Of a stretch of DNA of 54,228 nucleotides, positions 1-54,228 are shown one piece after another. Location: positions 1 through 54,228 of the forward strand of contig CANQXH010000004.1 in assembly GCA_947627745.1 (NCBI GenBank), written 5' to 3'. The translations under genes and the position numbers were made by a program. Source of the stretch: an uncultured Oscillospiraceae bacterium (GTDB taxonomy: Bacteria > Bacillota > Clostridia > Oscillospirales > Oscillospiraceae). How positions within the stretch are numbered: position 1 is the first letter of the stretch; each line of letters begins with the position of its first letter. The notes beneath the pieces were generated by a model. It was not told where the DNA came from, did no database searches, and was given only the letters and a program-made list of their open reading frames with translations.

Positions 1-1
1 C

Positions 2-724
2 AACGAGGACCTGACCGAGGCCATCGCCATGGGCCATGACCTGGGACACACCCCCTTCGGCCACGCCGGGGAGGCGGCCCTTTCCGAGGTGCTGGGGGCC
101 CCCTTCCGCCACAATGAGCAGAGCCTCCGGGTGGTGGACACCCTGGAAAACGGGGGAAAGGGCTTAAATCTGACCTACGAGGTGCGAATGGGCATTCTGG
201 GGCACACAGGGGACCGGATCCCCGAGACCTGGGAGGGTCAGGTGGTCCGCCGGTCGGACCAGATCGCCTATGTGAATCATGATATCGACGACGCCATCCG
301 GGCGGGGATCCTGACCGACGGGGACATCCCCAAGGAGATCTCTGCCGTGCTGGGCGGCAGCCACCGGGAACGGATCAACACCCTGGTCTGCGACGCCATT
401 GCCTTCACCCAGGAGAGCGGACGGGTGGGCCTATCGCCGTCGGTGGACCAGGCCCTCAAGGAGCTGCGGGCATTCATGTTCCAGCGGGTCTACCGCAACC
501 CCGTAGCCAAGGGGGAGGAGAGCAAGGCCAAGCTCATGCTCCAGCGGCTCTACCAGTTCTATTGCGACCATCCGGAGCGGCTGCCCGGGGACCTCACACC
601 CCAGCTGAGATTGGAGGGCATCCCCCGGACAGTGTGCGATTACATCGCCGGCATGACGGACAAGTACGCGGTGGACAAATATACGGAGATTTTTATTCCC
701 TCGGGGTGGCAAGTCCGGGGATAG
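2..724 (+). CDS. dgt: deoxyguanosinetriphosphate triphosphohydrolase (HD domain), 5' truncated by window edge
   Basis: Open frame from the window edge; MGHDLGHTPFGHAGE HD-type motif followed by a dGTPase-like C-terminus. Confidence 0.9.
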   Translation, partial: NEDLTEAIAMGHDLGHTPFGHAGEAALSEVLGAPFRHNEQSLRVVDTLENGGKGLNLTYEVRMGILGHTGDRIPETWEGQVVRRSDQIAYVNHDIDDAIRAGILTDGDIPKEISAVLGGSHRERINTLVCDAIAFTQESGRVGLSPSVDQALKELRAFMFQRVYRNPVAKGEESKAKLMLQRLYQFYCDHPERLPGDLTPQLRLEGIPRTVCDYIAGMTDKYAVDKYTEIFIPSGWQVRG

Positions 725-729
725 TGTGA

Positions 730-756
730 TATAATAGCCGCGAGGCGGCTATTATA
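730..756. repeat. 27-bp perfect palindrome TATAATAGCCGC-gag-GCGGCTATTATA; second copy at 38765-38791
   Basis: Direct reading; both 12-nt arms identical in the two copies, only the 3-nt loop differs. Confidence 0.9.
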
Positions 757-804
757 CGATTTTTAAGTCCTTTATCAGACTTTTCCCAAGGGAGGTGGTC
801 GGCT

Positions 805-2544
805 GTGGCGTTTCCGCCGGCATTTTTGGACGAGCTGGTGGCTCGAAATCCCATTGAAGAAGTGGTGAGTCAGTATGTGAATCTTCGCCGCAGCGGGGCC
901 AACCTCTTTGGCCTGTGCCCCTTCCACGGGGAGAAGACCGCCTCTTTCTCCGTTTCTCCGGACAAGGGCATGTACTACTGCTTCGGCTGCCACAAGGGCG
1001 GCGGGGTGATCAACTTCCTGATGGAGATCGAGAACCTGAGCTACCCCGATGCCGTCCGGGCCCTGGCCCAGCGGGCGGGGATGACCGTGCCGGAGGACGA
1101 GCAGTATCAGAGCCGCTACCAGCAGCAGGAGCGGCTCTGGGCGCTGTGCAAGGAGGCGGCCCGGTATTACCATGCCCAGCTCTACGCCCCCGCCGGGGCG
1201 GCGGGCCTGGCCTATGCCCAGAAGCGGGGCATGACCCAGTCCATCTTGACCCGATTTGGGGTGGGCTTCGCCCCGGATTCCTGGTCCGGCCTGGTGGACG
1301 CCATGCGGGCCAAAGGCTATACCGATCAGGAATTGCGGGACGCCGGGCTGGTGTCCGAGAAGAACGGCCGGGTTTACGACCGGTTCCGCAACCGGCTGAT
1401 GTTTCCCATTATCGACGTCCGGGGCAATCTTATCGGCTTCGGCGGTCGGGTGATGGACGACTCCACGCCGAAGTACCTAAACTCTCCCGAAACCTTGATT
1501 TTCAATAAACGGAAGAACCTTTTCGGTCTGAATCTGGCGAAAAAGAGCAAGCTGGGGTATCTGATCCTGGTGGAGGGGTACATGGACGCGGTGAGCCTGC
1601 ACCAGTACGGCTTCGACTGCGCCGTGGCCTCCCTAGGCACCGCCCTGACGGAGGACCACGCCACCCTGCTCACCAGGTATACCGAGGAAGTGGTCCTCAT
1701 CTACGACGCCGACCAGGCCGGGCAGGACGCCACCCGGCGGGCCATCCCCATTTTGGAGCGGGCGGGCCTGCGGGTGAAGGTGCTGAAGGTGAAGGACGCC
1801 AAGGACCCCGACGAGTTTTTGAAGAAATTCGGCGCGGACCGCTTCCAGGTTCTGCTGGAGGGGGCCTCCAACCGGATCGAGTATCAGCTTTCCGCCATCG
1901 TCAAAAAATACGACCTGCGGGAGGACGACCAGCGGATCCGCTTTGTCCAAGAGGCGGCGGAGCTGATCAGCACCTTGGGCAGCGCCGTCCAGCGGGAGAT
2001 CTACGGAGGACGGGCGGCGGAGGCCGCCGGCATCACGGCTGACGCCATGAAGCTGGAGGTGGAGAAGGCCTGGCGCCGCCGCCGGGCTCGGGAGAAAAAA
2101 CGCCAGGAGCGGATCGACCTGGCCCCTGCCCAGACCCTCCGGCCCAAGGACCGGAGCATCCGCTATGACAATATGAAATCCGCCATGGCGGAGGAGCTGC
2201 TGATCTGCCTGCTGATGAAGGATCCCGCCCTGGCGGACCTGACCGGGAACTTGACGGAAGCGGATTTCTCCGTCCCGCTGCTGGGCCGGGTGTTTGGCCA
2301 GTTGAAAAGCCGGCATGAACAGGGCTTGGAGCTGTCCCTGGGGGTGCTGGAGGGCCTGACCCCGGAGGAGACTTCCCATTTGGCCGGGGCGCTCCAGCGG
2401 AACCAGGGCCCGGCCCGGGAGGAAGCGGCGCGGGACTGCGTCACCGTGATTATGGATGAAAACCGGGGGACAAAGGACGGCTCGGAGGAGTCCCTTTTGG
2501 CCCTTCGGGATCGGATGAAACAGAGAAAAGGGGTCAAGTCATGA
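805..2544 (+). CDS. dnaG: DNA primase DnaG
   Basis: CPFHGEKTASFSVSPDKGMYYCFGCHKGG zinc-binding motif, TOPRIM LVEGYMDAVSLHQ; GTG start. Confidence 0.97.
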   Translation: MAFPPAFLDELVARNPIEEVVSQYVNLRRSGANLFGLCPFHGEKTASFSVSPDKGMYYCFGCHKGGGVINFLMEIENLSYPDAVRALAQRAGMTVPEDEQYQSRYQQQERLWALCKEAARYYHAQLYAPAGAAGLAYAQKRGMTQSILTRFGVGFAPDSWSGLVDAMRAKGYTDQELRDAGLVSEKNGRVYDRFRNRLMFPIIDVRGNLIGFGGRVMDDSTPKYLNSPETLIFNKRKNLFGLNLAKKSKLGYLILVEGYMDAVSLHQYGFDCAVASLGTALTEDHATLLTRYTEEVVLIYDADQAGQDATRRAIPILERAGLRVKVLKVKDAKDPDEFLKKFGADRFQVLLEGASNRIEYQLSAIVKKYDLREDDQRIRFVQEAAELISTLGSAVQREIYGGRAAEAAGITADAMKLEVEKAWRRRRAREKKRQERIDLAPAQTLRPKDRSIRYDNMKSAMAEELLICLLMKDPALADLTGNLTEADFSVPLLGRVFGQLKSRHEQGLELSLGVLEGLTPEETSHLAGALQRNQGPAREEAARDCVTVIMDENRGTKDGSEESLLALRDRMKQRKGVKS

Positions 2545-3407
2545 GCCCATCGGTTTTACAGGAGGAGCGGACGCCCCGGAATTCCGGGGAGGACGGTCTG
2601 AGCCAGTATCTTCAGGAAATTCGCAGCTATCCTCAGCTGACGGCTGAGCAGGAGCGGGCTCTGGCCATGCGCTGCGCCCAGGGAGACGAGGAGGCGGTGC
2701 GGCAGATGGTGAGCGCCAATCTGCGGCTGGTGGTGTCCGTGGCCCGGGAGTACGCCGGGCGGGGGATGCCGCTGCTGGATCTGATCCAGGAGGGCAGTAT
2801 TGGCCTGATCGTGGCCGCCCGGAAATTTGACTATACCCTGGACTATCGCTTTTCCACCTACGCCACCAAGTGGATCCGCCAGGGCATTACCCGGTGCCTG
2901 ATGAACCACAGCGGGATGATCCGGGTGCCCCTCCATACGGCGGAGCGGATGCGCCGGGTCAGCGCCGCTCGGGCGGCGCTGTTGCAGCAGACTGGGGAGG
3001 AACCGACCCCCGCCCAGATCGCCTTGGCCTGTGATTTGCCTGAGGACCGGGTCAAGAAGCTCTTGGAGCTTACGCCCCAGACCTGCTCTCTGGACGCCCC
3101 GGCGGGGGAGGAGGACATCGCTCTGGGCGCGATGCTGGCGGATCAGGAGGCCAGCGAGCCCCAGGAGGAGCTGGTGCGCCAGGAGCTGCGGCAGATTCTG
3201 GGCCAGCTGCTGTCCCAGCTGACGCCACGTCAGCGGCAGGTGCTGGAGCTGCACTTTGGCATGACCGGGCAGACCAGCTATTCCCTGGAAGCCATCAGCA
3301 AGCAATTGGGCATTTCCAAGGAGCGGGTGCGGCAGATCGAGCGGCAGGCCATGGACAAGCTGCAAAAGCTGGGCGTGAGCCTGGGACTGGAGGATTTTTT
3401 GGAGTGA
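2541..3407 (+). CDS. sigma-70 family RNA polymerase sigma factor (RpoD-like, short, no region 1.1)
   Basis: Region 2 RFSTYATKWIRQGITR, region 4.2 SLEAISKQLGISKERVRQIERQAMDKLQ; overlaps dnaG stop (ATGA). Confidence 0.92.
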   Translation: MSPSVLQEERTPRNSGEDGLSQYLQEIRSYPQLTAEQERALAMRCAQGDEEAVRQMVSANLRLVVSVAREYAGRGMPLLDLIQEGSIGLIVAARKFDYTLDYRFSTYATKWIRQGITRCLMNHSGMIRVPLHTAERMRRVSAARAALLQQTGEEPTPAQIALACDLPEDRVKKLLELTPQTCSLDAPAGEEDIALGAMLADQEASEPQEELVRQELRQILGQLLSQLTPRQRQVLELHFGMTGQTSYSLEAISKQLGISKERVRQIERQAMDKLQKLGVSLGLEDFLE

Positions 3408-4414
3408 ACGAGGATTTTTGCTTTGAGATTCCCCCCTACGAGGCGGCGCTGACGGCGCTGGGGCCGGGGGAATCCATTTCGGCGGCCCGGCTGCTGGCGC
3501 TGATCGACGGTCTCAGCCAGACCGAGGCGGAGGATGCTTTTCAGTTGGCGGAGGATCTGGAGCTGCGCCTTCTGATGGATCTGCCCCGGGAGACGGAGCC
3601 CGCCACGCCCAGGCTTGCCTGGGAGGACAGCCAGGTTCGGGCCGGCACCCTGCGCCGGGAGCTGCGGGAAAACGACCCCCTTGCTCTATATCTGCGGGAG
3701 ATCGAGGGACCTGCCCTCTCCGCCGGAGCCATCCAGGCATTGGCGGAGCGCTGCCTAGAAGGGGACCAGCGGGCCATGGAGGCCCTGGCCCGAGGCTACC
3801 TTCCCCGGGCGGCGGAGCTGGCCATGTCCATGACTGGCCGGGGCGTGCTGCTGCTGGACCTGATCCAGGAGGGCAGTCTGGGCTTGTGGCAGAGCGTCAT
3901 GCGCTATGCCGGCGGTGATTTTTCAGCCTTTGCCGACCGTTGGATCCGGTTTGCGCTGGCAAAGGCCGTGATTCTTCAAGCCCATGCCCAGGGCGTGGGC
4001 AGGGAATTGAGAAAGGCCATGGAGTCCTACCAGGCCGCGGACCGTGCGCTGCTGGCCCGGCTGGGCCGAAACCCATTGCCAGAGGAGCTTGCAAAGGCGC
4101 TGGGCTGGGACTTAGAGGAGATCCGGCGACTTGAAAAGTTGATTTCTGACGCCCAAAGCGCTCAAAGGTCCGCCCCGGAGCCGGAGGAACCGGCCCAGAA
4201 TGTGGAGCACACCGCCTATTTCCAGAGCCGCCGCCGGGTGGAGGAGCTGCTGGAGGGCGCGGACCCCGAAGACGTCCGGCTCCTCTCTCTGCGCTTCGGC
4301 CTGGAGACCGGGAAACCCGCCACGGCGGAGGAGACTGCCCAAATGCTGGGCATTTCCCCGGAAGAGGTGCTGCGCCGGGAGGCGGAGGCTCTAAAGCGGC
4401 TGCGGGAAGACTGA
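3404..4414 (+). CDS. diverged sigma-70-like paralog
   Basis: DPLALYLREIEGPALSAG, LLLDLIQEGSLGLWQSVMRYAGGDFSAFADRWIRFALAKAV and C-terminal TAEETAQMLGISPEEVLRREAEALKRL resemble regions 1.2/2/4; GTG start overlaps previous stop. Confidence 0.75.
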   Translation: MNEDFCFEIPPYEAALTALGPGESISAARLLALIDGLSQTEAEDAFQLAEDLELRLLMDLPRETEPATPRLAWEDSQVRAGTLRRELRENDPLALYLREIEGPALSAGAIQALAERCLEGDQRAMEALARGYLPRAAELAMSMTGRGVLLLDLIQEGSLGLWQSVMRYAGGDFSAFADRWIRFALAKAVILQAHAQGVGRELRKAMESYQAADRALLARLGRNPLPEELAKALGWDLEEIRRLEKLISDAQSAQRSAPEPEEPAQNVEHTAYFQSRRRVEELLEGADPEDVRLLSLRFGLETGKPATAEETAQMLGISPEEVLRREAEALKRLRED

Positions 4415-4430
4415 AAACGGAGGAGATACC

Positions 4431-5111
4431 ATGGAAAAGACCTACGCCGTCGCCATCGACGGCCCCGCCGGCGCGGGAAAAAGCACCCTGGCCCGGCTTT
4501 TGGCCCAGGAGCTGGGGTGGTATTATGTGGACACGGGGGCGATCTACCGCACCGTTGCCTATTTTCTGGATCTGCTGGGGATCAGCCCCAAGGACGCCGA
4601 CGGGGTGGCCCGTTACATCGACGAGGTGAACGTGGAGATCCGCTATGACGAGCAAGGTGTCCAGCACATGTGGATGAACGGCATGGACGTGACGGAGGAG
4701 ATCCGCACCCCGGACATCTCCCAGAAGGCGTCTCTGGTCTCCGCCCATCCGCCCGTGCGGCAGGCTCTGCTGGAAATGCAGCGGGACCTGGCGCAGCGGC
4801 ACAACGTGGTGATGGACGGCCGAGACATTGGCACGGTGGTGCTGCCCCAGGCGGCGGTGAAGCTGTTCCTCACCGCCTCCCCGGAGGTCCGGGCGCAACG
4901 CCGCTACGCGGAGCTGCGGGCTAAGGGTAAGAAAGACACCTATGAGCAGGTTCTGGAGGATCTGCGCCGCCGGGACCGGCAGGACACCACTCGCTCCGTC
5001 GCCCCCCTGCGTCAGGCCCCCGACGCGGTGCTGCTGGACACCACCGAGCTGGACATTCCCCAGACCCTGGACGCCATGCGGGCCATCGTCCGGGAAAAGA
5101 CCGGCCTATGA
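4431..5111 (+). CDS. cmk: cytidylate kinase
   Basis: AIDGPAGAGKSTLARLLAQELGWYYVDTGAIYRTVAY and MDGRDIGTVVLP motifs. Confidence 0.96.
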   Translation: MEKTYAVAIDGPAGAGKSTLARLLAQELGWYYVDTGAIYRTVAYFLDLLGISPKDADGVARYIDEVNVEIRYDEQGVQHMWMNGMDVTEEIRTPDISQKASLVSAHPPVRQALLEMQRDLAQRHNVVMDGRDIGTVVLPQAAVKLFLTASPEVRAQRRYAELRAKGKKDTYEQVLEDLRRRDRQDTTRSVAPLRQAPDAVLLDTTELDIPQTLDAMRAIVREKTGL

Positions 5112-7036
5112 GCGTCCGCCTTGCCGAGAGCGCCGGCTTCTGCTTCGGCGTGGACCGGGCCATGGGCCTGGCGGAGCAGGCGGCCAAAGAGGGGAGACAG
5201 GTGGTCACCCTGGGCCCCATCATCCACAATCGTCACGCGGTGGCCCACCTGGAGGAGCTGGGAGTCCGGGTTATTGACCGGCCCCAGGACGCCCCGGCGG
5301 GCGCGGCGGTGGTCATCCGCTCCCACGGGGTGGGCCGGGAGGTTTACCGGGCCTTGGAGGAGACCGGGGTGGCGGTGATCGACGCCACCTGCCCCTTCGT
5401 CAAGCGGATCCACCGGATCGTGGCCCAGGCGGAGCGGGAAGGGCGACTCAGTCTGATCATCGGCCAGCGGGCCCACCCGGAGGTGGCCGGGATCGCCGGT
5501 TGGTGCGGAAACTGTGTGGTGTGCGAAAGTCCGCAGGAGCTGGAAAATTGGTCAAAATCGCCCGAAATCCCGTCGGATTTGCCAATTTGCATGGTTTGTC
5601 AGACAACTTCCCCCGAATCTTTGTGGGAAATGTGCGAAAAAATTGCGAAAAAACAGTTTACTAACTTGAAATTTTTTGATACAATATGTAAAGCAACAGA
5701 GTATCGGCAGAATGAGGCAGCTTTACTCAGCGAAGGCTGCCAGGCCATGGTGATCGTGGGGGACCGCACCAGTTCCAACACGAAACGCCTGGCGATGATC
5801 TGCCGGGAGCATTGCGAAAAAGTCGTACTGGTGGACAGTGCCTCGGAGCTGGAGCCGGCCTTTTTCCGCGGTGTGACGGATGTTGGAGTCACGGCGGGCG
5901 CATCTACGCCGGCGTGGATTATAAAGGAGGTCAACAAGAAAATGAGCGAAATCATCAATGCCGAGGCAGGCCAGGAGGAGAGCTTTGAGGCCCTGCTGGA
6001 GCAGTCCATCAAAACTTTGAATACTGGAGATAAGGTCACTGGCGTCGTGACAGGCTTCGGAGCTACCGAGGTGCAGATCGACCTTGGCACCAAGCACGCC
6101 GGCTATATCCCCAACGACGAGGTCAGTTCCGATCCTTCCATAAAGCCCGAGGATGTACTCCATGTGGGCGACGAGGTCGAGGTTTTCGTGGTGCGCGTAA
6201 ACGACCAGGAGGGCACCTGCCAGCTGTCCAAGAAGAAGCTGGACGGAATGCGGGTCTGGGACGAGATGGCGGCCTATGCCGAGGAAAAGACCACCGTCGA
6301 AGGGACCATTACCGAGGACAATAAGGGCGGCCTGGTCGCCAATGTGAAGGGCGTTCGGGTGTTCATTCCCGCCTCTCAGTCCGGGATCGCCAAGGGCGGC
6401 GATATGAAGGCCATGGTGGGCAAGACCGTCAAGCTGAAGATTACCGAGGTCAACCGGGCCCGCCGCCGGGTCATCGGCTCCATCCGGGCCGTTGCCGCCG
6501 AGGAGCGGAAGGCCGCCCAGGAGAAGATCTGGAGCGAGATCGAGAACGGCAAGAAGTACCACGGCGTGGTGAAGTCCCTGACTTCCTACGGCGCCTTTGT
6601 GGATATCGGCGGCGTGGACGGCATGGTCCATGTTTCCGAGCTGAGCTGGAACCGGATCAAGACCCCCGCCGACGTGGTGAAGGTGGGCGATGAGATCGAC
6701 GTGTTCGTCATCTCCTTCGATCCTGTGAAGCACAAGATCTCCCTGGGCTACAAGACCCCGGAGATGAACCCCTGGAATCAGTTTATGACCAAGTTCCAGA
6801 CCGGCGACGTGGTGGACGCCAAGATTGTCAAGCTGATGACCTTCGGCGCCTTTGCCGAGATCATTCCCGGTGTGGACGGCCTGATCCACATCTCCCAGAT
6901 TGCGGACCGCCGCATCGGCAAGCCCGAGGACGTGCTGAAGGAGGGCCAGGAGGTCAAGGTGAAGATCACCGACATCGACGCGGAGAACAAGCGGATCTCC
7001 CTGTCCATCCGGGCGCTGCTGGAAGCCGCCGAATAA
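5108..7036 (+). CDS. ispH-rpsA: bifunctional HMBPP reductase (IspH) / ribosomal protein S1 fusion with four S1 domains
   Basis: IspH N-terminus (AESAGFCFGVDRAM, DATCPFVKRIH, TAGASTPAWIIKEV) then four S1 repeats (e.g. GVVKSLTSYGAFVDIGGVDGMVHVSELSW). Confidence 0.95.
   Translation: MSVRLAESAGFCFGVDRAMGLAEQAAKEGRQVVTLGPIIHNRHAVAHLEELGVRVIDRPQDAPAGAAVVIRSHGVGREVYRALEETGVAVIDATCPFVKRIHRIVAQAEREGRLSLIIGQRAHPEVAGIAGWCGNCVVCESPQELENWSKSPEIPSDLPICMVCQTTSPESLWEMCEKIAKKQFTNLKFFDTICKATEYRQNEAALLSEGCQAMVIVGDRTSSNTKRLAMICREHCEKVVLVDSASELEPAFFRGVTDVGVTAGASTPAWIIKEVNKKMSEIINAEAGQEESFEALLEQSIKTLNTGDKVTGVVTGFGATEVQIDLGTKHAGYIPNDEVSSDPSIKPEDVLHVGDEVEVFVVRVNDQEGTCQLSKKKLDGMRVWDEMAAYAEEKTTVEGTITEDNKGGLVANVKGVRVFIPASQSGIAKGGDMKAMVGKTVKLKITEVNRARRRVIGSIRAVAAEERKAAQEKIWSEIENGKKYHGVVKSLTSYGAFVDIGGVDGMVHVSELSWNRIKTPADVVKVGDEIDVFVISFDPVKHKISLGYKTPEMNPWNQFMTKFQTGDVVDAKIVKLMTFGAFAEIIPGVDGLIHISQIADRRIGKPEDVLKEGQEVKVKITDIDAENKRISLSIRALLEAAE
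5657..5685 (+). promoter_or_regulatory. putative internal sigma-A-type promoter inside ispH portion (TTTACT-17-TACAAT)
   Basis: Hexamers with 17-nt spacer in a locally AT-rich patch of an otherwise GC-rich gene. Confidence 0.45.
5923..5944 (+). promoter_or_regulatory. internal Shine-Dalgarno (AAAGGAGG) 11 nt before in-frame ATG that would start an S1-only product
   Basis: ataAAAGGAGGtcaacaagaaaATGAGC; ATG at 5942 is in frame with the fusion and lies at the IspH/S1 junction. Confidence 0.6.
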
Positions 7037-7050
7037 ACCAATTCAAATTC

Positions 7051-7079
7051 AAAAGGACCGGCCTTCCGCCGGTCCTTTT
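7051..7079 (+). terminator. Rho-independent terminator after ispH-rpsA
   Basis: AAAAGGACCGGC-cttcc-GCCGGTCCTTTT. Confidence 0.85.
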
Positions 7080-7099
7080 CCAAATTAGGAGGTAAAAAT

Positions 7100-7384
7100 A
7101 TGGTCAAGCACATCGTCATCTACACCTTGAAGGAGGGCCCCGATAAGGACGCCTCCGTGGCCTTCATCGCTTCGCTTCTGGAGCCTCTGGCGGGGCAGAT
7201 CCCGGGGCTCAAGACGCTGGAGGTCCGCCGGACCTACCAGGGGGGCATGGACTACTGCCTCTACTCCGAGTTTGACAGCCGGGAGGCCCTGGCGGCCTAC
7301 CAGCAGGATCCTCGGCACCTGGCGGCCAAGGAGCGGTTCCATCATCTGCTGGCCAGCCGGGTCTGCGCGGACTACGATGCCTGA
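7100..7384 (+). CDS. Dabb family (stress-responsive A/B barrel) protein
   Basis: MVKHIVIYTLKEG...LLEPLAGQIPGLKTLEVRR typical Dabb pattern; AGGAGG RBS. Confidence 0.85.
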   Translation: MVKHIVIYTLKEGPDKDASVAFIASLLEPLAGQIPGLKTLEVRRTYQGGMDYCLYSEFDSREALAAYQQDPRHLAAKERFHHLLASRVCADYDA

Positions 7385-7886
7385 ACGCGTTCTGATTGTG
7401 GGCTGCCCCGGGGCGGGGAAGAGCATCCTGGCCCGCCGCCTGGGGGCGCTGACGGGCCTGCCGGTGTACCATCTGGACCTGCTGTGGCACCGGCCAGACC
7501 GGACCACCGTGGACATCGAGACCTTTGACCGGAGCCTGGACCAAATTCTGGCCCAGGACCGGTGGATCATCGACGGCAATTACAGCCGCACCCTGCCCCA
7601 GCGTATGGCCCGGTGCGACGAGGTCTTTTTCCTGGATTATCCCTTGGAGATCTGCCTGGAGGGGGCCCGTGCCCGGGTGGGGCGGCAGCGGGCGGACCTG
7701 CCCTGGCTGGAAGAGACGTTGGACCCGGAATTTTACCAGTGGATCCTGGACTATCCCAAGGAGCGCCTGCCCCGCCTGCGGGCCCGCCTGGCGTCCTATG
7801 AGGGCGCCATTCTGATCCACACCTTCCACGCCCGCTCCGAGGCGGACGCCTACCTGGCAGCCCTCGCCCGGTCCGTGAGCGAATAG
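7377..7886 (+). CDS. P-loop adenylate kinase-like (FlaR-type) protein
   Basis: VLIVGCPGAGKSILARRLGALTGLPVYHLDLLWHRPD; overlaps previous CDS. Confidence 0.85.
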   Translation: MPERVLIVGCPGAGKSILARRLGALTGLPVYHLDLLWHRPDRTTVDIETFDRSLDQILAQDRWIIDGNYSRTLPQRMARCDEVFFLDYPLEICLEGARARVGRQRADLPWLEETLDPEFYQWILDYPKERLPRLRARLASYEGAILIHTFHARSEADAYLAALARSVSE

Positions 7887-7894
7887 AGGATTCA

Positions 7895-7931
7895 AAAATC
7901 CCGGCATGACCATCACCATGCCGGAATTTTT
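7895..7931. terminator. bidirectional terminator between convergent genes
   Basis: AAAAATCCCGGCATG...CATGCCGGAATTTTT. Confidence 0.8.
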
Positions 7932-7942
7932 AATGGGGCAAA

Positions 7943-8875
7943 TTATTCCTGGATACTGTTCTTGGCGGCCAGCCGGGCTCGGCGCAGCTGCTCCCGGACG
8001 GTGACAACTTCGGCCACATACCCCCGCTGGGTGAGCCAGTCCTCCACCCGCTCCCAGGCCTCGGCTTCCCGGTCGTAGCGCCCCTGCGCCTGCCAGCAGT
8101 AGGCCATGGAGTACAGCGCGTCCAGGCACTCCGGGTCCAGCTCCAATGCCCGCTGCCAATGCGGGAACGCCTCCTCGTACCGGCAGAGCGCCTTGCAGGA
8201 ATCCCCAGCGTAGATGTGGATCAGGCTCTCCGGCGCGCCGGCATCCTCCGCCGCAGGGACGGCCTCCAGCACGGCTTCATACGCCCCGGCGTTGTACAGG
8301 GCGGCCAGCAGCGCCAGATGGTTCTCCGGGTCCTGGGGATTCGCTTCCAGGGCCGCCCGGGCCTCCTCCAGGTCCTGGCCGCTCCGGCCGATCTGGGAGC
8401 GCAGGTAGCTGCGCTGGAGCCGGGTCCGCTGGGTCACAATGTCCCGCTCCGGGCTGGACAGGATTTTGTCGTACTGCGCCAGTGCCCGGTCCCGGCAGTA
8501 GTACATGTGGTACTCGTACAGCACCCCGTAGGACCGCTCATCGTCCCGGGTGAAGCTGCCGCTGGCGAAGAGCTTCCGAAATTCCGCGTCGGCGCGGATA
8601 AAATCGTCCTGGTCCCGGCTGGCCTCATACACCGCCAGGAGCCGCTGAGCGTCATTGTCGTACACCGCCCGCTCCGGGGAAAACAGCTCGTCGATGGTGA
8701 CGCCAAAGAAGGCCGCGATTTTGGGCAGCATCATGGTGTCAGGCAGGGTGACGCCCGTTTCCCATTTGCTCACCGCCTGGAAGGTGACATTCAACGCCTG
8801 GGCGATTTGCTCCTGGGTGAGGCCCTTCGCGTCCCGGAGCCGCTTGATGTTGCGTCCGATATTGGTTTGTTCCAT
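7943..8875 (-). CDS. XRE-family HTH regulator with TPR-like C-terminus
   Basis: MEQTNIGRNIKRLRDAKGLTQEQIAQALNVTFQAVSKWETG HTH; helical repeats downstream. Confidence 0.88.
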   Translation of the reverse strand: MEQTNIGRNIKRLRDAKGLTQEQIAQALNVTFQAVSKWETGVTLPDTMMLPKIAAFFGVTIDELFSPERAVYDNDAQRLLAVYEASRDQDDFIRADAEFRKLFASGSFTRDDERSYGVLYEYHMYYCRDRALAQYDKILSSPERDIVTQRTRLQRSYLRSQIGRSGQDLEEARAALEANPQDPENHLALLAALYNAGAYEAVLEAVPAAEDAGAPESLIHIYAGDSCKALCRYEEAFPHWQRALELDPECLDALYSMAYCWQAQGRYDREAEAWERVEDWLTQRGYVAEVVTVREQLRRARLAAKNSIQE

Positions 8876-9011
8876 TTTTGATCCATCCTTTCGATTTTTG
8901 ATGGCTTTATTGTAGCGCATTTTTAAGAATAAGCAATCACTTCTCCAGCGAAGCGGATTCGCCTGCCGGTTGAATCCGTTTTTGCTGCCGCCGCTGTTTC
9001 GGCGCGAAGAA

Positions 9012-9039
9012 CGGGCGAAAAGCAGACGCTTTTCGCCCG
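9012..9039. terminator. hairpin terminator downstream of U32 peptidase gene (minus strand)
   Basis: CGGGCGAAAAGC-agac-GCTTTTCGCCCG 12-bp perfect stem. Confidence 0.7.
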
Positions 9040-9059
9040 GTTTCTTCCAAAAGGAACCT

Positions 9060-10277
9060 TTATTTTGCCGACAGGTCCACGCACCGGCGGAGGATGGTGT
9101 ATTCCGGCACCTGCCGGGGCAGCCGGATGTAAAATTTGCTCTGGGGATTGCGGGGCGTGTCCAGGGGAGCGCCCTCCTCGTCGGTCATGCCCTCCGCCGT
9201 CAGGGGGAAGGGCCGCAGGTCCGGGCCCACCGCCTCCAGGGCGTCGCCCCGGGTGAACTTGTTCCGCAGGCTGCACAGGGCCAAGCCTGTTTCGTCGCAC
9301 CGCTCCACGATGGCCGCTACCTGCCACTCCCGAAGATACCGGGCGCTCTGGGTGTACTGCCCCGGGGGGCCGAAGTAGAACCCGGTGGAGTAGACCCGGT
9401 GGGAAATATGCTCCACTTCGTCCCGCCACACCGGATCCAGAGGCTGTCCCGCCGCCGCCGCGTCGATGCCGTGGCGGTAGGCCCCGGTGACTACGGCGGT
9501 GTAGTAGGCAGATTTTGCCCGGCCCTCCAGCTTGACGCAGTCCACCCCGGCCGCCATCAGCTCCGGCAGATGGTCGATCATGCACATATCCCGAGAGTTT
9601 AAGATGTAGGCCCCCTGCGCGTCCTCATAGACCGGAAAATATTCCCCTGGCCGTTTCTCTTCCATCAGGGCGTATTGGTAGCGGCAGGGCTGGGCGCACT
9701 GGCCCCGGTTGGCGTCCCGGCCGGTCATGTAGTTGCTCAGCACGCACCGGCCTGAATAGCTCACGCACATAGCTCCATGGGCGAAGGTCTCGATCTCCAA
9801 TTCCTTTGGGGTTTTGGCCCGAATTTCGGCGATCTCCGCCAGACTCAGCTCCCGGGCCAGTACCACCCGGGCCGCGCCCAGGTCAAGCCAGGCCCGGGCG
9901 GTCTGGAAATTCGCCACCGACTGCTGGGTGGAGACGTGGCGGGCGCACCGGGGGGCGTATTTTTTCGCCAAGGCAAAGGTCCCCAGATCCGCCAGGATCA
10001 GAGCGTCCGCTCCGGCGTCCTGCAAGAACGCCAGATATTCGGGAAGCCCTTCCGCCTCGCTGTTTCGGGGCATGGTGTTGACGGTGACGTGGACCTTCAC
10101 CCCCCGGCTGTGGGCGAAGGCGATGGCCCGGGGCAGCTCCTCCGCCGGGAAATTCCCGGCGAAAGCCCGCATCCCGAATTGGGTCCCCGCCAGATACACC
10201 GCGTCCGCCCCATAGCGCACCGCCATGTTCAGCCGCTCGGCGTCCCCGGCGGGGCTTAATAGCTCCAGCTTTCCCAT
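9060..10277 (-). CDS. peptidase U32 family protein
   Basis: MGKLELLSPAGDAERLNMAVRYGADAVYLAG; ETFAHGAMCVSYSGRCVLSNYMTGRDANRGQCAQPCRY. Confidence 0.95.
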   Translation of the reverse strand: MGKLELLSPAGDAERLNMAVRYGADAVYLAGTQFGMRAFAGNFPAEELPRAIAFAHSRGVKVHVTVNTMPRNSEAEGLPEYLAFLQDAGADALILADLGTFALAKKYAPRCARHVSTQQSVANFQTARAWLDLGAARVVLARELSLAEIAEIRAKTPKELEIETFAHGAMCVSYSGRCVLSNYMTGRDANRGQCAQPCRYQYALMEEKRPGEYFPVYEDAQGAYILNSRDMCMIDHLPELMAAGVDCVKLEGRAKSAYYTAVVTGAYRHGIDAAAAGQPLDPVWRDEVEHISHRVYSTGFYFGPPGQYTQSARYLREWQVAAIVERCDETGLALCSLRNKFTRGDALEAVGPDLRPFPLTAEGMTDEEGAPLDTPRNPQSKFYIRLPRQVPEYTILRRCVDLSAK

Positions 10278-11848
10278 CAGTCTTCCTGCTCGCTCAGGGA
10301 ATCCAGGAACGCCTGGTGTTCCGAGGCGGTCTCGGAGAAGTGGTGCCGCTGGGCGTCGGGATCGAAGGCGTAGAAATAGTAATCCGTTTCCAGAGGCGTC
10401 ATGGCGGCGTTCAGGCTGGACTGACCCGGGTTGCAGATGGGCCCGGGGGTTAGACCCGCATGGGTGTAGGTGTTGTAGGGGGAATCCACAGCCAGCTCCA
10501 CCTCGGTGAGCTGTTCCACCACATCCTGACCCTGAAGCATCAGGGCATAGTAGATGCTGGCGTCGATGTCCAGATAGGGGTAGGATTCCGGGTGGGTCAG
10601 ACGGTTGTAGATCACAGAGGAGATGGTGTAGCTCTCGTCCACCCCGGCGGTCTCCCGCTCGATCAGGGAGGCGATGATGGTGATCTCCCGGATGGTCAGC
10701 CTGTGGGCCTCCACATATTCCTCGCTCATTCCCGCGTCCAGCAGCCGCTGGGCGTAGGATTCCTGGATCTCCGTCAGGCGCTCCTTCATCAGATCGGTAA
10801 ACCGGGCGTCATAGTCGTCCAGCATTTTTTTCAGCACCCGGCCAGGGTCGTCGTCGGTGTAGAATTGGTAGGTGTCCGGGTATAGATAGCCCTCCAGGCA
10901 GTATTTGTCGCCCCGTTCCACCCCTTCCAGGAACCAGTAGCCCTCCATGCCGCCGGAGCCGGCGTAGTCGCCCAGGTCGCCGGTGGCTGCGTACTGCTCC
11001 AGCTGCTGTACGGTGCAGACATTCTCCGATTCCAGCAGGGCAAAGATCTGATGGCAGTTGTAACCCTCGGGGATGACGACCTCTACCACCTGGCGGGTCT
11101 CCGCCTCCTCGGCCATGAAGTCAATGAGGGCGTTGTAGTCATACTGGGTGTTTAGGGTGAAGGTGCCGGCGGCAATGTCCTGCCGGGCGTCGGTAAACTC
11201 GGCGTAGAACTGAAACAGCTGGGGATAGCGGATCAGCCCCGCCTTTTGGAGCTTTTCCGCGATGGCGGGGATGTCGTCGGTGTCCAGAATGGTGACCTGC
11301 ACCTGCCGGTCTCCCCGGCCAAAGGCCAGCACGTCGGCGGCGCAGACCCAGATGGTCCGGCCCAGGGCGATGCCGATGGCCAGAGCAATGGCCAGCCATA
11401 CCGCCGTGGCCAGGATGTGGGGAATGCCCAGCAGACCGTACCCCGGCTTGTGGCCGGGACGGCGCTTGGCGGGCGGGGATTTCCGCCGGCGGGACGGCTC
11501 TCTGGAGGACTCCCGAGCAGGCTCGGGCTCGTCGCCGTCAAACACCGCGGCCAGACCGCCGCCGTCGCCGAAGGTATCCCGGTACTCCTCGTCCCGGAAG
11601 GGTTCCTCGGTTTCCGGGTATTCCGGCTCCGCGGGCTCCTCCGGGACCTCCTGCTGGGCTTCCTCTTCGGCTTTCATTTCCTCGGACACTTCCCGGATGA
11701 TCTGCTCCAGCTCCATGTCCTCCGGATTCGTCAGCCCGGCGGCGAAAATCGCCTGCTCATCCGGGCCGATCTCCTCCCCCATCTCCGAGGGATCAAGAAA
11801 ATCGTCCAGCCAGTGGTTTTCCTGGTTGGGGTCATTGGGTCTTTCCAT
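10277..11848 (-). CDS. mltG: endolytic murein transglycosylase MltG
   Basis: EVVIPEGYNCHQIFALLE; IASLIERETAGVDESYTISSVIYNRL; SPYNTYTHAGLTPGPICNPGQSSLNAA. Confidence 0.95.
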   Translation of the reverse strand: MERPNDPNQENHWLDDFLDPSEMGEEIGPDEQAIFAAGLTNPEDMELEQIIREVSEEMKAEEEAQQEVPEEPAEPEYPETEEPFRDEEYRDTFGDGGGLAAVFDGDEPEPARESSREPSRRRKSPPAKRRPGHKPGYGLLGIPHILATAVWLAIALAIGIALGRTIWVCAADVLAFGRGDRQVQVTILDTDDIPAIAEKLQKAGLIRYPQLFQFYAEFTDARQDIAAGTFTLNTQYDYNALIDFMAEEAETRQVVEVVIPEGYNCHQIFALLESENVCTVQQLEQYAATGDLGDYAGSGGMEGYWFLEGVERGDKYCLEGYLYPDTYQFYTDDDPGRVLKKMLDDYDARFTDLMKERLTEIQESYAQRLLDAGMSEEYVEAHRLTIREITIIASLIERETAGVDESYTISSVIYNRLTHPESYPYLDIDASIYYALMLQGQDVVEQLTEVELAVDSPYNTYTHAGLTPGPICNPGQSSLNAAMTPLETDYYFYAFDPDAQRHHFSETASEHQAFLDSLSEQED

Positions 11849-11861
11849 GGTGATTCCTCCT

Positions 11862-12404
11862 TCAGCGCAGGACAATCTGCCGCGCCACGGCCTGGGCCGC
11901 CGCTTCGCCCTTCAGCGCCGCTACCAGCGCCAGCCCAAAGGGCACGGCGCACCCGGCGGAGGCGGCGGTGATCAGCCTCCCGTCCCGGACGCAGGCGGCG
12001 CCGGGGTCGATTTGAGCGGAGCCCATCCGGTCTTCAAAGCCGGGATAGCACACGGCCCGCTTTCCCTCCGTGATGCCGAGGCTTGCCAGCACGGTCGGAC
12101 CGGCGCAGAGGGCCGCCAGGAAGCAGCCCCGTTCCCAGCCCGCCTTCAACAGCGCTAGGGCCTCTGGACAGCCCAGCAGAGAAGCAACCCCGCCCCGGCC
12201 TCCCGGGACGATCAGCATTTCCGCTTGTTCCAGATCCACTTCCTCCAATGTCAGGTCCGCGGTCACCGGAATCTTGTGGCTTCCCACCACCTGCCGCCCC
12301 AGGATGCCCACGGTGGCGGCTTCCACGCCCCCTCTGCGCAGCAGATCCAGGGGGGTGACGGCCTCGATCTCCTCAAAGCCCGGGCCCAGAAACAGATAAA
12401 CCAT
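11862..12404 (-). CDS. DJ-1/PfpI family protein
   Basis: MVYLFLGPGFEEIEAVTPLDLLRRGGVE; FLAALCAGPTVLASLG. Confidence 0.92.
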   Translation of the reverse strand: MVYLFLGPGFEEIEAVTPLDLLRRGGVEAATVGILGRQVVGSHKIPVTADLTLEEVDLEQAEMLIVPGGRGGVASLLGCPEALALLKAGWERGCFLAALCAGPTVLASLGITEGKRAVCYPGFEDRMGSAQIDPGAACVRDGRLITAASAGCAVPFGLALVAALKGEAAAQAVARQIVLR

Positions 12405-12406
12405 CC

Positions 12407-13075
12407 TTATTCCTCCAAGCAGGTCAGCACATGACCGTAAATCTCCCGGTGAATATCCTCCACAGAACGCATGGCCCCGTTTTTCACGCACTCCACCACC
12501 GTCCAGCCGTAGTATCCGGCCGCCTCCCGGCCGCATTCCCGGCAAGCGGCGAGATAGGTCCCGTCCTGTTCGTGAATGTCGGCGTGGGTGTGGGTGTCCG
12601 CCTCCCGGCGGCGAAGGAGCTGTTCCGTAAACGCCGTGGGCACGTCCAGATACAGCGTCAGATCCGGCCTGGGCAGCTCCAAACGGCGGTATTCAAAGTC
12701 GTAGAGCCACTCCAAAAACGTCTGCCGCTCCTGTCCTGTGACCTTCACCGCCTGGTGGACGGCGTTGGAGGTGGTGTACCGGTCGGACAGCACCACGCCG
12801 CCGCCCTGGTAGTATTCCCCCCAGTCTAAGCGGAAGGAGCAGAACCGGTCCACGGCGTAAAACGCCGAGGCGGCATAGGGATTGACGGAAGCGGGATCGG
12901 AGCCGAAGTCTCCATTCAGGTACATTTTCAGCAGGGCGGAGCTGGGCTGATCGTATCTGGGGAACACGATGTGCCGGAAATCCCGTCCCTCCCGTTCCAT
13001 GCGCTGAGAAAGCAGCCGGAATTGGGTGGATTTTCCCGAACCGTCGGTGCCCTCGATCACAATTAGCTTGCCCAT
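12407..13075 (-). CDS. tmk: thymidylate kinase-like protein
   Basis: MGKLIVIEGTDGSGKSTQFRLLSQRM; VVLSDRYTTSNAVHQ. Confidence 0.88.
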   Translation of the reverse strand: MGKLIVIEGTDGSGKSTQFRLLSQRMEREGRDFRHIVFPRYDQPSSALLKMYLNGDFGSDPASVNPYAASAFYAVDRFCSFRLDWGEYYQGGGVVLSDRYTTSNAVHQAVKVTGQERQTFLEWLYDFEYRRLELPRPDLTLYLDVPTAFTEQLLRRREADTHTHADIHEQDGTYLAACRECGREAAGYYGWTVVECVKNGAMRSVEDIHREIYGHVLTCLEE

Positions 13076-13178
13076 TTTTTGACCTCCCTGCCAGAACATT
13101 TTATCCATCATACCACATTTTCCGCCCTTTGTCCACCGCCTGCGCGGGGGGATTTTCTTAAATTTCTATAAACGCAAG

Positions 13179-13207
13179 TTGCAAAACAAGGAAAAACCTG
13201 CTAGAAT
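13179..13207 (+). promoter_or_regulatory. putative promoter TTGCAA-17-TAGAAT for DEAD-box helicase
   Basis: Consensus-like hexamers with 17-nt spacer. Confidence 0.6.
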
Positions 13208-13235
13208 AAAGAAAAACCATCAAAGGAACGAGCGT

Positions 13236-14423
13236 ATGGAGCAAATGACCTTTTCCGACCTGGGTATTTCCCAGGAAATTTTACAGGCCCTGGAGAAAAA
13301 GGGCTACGGCTATCCAACCACCGTGCAGCGGGAGGCGATTCCGCCGTTTCTGGCTTGGAAGGACGTCATTGCCAAGGCCCCTACGGGCACCGGCAAGACC
13401 TTCGCCTTCGGAATTCCCATGATTGAGCATATCGACCCGGAAAACCGGCAGGTCCAGGGACTGATTCTGGCCCCTACCCGGGAGCTGGCCCTCCAGATCG
13501 GGGAGGAGCTGCGGGATCTGCTGATCCTCCGGCCCGAGATCCGAGTGGCGGTGTACTACGGCGGCACCCGGATCCGTGGGGAGATCCGGCAGATGGAGAA
13601 AAAGACGCCCCATATCCTGGTGGCCACCCCCGGCAGGCTTTTGGACCACTGCAAGCGGGGCAGCGTCAGCCTGGACAGCGTGAAGACCCTGGTGCTGGAC
13701 GAGGCGGACCGGATGCTGGACATGGGCTTTTTCAAGGACGTGACCCGGATCGTGGAACGGTGCCGGAACCGGACCAACATGGGCCTGTTCTCCGCCACCA
13801 TCTCCCAGGAGGTAATGACGGTGTCCTGGATGTACCAGCGGGACGAGGTGGAGATCACCGTGGAGCCGGAGCTGGAGGACCGGCCGGATATCGACCAGTA
13901 TTATATCACCGCGCCCTCCTTCCTGGAGAAGGCCGACGCCACCCTCCGGCTGATTCGGGGCCAGGGCTTTGAGCGGGTGCTGATTTTCTGCAACACCAAG
14001 CACGTCTGCCAGCGGCTGTGCGACGAATTCCAGCGGGAGGGACTGGATTGCCAGTGCCTCCACGGGGATATCCGCCAGGACAAGCGGGAGAAGACCATGC
14101 AGCAGTTCCGGGACGGTAAGCTCCCGGTGCTGATTGCCACCGATGTGGCCTCCCGGGGCATCGACGTAGACGACGTGGAGTGCGTCATCAATTACGACGT
14201 GCCCAAGGAAAACGAATACTATATCCACCGCATCGGCCGGACGGGCCGGGCCAAGAAGAAGGGCGCCGCCTACTCCATTGTGGGCAACTTCCCGGAGAAG
14301 GCCAAGCTGGACGAGATCGCGAAGTACTCCAACTATCAGATCCGCCCCATGATCCTGGAGGCCGACGGTACCCTGACCCCCGGGCCGGAGGAGACCCCGG
14401 CCCCGGTCCGCAGAAGAAGATGA
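13236..14423 (+). CDS. DEAD/DEAH-box RNA helicase
   Basis: APTGTGKTFAFGIP, PTRELALQIG, VLDEADRMLDMGF, YIHRIGRTGRA. Confidence 0.96.
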   Translation: MEQMTFSDLGISQEILQALEKKGYGYPTTVQREAIPPFLAWKDVIAKAPTGTGKTFAFGIPMIEHIDPENRQVQGLILAPTRELALQIGEELRDLLILRPEIRVAVYYGGTRIRGEIRQMEKKTPHILVATPGRLLDHCKRGSVSLDSVKTLVLDEADRMLDMGFFKDVTRIVERCRNRTNMGLFSATISQEVMTVSWMYQRDEVEITVEPELEDRPDIDQYYITAPSFLEKADATLRLIRGQGFERVLIFCNTKHVCQRLCDEFQREGLDCQCLHGDIRQDKREKTMQQFRDGKLPVLIATDVASRGIDVDDVECVINYDVPKENEYYIHRIGRTGRAKKKGAAYSIVGNFPEKAKLDEIAKYSNYQIRPMILEADGTLTPGPEETPAPVRRRR

Positions 14424-15313
14424 CGAACCGGGAACGGGGCTTTCTCCTGCTGGGGAGCTCCCTGGGGATGGAGGACCGGCGGCCCCTGTCCGACCGGGAG
14501 CTGACACTTTTGGCACAGCGAGCCCGGGGGCTTCCTCGGGACGATGAGGACCGGGAGCTGACGGAGAAGGACCTGACCGCCCTGGGTTATTCCCCGGGAG
14601 AGGCGGACCGGATCCTGAGGCTGCTGTCAGACGGGGCCCTTTTGGAATACTATATACATAGGGGGCTGCGGGCCGGCTGTCGGCCCCTGACCCGGGTCAG
14701 CCCCGGCTATCCCATGGTACTCCGCCGCCGGCTGGGCCTGGCCGCGCCGGGGTGCCTGTGGTATCGAGGGGACCGGCAGGCGCTGGAAATGCCCCGAGTC
14801 GCCCTGGTGGGCAGCCGGGACTTGGGGGACGCCAACCGGGCCTTCGCCCAGGCGGTGGGCCGGGCGGCAGCGGAGCAGGGCTTCGCTCTGGTCTCCGGCA
14901 ACGCCCGGGGAGCGGACCGGGCGGCCCAGGAGGCGTGCCTGGCGGCGGGCGGCTGGGTGATCAGCGTGGTGGCGGACCGGCTGGACCGGCAGTGGATAGG
15001 GAAGCGGCTATTGTACCTGTCGGAGGACGGGTACGACCGGGAATTTTCCGCCCAGCGGGCCATCCACCGAAACCGGGTGATCCACGCCCTGGGCCTGGGC
15101 GTCTTCGTTGCCCAGGCGACCTGGAACCGGGGCGGCACCTGGAGCGGCGCCGCGGCCAACCTCCGGGGGAGGTGGAGCCCGGTGTTCTGCTGTTCCGACG
15201 GCTCTCGGGCGGCGGAGGCCCTCATCAGCATGGGGGCGAAGGCCGTTTCCCCGGAAAATCTGAATGATTTTCAGCATTTACTACAAATGGACCTTCGCTT
15301 TTTTGACCAATGA
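14420..15313 (+). CDS. DprA/Smf-like nucleotide-binding (SLOG superfamily) protein
   Basis: VALVGSRDLGDANRAFAQAV...FALVSGNARGADRAAQEACLAAGG; HRNRVIHALGLGVFVAQA; ATGA overlap with helicase. Confidence 0.8.
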   Translation: MTNRERGFLLLGSSLGMEDRRPLSDRELTLLAQRARGLPRDDEDRELTEKDLTALGYSPGEADRILRLLSDGALLEYYIHRGLRAGCRPLTRVSPGYPMVLRRRLGLAAPGCLWYRGDRQALEMPRVALVGSRDLGDANRAFAQAVGRAAAEQGFALVSGNARGADRAAQEACLAAGGWVISVVADRLDRQWIGKRLLYLSEDGYDREFSAQRAIHRNRVIHALGLGVFVAQATWNRGGTWSGAAANLRGRWSPVFCCSDGSRAAEALISMGAKAVSPENLNDFQHLLQMDLRFFDQ

Positions 15314-15341
15314 TGTGCAAGACCATCATTGGTCAATTTTT
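15303..15341 (+). terminator. Rho-independent terminator whose 5' arm contains the DprA-like stop codon
   Basis: TTGACCAATGATG-8 nt-CATCATTGGTCAATTTTT. Confidence 0.85.
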
Positions 15342-15353
15342 ATAAAATAATTG

Positions 15354-15382
15354 TTGAAATCTATACACGAATATGGTACAAT
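15354..15382 (+). promoter_or_regulatory. glmS promoter TTGAAA-17-TACAAT
   Basis: Hexamers and 17-nt spacer; about 40 nt to ATG. Confidence 0.75.
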
Positions 15383-15423
15383 AAAAATCGTTCGGGCCAC
15401 CTGCCCGTGGAAAGGAAAGGCTT

Positions 15424-17265
15424 ATGTGCGGAATCGTTGGGTACGCGGGAAAAAATCAGGCCGCTCCGGTGCTGCTGGAGGGTTTGAGCAAGCTGGAATA
15501 CCGGGGCTATGATTCGGCGGGGATCTGTGTCTACACCCCGGAGGGCCTCCGGGTGGAGAAGGCCAAGGGCCGATTGTCCATCCTCCGGGAGAAGCTGGAC
15601 GACGGGAAGGCCATCACCGGCCAGGTGGGCATCGGCCATACCCGGTGGGCCACCCACGGGGCCCCCTCGGACCTGAACAGCCATCCCCATCTTTCGGATT
15701 CGGGGAAAATCGCCGTGGTACACAACGGAATTATCGAGAATCAGGCCCGGCTCCGGGCCCGGCTGGAGAGCCAGGGGATCCGCTTCCGCTCGGAGACGGA
15801 TACGGAGGTTATCTCCAATCTGATCGGCTATTTCTACGACCAGACCCCGGACTTTATCTCCGCCGTCCGGCAGGCCATGGCCCGGTTGGAGGGGAGCTTT
15901 GCCCTGGCCATTCTCTGCGCCGACCGGCCGGGGACGGTGATCGCCGTGAAGAAGGATTCCCCCCTGATCTTCGGTTTTGGGGAGGGAGAGAATTTTGTGG
16001 CCTCCGACGTGCCCGCCATTTTGAAGCACACTCAGACGGTTGCCTACCTGGATGATGGGGACATGGCGATTTTCGACGCGAACCACGCCGTATTTTTGGA
16101 TGCCGCCGGGGACCCCCTGGAAAAAAAGCGGGAGCACGTCACCTGGGACGTGTCCGACGCGGAGCGGGGCGGCTACGACCACTTCATGCTCAAGGAGATC
16201 TTTGAGCAGCCCAAGGCCCTTCGGGACGCCATTTTTCCCCGTCTGAAGGACGGCAAGGCGGTGCTGGAGGGGCTGGAGCTGGACCGGGACTACCTGAAAA
16301 GCCTGCGGAAGATCTATCTGGTGGCCTGTGGATCGGCCTACTACGTGTCGGTGGTGGCGAAGTATACCATTGAAAAGGCCTGCCGGATCCCCACGGAGGC
16401 GGTGATGGCCTCGGAGTTCCGCTATTCCGACCCGGTGGTGGATGAAAGCAATCTGGTGATCATCATCAGCCAGTCCGGCGAGACGGCGGATACCCTGGCC
16501 GCCCTCCGGGAGGCCAAGCGCCGGGGAGCGAAGACCCTGGCCATCGTCAATGTAGTCGGCTCCGCCATTGCCAAGGCGGCGGATCAGGTGATGTACACCT
16601 GGGCCGGGCCGGAGATTGCCGTGGCCACCACCAAGGCCTTTTCCAACCAGCTGGCGGCGGTGTACCTGCTGACGCTCCACATGGCCGGCGCCCTGGGTAC
16701 CATCACCCAGGAGGAGTACGCTTCCCTGGCCGCCGCTCTGGCGGCGCTGCCCGACGCGGTGGAGCGGGTGCTGAGCCCGGAGAATCTGAAAAAGTGCCAG
16801 TATTTGGCCAGCCGGTACTGCGGGCGGCACGACGCCTTTTACATCGGCCGGAATATCGACAGCGCCGTGTGCCTGGAGGGCAGCCTAAAGCTCAAAGAGG
16901 TTGCCTACCTCCACAGCGAGGCCTATCCCGCCGGCGAGCTGAAGCACGGCCCCATCTCCCTGATCGAGGAGGGCACCCTGGTGGTGGCTCTGGCCACGGT
17001 GAAGAGCCTGTTCGACAAGACGGTTGCCAACATCCGGGAGGTGAAGGCCCGGGGGGCGGATGTGGTCTGTATCACCCTGGAGGAGATGGAGGAAGAGGCC
17101 GCCCGGACGGCGGACAGCGTCCTTACCGTCCCGGCTACCCACCCGGTCCTGCAGCCCAGCCTGACCCTGATCCCGTTGCAGCTGTTTGCCTATTATGTGG
17201 CGGTGAACCGGGGCTGTGATGTGGATAAACCCCGAAATTTGGCCAAATCCGTAACGGTGGAATAA
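15424..17265 (+). CDS. glmS: glutamine--fructose-6-phosphate aminotransferase
   Basis: MCGIVGYAGKNQAAPVLLEGLSKLEYRGYDSAGI; C-terminal DKPRNLAKSVTVE. Confidence 0.98.
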   Translation: MCGIVGYAGKNQAAPVLLEGLSKLEYRGYDSAGICVYTPEGLRVEKAKGRLSILREKLDDGKAITGQVGIGHTRWATHGAPSDLNSHPHLSDSGKIAVVHNGIIENQARLRARLESQGIRFRSETDTEVISNLIGYFYDQTPDFISAVRQAMARLEGSFALAILCADRPGTVIAVKKDSPLIFGFGEGENFVASDVPAILKHTQTVAYLDDGDMAIFDANHAVFLDAAGDPLEKKREHVTWDVSDAERGGYDHFMLKEIFEQPKALRDAIFPRLKDGKAVLEGLELDRDYLKSLRKIYLVACGSAYYVSVVAKYTIEKACRIPTEAVMASEFRYSDPVVDESNLVIIISQSGETADTLAALREAKRRGAKTLAIVNVVGSAIAKAADQVMYTWAGPEIAVATTKAFSNQLAAVYLLTLHMAGALGTITQEEYASLAAALAALPDAVERVLSPENLKKCQYLASRYCGRHDAFYIGRNIDSAVCLEGSLKLKEVAYLHSEAYPAGELKHGPISLIEEGTLVVALATVKSLFDKTVANIREVKARGADVVCITLEEMEEEAARTADSVLTVPATHPVLQPSLTLIPLQLFAYYVAVNRGCDVDKPRNLAKSVTVE

Positions 17266-17270
17266 AAACC

Positions 17271-17300
17271 GGCCCATACCGCAAAGGTATGGGCCAGTCT
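17271..17300. terminator. terminator between convergent glmS and carboxypeptidase
   Basis: GGCCCATACC-gcaaa-GGTATGGGCC then agtctttt. Confidence 0.75.
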
Positions 17301-17301
17301 T

Positions 17302-18381
17302 TTACGCTTCTTCCAGGGCTAAGGTCAGCAGCTGCAATGTGTCCGCGAACCGATCCTCCTCCTCGGGGCATCCGAAGACCCCGATGACCAGGCTTCGCCC
17401 GTGATAGTCGAAGGCGGAGAGCAGGCAGCTTCCGGCGGCGTAGGTCTGCCCGGTCTTTAGGCCAATGGCGTAGGGGCAGTAGTAGTCGGACTCCGGATCG
17501 ATGAGGCGGTTGGTGTTTTTCCACTCCACCTCCTCGCCATGACTGTCCAGATACATGGTTTTCCGGCTCATGCCGGCGCAGCGCATGATCAGGTCGTTTT
17601 GCAGGACAAGGTGGGCGATGACCGTCAGATCCGCCGGGCAGGTGTAGTGATTGTCGTCCTGGATGCCGTCGGGGTTGACGAAGTGGGTGCCGCTAAGGCC
17701 CAACTCCTGGGCCTGGCGGTTCATTTCATCCAGGAAGGTCATTACCGCGGTCCAGGCGTATTCCTCCGGATCCCCGTCGATGACCCGTCCCGCGGCGGCA
17801 GCCATCACATAGGCGGCGTCGTTGCCGCTGGGCAGGAGCATCCCCTCCAGCAGCTGCCCCACGGTCAGGGTGTCTCCATAGCCCAGGCCCGCGATGGAGG
17901 AGGTGGGGTCCACCAGATCCAGCGCCTCCCCCACGGTGACCGTCTCCTGGGGATCCAGGTATTGCAGGGCCACATAGGCGGTAAAGAGCTTGGTGACGCT
18001 GGCGGGATAGACCGCCTCCTCCGGGTCCCCGGAGAGCAGGAGAAAATTCTCCGCGTCGTTGTCGTAGACAAACCAGCACTGGGCGGTCAGCTCCCGGTCC
18101 GGAGCCAGGACCATCCATTCCGGGCCGGGCGCGGTGGTTTCCGTAGGCTCTGTGGTCTCCGGCGGCGCCGTGGTAGGCGGCGCGGTGGTCTCCGGCGGCG
18201 CGGTGGTGGGCGATGCGGTGGTCTGCGGGGGCTGGGAAGCGGTGGAGGAGGGGGTGGAGAATTGGGAGACCTGAGCGGTCAGACCGCCAAACCAGCCCTG
18301 GATCTGCTCCTGATTCCGGAAAATCGCCAGCCCCAGCAGCACCACTACAAGGACGATTTCAATATACAGCAGTTTTTTCAT
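17302..18381 (-). CDS. serine-type D-Ala-D-Ala carboxypeptidase with N-terminal TM and T/P-rich linker
   Basis: YPASVTKLF (SxxK), PSGNDAA (SGN), GLKTGQT (KTG); MKKLLYIEIVLVVVLLGLAIF TM; TTAPPETT repeats. Confidence 0.92.
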   Translation of the reverse strand: MKKLLYIEIVLVVVLLGLAIFRNQEQIQGWFGGLTAQVSQFSTPSSTASQPPQTTASPTTAPPETTAPPTTAPPETTEPTETTAPGPEWMVLAPDRELTAQCWFVYDNDAENFLLLSGDPEEAVYPASVTKLFTAYVALQYLDPQETVTVGEALDLVDPTSSIAGLGYGDTLTVGQLLEGMLLPSGNDAAYVMAAAAGRVIDGDPEEYAWTAVMTFLDEMNRQAQELGLSGTHFVNPDGIQDDNHYTCPADLTVIAHLVLQNDLIMRCAGMSRKTMYLDSHGEEVEWKNTNRLIDPESDYYCPYAIGLKTGQTYAAGSCLLSAFDYHGRSLVIGVFGCPEEEDRFADTLQLLTLALEEA

Positions 18382-19586
18382 TCGGCGGCAACCTCCACGC
18401 CTCCGGCCTCCCGGATGGACAGCACATGGCAGGCGCCGCTTCCCAGGACCCGGTCCACCTCCCGGCGGAAATCGGGCAGCAGGTCCTCCGGCACGAAGGC
18501 CTGGACCGTCCCAGCAAAGCCGCCGCCGTGGACCCGGAAAGCGCCCCGGTACTCCAGCAGCCGGTGGCACAGCGCCAGGCTCAGCGCCATTTCCTGGTGG
18601 ACCGTGGCGCCGGCGGGAATCACATTTTGCAGATACATGAAGGAGGATTCCCCGCTCTCCCGCACCAGAGCCAGGAAGGCGTCAAAATTGCCTTGGCGGA
18701 GGGCCTCGGCCTCCCGGGCCACCAGCCGGTTTTCCCGGTAGAAGTGGATGGCCCGGAGGACCGCCCGGTCCCCGCAGCGCCGCCGCAGGGCGGGGAGCTC
18801 CGCTTCAAAGGCTTCCTGGGGCACCTGCCGGAGGACAGACTTCCCAAAGTAAGCGGCCACAGACCTCATCTCCGCCGGAATGGCGGCGTATTCCGCCGTC
18901 AGATCGGCGTGGCTGGCCTGAGAGTCCAAAATGCACAGAGCGTGCTGGGCGGAGGCAAAGGAAAAGTCGATTTTCTCTACCGTGGGCGCCTCGGGCTGGA
19001 CAAAGTCCATAGCGACCAACCCGCCCACGGCGGAGGCCATCTGATCCATCAACCCGCAGGGCTTGCCGAAGAAGGTGTTCTCCGCCTGCTGGCCGATCTG
19101 GGCCACCTGGATGGGGGTGGCCCTGCCGCCAAAGAACAGCCCGTTAATCACGGTGCCCAGCAGCACCTCCAGGGCCGCGGAGGAGCTAAGCCCCGAGCCG
19201 GGAAGCACCGTGGAGGTCACATAGGCGTCGAAGCCCGCTACCGGGCAGCCCAGGGCCGCGAAGCCCGCCGCCACCCCCCGGATGAGGGCGGCGGTGGAGT
19301 TGTACTCCTCCTGCCGGGGGGTGAGGTCGGTGATGTCGATCTCTACCGGGGCATAGCCCTGGGAAAGCACCCGGATCCGGTTTTCCCCGTTGGGCCGGGC
19401 AGCCGCCAGGGTGTCCAGATTCACGGCGGCAGCCAGGACCCGGCCATGCTGATGGTCCGTGTGGTTGCCGCCGATCTCCGTCCGCCCGGGAGCGGAAAAG
19501 TAGCGGGCAGGGGAGCCGCCAAAGGCGGCGGAAAAACCGGCGTCCAGGGCCTTTTTGGCCCCGCCGGAAAGCGTCAGCTGGGACAT
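18378..19586 (-). CDS. galK: galactokinase (GHMP kinase)
   Basis: FSAPGRTEIGGNHTDHQHGRVLAAAVN; PGSGLSSSAALEVLLG; HGGGFAGTVQAFVP. Confidence 0.93.
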   Translation of the reverse strand: MSQLTLSGGAKKALDAGFSAAFGGSPARYFSAPGRTEIGGNHTDHQHGRVLAAAVNLDTLAAARPNGENRIRVLSQGYAPVEIDITDLTPRQEEYNSTAALIRGVAAGFAALGCPVAGFDAYVTSTVLPGSGLSSSAALEVLLGTVINGLFFGGRATPIQVAQIGQQAENTFFGKPCGLMDQMASAVGGLVAMDFVQPEAPTVEKIDFSFASAQHALCILDSQASHADLTAEYAAIPAEMRSVAAYFGKSVLRQVPQEAFEAELPALRRRCGDRAVLRAIHFYRENRLVAREAEALRQGNFDAFLALVRESGESSFMYLQNVIPAGATVHQEMALSLALCHRLLEYRGAFRVHGGGFAGTVQAFVPEDLLPDFRREVDRVLGSGACHVLSIREAGGVEVAAE

Positions 19587-19604
19587 GCGCGAATGTCTCC
19601 TTCC

Positions 19605-20873
19605 TTAAATTCCGTAGACCAGCCAGATATAGATGTAGGCTGGGATAATGGCCGCCAGGGTGAAGGGAATGCCGATCTTGAAGAAGTCGGAATTCTTCAC
19701 CTCCAGCCCCTCCTTCCGGAGAATGCCGATGCCGGTGATGTTGGCGGAAGCGCCAATGGGGGTCAGGTTGCCTCCCAGGGTGGCTCCGGACAGCAGACCA
19801 AAATAAAGCGGCGTGGGGTCGATACCCAGCCCCAGGGCCAGACTCTGCACCACCGGCAGCATGGTGGCCACATAGGGAATGTTGTCCACAAAGGCGGAGA
19901 TGGCCACGCTGGCCCAGACGATGACGGTGTAGATCAGGAACACGTTTCCCCCGCCGGCCTTGGCCAGCAGATCCGCCGCCGCGTCGATGACGCCCTTGGC
20001 GGTGATGCCGCCGATCATCAGAAACAGCCCCACCAGCAGCCCGATGGTCTCAAAGTCGATCTGCTTCAGCGGCTCGACCACGGCGGAGAGGTCCTTCTTC
20101 TTCCAGAAATTGTATACCAGGCCGATGACCAGCAGCCCGCAGCAGATCAGCCCGTTGGTGGTCTCCGGCTTTTCCGGCAGGAAGGAGGCCAGGATCAGCA
20201 GCACCACGGTGCCGCACAGCAGCACGGTGGGGACGTAGTCCTTCACCTCGGTGCGGCCGCCCTTGGGGATGGGGGCCCGCTCCTTTCGGAAGAGCCAGGC
20301 CAGAATCAGGGCGGCGATCACCGCGCCCAGCTCCACGGCGAAGAAGATGCTGGGCCGTCCCTGATACCAGAAGAAATCCAAAAAGCTCATTTGGGCGTAG
20401 GAACCCAGCATGATGGCGGTGGTGTCTCCCACCAACGTGGCGGCGCCCTGGAGATTGGAGGATACGGCGATGGCGATGATGAAGGGCACGGGGTTGGTTT
20501 TCAGCTTTTTGCAGATCTCCAGAGCCACCGGGGCGATCATCAGCACCGTGGCCACGTTGTCCACAAAGGCGGAGATCAGTCCCGCGAACAGGGACAGTGA
20601 CACCGCCGCCCATAGGACATTGGGCACCCGCTCCATGATCAGGTCCGCCAGCAGCTCCGGCATCCGGCTCTCAATGAACAGTGCCACCAGGCCCATGGTG
20701 CCGGCAATCATCAGCAGCACGTTGAAGTCGATGCTTCCCCAGATCTGATCCAGGGGCAGCATTCCGGTGACGATGAAAATGGCGGCGGAGCCCAGGGCCA
20801 CATAGGGCCGGAACTTCGGCAGGGCCAGCATGAGAATATAGGTCAGGGCGAACAGAACCAAAGCAGCCAGCAT
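19605..20873 (-). CDS. SLC13/ArsB/NhaD-type ion transporter
   Basis: Multi-TM protein with two inverted repeats FVDNVATVLMIAPVA and FVDNIPYVATMLPVV. Confidence 0.88.
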   Translation of the reverse strand: MLAALVLFALTYILMLALPKFRPYVALGSAAIFIVTGMLPLDQIWGSIDFNVLLMIAGTMGLVALFIESRMPELLADLIMERVPNVLWAAVSLSLFAGLISAFVDNVATVLMIAPVALEICKKLKTNPVPFIIAIAVSSNLQGAATLVGDTTAIMLGSYAQMSFLDFFWYQGRPSIFFAVELGAVIAALILAWLFRKERAPIPKGGRTEVKDYVPTVLLCGTVVLLILASFLPEKPETTNGLICCGLLVIGLVYNFWKKKDLSAVVEPLKQIDFETIGLLVGLFLMIGGITAKGVIDAAADLLAKAGGGNVFLIYTVIVWASVAISAFVDNIPYVATMLPVVQSLALGLGIDPTPLYFGLLSGATLGGNLTPIGASANITGIGILRKEGLEVKNSDFFKIGIPFTLAAIIPAYIYIWLVYGI

Positions 20874-20987
20874 AACAGCACCTCATTGGTAAGAATCGTT
20901 ATCCAATAGTATAGCAAAAAACCCGGGCGGTGTAAATATTCCAATTGTAAAAAATCATCTTCATGACCTGGGTTTTTGGGAAGCGGG

Positions 20988-21016
20988 TTGCATTTTTCCC
21001 GGTTTTGGGATATAAT
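20988..21016 (+). promoter_or_regulatory. putative promoter TTGCAT-17-TATAAT
   Basis: Hexamers with 17-nt spacer upstream of NusG-II gene. Confidence 0.7.
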
Positions 21017-21044
21017 GGGGGCAGTTTTGGAAGGGGGCCCGGCG

Positions 21045-21395
21045 ATGGGGAAGCGGGATCTGTGGCTGATTGGGGGATTATTGCTCCTGACGGCGGCGCT
21101 GTTTCTAAGCTCGTGGCTTCTGGGCAGGCCCGGGGCCTACGCGGTGGTGCGGGTGGACGGCCGGGAGGTGGCCCGCTATGCGCTGACCCAGAACGGGACC
21201 TATGAATTAAACGGCGGCACCAATTTTCTGGTCATCCAGGACGGCGCCGCCCGGATTGTGGAGGCGGACTGCCCCGACCGGCTGTGCGTCCGCCAGGGAT
21301 GGATCTCCAAAGCCGGCCAGGTGATTACCTGCCTACCCAACCGGCTCACCGTCACGGTCTACGGGCCGGACGACGGGGTAGACGTTTATATGTAG
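21045..21395 (+). CDS. NusG domain II-containing protein
   Basis: N-terminal TM; YAVVRVDGREVARYALTQNGTYEL...DCPDRLCVRQGWISKAGQVITCLPNRLTVTV. Confidence 0.88.
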   Translation: MGKRDLWLIGGLLLLTAALFLSSWLLGRPGAYAVVRVDGREVARYALTQNGTYELNGGTNFLVIQDGAARIVEADCPDRLCVRQGWISKAGQVITCLPNRLTVTVYGPDDGVDVYM

Positions 21396-21406
21396 GAGGA
21401 GCCAAG

Positions 21407-21901
21407 GTGAAAAAAAGCCGAAAGGTGACGGTCCTGGCCCTCTGCGCCAGTCTGGCCATGGTGCTGTCCTATGTGGAGAGCCTGTTTCCCGCCTTTGTGG
21501 CGGTGCCGGGGGTAAAGCTGGGCCTTGCCAACATTGCCGTGGTGTTCGCCTTGTATTCCCTGGGCTTTTGGGAGGCGGGGGTGGTGTCCCTGGTGCGGAC
21601 GGTGTCCCTGGCCCTGCTCTTTGGCAACGGTGCCAGCTTCCTTTACAGCTTGGCGGGAGCCTGTCTGAGCCTGGCGGGGATGGCGGCGCTGAAAAAAACC
21701 GGACTCTTTGCCCCGGTGTCTGTCAGCGTGGCGGGAGGCGTTCTCCACAACCTGGGCCAGATCGCCATGGCCTGCCTGCTGCTGGAAACCAACGTGATTT
21801 TATATTACTTGCCCTACCTGATCCTCAGCGGCACCCTGGCGGGAATCGCCATCGGCCTGCTGGCGGGGTATCTGGTCCGGCGGATCCGCATTGACTCCTA
21901 G
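21407..21901 (+). CDS. Gx transporter family membrane protein (heptaprenyl diphosphate synthase component I-like)
   Basis: SLAMVLSYVESLFPAFVAVPGVKLGLANIAVVFALY; GTG start after AGGAGG. Confidence 0.88.
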   Translation: MKKSRKVTVLALCASLAMVLSYVESLFPAFVAVPGVKLGLANIAVVFALYSLGFWEAGVVSLVRTVSLALLFGNGASFLYSLAGACLSLAGMAALKKTGLFAPVSVSVAGGVLHNLGQIAMACLLLETNVILYYLPYLILSGTLAGIAIGLLAGYLVRRIRIDS

Positions 21902-21950
21902 CGTCGGGCTTCCCGGCGCTTATCTTTTATCCAAATTGGCAAAATTCCTC

Positions 21951-21979
21951 TTGCCTCTTGGGATCTTTTTGATTATAAT
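21951..21979 (+). promoter_or_regulatory. putative promoter TTGCCT-17-TATAAT for fumarase genes
   Basis: Hexamers with 17-nt spacer. Confidence 0.7.
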
Positions 21980-22000
21980 GTAGCAAAAAGGAGGGCGGTT

Positions 22001-22843
22001 ATGCGAGAACTGGATGTGGCGGAAATCACCGCCTGCTTGGAGCGGCTGTGCGTCCGGGCCAATACCCAGCTGCCGGAGGATGTGCGTGGGGCGCTGGACC
22101 GCTGCGTGGCAGCGGAGCCCTGGCCCCTGGCCCGGGAGATCTTGTCGGATATCCGGGAGAACTACCGGACGGCGGAGGCGGAAGGCTGTCCCATCTGCCA
22201 GGACACCGGCATGGCCTGCGTTTTCCTGGAAATCGGCCAGGACGTCCACCTGACCGGCGGCGAACTGGAGGAAGCGGTGAATCTGGGCGTCCGCCGGGGC
22301 TATGTGGGGGGCTACCTCCGGGCCTCGGTGGTGGCGGACCCCATCCGCCGGGGCAACACCGGGGACAATACCCCCGCCATGCTCTATACCCGGATCGTCC
22401 CCGGGGAGCGGGTGAAAATCACCCTCTGCCCCAAGGGCTTCGGCAGCGAGAACATGAGCGCCATCCGAATGCTCAAGCCCTCGGCGGGACGGCAGGGGAT
22501 CGAGGATTTTATTTTGGAGACGGTGGAGGCGGCGGGGCCCAATCCCTGCCCACCTATGGTCATCGGGGTGGGCCTGGGCGGCACCTTTGACAAGGCGGCG
22601 TATCTGGCCAAGGTGGCCTTGCTCCGCCCCCTGGACCAGCCCAATCCCGACCCCTACTACGCGGAAATGGAGGCGGCGCTTTTGAAGAAGGTGAACGCCC
22701 TGGGCATCGGCCCTCAGGGCTTCGGCGGCCGCGCCACGGCCCTGGGCCTGAATATCGAGGTGCTGCCCACCCACATCGCGGGGATGCCTTGCGCGGTGAA
22801 CATCAGCTGCCACGTCACCCGCCATGCCTGGGAGGTGCTTTGA
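22001..22843 (+). CDS. class I fumarate hydratase alpha subunit
   Basis: CPICQDTGMACVFLEIGQDV; RRGNTGDNTPAM; FGSENMSAIRML. Confidence 0.94.
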   Translation: MRELDVAEITACLERLCVRANTQLPEDVRGALDRCVAAEPWPLAREILSDIRENYRTAEAEGCPICQDTGMACVFLEIGQDVHLTGGELEEAVNLGVRRGYVGGYLRASVVADPIRRGNTGDNTPAMLYTRIVPGERVKITLCPKGFGSENMSAIRMLKPSAGRQGIEDFILETVEAAGPNPCPPMVIGVGLGGTFDKAAYLAKVALLRPLDQPNPDPYYAEMEAALLKKVNALGIGPQGFGGRATALGLNIEVLPTHIAGMPCAVNISCHVTRHAWEVL

Positions 22844-23397
22844 TGGAACGACACATCACGCTGCCTCTGACGGAGGAGCTGGCCCGCTCCCTGCGGGCGG
22901 GAGACCGGGTCTATCTCACCGGGCCGGTGTATACCTCCCGGGACGCCGGGCACAAGCGGCTTTGCGAGGCCCTGGCCCGGGGGGAGAAGCTGCCCTTTGA
23001 CCCGAAGGATGCCACCATCTATTATGTAGGCCCCACCCCCGCCCCGCCGGGGAAGGTGATCGGTGCCGCCGGGCCCACCACCAGCGGCCGGATGGACGCC
23101 TACGCCCCCACATTGCTTTCCCAGGGCGTGCGGGGCATGATCGGCAAGGGCGCCCGGTCCTGTGAGGTGGTGGAGGCCATGATCCGCTACGGTGGGGTCT
23201 ACTTCGGCGCCATCGGCGGAGCCGGGGCGCTGCTGGCAAAGTGTGTCAAGCATAGCCGCCTGATCGCTTATGAGGACCTGGGGGCGGAGGCCCTCCGCCG
23301 ATTGGAGGTGGAAGACATGCCCCTCTATGTGGTCATTGACAGTCTGGGGCAGAATCTGTACGAATTGGGCCGGGCGGCCTATCTGGAATCGATATAA
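22843..23397 (+). CDS. class I fumarate hydratase beta subunit
   Basis: LTGPVYTSRDAGHKRL; GPTTSGRMDAYAPTLLSQGVRGMIGKG. Confidence 0.94.
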   Translation: MERHITLPLTEELARSLRAGDRVYLTGPVYTSRDAGHKRLCEALARGEKLPFDPKDATIYYVGPTPAPPGKVIGAAGPTTSGRMDAYAPTLLSQGVRGMIGKGARSCEVVEAMIRYGGVYFGAIGGAGALLAKCVKHSRLIAYEDLGAEALRRLEVEDMPLYVVIDSLGQNLYELGRAAYLESI

Positions 23398-23409
23398 GGA
23401 GGGCTATCT

Positions 23410-24027
23410 ATGCGGATCATCACCATCAGCCGGGAATTTGGCAGCGGCGGGCACGAGCTGGGCAGACGCCTGGCGGAAATTCTGGACATCGATTTTTACG
23501 ACAAGGAGATCATCTCCGCCCTGGCCGCCAACAAGGATCTGGATCAGGACTACATGGCCCGGACCCTGGCCCAGGGGAATTTGCCGGGGCTGGGGGTCCG
23601 CCGTTCCGCCACGGGGCAGAGCGTGGTGCGGGTGACCAGCCTGCAGGAGCAGAAGCGGGTAATCCAGATGCTGCCCACCCTGGGCCGGGACTTTGTGATC
23701 GTGGGCCGGAACGCGGATATTCTGCTGGAAGAATACGAGCCCCTAAATCTGTTCGTCTGCGCCGGGATGGAGGCCAAGCTCCGCCGCTGCAAGGAGCGGG
23801 TGGCGGAGGGGGAGAACCTTTCCGACGGGGAGCTGGAGCGGAAGATCCGGAGCATTGACAAGGCCCGCTATCACACCCGGGAGCTGCTCACCGGGGCCCC
23901 CTGGGGGGTGGCTAGCGCCTACCACCTGACGGTGAACACCAGTTCCTGGCAGATCCAAGAGCTGGCGCCGGCGGTGGCGGAGTTTGTCCTGCGGTGGTTC
24001 GGCCGTTCCCGCCCCCGGCTGGGATGA
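23410..24027 (+). CDS. cytidylate kinase-like family protein
   Basis: MRIITISREFGSGGHELGRRLAEILDIDFYDKEII. Confidence 0.92.
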   Translation: MRIITISREFGSGGHELGRRLAEILDIDFYDKEIISALAANKDLDQDYMARTLAQGNLPGLGVRRSATGQSVVRVTSLQEQKRVIQMLPTLGRDFVIVGRNADILLEEYEPLNLFVCAGMEAKLRRCKERVAEGENLSDGELERKIRSIDKARYHTRELLTGAPWGVASAYHLTVNTSSWQIQELAPAVAEFVLRWFGRSRPRLG

Positions 24028-24047
24028 GCCCGGAAGAAAGATTGTTG

Positions 24048-24076
24048 TTGAAACAGACGAAAAGCTGTGTTATGAT
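24048..24076 (+). promoter_or_regulatory. putative promoter TTGAAA-17-TATGAT
   Basis: Hexamers with 17-nt spacer. Confidence 0.6.
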
Positions 24077-24109
24077 AGTGCTACATTAACCAGGAAAGAA
24101 GGCATCCAA

Positions 24110-25057
24110 ATGCAAGGACAGGAAAAGCTGCGCAAGCTGGAGCAGCGGGTGGACGGCGGCTTTATCGCGCTGATTGCCGTGCTGATCTTCACCGTCGTCA
24201 ATCTGGGAATCATGCTGGCCAACTCCACGTTCTATTTTCTCTTCTCCGCCGCAGTGCCCTATTACTTGACCTGGCTCGGCCGGATCATGGACAACGGCAC
24301 CGTGGACGGTACCGGGGAGATCATCGGGACCTATACCAATACGGCGCTGGTGATGGCCGGGATCATCCTGGCGGTGTACCTGCTGTGCGCCATTTTTTAC
24401 AAAAAGAGCCGCTTTTGGATGGCGCTGGCGGCAATCCTGCTTCTGCTGGATACCCTGGGCCTGGCGGCGGTGGCGGTGTTCCTGCTGGAGGATGCCAGCG
24501 GCGTGATTTTGGACGCGGTGTTCCATCTCTGGGCGCTGTGGCAGCTGTTCTCCGCCCTGTTCGCGGCGGGTCCGCTGCGCCGTCTGCGCAACGCGCCCCC
24601 CGCGCCCGCACCTGGTCCCGCCCCGGCGCCTGCGTGGCAGCCGCCTCAGGAGGCTCAGCAGATGAGTTGGCAGGAGTACCTGAGCCAGCAGTCCGGCGCG
24701 CCCCAGCAGCCTCCGGTCCAGCCGAACCAACCCTGGGCCTATCCTCCGGCGCAGCCGAATCAGCCCTGGACTAATCCTCAGGCCCAGCCGAATCAGCCCT
24801 GGACTAATCCTCAGGCCCAGCCGAATCAGCCCTGGACCTACCCTCCGGCGCAGCCGAACCAGCCCTGGACCTACCCTCCGGCGCAGCCGAACCAGCCCTG
24901 GACCTACCCTCCGGCGCAGCCGAACCAACCCTGGACCAACCCTCCGGCACAGCCGGATCAGTCCCGGACCGATCCTCCCGCCCAGCCGGATCAGACGCCG
25001 CCCCAGCGGCGCTCTACCACCCCGGAGCTGGACGAGCAGAAGCCCTGGCAGCCCTGA
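24110..25057 (+). CDS. membrane protein with proline-rich C-terminal 11-aa tandem repeats
   Basis: Several hydrophobic segments then (QPNQPWTYPPA)n. Confidence 0.85.
   Translation: MQGQEKLRKLEQRVDGGFIALIAVLIFTVVNLGIMLANSTFYFLFSAAVPYYLTWLGRIMDNGTVDGTGEIIGTYTNTALVMAGIILAVYLLCAIFYKKSRFWMALAAILLLLDTLGLAAVAVFLLEDASGVILDAVFHLWALWQLFSALFAAGPLRRLRNAPPAPAPGPAPAPAWQPPQEAQQMSWQEYLSQQSGAPQQPPVQPNQPWAYPPAQPNQPWTNPQAQPNQPWTNPQAQPNQPWTYPPAQPNQPWTYPPAQPNQPWTYPPAQPNQPWTNPPAQPDQSRTDPPAQPDQTPPQRRSTTPELDEQKPWQP
24719..24982 (+). repeat. in-frame 33-bp tandem repeat, 8 units encoding QPNQPW[T/A][Y/N]P[P/Q]A (last unit degenerate)
   Basis: cagccgaaycarccctggacctaccctccggcg repeats read directly. Confidence 0.92.
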
Positions 25058-25093
25058 TCCTCCCTTGGAGCCGGCAGCGGAACCATGAAATAC

Positions 25094-25131
25094 AAAGCCA
25101 TGCCCTTTCCTAGGAAAGGACATGGCTTTTT
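25094..25131. terminator. terminator between convergent genes
   Basis: AAAGCCATGCCCTTTCCTAGGAAAGGACATGGCTTTTT. Confidence 0.8.
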
Positions 25132-25135
25132 GTGG

Positions 25136-26296
25136 CTACTCCCCAACCTGCCGGGCGCAGCACACCCGGCCCAGCACCCGGCAGAACAGCTCTGTCCAGG
25201 TCAGGCGGGGTACCGCCTTTTCCGCCACCAGCGGCACCTGAGCCAGGATCTGCTCCCCAGAGCGTACCGTCATGGTGCCCAGCCGCTGGCCCTGGCTGAC
25301 CGGGGCCGTGACCGATTCATCCAGTGTGATCTGGGTGGTCACGCTGGAGCGCTGGGCCTTGTCGATCAGCAGGGCGGCCTCCTGACCCAGCTGGACCTTC
25401 ACCGATCCTTCCGCCCCCAGCTTCACCGGCACCGGATCGGCCTCCTCCAGCGCCGGGGATATCAGGGCGTAGTTGGCGAAGCCGTAGTCCAGCATGGACT
25501 TGCAGGCGGCAAACCGCTCCTGGCTGGTTTTACAGCCCATTACCACGGCGATCAGCCCCAGCCCTTCCCGCTCCGCCGAAGCGGACAGGCAGTACCCCGC
25601 CCCGGAGGTGAAGCCGGTTTTTAAGCCCGTTGCCCCGGAGTAAAACCGGATGAGCTTGTTGGTGTTGGCCAGCCCGAAGGCCCCGGAGCGCACGGTATCC
25701 ATCCAGATGGTGGTAAATTTGGTGATGCTCGGGTGATTTTTCAGCAGTTCCCGGCTCATCAGCGCGATATCGTAGGCCGAGGTGCGATGCTCCTTCGCCG
25801 AATCGTCGTCGTCCAGGCCGGTGCAGTTGACGAAATGGGTGTCCACCATGCCCAGCTCCTTGGCCCGGGCGTTCATCATTTCCACGAAGGCGGACTCGCT
25901 GCCGGCGATATGCTCAGCCATGGCGCAGGCGCAGTCGTTGGCGGAGGAGACGGCGATGGACTTGAGCATCTCCGAGACCTTCATGCTCTCGCCCACCTTG
26001 AGGTAGATCTGACTGCCGCCCTTGGCGGCGGCGGCCTCGGAGGCGATCACGGTATCGTCCCAACCGATCTTGCCGGAGTCAATGGCCTCCATGATCAGCA
26101 GCATGGTCATCACCTTGGTCACGCTGGCGGGGGCCAGGGGCTCATGGGAATTGGACTCATAGAGTACCGTCCCGGTGGCGATGTCCATGAGAACGGCACT
26201 TTTTCCCGCCACATTCAAATCCACCGCGTAGGCCCTGGCGGGCAGCAGCCCCGCCAAAAGCACGCAGATCATCAACATCCATACGGCCCGTTTCAT
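25136..26296 (-). CDS. D-alanyl-D-alanine carboxypeptidase (DacF/PBP5-like)
   Basis: LAPASVTKVMTMLLIMEAI, SSANDCACAMAEH, GLKTGFTSGAGYCLSASAEREG; signal peptide. Confidence 0.95.
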   Translation of the reverse strand: MKRAVWMLMICVLLAGLLPARAYAVDLNVAGKSAVLMDIATGTVLYESNSHEPLAPASVTKVMTMLLIMEAIDSGKIGWDDTVIASEAAAAKGGSQIYLKVGESMKVSEMLKSIAVSSANDCACAMAEHIAGSESAFVEMMNARAKELGMVDTHFVNCTGLDDDDSAKEHRTSAYDIALMSRELLKNHPSITKFTTIWMDTVRSGAFGLANTNKLIRFYSGATGLKTGFTSGAGYCLSASAEREGLGLIAVVMGCKTSQERFAACKSMLDYGFANYALISPALEEADPVPVKLGAEGSVKVQLGQEAALLIDKAQRSSVTTQITLDESVTAPVSQGQRLGTMTVRSGEQILAQVPLVAEKAVPRLTWTELFCRVLGRVCCARQVGE

Positions 26297-26362
26297 ACCG
26301 ATCCCTCCAATGCCTTTGTGGTGACACTCTATGAACCCCCCGGCGGAATTATCACTTGGGAA

Positions 26363-26391
26363 TTGACCTTTCGAGCCTTGTCTGGTATAAT
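26363..26391 (+). promoter_or_regulatory. putative promoter TTGACC-17-TATAAT
   Basis: Hexamers with 17-nt spacer. Confidence 0.75.
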
Positions 26392-26415
26392 GGTCAAAAA
26401 AGAGGGAGGGCGCTT

Positions 26416-26751
26416 ATGTTTCGGGATCGGGATCAGGAGCTTGACCGGCTGAACCGGGCGCTGCTGGAGGAAGAGGAAAAAGCGGGAAAGAGCTTTTATG
26501 ACTTTGAGGACGACGAGCCTCAGCCGGAGCCGGATTGGGACGATTCCTTGGACCTGGACGCCCTCTTGACCCAGGGGGAGCCGGAGGACTACGGCGAAGA
26601 CGAGGAGGACTACGATGAGGACTACGAAGAGGATTACGGGCCCGCGCCCCAGTCCGAGCCCACCAGCCCCCTTCTGATCGCGGCGGTGATTCTGCTGGCT
26701 TTCATTATCTGCCTGCTGGCCTGGTGGATCTTCGCGGGGGGCCTGCCGTGA
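26416..26751 (+). CDS. small C-terminally anchored membrane protein with very acidic linker
   Basis: EDYGEDEEDYDEDYEEDYGP then LLIAAVILLAFIICLLAWWIF TM; overlaps next gene (TGATG). Confidence 0.8.
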   Translation: MFRDRDQELDRLNRALLEEEEKAGKSFYDFEDDEPQPEPDWDDSLDLDALLTQGEPEDYGEDEEDYDEDYEEDYGPAPQSEPTSPLLIAAVILLAFIICLLAWWIFAGGLP

Positions 26752-27662
26752 TGGTTCTGGGCCGCTTCGCCCCCACGCCCTCCGGGCGGATGCATTTGGG
26801 AAACGTGTTCGCCGCCCTGATCGCCTGGCTTTCCGCACGGTCCCAGGGGGGCGGCTTTGTGCTGCGGATGGAGGACCTGGACACTCTGCGTACCAGCGAT
26901 GTATATGCCCAGGCCATCCGGGAGGACCTGCGCTGGCTGGGCCTGACCTGGGACGAGGAGACCCAGCCCCAAAGCCTCCGGGGCCCGGCCTACGACCGGT
27001 ATTATGACGCCCTTTCGACTCGAGGGCTGCTCTACCCCTGCTACTGTACCCGGAGCCTGCTCCACAGCCCCAATGCCCCCCACCTGTCCGATGGCACCTA
27101 CGTCTACCCCGGCACCTGCCGGGATCTGACGGAGGCACAGCGGGGATCGTACCGCCGAGCCCCCGCCTGGCGGGTGAAGGTACCGGACCGGGTATTCCGG
27201 TTCACAGACCTGGCCCAGGGGGAATACAGGCAGAACCTGGCCACAGACTGCGGGGACTTCGTGGTTCGCCGGGCCGATGGGGTTTATGTGTACCAGCTGG
27301 CGGTGACGGTGGACGATGGGGAAACCGGCGTCACCGAGGTGGTTCGAGGAGCGGACCTGCTCTCCTCCACGCCCAGGCAGATGTATTTGCAGGAGCTGTT
27401 CGGCTTTTCCCAGCCCCGGTACGGCCATGTGCCCATGCTCCTGGCCCCGGACGGACGCCGCCTGAGCAAGCGAGACCGGGATCTGGATCTGGGGGCGCTG
27501 CGGCAGCGGATGCCGGCGGAAACCCTGTTGGGAATCCTGGCCCATGCCGCCGGGATGATAGGCCGGCGGGAGCCGGTGTCTGCCCAAGAGCTGATGGGAG
27601 AATTTACCTGGGACCGGCTGCGCCGGGATGCGGTCACGCTGGACCCAGCATTGCTTGAATAG
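26751..27662 (+). CDS. gluQRS: glutamyl-Q tRNA(Asp) synthetase
   Basis: GRFAPTPSGRMHLGNVFAALIAWL; LLAPDGRRLSKRDRDLDLG (KRSK-like). Confidence 0.92.
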   Translation: MVLGRFAPTPSGRMHLGNVFAALIAWLSARSQGGGFVLRMEDLDTLRTSDVYAQAIREDLRWLGLTWDEETQPQSLRGPAYDRYYDALSTRGLLYPCYCTRSLLHSPNAPHLSDGTYVYPGTCRDLTEAQRGSYRRAPAWRVKVPDRVFRFTDLAQGEYRQNLATDCGDFVVRRADGVYVYQLAVTVDDGETGVTEVVRGADLLSSTPRQMYLQELFGFSQPRYGHVPMLLAPDGRRLSKRDRDLDLGALRQRMPAETLLGILAHAAGMIGRREPVSAQELMGEFTWDRLRRDAVTLDPALLE

Positions 27663-27672
27663 GAGGAATGCC

Positions 27673-28848
27673 ATGTCGATCGGAGAAGTGCGGCTGCGCC
27701 GGGGCGAGGAGCGGGGCCTCATTGCCGGGGGGCGCTGGGTCTATGACAACCAGGCCGCCTGGGCGGACGAGGACTGCGCGGACGGCGGCGTGGTGGATGT
27801 GACCGGGGCAGACGGTGCCTTTCTGGGCCGGGGCTTTTTCAACAGTAAGTCCAAGATCCTGGTGCGGCTGCTGAGCCGGGAGCGCCAGGAGGTGGACGTT
27901 GCCCTTTTGCGGCAGCGGATCGCCGCCGCCTGGAGACTGCGGCAGGAGCTGGGCTTTTCCAACGCCTGCCGGGTGGTCTATGGGGACGCCGACGGCCTTC
28001 CGGGGCTGACGGTGGACAAATTCGGGGATTATCTGAGCTTTCAGATCACCTGCCTGGGCATGGCGGCCTATCAGGAGGCCATTGTGGTGATCCTGGTGGA
28101 GCTGTTCGCCCCCAAGGGCATTGTGGAGCGGAACGACCTGGCCATCCGGGAGCTGGAGGGCCTGCCTCAGCGCTCCGGCGTGGTCTATGGGACCCTGCCG
28201 GAGCGGGTGGAATTTTGGGAGCACGATGCCCGAATGGCTGCCGACCTGCTCCACGGGCAGAAAACCGGTCACTTCCTGGACCAGCAGGAGAACCGGGGCC
28301 GGATCAAGCCCTATTGCCCCGGAAGGAATGTGCTGGATCTATGCTGCCACACCGGCGGCTTCGCCGTCCACGCCGCGATCTACGGCGCTAAATCCGTCAA
28401 GGCGGTGGATATCAGCGGCGAGGTGCTGCCCCTGGTGATGGAGAACGCCCGGCGGAACGGCGTGGCGGAGCGGATTAGCGTCCGGGAGGACAATGCCTTC
28501 GACTTGGTACGCCGGGAGAGCGGCGAGGGAAAGCGGTATGGCCTGATCGTCTGCGACCCCCCGGCCTTTGCCAAAAACCGGAAGGCCCTGGACGGTGCCT
28601 ACCGGGGGTACAAGGAGCTGAATCTGCGGTGCATGAAGCTGCTGGAGCCCGGCGGGGTGCTGGCGACCTTCTCCTGCAGCCAGTACATGACCGCTCCATT
28701 GTTTCTGAAAATGCTCCGGGAGGCGGCGGCGGATGCCGGCCGGGAGACCATGCTGCTGGAAAGCCTGACACAGAGCCGGGATCACCCGGCCATTCTATCC
28801 AGTGAGACAAGCAGCTACCTGAAGGGGTATATTCTCCGGCTTTTGTGA
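27673..28848 (+). CDS. class I SAM-dependent rRNA methyltransferase (RlmI-like, PUA domain)
   Basis: GRNVLDLCCHTGGFAVHAAIYGAKSVKAVDIS; VCDPPAFAKNRKALDGAYRGYKELNL. Confidence 0.95.
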   Translation: MSIGEVRLRRGEERGLIAGGRWVYDNQAAWADEDCADGGVVDVTGADGAFLGRGFFNSKSKILVRLLSRERQEVDVALLRQRIAAAWRLRQELGFSNACRVVYGDADGLPGLTVDKFGDYLSFQITCLGMAAYQEAIVVILVELFAPKGIVERNDLAIRELEGLPQRSGVVYGTLPERVEFWEHDARMAADLLHGQKTGHFLDQQENRGRIKPYCPGRNVLDLCCHTGGFAVHAAIYGAKSVKAVDISGEVLPLVMENARRNGVAERISVREDNAFDLVRRESGEGKRYGLIVCDPPAFAKNRKALDGAYRGYKELNLRCMKLLEPGGVLATFSCSQYMTAPLFLKMLREAAADAGRETMLLESLTQSRDHPAILSSETSSYLKGYILRLL

Positions 28849-28867
28849 AAAATTACCTGTTTCCATC

Positions 28868-28896
28868 TTGCGCTTTTTCACCGGCTGACATATAAT
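28868..28896 (+). promoter_or_regulatory. putative promoter TTGCGC-17-TATAAT
   Basis: Hexamers with 17-nt spacer. Confidence 0.65.
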
Positions 28897-28926
28897 AAAA
28901 GGAACAACAATAAAGGAGGTAATTCC

Positions 28927-29850
28927 ATGAACCAAGAACCGGTCCTGGTGGTCCTGGCGGCGGGCATGGGCAGCCGGTACGGCGGCCTAAAGCAAATCGA
29001 TGCGGTGGGATGTCAGGGCGAGGCGATTCTGGATTTTTCCTTGTACGACGCATGGAGGGCCGGTTTCCGGACCGCCGTGATTATCATTAAAAAGGCCATT
29101 GAAGCGGATTTTATGCGCTATGTGGGCTCCAGGCTGGAAAAGTGCCCTCTGGAGATTCGCTACGCCTATCAGGAGCTTGACAGCCTGGTTCCCGCGGGAT
29201 TCCGGATCCCTCCGGAGCGGACGAAGCCCTGGGGCACCACCCATGCCGTGCTGTGCGCCCGGGAGCAGATCGGGGACGCCCCCTTTGCTGTGGTCAATGC
29301 GGACGATTACTATGGCCAGTCCGCTTTTGAGGTCATTTACCGGCAGCTAAAACAGGCGCGGGACGGCCCGCTCTACGACTACTGCATGGTGGGCTATCTG
29401 CTGGGCAACACGGTGACGGAGTATGGCTCCGTTGCCCGGGGCATCTGCCGGGTGGACGGCAGCTATCTGACGGAGGTCCAGGAGCGGACCCGGATCGAAA
29501 AATACCCCGGCGGGATCCACTTCACCGAGGATGGGGTCCACTGGACGGACGTTCCGGCGGACACCACCGTGTCCATGAATATGTGGGGCTTCACCCCCAG
29601 CTTTTTGGAGGAGGCGGCCCGGCGATTTCCCCAATTCCTGCTGTCGGCGGAGAACCCGGTAAAGGCCGAGTATTTTCTTCCCCTGGCGGTGGAGACCCTG
29701 CTCCAGGAGGGCAAGGCCCGGGTCAAAGTGCTTCGTTCCGAGGACCGGTGGTTCGGCGTGACCTACGCCGCAGACAAGCCCCAGGTCATCCAAGCCCTTG
29801 CCGAGCTGACGGCTCAGGGCAGGTATCCCAGGGGCCTTTGGACGTGTTGA
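28927..29850 (+). CDS. nucleotidyltransferase (NTP_transferase family)
   Basis: VLVVLAAGMGSRYGGLKQIDAVG; VVNADDYYGQSAFE. Confidence 0.9.
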   Translation: MNQEPVLVVLAAGMGSRYGGLKQIDAVGCQGEAILDFSLYDAWRAGFRTAVIIIKKAIEADFMRYVGSRLEKCPLEIRYAYQELDSLVPAGFRIPPERTKPWGTTHAVLCAREQIGDAPFAVVNADDYYGQSAFEVIYRQLKQARDGPLYDYCMVGYLLGNTVTEYGSVARGICRVDGSYLTEVQERTRIEKYPGGIHFTEDGVHWTDVPADTTVSMNMWGFTPSFLEEAARRFPQFLLSAENPVKAEYFLPLAVETLLQEGKARVKVLRSEDRWFGVTYAADKPQVIQALAELTAQGRYPRGLWTC

Positions 29851-29855
29851 CATTC

Positions 29856-29884
29856 CCAGGCACGGCGACCCCGTGCCTGGTTTT
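29856..29884 (+). terminator. Rho-independent terminator
   Basis: CCAGGCACGG-cgacc-CCGTGCCTGGTTTT. Confidence 0.85.
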
Positions 29885-29904
29885 CCTTATCAGGAGGGGA
29901 TCCC

Positions 29905-30831
29905 ATGGGTAAAAGGGCCTTGGCGGCAGCCCTAGCTGCGCTGTTGCTGACAGGATGCGCCTTCCGGCAGGCTCCGGCGGAAAAGACGGTGTTCTGCATG
30001 GACACGGTGATGGAGCTTCGTGTCTGGGGGAAGGACGGGCAGACTGCCTGTGACGCTCTGGAAAAAGCCCTGCTGGAGATGGACCGGACCTGGAACGCCT
30101 CTTCGGACGCCTCCGTGCTGGCGACCTTTCAGGCCGGGGAGCCGGTCTCTCAGGAGGCAGAGGACGTGCTGGCCCGGGCCCAGGCGCTCAAGGAGCGTAC
30201 CGGCGGCGCCTTTGATCCCCAGCTCTACCGGCTGACGGAGGCCTGGGGCTTTTTCTCCGGGGATTACCGGGTGCCCGCTCCGGAGGAGATCCGGGCCGCT
30301 CTGGCGGATCCGGTCTACGATCTGGGCGGGGTGATCAAGGGCTACGCCGGGGAAAAGCTGGTCGCCCTCCTGTCTGAGATGGATGTGGACCGGGCCGTGC
30401 TGAATCTGGGGGGTAACGTCCAGACCTACGGGGAAAAGCCGGGGGGCGAGCCCTGGCAGATCGCCCTGCAGGACCCCAGGGGAGAGGGACAGAACTTGAT
30501 GGTCAGCGTCACTGGGACCATGGCGGTGGTGACCTCCGGGGACTATCAGCGGTATTTTGAGCGAGATGGGGTGCGGTATCACCACATCATGGACCCCTGG
30601 ACCGGATATCCGGCGGACGCCGGCCTGGCGTCGGTGACGGTGATCTGCGCCGATGGCATGACCGCCGACGCTCTCTCCACTGCCCTGTTTGTGCTGGGCC
30701 TGGAGAAGGGGACAGAGCTGTGGCGGACCAGCGGGGACTTTGAGGCCGTTTTTATTCTGACGGACGGCCAGGTCTACGCCACCCAGGGGGTAGCCCTTTC
30801 CGGCGGAGAATATCAGGTGATTTCCCGTTAA
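29905..30831 (+). CDS. apbE: FAD:protein FMN transferase lipoprotein ApbE
   Basis: LLLTGCAF lipobox; VFCMDTVMELRVWG; YDLGGVIKGYAGEKLV; LNLGGNVQTYG; HHIMDPWTGYPA. Confidence 0.94.
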   Translation: MGKRALAAALAALLLTGCAFRQAPAEKTVFCMDTVMELRVWGKDGQTACDALEKALLEMDRTWNASSDASVLATFQAGEPVSQEAEDVLARAQALKERTGGAFDPQLYRLTEAWGFFSGDYRVPAPEEIRAALADPVYDLGGVIKGYAGEKLVALLSEMDVDRAVLNLGGNVQTYGEKPGGEPWQIALQDPRGEGQNLMVSVTGTMAVVTSGDYQRYFERDGVRYHHIMDPWTGYPADAGLASVTVICADGMTADALSTALFVLGLEKGTELWRTSGDFEAVFILTDGQVYATQGVALSGGEYQVISR

Positions 30832-30846
30832 CGGCAGAAAAAGTCC

Positions 30847-30875
30847 TTGACAAAACGCAAACCGTGCCGTATAAT
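30847..30875 (+). promoter_or_regulatory. consensus promoter TTGACA-17-TATAAT for tRNA-Val
   Basis: Perfect hexamers and 17-nt spacer. Confidence 0.9.
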
Positions 30876-30888
30876 AGCAACTGCTCCC

Positions 30889-30964
30889 GGACGATTAGCT
30901 CAGCTGGTAGAGCATTCGCTTGACGTGCGAAGGGTCAGCGGTTCGAGTCCGTTATCGTCCACCA
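30889..30964 (+). tRNA. tRNA-Val (anticodon GAC)
   Basis: GGACGAT/ATCGTCC acceptor, D arm GCTCAGCTGGTAGAGC, anticodon arm TTCGC-TTGACGT-GCGAA, T-loop TTCGAGT, encoded CCA. Confidence 0.95.
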
Positions 30965-31002
30965 AAAATCGGCAATCCTCGTTAGAGGGTTGCCGATTTT
31001 TA
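30965..31002 (+). terminator. terminator after tRNA-Val
   Basis: AAAATCGGCAATCCTC-gtta-GAGGGTTGCCGATTTT, 16-bp stem with one G-U. Confidence 0.85.
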
Positions 31003-31114
31003 CTGAAACTTGTCAAGTATGGTGTCCCCTTTGGGGACGATTGATCTTGAGGACGGGAAGGCTTGGATCAGCCCATTAAAACGTAAATCTATCTTTTCGT
31101 ACCCTTTTGACACC

Positions 31115-31157
31115 CGCGAGGACACGAACACCCGGTGTTTGTATACCTCGCGTTTTT
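31115..31157 (+). terminator. two-tier hairpin with T-run
   Basis: CGCGAGG-AC-ACGAACAC-CCG-GTGTTTGT-ATA-CCTCGCG-TTTTT. Confidence 0.5.
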
Positions 31158-31390
31158 GCCCACCATTGCAAACACACCCCCCCGGACCATGTGGGCAAGA
31201 GATGCGTTCGCGGTAAAAGCAGAGATGCCGGAGAGAGCCAAGCCCTCCCCGGTACTTTTTTGCCGCAGGACCGCCTTTCGCTGGGCCATATGCGGATGCG
31301 GTTTAGCGGTGCCCGGCGGGACGTAACCGCTACGTCTAAAGATGGGCAAAAGACCCTGGCGCGCGCTTTCTGCGGTGGGCGAAATAAACT
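31150..31390. other. candidate structured noncoding element (about 235 nt) with complementary ends
   Basis: TTTTGCCCACC (31154-31164) pairs with GGTGGGCGAAA (31374-31384); no credible protein on either strand. Confidence 0.35.
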
Positions 31391-31391
31391 A

Positions 31392-31420
31392 TTGACGGTT
31401 AGGGGAAAAAGTGGCATAAT
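31392..31420 (+). promoter_or_regulatory. promoter TTGACG-17-CATAAT for TIR operon
   Basis: Near-consensus hexamers, 17-nt spacer, 43 nt upstream of GTG start. Confidence 0.75.
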
Positions 31421-31463
31421 GATACCATAAAGCGACAGATTATTCTGGCAGGAGGGCAGGAAT

Positions 31464-33272
31464 GTGAGTGCTTCAAAGAAAAAGTATGATATATTTATAT
31501 CCTACCGCCGGGATGGCGGGGAATACACGGCGAAGATCCTTCGGGATAAGCTGGAGGACCTGGGCTACACGGTGTTTTTCGATGTGGAGTCCCTGCGCTC
31601 CGGCAATTTCAACAAGGAACTGTACTCCGTCATTGAGAATTGCCGGGACTTTCTGCTGATCCTGTCTCCCAATGCGCTGGACAGGTGTAAGGATGAGAAC
31701 GACTGGGTGCGTTGTGAGATCGAGAAGGCCCTGCAGTGCGAAAAAAACGTGGTCCCCGTGCTTCTCCGGGGCTTCACTTACCCGGAGGATCTGCCGGCGT
31801 CCATATGCGACGTGCGCTATAAAAACGGTTTGGAGGCGAATTCTCAGTTTTTTGACGCCTTTATCGAAAAGCTCCAGGATTTCCTGGTAACGAAGCCCCC
31901 CTTTTTCCAAAGATTGCGCAAGAACCCGGTTTTCAAGCGGGTGATCCCGACGATCATCACGCTGCTTCTGGTCTTTGCCCTGGGCTTGGGGACATATGTC
32001 ATTTGGGACCACTCTCGGGCCGTTTTTCCCCGAACCTCCGTCGAAAAGAGCGTCACCTCCGAGGTGGTGTATTATGTTGAGAACCACTTGACGGACCTGG
32101 ATGTGATGGCCGCCGGGGTGGAAGAGGCGTTTGACGCCGCGCAGCGTTACATCAGCGCCGGTGTGGAGGACAGGACCGAATTTGAGCTGGCCCTGGAGAT
32201 CGGTTTTGCCGCCCTGGATGACAGCGATATCGACTCCCTTGCCCCAGCCGACGGCTTGCTGGAGCGGGTCGGGGCGCTGAAGGGGACGCCCTTTGATACA
32301 GCGGATTTGTCGGCAATGCATGATGTGGTCCGCATGTCCCGGGAGCAATGGGCCGAGGATCTGGTGTATCTGGATTGGCTGACAGGATCCGACGTCATCC
32401 TCCGGAAGGATGTGCGGCTGAACCTCATAGACCTCTACCGGACGACCTTTGAGGAGGACCTGCGGGGCCACGCCATCAACGCCAACGAGCTCCTGCTGCC
32501 GATCACAGACAGCTCCTTGCTTTCACAGATTAAAAATGACTTTCTGCCCATGCTGCTGCGTGTGCCGCTTTCCGCCGGCACCTGGGAGAGCGACTTGGAT
32601 ACCCTGGAGGCGGAGGCAAAGTCCTGCTATGCCAGGTCCAGGGAGGCGGTGAAGGATATTTCCGCCCTTGTGGGGAACACCAATGTGGCAAATATGAACA
32701 CCCGGGAGAGTCTGATCCGGGAGTACATGATCCAGGGCATGACCCGGGAGGAGGCGGAGACCTTGTTCCTCCAGATGAGCAAGCTTATGGAAACCTACCA
32801 GAAGCTCCTGCCCGAGACGGGCGACAGCGCGGACGTGCTGTGGATCAAGATGGAAAGCGCCATTGAGAATCGGGATTTTGACCGGGCTAAGATCTGCCTC
32901 AACGCCTACGAGGCTGCCTCTGAGGGCGAGGAAGCGCTTATTTCCGCCGTCAGGGCCTTCCTGAGCTACGCGCCCGATGCCGGGCTCAATTATGGGGTGC
33001 TGATCAGCGCTTGTACCGATTCCGAGGAAGCAAACAGCGTTTATGAAATCGGGGATATTGTCATTGCCCTGAACGGCCAGCCCTGCCGGACGGTAGACGA
33101 TTTCTTAGCCTTCGTGAATTCCCTTACAGAGGAGACGGGCTACGTCTACACCGCAACCGTCCTCCGGAATGACGGGCAGGGCGGCATGAATGTTCTGGAG
33201 CTGGATGCGAACCTCGAGGTTTCGATCAATATACGTTCCCTCTCCCTGAACGGGAGTGAGGCAGAAGATTGA
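31464..33272 (+). CDS. TIR domain - TM - helical extracytoplasmic region - PDZ-like protein
   Basis: KKYDIFISYRRDGGEYTAKILRDKLEDLGYTVFFDVESLRSGNF...WVRCEIEKAL (TIR); VIPTIITLLLVFALGLGTYVIW (TM); YEIGDIVIALNGQPCRTVDDFLAFVNSL (PDZ-like). Confidence 0.88.
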   Translation: MSASKKKYDIFISYRRDGGEYTAKILRDKLEDLGYTVFFDVESLRSGNFNKELYSVIENCRDFLLILSPNALDRCKDENDWVRCEIEKALQCEKNVVPVLLRGFTYPEDLPASICDVRYKNGLEANSQFFDAFIEKLQDFLVTKPPFFQRLRKNPVFKRVIPTIITLLLVFALGLGTYVIWDHSRAVFPRTSVEKSVTSEVVYYVENHLTDLDVMAAGVEEAFDAAQRYISAGVEDRTEFELALEIGFAALDDSDIDSLAPADGLLERVGALKGTPFDTADLSAMHDVVRMSREQWAEDLVYLDWLTGSDVILRKDVRLNLIDLYRTTFEEDLRGHAINANELLLPITDSSLLSQIKNDFLPMLLRVPLSAGTWESDLDTLEAEAKSCYARSREAVKDISALVGNTNVANMNTRESLIREYMIQGMTREEAETLFLQMSKLMETYQKLLPETGDSADVLWIKMESAIENRDFDRAKICLNAYEAASEGEEALISAVRAFLSYAPDAGLNYGVLISACTDSEEANSVYEIGDIVIALNGQPCRTVDDFLAFVNSLTEETGYVYTATVLRNDGQGGMNVLELDANLEVSINIRSLSLNGSEAED

Positions 33273-33284
33273 TGGTGGTGGCAT

Positions 33285-33569
33285 ATGGCCTATCACCCCG
33301 CGCCCATTGACCTCTCCGGTGTGACGGTAGAGCGGGAGCTTTTGGAGGATGTGGAACGCATCGCGCGGAACGTCCATGAGACTTGGACCGCGGCGCGCGT
33401 GGAGCAGGGCTGGGTATTCGGCCAGACCGACGATCCGGGGCGGAAGACGCACCGGTGTCTGGTGGACTACGAGGACCTGACGGAGACGGAACGGGACGTG
33501 GACCGGGCGACGGTCCTGGCGACCATCAAAATGCTCAGATACCTGGGCTACGAAACAAAAAAGGAGTGA
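33285..33569 (+). CDS. RyR (ryanodine receptor-type) domain protein, 94 aa
   Basis: YHPAPIDLSGVTV...IARNVHETWTAARVEQGWVFGQTDDPGRKTHRCLVDYEDLTETERDVDRATVLATIKMLRYLGY matches RyR-domain pattern. Confidence 0.85.
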   Translation: MAYHPAPIDLSGVTVERELLEDVERIARNVHETWTAARVEQGWVFGQTDDPGRKTHRCLVDYEDLTETERDVDRATVLATIKMLRYLGYETKKE

Positions 33570-33577
33570 AAAAACAC

Positions 33578-35227
33578 ATGAACGACACGCATTTTCAGCT
33601 AGCGCTGGGCGGCGACCTGCCGGAGGCGGCTGATCAGGCGGCGCTGGTCCTGGAACAGGCCGGCGCCGTATTGGAGACACTGGGGGAAGCCGGAAACGGT
33701 CTGCAACTGCTGATAAGTCCCTCCTACACGGGAGAAGGCTGGGCCTCCTGGGCCGGAACCAGAGGACTGAAGGCCTTCGGTGTTCTCAAAGACGGGGATG
33801 CGCCATGGCCCGGGGAATCTGTCGGGACCCTGGTGATCGATACCGCCATTCGATCCGCTGCCGGGGAGGCCCTGTGCAATGCGGCGGATTTGGTGCTGGC
33901 AGTGTGGGATGAGGATGTGGCCCAGCGCTTCGGCGCGGTGTGGGAGCTGATCGAGCTCTGCCGCCGTCACGGCACGCCCTGCGTGTGGATCTCCTCCCGG
34001 ACGGGGACCCTTTACTGGGTGGGCAGCTCCTGCTTTGAGGAACTGGAACCGGAAAAGCTCCGGAGCGTCATCACTGCCTACGGCAGCGGACCCCTGGAGC
34101 CGGCGCCGGATACTCAGACGCGCATTCCGCTCCTAAAGCTTGGACAGACGCTCCGCCGGGCTTTTTTGAATAAGTACCGGGCGGAAAAGGCCGAGACTAC
34201 TCCGGAGAAGGATAGTCTCCTGCTGGACAGCTTTTCCATGGAATCCGAGGGCGCGGGCTGCGAGCCCGCGCGCAGAAAGCTTCTGGATAAATTCCGGGCC
34301 TTTGACAAGGCCGCCGTGGGGCTGAACAGCCAGTATCAGGCCGTTACATATTGGCGGGCGGTGCTGCCCTTCCTGGCGACAGTGTTTCTGGCTGTCGGCT
34401 TTTATGCCGAGACGATCCTCAGCGTCACAAGTATGTCCTCCGGACTCCGGGCGGCAGTGGCTGGGACGGGCTTTCTGATCCATGGGCTTTTAAATCTCTA
34501 TGTCTTCTTCCTTTCCCGCAACCGGGGCGTCAAGGAAAAGCAGCGAGCCTTTATCGAGAATCGCTACAAAGCGGAGATTCTCCGTGTCCTCATCCATCTG
34601 GCGCCTTACGGCATTGGCGTGGACCTGCGCACCATGTGCGGCGAAAGCGACGCCGCGGCCTTCCGGCGGCTGGCCGCCGAGGACCGCCCCTCGGAGCAGA
34701 AGCTTGACGCCGCTTCCAGCCGCACGGCTCTGGGCCATATTGACGAGATGCTTCAAGACCAGATCTCCTACCACCGCGCCTCTGCGGAGCGATACAGCCG
34801 CGTTGTCACAAGTCTGGACCGGTGGAACAAGGTCATATTCACGGTAGGTTTTGTCACCGTGATCCTCCGGGCGCTTTTGCAGTTTTATGTGTCTTTGTTC
34901 CCTCTGGTAGGCTCCATCAACGGGGCGGACCTGAACGGATATGTGCGCTCCTTTGCCAATATGGCCGCGCTGCTGCTGCCCGGCTGGGCCTCCTATTTTG
35001 CCACGAAGATGAACCTGTGTAATTTCCGCTACAATCTGGATAACCACACTCGCATGGGCACGAGGCTTACCGCCGTTCTGAACCGGGTGCGGGGTCTGGA
35101 AGAACGGGAGTCGGTCCCTGTTGACGTGATGGGATTCGTGGCGGAGGATGTGTCCCGGAGCATGATCCAGGAGGATACGATGGCTTGGGAACACAAGCTC
35201 GGCGACTTCTCGGTGACGGCGCTGTGA
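33578..35227 (+). CDS. SLOG-like Rossmann domain fused to four-TM (SLATT-like) membrane module
   Basis: ADLVLAVWDEDVAQRFGAVWELIELCRRHGTPCVWISS; four hydrophobic segments near 34350-34990; RBS overlaps RyR stop. Confidence 0.75.
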   Translation: MNDTHFQLALGGDLPEAADQAALVLEQAGAVLETLGEAGNGLQLLISPSYTGEGWASWAGTRGLKAFGVLKDGDAPWPGESVGTLVIDTAIRSAAGEALCNAADLVLAVWDEDVAQRFGAVWELIELCRRHGTPCVWISSRTGTLYWVGSSCFEELEPEKLRSVITAYGSGPLEPAPDTQTRIPLLKLGQTLRRAFLNKYRAEKAETTPEKDSLLLDSFSMESEGAGCEPARRKLLDKFRAFDKAAVGLNSQYQAVTYWRAVLPFLATVFLAVGFYAETILSVTSMSSGLRAAVAGTGFLIHGLLNLYVFFLSRNRGVKEKQRAFIENRYKAEILRVLIHLAPYGIGVDLRTMCGESDAAAFRRLAAEDRPSEQKLDAASSRTALGHIDEMLQDQISYHRASAERYSRVVTSLDRWNKVIFTVGFVTVILRALLQFYVSLFPLVGSINGADLNGYVRSFANMAALLLPGWASYFATKMNLCNFRYNLDNHTRMGTRLTAVLNRVRGLEERESVPVDVMGFVAEDVSRSMIQEDTMAWEHKLGDFSVTAL

Positions 35228-35474
35228 GGATGGGTGAGAGCGCCCGGTATGCCGCCTTCTGAACGGAGAACTGCCCTACCACGGACAGGGCCCCGAACCT
35301 GGCAATCCCGCCGGCAGGCTTTGAGGGCCTGAAGATCCTTCGGATGGGCGTTCTCATGAACCCGTTTTTCCCAGAGCAGAAAGTAACCTACCATTTCTTC
35401 CCCGGCGCTTCCGCCTCCGGGGAGGGAAGATTTGCGCTGCGCCTTTTCCCAGAGGGACTGGATGCGGCGCTCAC

Positions 35475-35499
35475 GTCCCCCGGCCACCGGCCGGGGGAC
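35475..35499. other. perfect 11-bp hairpin without U-tract
   Basis: GTCCCCCGGCC-acc-GGCCGGGGGAC. Confidence 0.8.
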
Positions 35500-35665
35500 C
35501 ATTATGAAACGAATCCCTTCAAGTCTACTTCAATCACGAATGAATCCTTGAAATAGCGGGCTTTTTCCGGGGTCGCACGGTTGCTTATAATATGGGCGAA
35601 ACCGTGGGAAACGATGAAAGAGGAACCGATATTTCTGGCGCCGAAAATGCGCAACAGGAGAAAAA

Positions 35666-36511
35666 ATGCTGATACCACTTAAAAGAGAGGAATTTGATCA
35701 GTACATAGATTTTATATATGCGCTCGCTCTGGACCCGGCCAAGTCCGGCTATCCCACCTATGCGGATGGGATTAAGACCAAGGCGGATTTTGTGAATCGG
35801 TCTCTTCGCGCTTTTGAGCGGGAGAACGAGGGCATTCTGCTCTATGAGCGGGCGGGCAGAACCGCCGGGTGGATACACTATTATTACCTGTCCGAGGACA
35901 AATATCTTGACACCTGCTCCTTCTGCGTTGAGGATGGAATGGGCGACGCGATCGAAGAATTTGTCGCCTTCGCGCATGAGCGTTTTCCCGGAAGCGAGCT
36001 CTATCTGGGCTTCCCCGGAGAGAATACACAGGCGAAAGCGGTGCTGGAGGCCGAAGGCTTTACCTGTATTGAACGAGCTTTTAACGATGTGTTTGACCTT
36101 GGCCGTTACGAGCCCCGGCAGCCGAACACGGATGTGATACCGGTGACGAGGGAGAATTTTGAACTGTTCCGCGCTCTCCATGCCGGGCATGAGGAAATGT
36201 ATTGGAACTCGGACAGGCTGCTTGCGAACATGGACGACTGGCGGCTGCTGCTGTATATGCCCGGCGGTGTGCCGATGGGAGCCCTCCAAGCCCGGAAGGA
36301 CAGCGAGATGGGGGAGATATTCGGCATGTTTTTCCCAGCCGCCTATGACGCCGAGGCATACTGGGCGTTGGTGACGGCGGCCTTGAACGGAGCAAAGGCC
36401 GACGGGGCTGGGTCCATGGTATTTTTCAATGACCGTGAGAGTCAGGCGGACGCGCTGGCCTTGGGCTTTCGGTGCGTGGGGGAGTACATGTGTTATCAAG
36501 GGGCGGTGTGA
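35666..36511 (+). CDS. GNAT-family N-acetyltransferase-like protein
   Basis: LYLGFPGENTQAKAVLEAEGFTCIERAFNDVFDL and second GNAT-like half with ALALGFRCVGEYMCYQ. Confidence 0.75.
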   Translation: MLIPLKREEFDQYIDFIYALALDPAKSGYPTYADGIKTKADFVNRSLRAFERENEGILLYERAGRTAGWIHYYYLSEDKYLDTCSFCVEDGMGDAIEEFVAFAHERFPGSELYLGFPGENTQAKAVLEAEGFTCIERAFNDVFDLGRYEPRQPNTDVIPVTRENFELFRALHAGHEEMYWNSDRLLANMDDWRLLLYMPGGVPMGALQARKDSEMGEIFGMFFPAAYDAEAYWALVTAALNGAKADGAGSMVFFNDRESQADALALGFRCVGEYMCYQGAV

Positions 36512-36578
36512 CTGGCGGAGTACGATGTATCCGCGCCTGTGCGGCCTTGACGGCCCCGCGCCCCTGCCTGTTACAAAA

Positions 36579-36610
36579 AACGCTCCCGCCTTTTAGGCGG
36601 GAGCGAAAAA
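36579..36610. terminator. bidirectional terminator
   Basis: CGCTCCCGCCT-tt-AGGCGGGAGCG flanked by A6 and A5T5. Confidence 0.85.
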
Positions 36611-36613
36611 TTT

Positions 36614-37015
36614 TTACGCCGGGTACATATTGGTCAGCAGCAGTAACAGCGGCAGCACCAGGGAGAATACGCTGATGATCCATGGATACATGGTCCTGCG
36701 GGAGCAGAACATCAGCACCAGACACAGCACCGTCAGCACCAGGGGACCCATCACCGCGGCGTTCCGGGAGATCATCAGGGCAAATTCCCCGGTGGTCTGC
36801 AAGTCGATCCCCACCTGCTCCGGCAGATGCTCCGTGTTGTACTGGGCCAGCTGAACGGCCAAAACCAGCACCGGGATGGACAGCAGGACCTTGCGCATCC
36901 GCACCAGGTATGTAAATACCAGCTTGAAGGCGTGGCCCACGCCCCCCAGAAACGTCCCCGTCGCGTCCAGACCCGGCTGGAGCCGCTCCCGGAAGGAGAG
37001 ATATTTTTCCGTCAT
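36614..37015 (-). CDS. hypothetical membrane protein
   Basis: Two to three hydrophobic segments; start MTEKYLSFRERLQPG. Confidence 0.7.
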   Translation of the reverse strand: MTEKYLSFRERLQPGLDATGTFLGGVGHAFKLVFTYLVRMRKVLLSIPVLVLAVQLAQYNTEHLPEQVGIDLQTTGEFALMISRNAAVMGPLVLTVLCLVLMFCSRRTMYPWIISVFSLVLPLLLLLTNMYPA

Positions 37016-37131
37016 CGTGTTGCCGTCACGCATAAGCCACCTCCGCGCCCAAACCGGGCTTCCCGCGTTTTCTCTAGTATAGCATATTTTCCGGCAGGAT
37101 GCAAGAGAGAGAAATTGGAAGAAACGGTGAA

Positions 37132-37190
37132 TTAGTCCATTTTAACGGACTAAATCTGTGATATCCTTGTGTCAGAAATACACAAGGAGG
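37132..37190 (+). promoter_or_regulatory. leader with two inverted repeats; second one overlaps the Shine-Dalgarno
   Basis: TTAGTCC-8-GGACTAA and TCCTTGTGT-cagaaat-ACACAAGGA, the latter overlapping AAGGAGG. Confidence 0.6.
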
Positions 37191-37198
37191 TTTTATTG

Positions 37199-37378
37199 AT
37201 GAGACAGTCCGCAGCCCTTCGTTTAGAGCCCATGCCTGCCCCGCCCGTGCGGGAGCCCATTCCCTTTCCCAACGCCGCGCCCAAGGTGAAGTGGAGCCAC
37301 CGGCTCCTGGACGCCCTGCTGATGCTGGCCATTGCCGGCAGTGTGGCGGCGATCGTCGCCATGCTGCTGGTGCTCTAG
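37199..37378 (+). CDS. small single-TM protein (59 aa)
   Basis: MRQSAALRLEPMPAPPVREPIPFPNAAPKVKWSHRLLDALLMLAIAGSVAAIVAMLLVL; strong RBS. Confidence 0.75.
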   Translation: MRQSAALRLEPMPAPPVREPIPFPNAAPKVKWSHRLLDALLMLAIAGSVAAIVAMLLVL

Positions 37379-38145
37379 CTCCGCCGGTTTTCCCGGTAAA
37401 GAATCGCCAGGCCCTTCAGCACCAGATCCTGATCGTAGATCATGGGGGTAGCGCACAGAGGCGTCAGGAAGGGGGCGATGCCCCCGGTGGCGATGACCGT
37501 AGTCTTTTGGCCCAGTTCCGCTTCGATCCGGGCAACCATGCCGTCCAGCATGGAGGCGGCGCCCAGCAGGACGCCGCTGCGCATGGCGTCGATGGTATTC
37601 CGACCGATGACCCGCTTGGGCTTGTCCAGCTGGATGCCGGGCAGCAGGGCGGTGCTGCTCATGAGCGCGTCCAGGGAGATCTGGACTCCCGGGCAGATGC
37701 AGCCGCCGATGTGGGCCCCGTTTTTGTCCAGCACCGAGAAGGTGGTGGCGGTGCCCATGTCGATGAGGATCAGGGGCGGCTGGTGGCTTCTGAGAGCCGC
37801 CACATCCGCCGCCACCAGGTCCGCGCCGGTCTGGGCGGGGTTTTCCAGAAGGATGTTTAACCCGGTTTTCAGTCCCGGGCCCACCACCAGTGGGTGCTTG
37901 CCGGTGAGCTTCTCAATGGCGGCGCGGAAGTCGTTGAGCACCTGGGGTACCACGCTGGCGATGATGGCGCCTTCAATTTGGCCGGGGGCGAGACCGTTTA
38001 CATCCAGCAGGATCTTCAGATCCACGCTGTACTGATCCGCGGTTTTCCCCGGCTCCGTCCTTATGCGGGCCTGGAACCGGAGGGCGTCCCCTTCAAAGCC
38101 GCCCAGAACAATATGAGAGTTGCCGATATCCACCGTCAGGATCAT
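37375..38145 (-). CDS. coaX: type III pantothenate kinase
   Basis: MILTVDIGNSHIVLGGFEG; PLILIDMGTATTFSVLD; IGGCICPGVQISLDAL. Confidence 0.96.
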   Translation of the reverse strand: MILTVDIGNSHIVLGGFEGDALRFQARIRTEPGKTADQYSVDLKILLDVNGLAPGQIEGAIIASVVPQVLNDFRAAIEKLTGKHPLVVGPGLKTGLNILLENPAQTGADLVAADVAALRSHQPPLILIDMGTATTFSVLDKNGAHIGGCICPGVQISLDALMSSTALLPGIQLDKPKRVIGRNTIDAMRSGVLLGAASMLDGMVARIEAELGQKTTVIATGGIAPFLTPLCATPMIYDQDLVLKGLAILYRENRRS

Positions 38146-38636
38146 GGCTTTTCCTCCAAATCTTCCCGGGTCAGGATGGCGCAGCGGATGATGGAGCCAT
38201 CTTTTGTTTCGATCAGTCCGGCGGTTCCGGCAAAGCCGCAGCTGCCCGGATTCAGCACCCAAAGCCCGTCGGGCTCCTGACGGCACAGGGGCTCATGGGT
38301 GTGCCCGAACAGCACCGCCTGGGCGTGGGCCTCCTGGGCGTCCTTTAGAAGCCGGCCCAGGCCCAGCTTTACATGCTGCATATGCCCGTGGGTCATGTAC
38401 AGCTTCACACCGCCCACGGGGTAGCACAGGGTCATGGCTGTGGACCCCGGCACCCGGTACAGGTCGCAGTTTCCCGGCACCTGATGGACCACCAGATGGG
38501 GATTCTCCTCCGCCAGGACCTGCCCGTCGGCGTAATAGTCTCCCAAATGAATGATGGCCTCGGGCTGGACCTTGGCCACATAGGCCCGCATGGTGCGGAG
38601 CACCGAGTGGGAGTCGGACAGAACCAATATTCGCAT
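38142..38636 (-). CDS. YfcE/MJ0936-type metallophosphoesterase
   Basis: MRILVLSDSH; HLGDYYADG; VPGNCD; THGH; FGHTHEP; LNPGS. Confidence 0.95.
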   Translation of the reverse strand: MRILVLSDSHSVLRTMRAYVAKVQPEAIIHLGDYYADGQVLAEENPHLVVHQVPGNCDLYRVPGSTAMTLCYPVGGVKLYMTHGHMQHVKLGLGRLLKDAQEAHAQAVLFGHTHEPLCRQEPDGLWVLNPGSCGFAGTAGLIETKDGSIIRCAILTREDLEEKP

Positions 38637-38724
38637 GGGAAGCGCCCCCTTTCTCCCGCCGTGTACAGATTTTTCCCGCCCTTCAGGCGGAAAAACGACT
38701 TGCATTCCTTTGCGGTGCCTTTTC

Positions 38725-38745
38725 CTCCCGCCCGCAGGGCGGGAG
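38725..38745. repeat. perfect 9-bp hairpin CTCCCGCCC-gca-GGGCGGGAG
   Basis: Direct reading, within a cluster of intergenic hairpins. Confidence 0.8.
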
Positions 38746-38764
38746 AATAAGGACAAAATCAAAG

Positions 38765-38791
38765 TATAATAGCCGCCTTGCGGCTATTATA
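38765..38791. repeat. second copy of 27-bp palindrome TATAATAGCCGC-ctt-GCGGCTATTATA
   Basis: Same arms as 730-756. Confidence 0.9.
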
Positions 38792-38831
38792 CCATGAAAT
38801 GGCCCTCCGCGCAATCCCAAAATCAATGAGA

Positions 38832-38858
38832 AAACCGGCGCCGTTCCGGCGCCGGTTT
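38832..38858 (-). terminator. rpmB terminator
   Basis: AAACCGGCGCC-gttcc-GGCGCCGGTTT; minus-strand T-rich 3' side. Confidence 0.75.
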
Positions 38859-38865
38859 GTATTTG

Positions 38866-39054
38866 TCAGATGGCACGCTGGACCTTGTTGGAACGAAGGC
38901 ATCTGGTACAAGCGTACACATGGCACGGCGTTCCATTGACGATGGCCTTGACGCGTTTGACATTGGGCTTCCATGCCCGGTTGGAGCGTCTGTGGGAGTG
39001 AGAAACCTTGATTCCGAAGGTCACACCCTTGCCGCAATAATCACACTTTGCCAT
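38866..39054 (-). CDS. rpmB: 50S ribosomal protein L28
   Basis: MAKCDYCGKGVTFGIKVSHSHRRSNRAWKPNVKRVK...CTRCLRSNKVQRAI. Confidence 0.96.
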   Translation of the reverse strand: MAKCDYCGKGVTFGIKVSHSHRRSNRAWKPNVKRVKAIVNGTPCHVYACTRCLRSNKVQRAI

Positions 39055-39175
39055 TCCCGCACCTCCTATCCACACTGATTTGGCCGCGCTTTTCAAAGCG
39101 CCCTAGTATGATACCAAAGTTTCGGGAAAAAAGCAAGTCTTTTTTCGTAATTTTTTATCTTTTTTGAAAATTTGA

Positions 39176-39204
39176 TTGCTATTTTGCTTTTCAGCAGGTA
39201 TAAT
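39176..39204 (+). promoter_or_regulatory. hprK promoter TTGCTA-17-TATAAT
   Basis: Hexamers with 17-nt spacer. Confidence 0.75.
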
Positions 39205-39277
39205 AGCCCAGTAAGGCAGGGGGCGGGGAAAGAATTCTCTCCGCCGGTAGGAATTTTGGGTGAAGGAAGGTCCGAAT

Positions 39278-40228
39278 ATGGTAGAGACCTACAGTGTTCC
39301 GCTGAAAACGCTGGTGCAGGCGTTTCATTTGGAGGTGGTTTACAGCGCCACCGACTATGGCTCCATCCGGCTGACGGTGGAGGATGTGGCCCGGCCCGGG
39401 CTCCAGCTGGCGGGGTACTTTGACCATTTTGAACCCATGCGCCTCCAGGTCATCGGCAATGTGGAGGCCAGCTATCTGCGCAAGCTCACCGCCACCGAGC
39501 GGGCACTGACGCTGGATCGGCTGTTTTCCTACAAATTCCCGGCGCTGCTCCTGTCCCGAAACCTGAAGCCCAGTCCGGAGCTGATGAATGTCGCCAAAAA
39601 GCACAACGTCACTGTTCTGCGCAGCCCGGAGGCTACCAGCACCATCGTTTCCGCCATCATCGCCTACTTGAAAGCTGCCCTGGCCCCCCGGATCACCCGC
39701 CATGGGGTACTGATGGAGGTCTACGGCGAGGGAGTCCTTCTGGTGGGGGACAGCGGCATCGGCAAAAGCGAGGCCGCCGTGGAGCTGGTGAAGCGGGGCC
39801 ATCGCCTGATCGCCGACGACGCTGTGGAGATCCGGAAGATCTCCGAGACCTCCCTGGTGGGCACCGCCCCGGAGCTGATCCGCAATTACATCGAGCTCAG
39901 AGGCATCGGCATCATCAACGTGGCCACCCTGTTTGGCGTGGGCGCCATTAAGCTGGAAAACGAGATCAATCTGGTGGTGAACGTGGTGCCCTGGAACAGC
40001 CAGGATGTGTACGACCGGCTGGGGCTGGAGGATCAGTACATGGACATTCTGGGGGTGAAGGTCCCAATGAACACCATTCCCATCACCCCGGGCCGGAACC
40101 TGGCCATCATTTTGGAGGTGGCGGCCATGAACAACCGGCAGCGGAAAATGGGCTACAACGCCGCCCAGGAGTTCACGGAGCAGATCAACCGGCACTTTGA
40201 TCAGGATATCGGAAAGACGCTGCTGTAA
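39278..40228 (+). CDS. hprK: HPr kinase/phosphorylase
   Basis: GVLLVGDSGIGKSEAAVELVKRGHRLIADDAVEI; ELRGIGIINVATLFGVGAI. Confidence 0.97.
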   Translation: MVETYSVPLKTLVQAFHLEVVYSATDYGSIRLTVEDVARPGLQLAGYFDHFEPMRLQVIGNVEASYLRKLTATERALTLDRLFSYKFPALLLSRNLKPSPELMNVAKKHNVTVLRSPEATSTIVSAIIAYLKAALAPRITRHGVLMEVYGEGVLLVGDSGIGKSEAAVELVKRGHRLIADDAVEIRKISETSLVGTAPELIRNYIELRGIGIINVATLFGVGAIKLENEINLVVNVVPWNSQDVYDRLGLEDQYMDILGVKVPMNTIPITPGRNLAIILEVAAMNNRQRKMGYNAAQEFTEQINRHFDQDIGKTLL

Positions 40229-41217
40229 TGAAGGAATTGACCATCGGTCCCAACGACGCGGGCCAGCGTCTGGACCGTTTTTTGAGTAAGGCGGTGCCCC
40301 TGCTGCCTGCCTCCCTGGCTCAGAAGTACATCCGCCTGAAGCGGATCAAGCGCAACGGCGCCCGGGCGGAGCGGGACACCCGGCTGGAAGCCGGGGACGT
40401 GTTGCAGCTTTATATCAACGACGAGTTCTTTGAGACCCCCCGGCAGGATAACGCCTACCTCACCGTGACGAGTCCCCGGCTGAATCTGGTGTACGAGGAC
40501 GAAAACATCTTGCTTGCGGACAAGCGCCCGGGTTTAGCGGTCCATCCCCACGACGGGGCGGAGTACGGCCGGACCCTGATCGACCACATCCAGGCATACT
40601 TGTATCAGAAGGGGGAGTGGCGGCCGAGAGGGGAGAACGTCTTCGCCCCGGCGCTGTGCAACCGGATCGACCGGAACACCGGGGGCATCGTCATCGCCGC
40701 GAAAAACGCGGAGGCCCTGCGAATTCTCAACCAGAAGATCAAGGACAGGGAGCTGGAAAAGGTCTATCTCGCCATTGTGGAGGGGACCCCCAAGCCCCGG
40801 GAGGGATCGCTGACCGGATTTCTCTTCAAGGATTCGGTGAAAAACCGGGTCTTTATCACGGATCAGCCCCAGCCCGGCGCCAAGAGCTGCCGGACGGACT
40901 ACCGGGTTTTGGAGAGCCGGAACGGACTGTCGTTGGTAGAGTGCCGCCTGATCACCGGCCGGACCCATCAGATCCGGGCCCAGTTCGCCCATGCCGGGCA
41001 CCCCCTGCTGGGGGACGGGAAATATGGGAAGCTGGACAAGCGGTTTGACCGGAATTATCAGGCCCTGTACGCCTACCGGCTGGCCTTCCGCTTTTTGACC
41101 CCCGGCGGTGCGCTCCAGTATCTGGACGGACGGGAATTTCGGGTGGAAAAGGTAGATTTTGTGGAGGAATATTTCCCAGGATTTTCCCCGGAGCGGGTAA
41201 AAAAAGAAGAAAAATAG
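40228..41217 (+). CDS. RluA-family pseudouridine synthase
   Basis: S4-like N-terminus; NRIDRNTGGIVIAAKN; TGRTHQIRAQFAHAGHPLLGDGKYG. Confidence 0.95.
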   Translation: MKELTIGPNDAGQRLDRFLSKAVPLLPASLAQKYIRLKRIKRNGARAERDTRLEAGDVLQLYINDEFFETPRQDNAYLTVTSPRLNLVYEDENILLADKRPGLAVHPHDGAEYGRTLIDHIQAYLYQKGEWRPRGENVFAPALCNRIDRNTGGIVIAAKNAEALRILNQKIKDRELEKVYLAIVEGTPKPREGSLTGFLFKDSVKNRVFITDQPQPGAKSCRTDYRVLESRNGLSLVECRLITGRTHQIRAQFAHAGHPLLGDGKYGKLDKRFDRNYQALYAYRLAFRFLTPGGALQYLDGREFRVEKVDFVEEYFPGFSPERVKKEEK

Positions 41218-41230
41218 CGAAAACCAAAGG

Positions 41231-41260
41231 AAAGGCCGCCGGCTCAACCGGCGGCCTTTT
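41231..41260. terminator. bidirectional terminator between rluA-family gene and atpC
   Basis: AAAGGCCGCCGG-ctcaa-CCGGCGGCCTTTT. Confidence 0.85.
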
Positions 41261-41267
41261 AGGCTTC

Positions 41268-43072
<1,805 letters not shown>

Positions 43073-43128
43073 CTACAACTCCTTGTTAAGTAATGGAACA
43101 GGGCGGTTTGGAAAATTTCCGAGGCCCT

Positions 43129-43974
43129 TTATGCCCCGGCCACAATCTCGGTGATCTCTTGGGTAATGGCGGCCTGGCGGGCCCGGTTGAATTTCAGGCT
43201 CAGGTCTGCGATCATATCCTCCGCGTTGGAGGTGGCGGAGTCCATGGCGGTGCGGCGGGCAGCCTGCTCGGCGGCCCGGCTCTCGCACAGGGCGCCATAA
43301 AGGATACCGCCCAGGTATTCCGGGATAATGGCGTCAAACACGGCCCCGCTGTCCGGCTCGTAGAGGATTTCCGGGCCGGAGGGCCTCTTTTCCGCCGATT
43401 CCTGCCGCAGCAGGGGCAGCAACCGCAATGTAGCGGGGGTCTGGGACAGGACGGAGACAAAATTGGTGTACCCCACCCGGATTTCGTCAAATTCTCCCGC
43501 CAGGTAGGCTTTGCACAGCGTCTTCGCCATGGTGAAGCAGTCCCCCACGGACACATCCTCGGCGACGCTGTAAGCCTCCGTCAGGATCGGCGTCTTTCGG
43601 GCGTGGAAAAAGTCCGTCGCCTTTTTCCCCAGGGGAAGGACGGAGGCGTTTTTTCCCTCCATCTCGGCGTAGCAGAGCTTTAGAATATTGCTGTTGTAGC
43701 CCCCTGCCAGACCCCGGTCCCCGGCGATGACCACATAGGCCACCCGGTTTCCCGTCCGGGGCAGCAGGTAGGGGGAGGAGAACTCCCGGTTGGAGTCCAC
43801 AATGTCGTTGATGGTTTCGTACAGGATCTCAAAATAGGGCCGGGAACATAGCACCTGGGTCTGGGCCCGGCGGAGCTTGGAGGCGGCGACCATTTCCATG
43901 GCCTTGGTAATCTGCTTGGTACTCTCCATGCTCTTGATGCGGTTTTTGATCTCCTTGGTGGAAACGCCAGCCAT
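43129..43974 (-). CDS. atpG: ATP synthase F1 gamma subunit
   Basis: KEIKNRIKSMESTKQITKAMEMVAASKLRRAQ. Confidence 0.96.
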   Translation of the reverse strand: MAGVSTKEIKNRIKSMESTKQITKAMEMVAASKLRRAQTQVLCSRPYFEILYETINDIVDSNREFSSPYLLPRTGNRVAYVVIAGDRGLAGGYNSNILKLCYAEMEGKNASVLPLGKKATDFFHARKTPILTEAYSVAEDVSVGDCFTMAKTLCKAYLAGEFDEIRVGYTNFVSVLSQTPATLRLLPLLRQESAEKRPSGPEILYEPDSGAVFDAIIPEYLGGILYGALCESRAAEQAARRTAMDSATSNAEDMIADLSLKFNRARQAAITQEITEIVAGA

Positions 43975-43989
43975 GGGCGGCCTCCTTCC

Positions 43990-45501
43990 TTATACCGGGT
44001 TGAATTCCGCCAGCAGGGCGGTGAGGGCTTCCTTCAGCGCCTCCTCCGTGGCCGGTTCCAGCTTGCCGGTGGCGCGGATGGCCTCCAGGATCCCGCTATG
44101 CCGGTTTTCCAGGTATTCGGAGAGCCGTGCTTCAAATTCGGGGATCCGCTCCACCGCCACGTCCTTCAGGTAGCCGTTGGTCACGGCGTAGAGGATGCAC
44201 ACCTGGTGGGCCACCTCCACGGGGGCGTTGTTCTTCTGCTTCAACACCGCTACGATCCGCTCGCCCAGGGCCAGCCGGGCTTTGGTGTCCGCGTCCAGGT
44301 CGGAGCCGAACTGGGCGAAGCTCTGCAGCTCCCGGTACTGGGAATAGAGCAACTTTAGGGAACCCGCCACCTTTTTCATGGCCTTGATCTGGGCCGCGCC
44401 GCCTACCCGGGACACGGAAATGCCCGGGTTCACGGCGGGCATGATCCCGGAATTGAACAGCTCGGATTCCAGGAAGATCTGCCCGTCGGTGATGGAAATG
44501 ACGTTGGTGGGGATGTAGGCGGACACGTCGCCGGCCTGAGTCTCGATGATGGGCAGGGCGGTCAGACTGCCGCCGCCCTTCTCCGGGGCCAGGTGGGCCG
44601 CCCGCTCCAGCAGCCGGGAGTGGAGGTAGAACACGTCGCCGGGATAGGCCTCCCGTCCGGGGGGACGGCGGATCAGCAGGGAAATGGCCCGGTAGGCCAC
44701 GGCGTGCTTGCTCAGGTCGTCGTAAATGCACAGCACGTCCTTGCCCTGATGCATAAAGTATTCGCCCATGGTGCAGCCGGAGTAGGGAGCGATGTACTGC
44801 ATGGGAGCCAGCTCCGAGGCGGTGGCGGAGACCACGATGGTGTAGTCCATAGCCCCGCCCAGGGTCAGGTTGTTCACGATCTGAGCCACGGTGGACCGCT
44901 TCTGACCAATGGCCACATACACGCAGATGACGTTTTTCCCCTTCTGATTCAAAATGGTATCGGTGGCGATGGTGGTCTTGCCGGTCTGCCGGTCGCCGAT
45001 GATCAGCTCCCGCTGGCCCCGGCCGATGGGGATCATGGAGTCGATGGCCTTGATGCCGGTCTGTAAGGGCACGTTCACCGGCTCCCGGTCAATGATGCCC
45101 GGGGCGGGGGCTTCGATGGGGCGGTAGTCCGCCGCTTCGATGGGGCCTTTGCCGTCGATGGGCTGGCCCAGGGCGTCCACCACTCGGCCGATCAGCCCTT
45201 CCCCAACGGGAACGGACACCACCCGGCCGGTGCGTTTGACCGTGTCCCCCTCCTGGATGCCCTGATCGTTGCCCAGCACCACGATGGACACCGCATCCTC
45301 CTCCAGATTCTGGGCCATGCCGTAGGCGCCGTTGGGAAATTCCAACAGCTCGCCGGCCATGCAGTTGTCCAGCCCGGCGGCCCGGGCGATACCGTCGCCT
45401 ACCAGGATGACCACGCCGGTCTCGCTCTGCTCCAGGCGGGCCTCGTAATTTTTGATTTGTTCACGGATGATCTTGGTGATCTGTTCGTGTCTTGCTTCCA
45501 T
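43990..45501 (-). CDS. atpA: ATP synthase F1 alpha subunit
   Basis: [54 protein letters not shown]. Confidence 0.98.
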
Positions 45502-45531
45502 AGCGTCCCTGCTTTCTTATTCCGTCGGAGG

Positions 45532-46071
45532 TCACAGGACCGTGGAGCGCAGCATGGCCCGAATGGCGTCCAGCCTGCCCGCCACGGTGTCCTCCACCCG
45601 TTTTCCGTCATAGTCCAGCCGCACGCCCCCCAGGGTCTTGGGGTCCACCCGGCACTGGAGCTTCACGGTCTTGCCGGTAATCTGCTCCAGCTTTTCTGTC
45701 AAACGGCGGCATTGCTCGTCCGTGAGGGCCACGGCGGTGACCGCCGTCACGCTCACGATGCCGTTGTCGGCGTAGTACTGCTCCCGAAAGACCTTCACAC
45801 AGTCGGGAAACTGACGGGCATAGCCCTTTTCGGAGAGCAGCTTGATGAAATTCAGCACATAGGGCTCCACCCGGCCTCGCAGGGCCTGGTCGGCGATGGC
45901 GCGCCGCTCCTGCTTGGGCAGCGCCGGAGAATCCAGCAGCCGGAGATACCCGGGCTCCTGGGCAAAAATCTCAGACAGGGATTCCAGCTCCTCCAGCATC
46001 GAACCGGAGAGGCCTTCGTCCCGGGCCAGGTCGTAGAGCGCCTGGCCGTAGCGCTCGGCGGCGGGGCTCAT
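45532..46071 (-). CDS. atpH: ATP synthase F1 delta subunit
   Basis: AERYGQALYDLARDEGL...; position in atp operon. Confidence 0.94.
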   Translation of the reverse strand: MSPAAERYGQALYDLARDEGLSGSMLEELESLSEIFAQEPGYLRLLDSPALPKQERRAIADQALRGRVEPYVLNFIKLLSEKGYARQFPDCVKVFREQYYADNGIVSVTAVTAVALTDEQCRRLTEKLEQITGKTVKLQCRVDPKTLGGVRLDYDGKRVEDTVAGRLDAIRAMLRSTVL

Positions 46072-46571
46072 GCTTCACCACCCAACTGCTCGATGAAGCG
46101 GTCCACCAGGGCGGCCTGCTCATCGCCGTCCAGGCTCTTGCCCACGACCTTTCCGGCAATGGCCAGGGCCAGGTCGGAGATTTCGTCCTTGGCGTCGTTG
46201 ACCGCTTTTTTCCGCTCCTGGGCAATGTCCGCGGCAGCCTTCTGCCGGATGGCGTCGGCCTCCCGGTTGGCCTGGCGGAGGATCTCCTCCTCCCGGCTCT
46301 GGCCCCGGGCCACGGCCTCCTTCACCAGACGTTCTCCGGTGTCGGCGGCCACGGAGAGCTTCTGCTCATACTCCGCGCGCAGAGCCTCGGCCTCGGACCG
46401 GGCCTGACCGGCGGCGGCGTAGGTGTCGTCGATCTCCTTTTGGCGGGAATCGATCATCTTCATCACCGGGCCGAACAGGAATTTTTTCAGCACGAAAAAG
46501 AGGGCCAGAAAGTTGGCAAGGGCAAACAGGGCGTCCCACAGGTTCACGCCCATAAAATCTTCAAATCCCAC
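46068..46571 (-). CDS. atpF: ATP synthase Fo b subunit
   Basis: Single N-terminal TM plus long charged helix; operon position. Confidence 0.94.
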   Translation of the reverse strand: MGFEDFMGVNLWDALFALANFLALFFVLKKFLFGPVMKMIDSRQKEIDDTYAAAGQARSEAEALRAEYEQKLSVAADTGERLVKEAVARGQSREEEILRQANREADAIRQKAAADIAQERKKAVNDAKDEISDLALAIAGKVVGKSLDGDEQAALVDRFIEQLGGEA

Positions 46572-46611
46572 GCTTTTTCGCTCCTTTCGTCAAAAAATGG
46601 GGAGAAGAAGA

Positions 46612-46920
<309 letters not shown>

Positions 46921-47820
46921 TCACGTTGACGAAGGGACTTCCTCCGGTGGTGGACAGGCCCCGGAGATGTAGACCATGCTCAGCAGGCTGAACACAAAGG
47001 CCTGAATAAAGCCGGAAAACAGGTCAAAGTACAGCGACAGCACCGCCGGAATGCCGAACTCCAGAATGGGCACCCCGGTGAGCAGCCCGGAAAATTCCAG
47101 CAGCCCCAACAGCCCCAGTACAGCCAGGACGATGCCCACGATCCACAGCGGCGTCTTTTTCCGCTTCTTTCCCAGGAAGAACAGCCCGCCGCCCAGGGCC
47201 AGCACCACCACCGGCACGATCCAGGTGCCGGAGATCAGGCCGATCAGGATGGTGGAGGCGGCGCTGAGGGCGGTGTAGAGAATGCTGGTAATGACCCCGC
47301 CGCCGGCCACGTTGCCAAAGTGACGGAAGGCCATACTGACCGGCTGGGCCACCTCGGAGATCAGGTTCATGGGGGTCATCACCGCCACCGGCTCGGTAAA
47401 GCCCTTGAGCCAGCCGAGGAAGCCGTTGCGTTTGATGGAGTTGTACCAGATGATAGCGCTGACCATCAGCGCCCAGGTCAGCGTCACGCTGAGGTCTGCC
47501 GTAGTGGAGCGGAAGAAGCCCAGCATGCTGATGAGAGAGCCGCAGATGGAGGACAGGAACAGCGTTCCAATAAAGGGCGTCCAGGAGACGTTGTGCTCCC
47601 CCATGGTCTCCACCACCAGGGTGCGGAGCATGGTCACCGCCTTTTCCACCAAAACCTGAAGCTTTCCCGGCCGCTTTTGTAGGTTTTTCCCCAGAAAATA
47701 CCCCGTGATGCTGAGAAATACCGTCACCAGCAGCAGCGAAAGGGTGGTCTGGGTCACGGGGATGCCCCCGAAAATAGGAATATAAAAATAGATGTACGCG
47801 CCGTTGACGTTCACATTCAT
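46921..47820 (-). CDS. atpB: ATP synthase Fo a subunit
   Basis: LISEVAQPVSMAFRHFGNVAGGGVI; operon position. Confidence 0.94.
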   Translation of the reverse strand: MNVNVNGAYIYFYIPIFGGIPVTQTTLSLLLVTVFLSITGYFLGKNLQKRPGKLQVLVEKAVTMLRTLVVETMGEHNVSWTPFIGTLFLSSICGSLISMLGFFRSTTADLSVTLTWALMVSAIIWYNSIKRNGFLGWLKGFTEPVAVMTPMNLISEVAQPVSMAFRHFGNVAGGGVITSILYTALSAASTILIGLISGTWIVPVVVLALGGGLFFLGKKRKKTPLWIVGIVLAVLGLLGLLEFSGLLTGVPILEFGIPAVLSLYFDLFSGFIQAFVFSLLSMVYISGACPPPEEVPSST

Positions 47821-48221
47821 GCCGGGCGATCCTCCTTCTTCCGGAAAAATGCCCCCAGGGTCAGGATCAAGCGGGGGAAAAGCAGGGGCAGCAGCAGAGC
47901 GATCAGGTTGCACTGCCCGCTTTTGGCGGCCAGGAACAGGCCCAGAAACAGCCCGGCGTACCGCAGCAGGAAGGAGGCGGCAATGACGCTCTGGCCGCCC
48001 TTCACGTTCTGCTGTTCCGCCCGGTCCGCCGCGGCGTTGACCCCCACGCTCATCAGCAGGAAGTTTGCCAGGGACAGCCCGCCGCCGATCAGCCCACCCC
48101 ATAGGACCGTAAGATCCCAGTATCCCAGGGCGGCGAATACGGCGAACATGACGGCGATCCCCGCCGCCATTCCCCCGGTGACGAGGAGCGTTTCCTTCAG
48201 GATGGTTTTCCTGGAATCCAT
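47817..48221 (-). CDS. atpI: ATP synthase subunit I-like membrane protein
   Basis: Four hydrophobic segments, GGLIGGGLSLANFLLMS; upstream of atpB. Confidence 0.75.
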   Translation of the reverse strand: MDSRKTILKETLLVTGGMAAGIAVMFAVFAALGYWDLTVLWGGLIGGGLSLANFLLMSVGVNAAADRAEQQNVKGGQSVIAASFLLRYAGLFLGLFLAAKSGQCNLIALLLPLLFPRLILTLGAFFRKKEDRPA

Positions 48222-48231
48222 AGTCTTCTCC

Positions 48232-48492
48232 TCAAGCGTGATCGTTGAAAAAAACGTCGGGGGGATCGTCCTTTTTTTCCTTAGAGATCCGGTTAAGCAC
48301 CCGCAGGCTGGATAAAAACCCCTCCAGGGCGCACACCGCGCCAAAGGCCACGCCGACCCACAGCACCCAGTCCCCCAGGGAAAAGGTGTCCCGGAGCCAG
48401 GTGGACAGCCACACGCAGCCGGCCAGTGGCACGGCGACGGACAGCCCAAGCTGGGTGAGCCAGACCAGCAGCTGCAAATTCTTCAAAGGCAA
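48232..48492 (-). CDS. AtpZ/AtpI-like protein
   Basis: Two TM segments; first gene of atp operon. Confidence 0.75.
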   Translation of the reverse strand: MPLKNLQLLVWLTQLGLSVAVPLAGCVWLSTWLRDTFSLGDWVLWVGVAFGAVCALEGFLSSLRVLNRISKEKKDDPPDVFFNDHA

Positions 48493-48727
48493 AGCCCCCC
48501 TCTTAATCTAAAGGTTATTATACTCCATGGCGGAGGAAGATTCAAGGCAAATTACCCCCCTTTCTCAAATATTTTTTCGTTCCGGCGCCGATGGAGGCGT
48601 TTTTTGATTGAAGGGAAAGTTTTTCGGGAAAGGGGCTTTCCTTTTTTCCCAAAATATTGTAAACTAAAGAAAAACCCCACACCGATCCGGGAGAAGAGGC
48701 ATATTCTACCCATAGAGGTGGTTTGGA

Positions 48728-49084
48728 ATGCTTCTGACTGTGATTTTGGGATGCCTGGCGGCTTTCGGCGCGGTTTGCGCGCTGGCCTGCCTGCTGGGAC
48801 TGGCCCTGCCCAAGCCCAGCGGGGCGGCGGTCTGCCTGGGCCGGACGGCCTTTGCCCTGCGCTGGCTGTGGCTTAGAGAGCTGGGGCTGGCCCCCGGACG
48901 GCTGATTTGGGCGGACTGCCCCCTGGACGAGGGGGAGCGGGCAAGGTTTCAGGATCGGGGCGTGGAATTTTGCAGTCTGGCGGAGCTTCCCGCCCGGCTG
49001 GCGCGGGAGGCGGAGACCCTTGGGGGAACAGGAGCTGGAGATCTTGCAGGGCGCGGTCAGCGCGGTAGTATACCAAAACTATGA
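48728..49084 (+). CDS. small hypothetical membrane-anchored protein
   Basis: N-terminal TM; overlaps recD2 start by 65 nt. Confidence 0.55.
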   Translation: MLLTVILGCLAAFGAVCALACLLGLALPKPSGAAVCLGRTAFALRWLWLRELGLAPGRLIWADCPLDEGERARFQDRGVEFCSLAELPARLAREAETLGGTGAGDLAGRGQRGSIPKL

Positions 49085-51236
49085 CAACGGCTACGCCGTG
49101 CTGCGCCTGGACTGTGGTAGCGGCCAGACCGTCACCGTGGTAGGCACCGTGCCCATGCCGGCGGTGGGGGAGCGGCTGGTGGTGACCGGCCGCTGGGCCA
49201 GCCACGCCAACTACGGCCGCCAGTTTGAGGCGGAGTTTTTGGAGCGGCTGATGCCCCAGACCGGGGCGGAGATCCTGGCCTACCTGTCCAGCGGCGCCAT
49301 CAAGGGCATCGGCGTGAAAATGGCGGCCCGGATCGTCTCCCAGTTTGGGGACGATACCCTGCGGATCCTGGAGCGGGAGCCGGAGAAGCTGGCCCAGGTG
49401 CCGGGGATTTCCCAGGCCAAGGCCATCGCCGTGGGCCAGCTGTTCCGGGCCCAGTCCGGGCTGCGGCAGATCATGGAATTTTTCGCCCTGCACCACCTGC
49501 CGGCGGAGCTGGCGGTGCGCACCTATAAAATCTACGGGGAGCGGACCATGGAGCTGCTCTATCAGGATCCCTATCTGCTGATGGACGACGGGCTGGACGC
49601 CCCCTTCGCCCCGGTGGACGCCTTCGCCGTGGAGCTGGGCGTGGCGGCCGACGATCCTCGGCGCGTGGAGGCGGGGTTGCTGTTCGAGATGCGGTACAAC
49701 CTGGCCGCCGGTCATAGCTTCCTGCCCAGGGACAAGCTGGCCCTGGCCACCGGGCAGCTGCTTTCCATCCCCCAAGAGGCCGCGGCGGAAGGGACTACCC
49801 GGCTGCTGGAGGCCCAGCGGCTGATTGCGGACCGGCTGGCGGGGATCGATATTGTCTACCTGCCGGAGCTGTACCAGGCGGAGACGGAGGCGGCCCGCCG
49901 CCTGCGGGAGCTGGCGGAGGAAGAATACGGCGCCCCCGCCAATTTGGAGGAGATGCTCGCCCAGGCGGAAAGGAGCAGCGGGCTGAAATACGCCCCCCAG
50001 CAGGCACGGGCCATCCGGGAGGCGGCTCAGTCCGGGGTCCTGCTGATCACCGGCGGCCCCGGCACCGGTAAGACCACCATTTTGAACGGTGTGCTGTCCC
50101 TCTATTCTCAGATGGGTCTCAAGTGCCTGCTTGCCGCCCCCACGGGCCGGGCCGCCAAGAGGCTGACCGAGGTGACGGGCCGGGACGCCTCCACCATCCA
50201 CCGGCTGCTGGAGGCGGGCATCGACCCCAATACCGGGAAAATGTTCTTCGCCCGGGACGAGGGCAATCCCCTCCGGGCCGACGCGGTGATCGTGGACGAG
50301 ATGAGCATGGTGGACGTGCTGCTGCTGGGCAGCCTGCTCCGGGCCATTCCGCCCCGCCGGAGGCTGATTTTGGTGGGGGACCCGGATCAGCTCCCCCCGG
50401 TGGGACCGGGGTTTCCCTTTGGGGATATGCTCCGCAGCGGCGTACTGCCCACGGTGCGGCTGACGGAGATTTTCCGCCAGGCCCAGCGGAGTTTGATTGT
50501 CATGAACGCCCACCGGGTCAACCGGGGAGAGCTGCCGGACCTCCGGAGCCGGAACAGCGACTTTTTCTTCCTGCCCTGCCGGTCGGAGGAGGCGGTGGCC
50601 CAGACCATCACTGACCTGTGCGAGAAGCGGTTGCCCCAAAACATGGGCATCCCCGCCGGGCAGATTCAGGTGCTGTCCCCCACTAGGAAGGGGCCGGTGG
50701 GCACCTGGGAGCTGAACAAGCGGCTCCAGGCCCGGCTCAACCCGCCGTCTCCGGCCAAAAAGGAGCGGACCTGGGGAGGATTTTCCTACCGGGAGGGGGA
50801 CCGGGTGATGCAGATCCGGAATAATTACGACATTTTGTGGAAGAAAACCGACGGCTCCGCCATCGGGGCCGGAATCTTCAACGGGGATGTGGGCACCATT
50901 CAGAAGATCGACCCCGCCATGGAGACCGTGACCGTGGTCTTTGAGGACCGGGAGGCGGAGTACGACTTTACCCAGTTGGGAGAGCTGGAACCGGCCTACG
51001 CCATGACCGTCCACAAGAGCCAGGGCAGCGAGTACCGGGCGGTGGTCATGGCCGTATGGGGCGGCTCCGGGTACTTATATAACCGCAGCGTTCTCTACAC
51101 TGCCATCACTCGGGCCCGGGAGCTGCTGATTTTGGTGGGCAGACCGGAAACGGTGGAGACCATGACCAACGCGGTTCGGGTGGGCAGGCGCTACACCGGT
51201 CTCAAGCTGCGCCTCCAGGAGAAGAAGCCATGCTGA
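49020..51236 (+). CDS. recD2: RecD2-type ATP-dependent helicase
   Basis: LLITGGPGTGKTTILNGVLSLY; VIVDEMSMVDVLLLGSLLRAIP; AMTVHKSQGSEYRAVVM; likely TTG start. Confidence 0.95.
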   Translation: MGEQELEILQGAVSAVVYQNYDNGYAVLRLDCGSGQTVTVVGTVPMPAVGERLVVTGRWASHANYGRQFEAEFLERLMPQTGAEILAYLSSGAIKGIGVKMAARIVSQFGDDTLRILEREPEKLAQVPGISQAKAIAVGQLFRAQSGLRQIMEFFALHHLPAELAVRTYKIYGERTMELLYQDPYLLMDDGLDAPFAPVDAFAVELGVAADDPRRVEAGLLFEMRYNLAAGHSFLPRDKLALATGQLLSIPQEAAAEGTTRLLEAQRLIADRLAGIDIVYLPELYQAETEAARRLRELAEEEYGAPANLEEMLAQAERSSGLKYAPQQARAIREAAQSGVLLITGGPGTGKTTILNGVLSLYSQMGLKCLLAAPTGRAAKRLTEVTGRDASTIHRLLEAGIDPNTGKMFFARDEGNPLRADAVIVDEMSMVDVLLLGSLLRAIPPRRRLILVGDPDQLPPVGPGFPFGDMLRSGVLPTVRLTEIFRQAQRSLIVMNAHRVNRGELPDLRSRNSDFFFLPCRSEEAVAQTITDLCEKRLPQNMGIPAGQIQVLSPTRKGPVGTWELNKRLQARLNPPSPAKKERTWGGFSYREGDRVMQIRNNYDILWKKTDGSAIGAGIFNGDVGTIQKIDPAMETVTVVFEDREAEYDFTQLGELEPAYAMTVHKSQGSEYRAVVMAVWGGSGYLYNRSVLYTAITRARELLILVGRPETVETMTNAVRVGRRYTGLKLRLQEKKPC

Positions 51237-51892
51237 TCCGGTGGCTGAAGGCCCTTCTGTTTCCGCCCAAGTGCGTACTCTGCGGGAGACTGCTGGAGGG
51301 GGAGGAGACGGACCTGTGCCATGGGTGCCGGATGGACAGGCCTCTTCATCCCCGGCCCTCCGGCGGAAAGGAATTTATTGACCGATGGACCGCGGTGTGG
51401 TATTATGACAAGGTAGTGCGGCGCAGTTTGCTGCGGTACAAGTTTCACGGCGCCCGGCACTATGCTTCCTGTTACGGTAGAATGCTTGCTATGAAGCTGA
51501 CGGAGGAAGATCTGACGGATTTCGACCTGCTTACCTGGATCCCGGTCAGCGCCAAGCGCCTGCGGAAGCGGGGCTATGATCAGGCCCGGCTTTTGGCCCA
51601 GGCGGTGGGGGCGGAATTGGGCAGGGAACCCACGCCCACGCTTCGGAAAAAATGGGACAACCCGCCCCAGTCCGGCATTTCCGGGCCGGCTCAGCGCCGG
51701 GCCAATGTGCTGGGGATCTACCAGGTCTTGGATCCGGGGCAGGTGCGGGGAAAGAAAATTCTGCTGCTGGACGATATTCTCACCACCAGCGCCACCGCCA
51801 GCGAATGCGCGCGGATGCTGCTGACGGCGGGAGCGGAGCGCGTGACCCTGGGCGCGGTAGCCGCCGGGGGGAGAAAAAAGGATAACGGGTGA
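51230..51892 (+). CDS. comF: ComF family phosphoribosyltransferase
   Basis: CVLCGRLLEGEETDLCHGC zinc motif; LLLDDILTTSATASECARML PRTase motif. Confidence 0.94.
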   Translation: MLIRWLKALLFPPKCVLCGRLLEGEETDLCHGCRMDRPLHPRPSGGKEFIDRWTAVWYYDKVVRRSLLRYKFHGARHYASCYGRMLAMKLTEEDLTDFDLLTWIPVSAKRLRKRGYDQARLLAQAVGAELGREPTPTLRKKWDNPPQSGISGPAQRRANVLGIYQVLDPGQVRGKKILLLDDILTTSATASECARMLLTAGAERVTLGAVAAGGRKKDNG

Positions 51893-51897
51893 TTTTT

Positions 51898-52956
51898 ATG
51901 CCATTTCAAATGCCATTCCAACTGTTTACAAATGACCTGGGCGTGGATTTGGGCACCTCCAATGTGCTGATCTATGTCCACAACCGGGGCATCGTGGTGC
52001 GGGAGCCGTCGGTGGTGGCGGTGGACAAGAATACGGGCCGGATCCTCCAGGTGGGGGCCGCCGCCCGGAATATGCTGGGCCGGACCCCCGGAAATGTGGT
52101 GGCTATGCACCCCCTCCAGGACGGAGTCATCTCCGACCATGAGATGACCGTGCGGATGCTCCAGCGGCTGTTCCGCACCGCTACCCGCACCAGCCTGTTT
52201 ACCCCCAAGCCCCGGGTGGTGATCTGCGTGCCCAGCGGGGTGACGGAGGTCCAGGAGCGGACGGTGATCAATGCCGCCATCGAGGCCGGCGCCCGCCGGG
52301 TGTACCTCATCGAGGAGCCTCTGGCGGCGGCGCTGGGCGCCAATCTGGACATCAGCGGTCCCAGCGGGTACATGGTGGTGGATATCGGCGGCGGCACCAC
52401 CGATATCGCCGTGCTGTCCATGAACGGGGTAGCGGCCTCCTCCTCCATCAAGGTGGCGGGGGACGCCTTTGACGACGCCGTAGCCCGGTTCGTCCGGCGG
52501 CAGTTTGGCGTGGTCATCGGCCAGGCTACGGCGGAGAACATCAAAATTCAGATCGGCTGCGTCTATCCCCGCCCCCAGGACATTTCCATGAACGTCCGGG
52601 GCCGGGACACCAAGACCGGCAGGCCCCGGGATATCACCATTCTGTCCTCCCAAATTTATAACGCCCTGCGCCGCCTGGGTCGGCAGATCGCCGACGAGGT
52701 CCTCTCCGTGCTGGAGCAGAGCTCTCCGGAGCTGGTGGGGGACATCTCTCAGAACGGCATCACCCTCACCGGCGGCGGCAGCCAGATCTGGGGCATGGAC
52801 GCCCTGCTGATGGAGCATACCGGCATCCAGACCACCCTAGCGGACGACCCGGATTCCTGCGTGGCCTACGGCTGCGGCAAAAGTCTGGAGTGGATCAACC
52901 ATATGCAGGAGGGACCCATCAACATTGCCCGCCGCCGCATTATGCGGGAGCGCTGA
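51898..52956 (+). CDS. mreB: MreB-family rod shape-determining protein
   Basis: NDLGVDLGTSNVLIYVHNRGIVVREPSVVAVD; MVVDIGGGTTDIAVLS; LTGGGSQIWG. Confidence 0.96.
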   Translation: MPFQMPFQLFTNDLGVDLGTSNVLIYVHNRGIVVREPSVVAVDKNTGRILQVGAAARNMLGRTPGNVVAMHPLQDGVISDHEMTVRMLQRLFRTATRTSLFTPKPRVVICVPSGVTEVQERTVINAAIEAGARRVYLIEEPLAAALGANLDISGPSGYMVVDIGGGTTDIAVLSMNGVAASSSIKVAGDAFDDAVARFVRRQFGVVIGQATAENIKIQIGCVYPRPQDISMNVRGRDTKTGRPRDITILSSQIYNALRRLGRQIADEVLSVLEQSSPELVGDISQNGITLTGGGSQIWGMDALLMEHTGIQTTLADDPDSCVAYGCGKSLEWINHMQEGPINIARRRIMRER

Positions 52957-53049
52957 AAGACGGAAAAAGAACCCCCAGGGGGGCTTCCCAAAGGGACGGC
53001 GGGGAATTATAATGAAACCATCGGTTACCTCTTAACGATCCCAAGCCCT

Positions 53050-53091
53050 CCGCGCCGCGCTTTTTGGGGAAAAAGCGCGGCGCGGTATTTT
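53050..53091 (+). terminator. 16-bp perfect stem terminator
   Basis: CCGCGCCGCGCTTTTT-gggg-AAAAAGCGCGGCGCGG-TATTTTTT. Confidence 0.85.
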
Positions 53092-53106
53092 TTGGAATAT
53101 ACCGTC

Positions 53107-53135
53107 TTGCTATTTCCCCCATTTCCGCGTATAAT
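53107..53135 (+). promoter_or_regulatory. promoter TTGCTA-17-TATAAT
   Basis: Hexamers with 17-nt spacer. Confidence 0.75.
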
Positions 53136-53160
53136 GAACGGCAACGAGGAGGAGAGAAAA

Positions 53161-53883
53161 ATGATCTTGTATTTGACCAGCAGCCCCTGCGTGCCGGGGG
53201 CGGACCGGGCGATTCTGAACCCGGCCAATAGTTTTTTGGACCGGCTTCGGGCGGACTTGCCGGAGCGACCCAAGTGCCTGATGGTCTGCTCGGACCCGAA
53301 CGACCCGGATGGAACCGATCACTTTGCCTGGGACATGGCCGGAGCCTTTGGGGAGGCCGGGATGCCCTGGGGGGAATTGCGGGTGCTGGACGGCCGCAAC
53401 CCTTTGGATGCCCGGGATCTGGTGGAGTGGAGCCAGCTGATCATTCTTGCCGGGGGCCATGTGCCCACCCAGAATCAGTTTTTCCGGGAGATCGGCCTGG
53501 CAGGGTTCCTCCGGGACTATTCCGGAACGATCATCGGCGTCAGCGCCGGCAGCATGAACAGCGCCGCCATGGTCTATTCCCACCCGGAGCTCCGGGGGGA
53601 GGCGGTGGACCCGAATTATCAGCGGTTCCTGCCGGGCCTGGGCCTGACCTACATCAACATCGTTCCCCATTTCCAGCAAATCCGGGATCTGCGCCTGGAC
53701 GGGCTGCTGGTGGTGTGGGATATCGCCTTAGGGGACAGCCGGGGGCACTGCTTCTACGCCCTGCCCGACGGGACCTATTTTTACACCCGGGACGGAAAGA
53801 CACTCCTGTGCGGCGAGGCTTACCGGATGGAGGAGCGCCATTTCTACCAGGTCTGCCGGGAGGGGGAGACCCTTGCCCTGTGA
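53161..53883 (+). CDS. peptidase S51 / type 1 glutamine amidotransferase-like protein
   Basis: IILAGGHVPTQNQFFREIGL; GVSAGSMNSAAMVY nucleophile elbow. Confidence 0.88.
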   Translation: MILYLTSSPCVPGADRAILNPANSFLDRLRADLPERPKCLMVCSDPNDPDGTDHFAWDMAGAFGEAGMPWGELRVLDGRNPLDARDLVEWSQLIILAGGHVPTQNQFFREIGLAGFLRDYSGTIIGVSAGSMNSAAMVYSHPELRGEAVDPNYQRFLPGLGLTYINIVPHFQQIRDLRLDGLLVVWDIALGDSRGHCFYALPDGTYFYTRDGKTLLCGEAYRMEERHFYQVCREGETLAL

Positions 53884-53896
53884 AAGGAGCAAAAAG

Positions 53897-54228
53897 ATGA
53901 AGCGGGACTTAAAGATCGTGCAGATCGGCTTCGGCCAGCGGGGGATCCCCATGCTGGAGCTGATGCTGAAGACCATGGAGGACATCCGGGTGGTGGGCGT
54001 ATGCGACGCCTACCCGGACCGCACCGCCGCCGCGGCGGACCGGATTGAGAAAGCCCGGGGCTGCCGCCCCACCCAGACGGAGGACTACCGGGACCTTCTG
54101 GCCCTGGACGCCGACGCGGTGCTGATCACCAGCGCCTGGGAGGGCCACATTGATATGGCCTGCCAGGCCATGGAAGCGGGGCTCGACGTGGGCTGCGAGG
54201 TGGGCGGCGCCTATCGCGTTGAGGACTG
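53897..54228 (+). CDS. Gfo/Idh/MocA family oxidoreductase, 3' truncated by window edge
   Basis: MKRDLKIVQIGFGQRGIPMLELMLKTMEDIRVVGVCDAYPDRT Rossmann start; AGG RBS. Confidence 0.9.
   Translation, partial: MKRDLKIVQIGFGQRGIPMLELMLKTMEDIRVVGVCDAYPDRTAAAADRIEKARGCRPTQTEDYRDLLALDADAVLITSAWEGHIDMACQAMEAGLDVGCEVGGAYRVED

Follow-up and report, generated by a model that had tools for sequence, protein, structure and literature searches.

What could three tightly packed genes, for a TIR protein, a free-standing ryanodine receptor (RyR) domain and a membrane protein with a SLOG-like domain, be doing together in an uncultured Oscillospiraceae bacterium of the gut Clostridia? The set lies in a stretch of DNA of 54,228 nucleotides (GCA_947627745.1 CANQXH010000004.1:1-54228), which was analysed as a whole and is called the window here. 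The features are as follows.

30889..30964, + strand, tRNA-Val(gac), 500 nt before the trio
31392..31420, + strand, promoter-like site TTGACG-17-CATAAT, with TG before the -10 element
31464..33272, + strand, gene 1, TIR-TM-PDZ protein of 602 aa (GTG start; Pfam; orthologues in loci L054 and L056)
31482..31826, + strand, TIR domain of gene 1 (Pfam TIR_2)
31944..32012, + strand, predicted single TM helix of gene 1, residues 161-183
32991..33188, + strand, C-terminal PDZ-like domain of gene 1 (PDZ_6), predicted to lie outside the membrane
33285..33569, + strand, gene 2, stand-alone RyR domain of 94 aa (PF02026)
33578..35227, + strand, gene 3, SLOG-like domain and 4TM module, 549 aa (AF2 model)
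33578..34087, + strand, SLOG-like Rossmannoid domain of gene 3, residues 1-170 (AF2, Foldseek, YpsA profile link)
34262..35101, + strand, 4TM module of gene 3 with long helices, residues 229-508, both termini predicted cytosolic (hydropathy, AF2)

The earlier note on this DNA had described three packed co-directional ORFs just after a tRNA gene, and these are present at 31464-33272, 33285-33569 and 33578-35227 with gaps of 12 and 8 nt. The last ribosome-binding site overlaps the previous stop as that note had claimed, with AGGAG lying over the TGA of the RyR gene. Its near-consensus promoter exists as a site with 10/12 matches, but the two such sites found in the region equal the 2.0 expected from shuffled sequence, and the promoter of the trio can therefore be called no better than plausible. 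No further defence gene was identified next to the trio, and its three genes include no nucleotidyltransferase, such as the CD-NTase gene by which a CBASS operon is recognised.

The TIR domain proposed for gene 1 passes the Pfam cut-off (TIR_2, 3.7e-15), and its nearest solved relative is the TIR domain of the animal NADase SARM1 (7e-28). Residue E85 (codon 31716-31718) aligns with SARM1 E642, the catalytic Glu of that enzyme, and this column is invariant in 12/12 RyR-associated TIRs; by alignment, gene 1 has the TIR domain with catalytic Glu that is expected of a TIR NADase. Unlike SARM1, gene 1 has no ARM or SAM domains and carries a TM helix and a PDZ part. The AF2 model of the whole protein is poor (pLDDT 52), and the TM helix is predicted from an AF2 helix of low confidence together with a hydrophobic segment in the sequence. 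Orthologues of gene 1 occur in L054 (59%) and L056 (45%), and the proposed PDZ domain stands by way of an orthologue with a PDZ_6 match of 2e-6, whereas the match in the gene 1 product itself (0.011) is sub-threshold. This region, if extracytoplasmic as predicted, could be a sensor of events at the cell surface.

Gene 2 matches the RyR family PF02026 over the full domain at 2.3e-27, with 95.5 bits against a Pfam cut-off of 27.4, which bears out the RyR assignment. In a May 2026 preprint, RyR proteins of phages were shown to bind 2'/3'cADPR, and one of them, RyDEP, to hydrolyse both, with H75 and D117 in catalysis and W78 and H100 in contact with the ligand (PMC13232231). The four residues are matched in an ungapped alignment by H31, D73, W34 and H56 of gene 2; the comparison was made via Mycobacterium phage Baudelaire gp81, which has the RyDEP residues at the same numbers. 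The Baudelaire RyR gene sits between phosphoribosyl pyrophosphate transferase and nicotinate ribosyltransferase genes, a setting that resembles the NARP1 context described for RyDEP (PMC13232231). In contrast to RyDEP, the RyR of the trio is host-encoded, and its gene is linked to a TIR gene and a membrane protein gene instead of phage NARP1 genes. The H, W and D residues are also retained in RyR relatives from Ruegeria and Pectobacterium phages, the groups from which the RyR 'sponges' of the preprint came (PMC13232231), and they should therefore be taken as marks of ligand handling and not of catalysis. As such, the conserved motif does not prove hydrolysis by the RyR protein of gene 2. Among phage records, about 290 match the RyR-domain consensus (E limit 10); many are annotated as hypothetical and a few are named otherwise, for example as alanyl-tRNA synthetase or anti-CRISPR protein.

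These residues bear directly on one reading of gene 2, namely that it is an off-switch, a host cADPR glycosidase or a sponge that would hold the basal TIR signal below threshold while the SLOG domain alone senses it. Such a role is a real but tentative possibility, for which the ungapped retention of both the catalytic dyad and the ligand residues speaks, but other tested RyDEP homologues bound the ligand without cleaving it despite this conservation (PMC13232231).

Nine homologues were used to build an AF2 model of gene 3 (pLDDT 85, pTM 0.83), which has an alpha/beta domain at residues 5-168 followed by a set of long helices. Family hydropathy peaks at about 271, 302, 432 and 465. Basic residues are placed on the flanking helices and are scarce in both short loops, a pattern that makes four TM helices with their ends in the cytosol likely; the family hydropathy and the model both back the four-TM module that had been proposed. 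The SLOG part of that proposal is supported by the fold, but no curated SLOG model passes on gene 3 or its N-terminal domains, and gene 3 has no significant curated match at all. Foldseek searches against viral models returned YspA/cpYpsA SLOG, Rossmann nucleotide-binding and DprA-like proteins with probabilities of 0.97-1.0 at E > 1e-3, while searches against the PDB were dominated by the long helices and uninformative. Furthermore, when 396 genomes from the order were searched, the gene 3 profile reached YpsA SLOG proteins at about 8e-4, and the segment ADLVLAVWDED...GAVWELIELCRRHGTPC was the part aligned to YpsA. The hhalign probability was 1.85 for a LOG-type SLOG set and 11% for an independent YpsA set; the value of 95.8 for YpsA proteins found by gene 3's own profile is partly circular. 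A SLOG identity is thus likely but not proven, on the predicted fold and a weak YpsA profile link. Membership of the SLATT family was considered and rejected (SLATT_1 0.11, 12.9 bits against 26.3), with no tandem 2TM duplication seen.

Co-occurrence of the genes in other genomes, on which the earlier note had staked its three-gene system, was found for two of the three in every usable case. With RyR and, more weakly, SLOG also supported, neither of the two outcomes that the earlier note had named as refuting its system was seen. A three-sequence profile searched against genome contigs gave eight gene 3 homologues, two of them already known from whole genomes, and an order-level search added one more. 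Counting each locus once gives ten loci including the window, and as L057 begins near a contig end, nine have upstream DNA. In 9/9 of these independent loci the RyR gene lies directly upstream of the SLOG-4TM gene, from overlapping to about 46 nt apart, and this pair is the invariant core. A TIR gene is adjacent in 5/9, with two types of TIR protein: the TIR-TM-PDZ type in the window, L054 and L056, and a divergently oriented TIR-beta-propeller type in L059 and L041/L060. The same core therefore pairs with differing TIR proteins. The four loci in which no TIR gene adjoins the core (L055, L058, L061, L102) suggest that it may answer other signals or a distant TIR. Between L055 (6674-6687) and L056 (2433-4270) the TIR gene is cleanly absent from the former, with flanking DNA 94-96% identical on both sides.

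A fourth gene, present in L055, L056, L057 and L059, encodes a protein with a pair of predicted TM helices at the N-terminus, Rossmann-like domains and an RyR domain at the C-terminus, and in L054 it has a form without the TM part. It appears channel-like from its sequence. This RyR gene belongs to a fuller form of the operon and is missing in the window. Gene 3 is sparsely distributed, being found in 2/149 relatives (the window's own genome counted) and at full length in 2/396 genomes of the order, and the plasmid collection held no relative of it. A weak third match in L003 proved to be a false match to a ribosomal protein gene.

The obligate pairing of RyR with SLOG-4TM favours a different role for gene 2, that of a receptor subunit which would bind the signal and gate the SLOG-4TM protein, in line with the joining of RyR domains to channel proteins seen elsewhere. 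We regard this as a serious possibility, if short of an even chance. The fourth gene, with its RyR domain at the C-terminus of a TM-Rossmann protein, is in keeping with it, as is the Bacteroidetes-like RyR gene described below, which adjoins a 2TM-RCK channel gene. However, gene 3 already has a putative ligand-binding domain of its own, and the conserved dyad of gene 2 is hard to explain for a pure receptor. The persistence of the core in L055, L058, L061 and L102 counts against the off-switch, as RyR is still coupled there to SLOG-4TM with no TIR gene next to it.

RyR genes are also linked to TIR genes beyond the gene 3 family. RyR was present in 28/388 genomes of the class Clostridia, and a TIR gene lies within 2 kb (<=2 kb) of 8/12 stand-alone RyR genes in Clostridia, where 0.06 would be expected from TIR density (P about 2e-17). 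Leaving out two loci found by other routes, 7/10 RyR genes are near a TIR gene (P about 3e-16). The partners differ from locus to locus: some are LRR-TIR proteins or probable kinases, and one is a membrane protein that itself carries an RyR domain. That stand-alone RyR genes adjoin TIR genes in so many unrelated settings is a further point for the off-switch.

Several of these settings can be described individually. In L046:6501-9207 and L047:6501-9179, the gene directly before a TIR gene (TIR-LRR in L046) encodes a protein of 575 aa, with an unassigned N-terminal part and an RyR domain at the C-terminus, and the two loci make up a second recurrent RyR-TIR arrangement. L042:2152-7378 and L043:1-4658 are tight operons in which a multi-TM protein is encoded together with a stand-alone RyR and a TIR protein, so that the RyR-TIR pair has another membrane partner there; the multi-TM protein of L043 has an RyR-like C-terminus and the TIR protein of L042 is a TIR-LRR. 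L034:3254-10118 has possible phosphatase and kinase genes, a stand-alone RyR gene and then a gene for a protein with an internal TIR domain. In addition, L081 (MT836850.1), although labelled 'Bacteriophage sp.', looks like Bacteroidetes DNA with SusC/FecR-like genes, and its RyR gene adjoins one whose 2TM product is channel-like and has a weak match to a Slo-like RCK.

The site of the trio differs between strains. Homology of the window to the related genomes G039, G036 and G026 (93, 92 and 80% nucleotide identity) ends at 30964-30968, the 3' end of tRNA-Val, and the DNA directly 3' of this tRNA-Val(gac) differs in each close relative, including L142 and L143. In G036 the tRNA gene is followed by a transposase-like gene and a Fic-like gene, both named from reading the sequence; the G039 contig stops about 60 nt past the end of homology. 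As the homology stops at the tRNA and different DNA follows, the trio lies in a strain-variable slot. The trio lacks a flanking copy of the tRNA 3' end, and an integrase was not noticed, for which reasons a classic tRNA-integrated island is not shown.

A variable tRNA-adjacent site might be thought to have gathered three unrelated neighbours. The recurrent linkage in several families and the overlapping or near-overlapping genes make this exceedingly improbable, and the counts of TIR genes beside RyR genes given above rule out chance neighbours.

The sparse distribution and the strain-variable site were counted in favour of a defence-type circuit. The trio could alternatively serve no anti-phage purpose, as an envelope or NAD+ stress circuit that would use the extracytoplasmic PDZ region for sensing and adjust membrane ion flow. 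The PDZ-like region predicted outside the cell, the position of the operon among housekeeping genes and the channel-like fourth gene of relatives would suit such a circuit, but sporadic distribution, a strain-variable slot and clean presence or absence of a TIR gene between near relatives are more usual for conflict systems, and phages carry RyR proteins. We consider the stress circuit unlikely.

The closest known system is Thoeris, which consists of a ThsB TIR protein and a ThsA effector of the SIR2-SLOG or TM-macro type. The trio resembles it in that its TIR gene adjoins one for an effector bearing a SLOG-like domain, and a cADPR-type signal is plausible; cADPR isomers activate the SIR2-SLOG ThsA effectors of Thoeris (PMC11204291). 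However, the effector of the trio is SLOG plus 4TM, with no match in gene 3 to a ThsA-type SIR2 or macro domain, and the trio has a host RyR gene and a TM-anchored TIR with PDZ. Thoeris models on gene 1 gave 41.6 bits for NCBIfam ThcB4 against a cut-off of 220, and a PADLOC ThsB match (4e-7) to the generic TIR region alone. Because the effector domains and model scores were tested and differ from those of Thoeris, the trio was filed as a variant of TIR-based nucleotide signalling, distinct from Thoeris. Similarly, the nucleotide-centred SLOG/SLATT conflict systems of Burroughs, Aravind and co-workers (as cited in PMC7159879) draw on the same types of domain as the trio, namely TIR, SLOG and a predicted pore-forming TM effector, but the TM module of gene 3 is unmatched by SLATT models. 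Animal ryanodine receptors are related through their R12 repeats (RyR3 R12 constructs, 2e-27), whereas the RyR of the window is a free protein and no Ca2+ channel. A likeness to RCK channels near RyR domains is seen in the fourth gene of relatives, which joins RyR to a channel-like protein. No paper in the literature searched joins TIR, RyR and SLOG-4TM, although Burroughs 2015 may list the set.

On balance, the trio is probably a nucleotide-signal/membrane-effector operon of the general Thoeris type. The gene 1 TIR, tethered to the membrane and with the PDZ part on its outer side, would turn NAD+ into a cyclic-ADP-ribose-type signal when triggered. The RyR protein would bind this signal and either present it to the SLOG-4TM partner or limit it through sequestration or hydrolysis; gene 3 would respond to the signal with its SLOG domain, and the 4TM part would change membrane permeability, leading to growth stop or death of the infected cell. 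RyR and SLOG-4TM could form the half of the circuit that receives and acts, and the TIR an exchangeable half that sends. The membrane-centred nucleotide-signal module put forward in the earlier note fits the catalytic Glu of the TIR, the RyDEP-type residues of the RyR and the fold of gene 3, while the signal, its direction, the membrane effect and the anti-phage role are the parts that we infer. The likelihoods given for the off-switch and the receptor subunit are estimates of the RyR role within this preferred model, and those of the readings listed here do not sum to one. A more specific version is possible but doubtful: in a self-contained bacterial circuit of cADPR and RyR, the signal would come from a SARM1-like TIR, the host RyR would control it enzymatically or stoichiometrically and SLOG-4TM would be the membrane effector. 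Such a circuit would be the cellular system from which phage RyDEP proteins came, and a prokaryotic equivalent of the control of ryanodine-receptor domains by cADPR.

In the literature searched, RyR proteins have been tied experimentally to 2'/3'cADPR immune signals in one 2026 preprint, in phages (PMC13232231). The window locus and its relatives put host RyR genes beside TIR genes and membrane effectors, and as such offer a ready system for testing whether bacterial RyR domains read or end TIR signals. The locus also allows one to ask if the link between cADPR and the animal ryanodine receptor is rooted in bacteria, and through its recurrence in other bacteria a possible bacterial relative of cyclic-ADP-ribose signalling can be tested directly.

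Follow-up and report, generated by a model that had tools for sequence, protein, structure and literature searches.

In Thoeris, the TIR protein ThsB makes a nucleotide signal that switches its partner protein ThsA, which in type I systems is a SIR2-SLOG protein (PMC13232231, PMC11204291). Members of the phage RyDEP family remove the cyclic ADP-ribose signal against Thoeris, and phage RyR-domain proteins have only recently been found to bind immune signals of the cyclic ADP-ribose type and to cleave them (PMC13232231). RyDEP binds and cleaves 2'/3'cADPR through the residues H75, W78, H100, and D117, H75 and D117 being the catalytic residues, and most of the RyDEP homologs tested bind cADPR without cleaving it, despite high conservation (PMC13232231). 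Firmicute phages, in addition, carry pairs of TIR and SLATT genes (PMC9503650). A term search of the RyDEP paper (PMC13232231) returned no treatment of bacterial operons, and no description of host RyR-TIR operons was found in the open literature; Burroughs 2015 and a 2025 TIR preprint, which possibly list such loci, were outside that search.

Here we describe three co-directional genes, separated by gaps of 12 and 8 nt, from an uncultured, gut-type Oscillospiraceae bacterium (Table 1). They were identified in a stretch of 54,228 nucleotides, which is referred to as the window. Gene 1 encodes a TIR protein, gene 2 a RyR-domain protein, and gene 3 a Rossmann-like membrane protein. Promoter-like sites are about as numerous in the region as expected by chance, and the one before gene 1 is aptly positioned. 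Internal terminators showed no excess over chance within the cassette, and the complete set of three co-directional genes was not encountered again in the genomes searched. The initial annotation had presented gene 1 as a receptor governing its own TIR. The receptor-like TIR-TM layout holds, but gene 1 does not stand alone: its observed operon with a RyR gene and a multi-TM Rossmann-like protein points not to a lone receptor but to cyclic ADP-ribose signaling that has its membrane output in a separate protein. Because gene 1 heads an operon, the reading as a lone HtrA-like PDZ sensor was also set aside. We give about an even chance to the reading of the operon as a membrane-tethered, Thoeris-like cADPR alarm module in which a membrane effector is joined by a RyR protein that serves as receptor or off-switch.

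Table 1. Positions of the features of the cassette and its surroundings within the window.
Feature	Position	Strand	Evidence
tRNA-Val(gac), upstream of cassette, marks variable insertion site	30889..30964	+	
Sigma-70-type promoter-like site TTGACG-17-CATAAT, TG before -10	31392..31420	+	43 nt upstream of start codon
Gene 1 (P0001), TIR-TM-ectodomain-PDZ protein, 602 aa	31464..33272	+	Open frame, domain matches
SARM1-like TIR domain, aa 6-144; SYRR at aa 13, DVESL at aa 40, catalytic-position E85	31479..31895	+	
Single TM helix, aa 163-181, basic RLRKNPVFKR before; predicted N-in, C-out	31950..32006	+	Hydropathy, positive-inside count
Predicted extracytoplasmic region, aa 190-508, mostly helical (low confidence)	32031..32987	+	Acidic; AlphaFold2
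PDZ-like domain, about aa 509-585	32988..33218	+	Weak Pfam score, profile comparison, HtrA PDZ match
Gene 2 (P0002), single RyR (Repeat12, PF02026) domain protein, 94 aa	33285..33569	+	
Gene 3 (P0003), Rossmann-like domain and about 4 TM helices, 549 aa from ATG 33578	33578..35227	+	
Gene 3 N-terminal Rossmann-like domain, aa 1-170, conserved DG/FGAxWE motif	33578..34087	+	AlphaFold2 secondary structure
Gene 3 membrane region, TM near aa 255-283, 288-314, 418-442, 452-480	34340..35017	+	

The order ApbE then tRNA-Val is kept in three congeners. Beyond the tRNA, the DNA is unrelated to the cassette in both congeners with enough sequence, and since it also differs between congeners, the tRNA marks a variable insertion site. 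No att-like exact direct repeats of the tRNA-Val end were found. Judged from these comparisons, the cassette is accessory and not conserved in the genus; defense cassettes typically occupy such accessory sites next to a tRNA. The tRNA gene itself is accompanied by a consensus-perfect promoter-like sequence, TTGACA-17-TATAAT (30847-30875).

Gene 1 starts with GTG, and an AGGAGG-type ribosome-binding site is located ~7 nt 5' of the start. The Pfam models TIR_2 and TIR match at 56.9 bits (cut-off 28) and 31.3 bits (cut-off 21.3), respectively, and the nearest solved relatives of the domain are the TIR domains of SARM1 (E = 1e-27). SYRR, FxDVE, and DWVxxEI align between the two proteins, and with DWVRCEI of gene 1 placed on DWVHKEI of SARM1, E85 falls on the catalytic Glu. 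This Glu is the catalytic residue of SARM1, and the acidic residue previously proposed at the catalytic position of the TIR domain is hence borne out by the alignment. In our best reading the TIR domain of gene 1 looks catalytically competent. The likeness to SARM1 and TIR-1 is confined to this domain with its catalytic motif; gene 1 has no ARM or SAM domains and carries a TM helix and an ectodomain instead. No full-length homologs of P0001 were found in 200 family genomes, 391 class genomes, and viral contigs.

The Lys/Arg-rich stretch and single TM helix noted earlier in gene 1 were recovered as one hydrophobic peak at aa 163-181, with six K/R in the preceding 20 residues and three after it. 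The C-terminal region that follows comprises 421 aa with a net charge of -44. Residues 190-508 have no Pfam match and belong to no known family, and the homolog-free AlphaFold2 model of P0001 (pLDDT 38) is helical at low confidence. As to the PDZ-like ending that had been claimed, profile comparison and Pfam differ. Comparison of the C-terminus with a profile of 15 PDZ segments from related genomes gave P = 1.1e-6 (probability 91%), beyond the controls, in which shuffles and non-overlapping segments reached P 0.013 or worse, but PDZ_6 missed the curated Pfam cut-off of 27 with 15.9 bits for the whole protein and 18.6 bits for the isolated C-terminus. The sole match to this C-terminus in a relative, a weak one, was the PDZ end of an HtrA-type protein. 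The best reading is that of a predicted cytoplasmic TIR domain, one TM helix, and an extracytoplasmic region that ends in a PDZ-like domain.

The protein encoded by gene 2 matches PF02026 at 95.5 bits (cut-off 27.4) over positions 1-90 of 91. Animal ryanodine receptor chains align through Repeat12 with almost the full length of P0002 (best E 4e-50, 6uhi); in contrast to the animal receptor, P0002 is a stand-alone 94-aa protein, and its membrane partner is separate, with about four TM helices. Phage RyDEP belongs to the same PF02026 fold family, and H31, W34, H56, and D73 of gene 2 correspond in identity and spacing to H75, W78, H100, and D117 of RyDEP (offsets 0, 3, 25, 42), a comparison made by published residue identity and spacing only. 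Among nine bacterial RyR proteins, H, W, and D were observed to be invariant, and the second H is often T. Unlike RyDEP, gene 2 is encoded by a bacterium and lies inside a TIR operon, which argues for a component or safeguard of the system rather than an evasion protein.

Gene 3 was assigned the start codon ATG 33578, because an upstream TTG would overlap gene 2 and the homologs start at ATG. The gene 3 family comprises four homologs, the others being 35-40% identical to P0003, and has in common an alternating strand-helix N-terminus and ~four helices. The AlphaFold2 model built from these 4 sequences has a mean pLDDT of 61, and therefore no fold match is confident; the search with it returned TM1055 (1RCU), which we take to be a LOG-type protein, as a weak match (prob 0.99, target TM-score 0.47, E 0.2). 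Matches of the same model to P-glycoprotein and toxin folds were regarded as helix noise. Comparison with LOG and DprA profiles by hhalign, using small alignments, gave P 0.2-0.6, the same as for shuffled columns. SLATT_1 reached 12.9-14.5 bits (E 0.037-0.11), below its cut-off of 26.3, and SLATT_4 11 bits against a cut-off of 55. In the class genomes, SLATT_1 gave only two low matches, to proteins that by eye resemble SMC/RecN-type ATPases, and thus no SLATT profile was obtained for comparison. With scores below the SLATT cut-off and a negative LOG/DprA comparison, gene 3 is called SLOG/SLATT-like and not a member, membership being unproven. In the cassette, as in TIR and SLATT pairs and SLATT conflict systems, a TIR gene neighbors a membrane effector predicted to respond to nucleotides; the cassette differs from both by the N-terminal Rossmann-like domain of gene 3, its two helix pairs, its score below the SLATT cut-off, and the presence of RyR. 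Strong matches to gene 3 occur in 2 of 391 class genomes, the window included; besides the window, there were none among 399 phylum genomes, and none were found in plasmids and viral contigs.

With Thoeris the cassette shares the proposed switching of a partner protein by a TIR-made nucleotide signal. It differs in that gene 3 lacks SIR2 and macro domains and cannot be proven to hold a SLOG domain, that the TIR domain is membrane-anchored with an ectodomain, and that a RyR gene lies inside the operon. The best match of the cassette to a Thoeris model is TIR-only and far below the cut-off (ThcB4, 41.7 of 220 bits). No ThsA-type effector (SIR2-SLOG, TM-macro, or other) was identified for genes 2 and 3 in NCBIfam/PADLOC, a comparison that did not extend to the newest types (10.64898/2025.12.03.692087). 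The cassette would thus work like Thoeris in our proposal but, having no ThsA, fails Thoeris membership.

Adjacent RyR and gene 3 homologs were observed in Oscillospiraceae SIG695 (L050/L057), Clostridia RGIG7446 (L058), and G744 (L062), with gaps or an overlap of a few nt. The RGIG7446 locus is a close copy of the SIG695 pair. Two further lineages are represented overall. In G744, a divergent TIR-TM-propeller gene (beta-propeller) is located 117 bp upstream of RyR and gene 3. In SIG695 and RGIG7446, a DUF3604/PHP gene precedes the pair and no TIR gene adjoins. RyR and gene 3 are kept together with or without TIR, and RyR thus belongs with gene 3, the TIR-TM gene having joined at least twice or been lost. 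The DUF3604 (PHP-type phosphoesterase-like) genes (L050 6628-7815 and L058 4724-5911) might encode an alternative signal-handling enzyme.

Of the 28 RyR loci of the order, 12 lie within 5 kb of a TIR gene, where 0.38 would be expected (P about 1e-16, on the assumptions that genes are placed at random and that loci are independent); without the window the count is 11 of 27 (P 6e-15). Since defense genes cluster, part of this excess may be clustering. The directly adjacent RyR-TIR pairs (L037, L041, L068, L159, L160, and L170) argue for an association beyond mere clustering. In two fecal 'phage' records that carry RyR (L092 and L093), neither a TIR gene nor gene 3 is present.

In order to see how common the layout of gene 1 is, TIR proteins were located in 34 genomes, and 40 regions together with regions obtained earlier were scanned, giving 49 TIR proteins. 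A single TM helix after the TIR domain followed by at least 150 further residues was found in 9-10 of the 49, a fraction that may not hold elsewhere, the genomes having been picked for RyR genes. The tenth protein, L143, is probably no true case, because it is an NB-ARC/TPR protein. In the remaining nine, the N-terminal flank of the helix is more basic than the C-terminal flank, and the ectodomains are acidic (net -29 to -69); they include beta-propellers, leucine-rich repeats, DUF5050/DUF6273, and RHS/MORN repeats. Such varied ectodomains on a basic-flanked TIR-TM base mark the predicted inside-out TIR layout as a recurrent class with exchangeable sensors. The initial annotation had considered a transmembrane TIR of this kind unusual, which does not hold for the layout, present in about one in five TIR proteins, but does for the PDZ ending: the search for other TIR-TM-PDZ architectures returned only gene 1 of the window among the 49. 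A RyR gene is nearby for 6 of 10 TIR-TM-ectodomain proteins versus 5 of 39 other TIRs (p 0.005; p 0.03 without the window and G744). The window's own genome encodes a second TIR protein of 428 aa with one predicted TM helix (G000:C5:11100-11351, L158), and no RyR match was found in the 3 kb examined at that locus.

In the alarm module proposed here, the ectodomain and PDZ-like end of gene 1 would sense an outside cue, which may be the end of a peptide, an unfolded protein of the envelope, or the entry of a phage, and sensing would cluster the cytoplasmic SARM1-like TIR domains. The clustered TIR would convert NAD+ to ADP-ribose and a cyclic ADP-ribose isomer, to which the RyR domain of gene 2 would bind. 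Gene 3 would be the effector, switched by the signal directly or via the RyR protein, and would perturb the membrane; this role and the nature of the trigger are the weakest links, and envelope damage, the trigger named in the initial annotation, is a conjecture. The RyR protein may be a co-receptor on gene 3 or a signal-removing off-switch, and the former is slightly favored, since the pairing of RyR with gene 3 persists at loci that lack an adjacent TIR. The same pairing counts against a purely off-switch RyR protein, a host glycosidase or sponge that clears the cyclic ADP-ribose of stray TIR activity in the manner of the ring nucleases of type III CRISPR, leaving gene 3 alone to receive the signal. 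Conservation of the catalytic RyDEP residues H75 and D117 as H31 and D73 and the activity of RyDEP family members against Thoeris speak for this explanation, but other tested phage homologs do not cleave despite high conservation (PMC13232231), and we regard it as rather unlikely.

Gene 1 could also act by itself, as a receptor-NADase that depletes NAD+ and thereby kills, with genes 2 and 3 forming a separate module downstream by chance. SARM1-like TIRs do deplete NAD+, and RyR and gene 3 occur without a TIR neighbor in SIG695 and RGIG7446; however, the gaps of 12 and 8 nt, the one promoter-like site, the lack of a terminator excess, the independent TIR-TM gene adjoining RyR and gene 3 in G744, and the strong RyR-TIR association make a chance neighborhood improbable. 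A role in housekeeping rather than immunity has little probability as well. Here the PDZ-like domain would, as its counterparts in HtrA/DegS do, respond to unfolded proteins of the envelope, and cADPR would adjust membrane transport via gene 3, which agrees with the HtrA-type resemblance of the domain, the predicted outside location of the ectodomain, and the lack of a recognizable classical toxin gene in the cassette. Housekeeping envelope-stress signaling fits poorly with a cassette at a variable tRNA site that is not conserved in the genus, and the quite different ectodomains of the relatives look more like a changing sensor repertoire.

A host RyR domain with RyDEP-like residues, encoded in a TIR operon beside a membrane protein, suggests that RyR domains serve bacterial TIR signaling, and the layout suggests that interchangeable ectodomains can drive such signaling from the outer side of the membrane. 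Whether ryanodine-receptor domains act as receptors of cADPR has been debated for a long time, and the cassette offers a compact system in which to test it. In its most specific form, which we consider doubtful, an outward-facing PDZ receptor switches the cytoplasmic TIR and cADPR gates the membrane protein via a separate RyR-type domain, with other sensors in relatives. If true, this circuit would be a prokaryotic counterpart of the disputed link between cADPR and the ryanodine receptor, with propeller, LRR, and RHS sensors on the same TIR-TM base.

Other arrangements of RyR and TIR genes were also observed. L068 (153-2463), L037 (7567-15431), and L048 (7860-13538) combine a TIR, a single RyR gene, and a membrane or NAD-binding-like protein, and L037 and L048 contain a further gene with a fused RyR-like domain. 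Such fused RyR-like genes beside TIR genes suggest that several kinds of RyR-TIR system exist. Near the single RyR genes of L042, L043, and L038 there is a gene that, judged by eye, resembles CARF-type (DUF1887-like) nucleotide-sensing proteins. At L041 (5546-9186, G542), a single RyR gene is located between two TIR genes, whose TIR domains are C-terminal in one and N-terminal in the other. At L051 (4354-11957, G246), a protein with three consecutive RyR-like matches adjoins two TIR proteins, one of which is a TIR-TM-DUF6273-DUF5050 protein.
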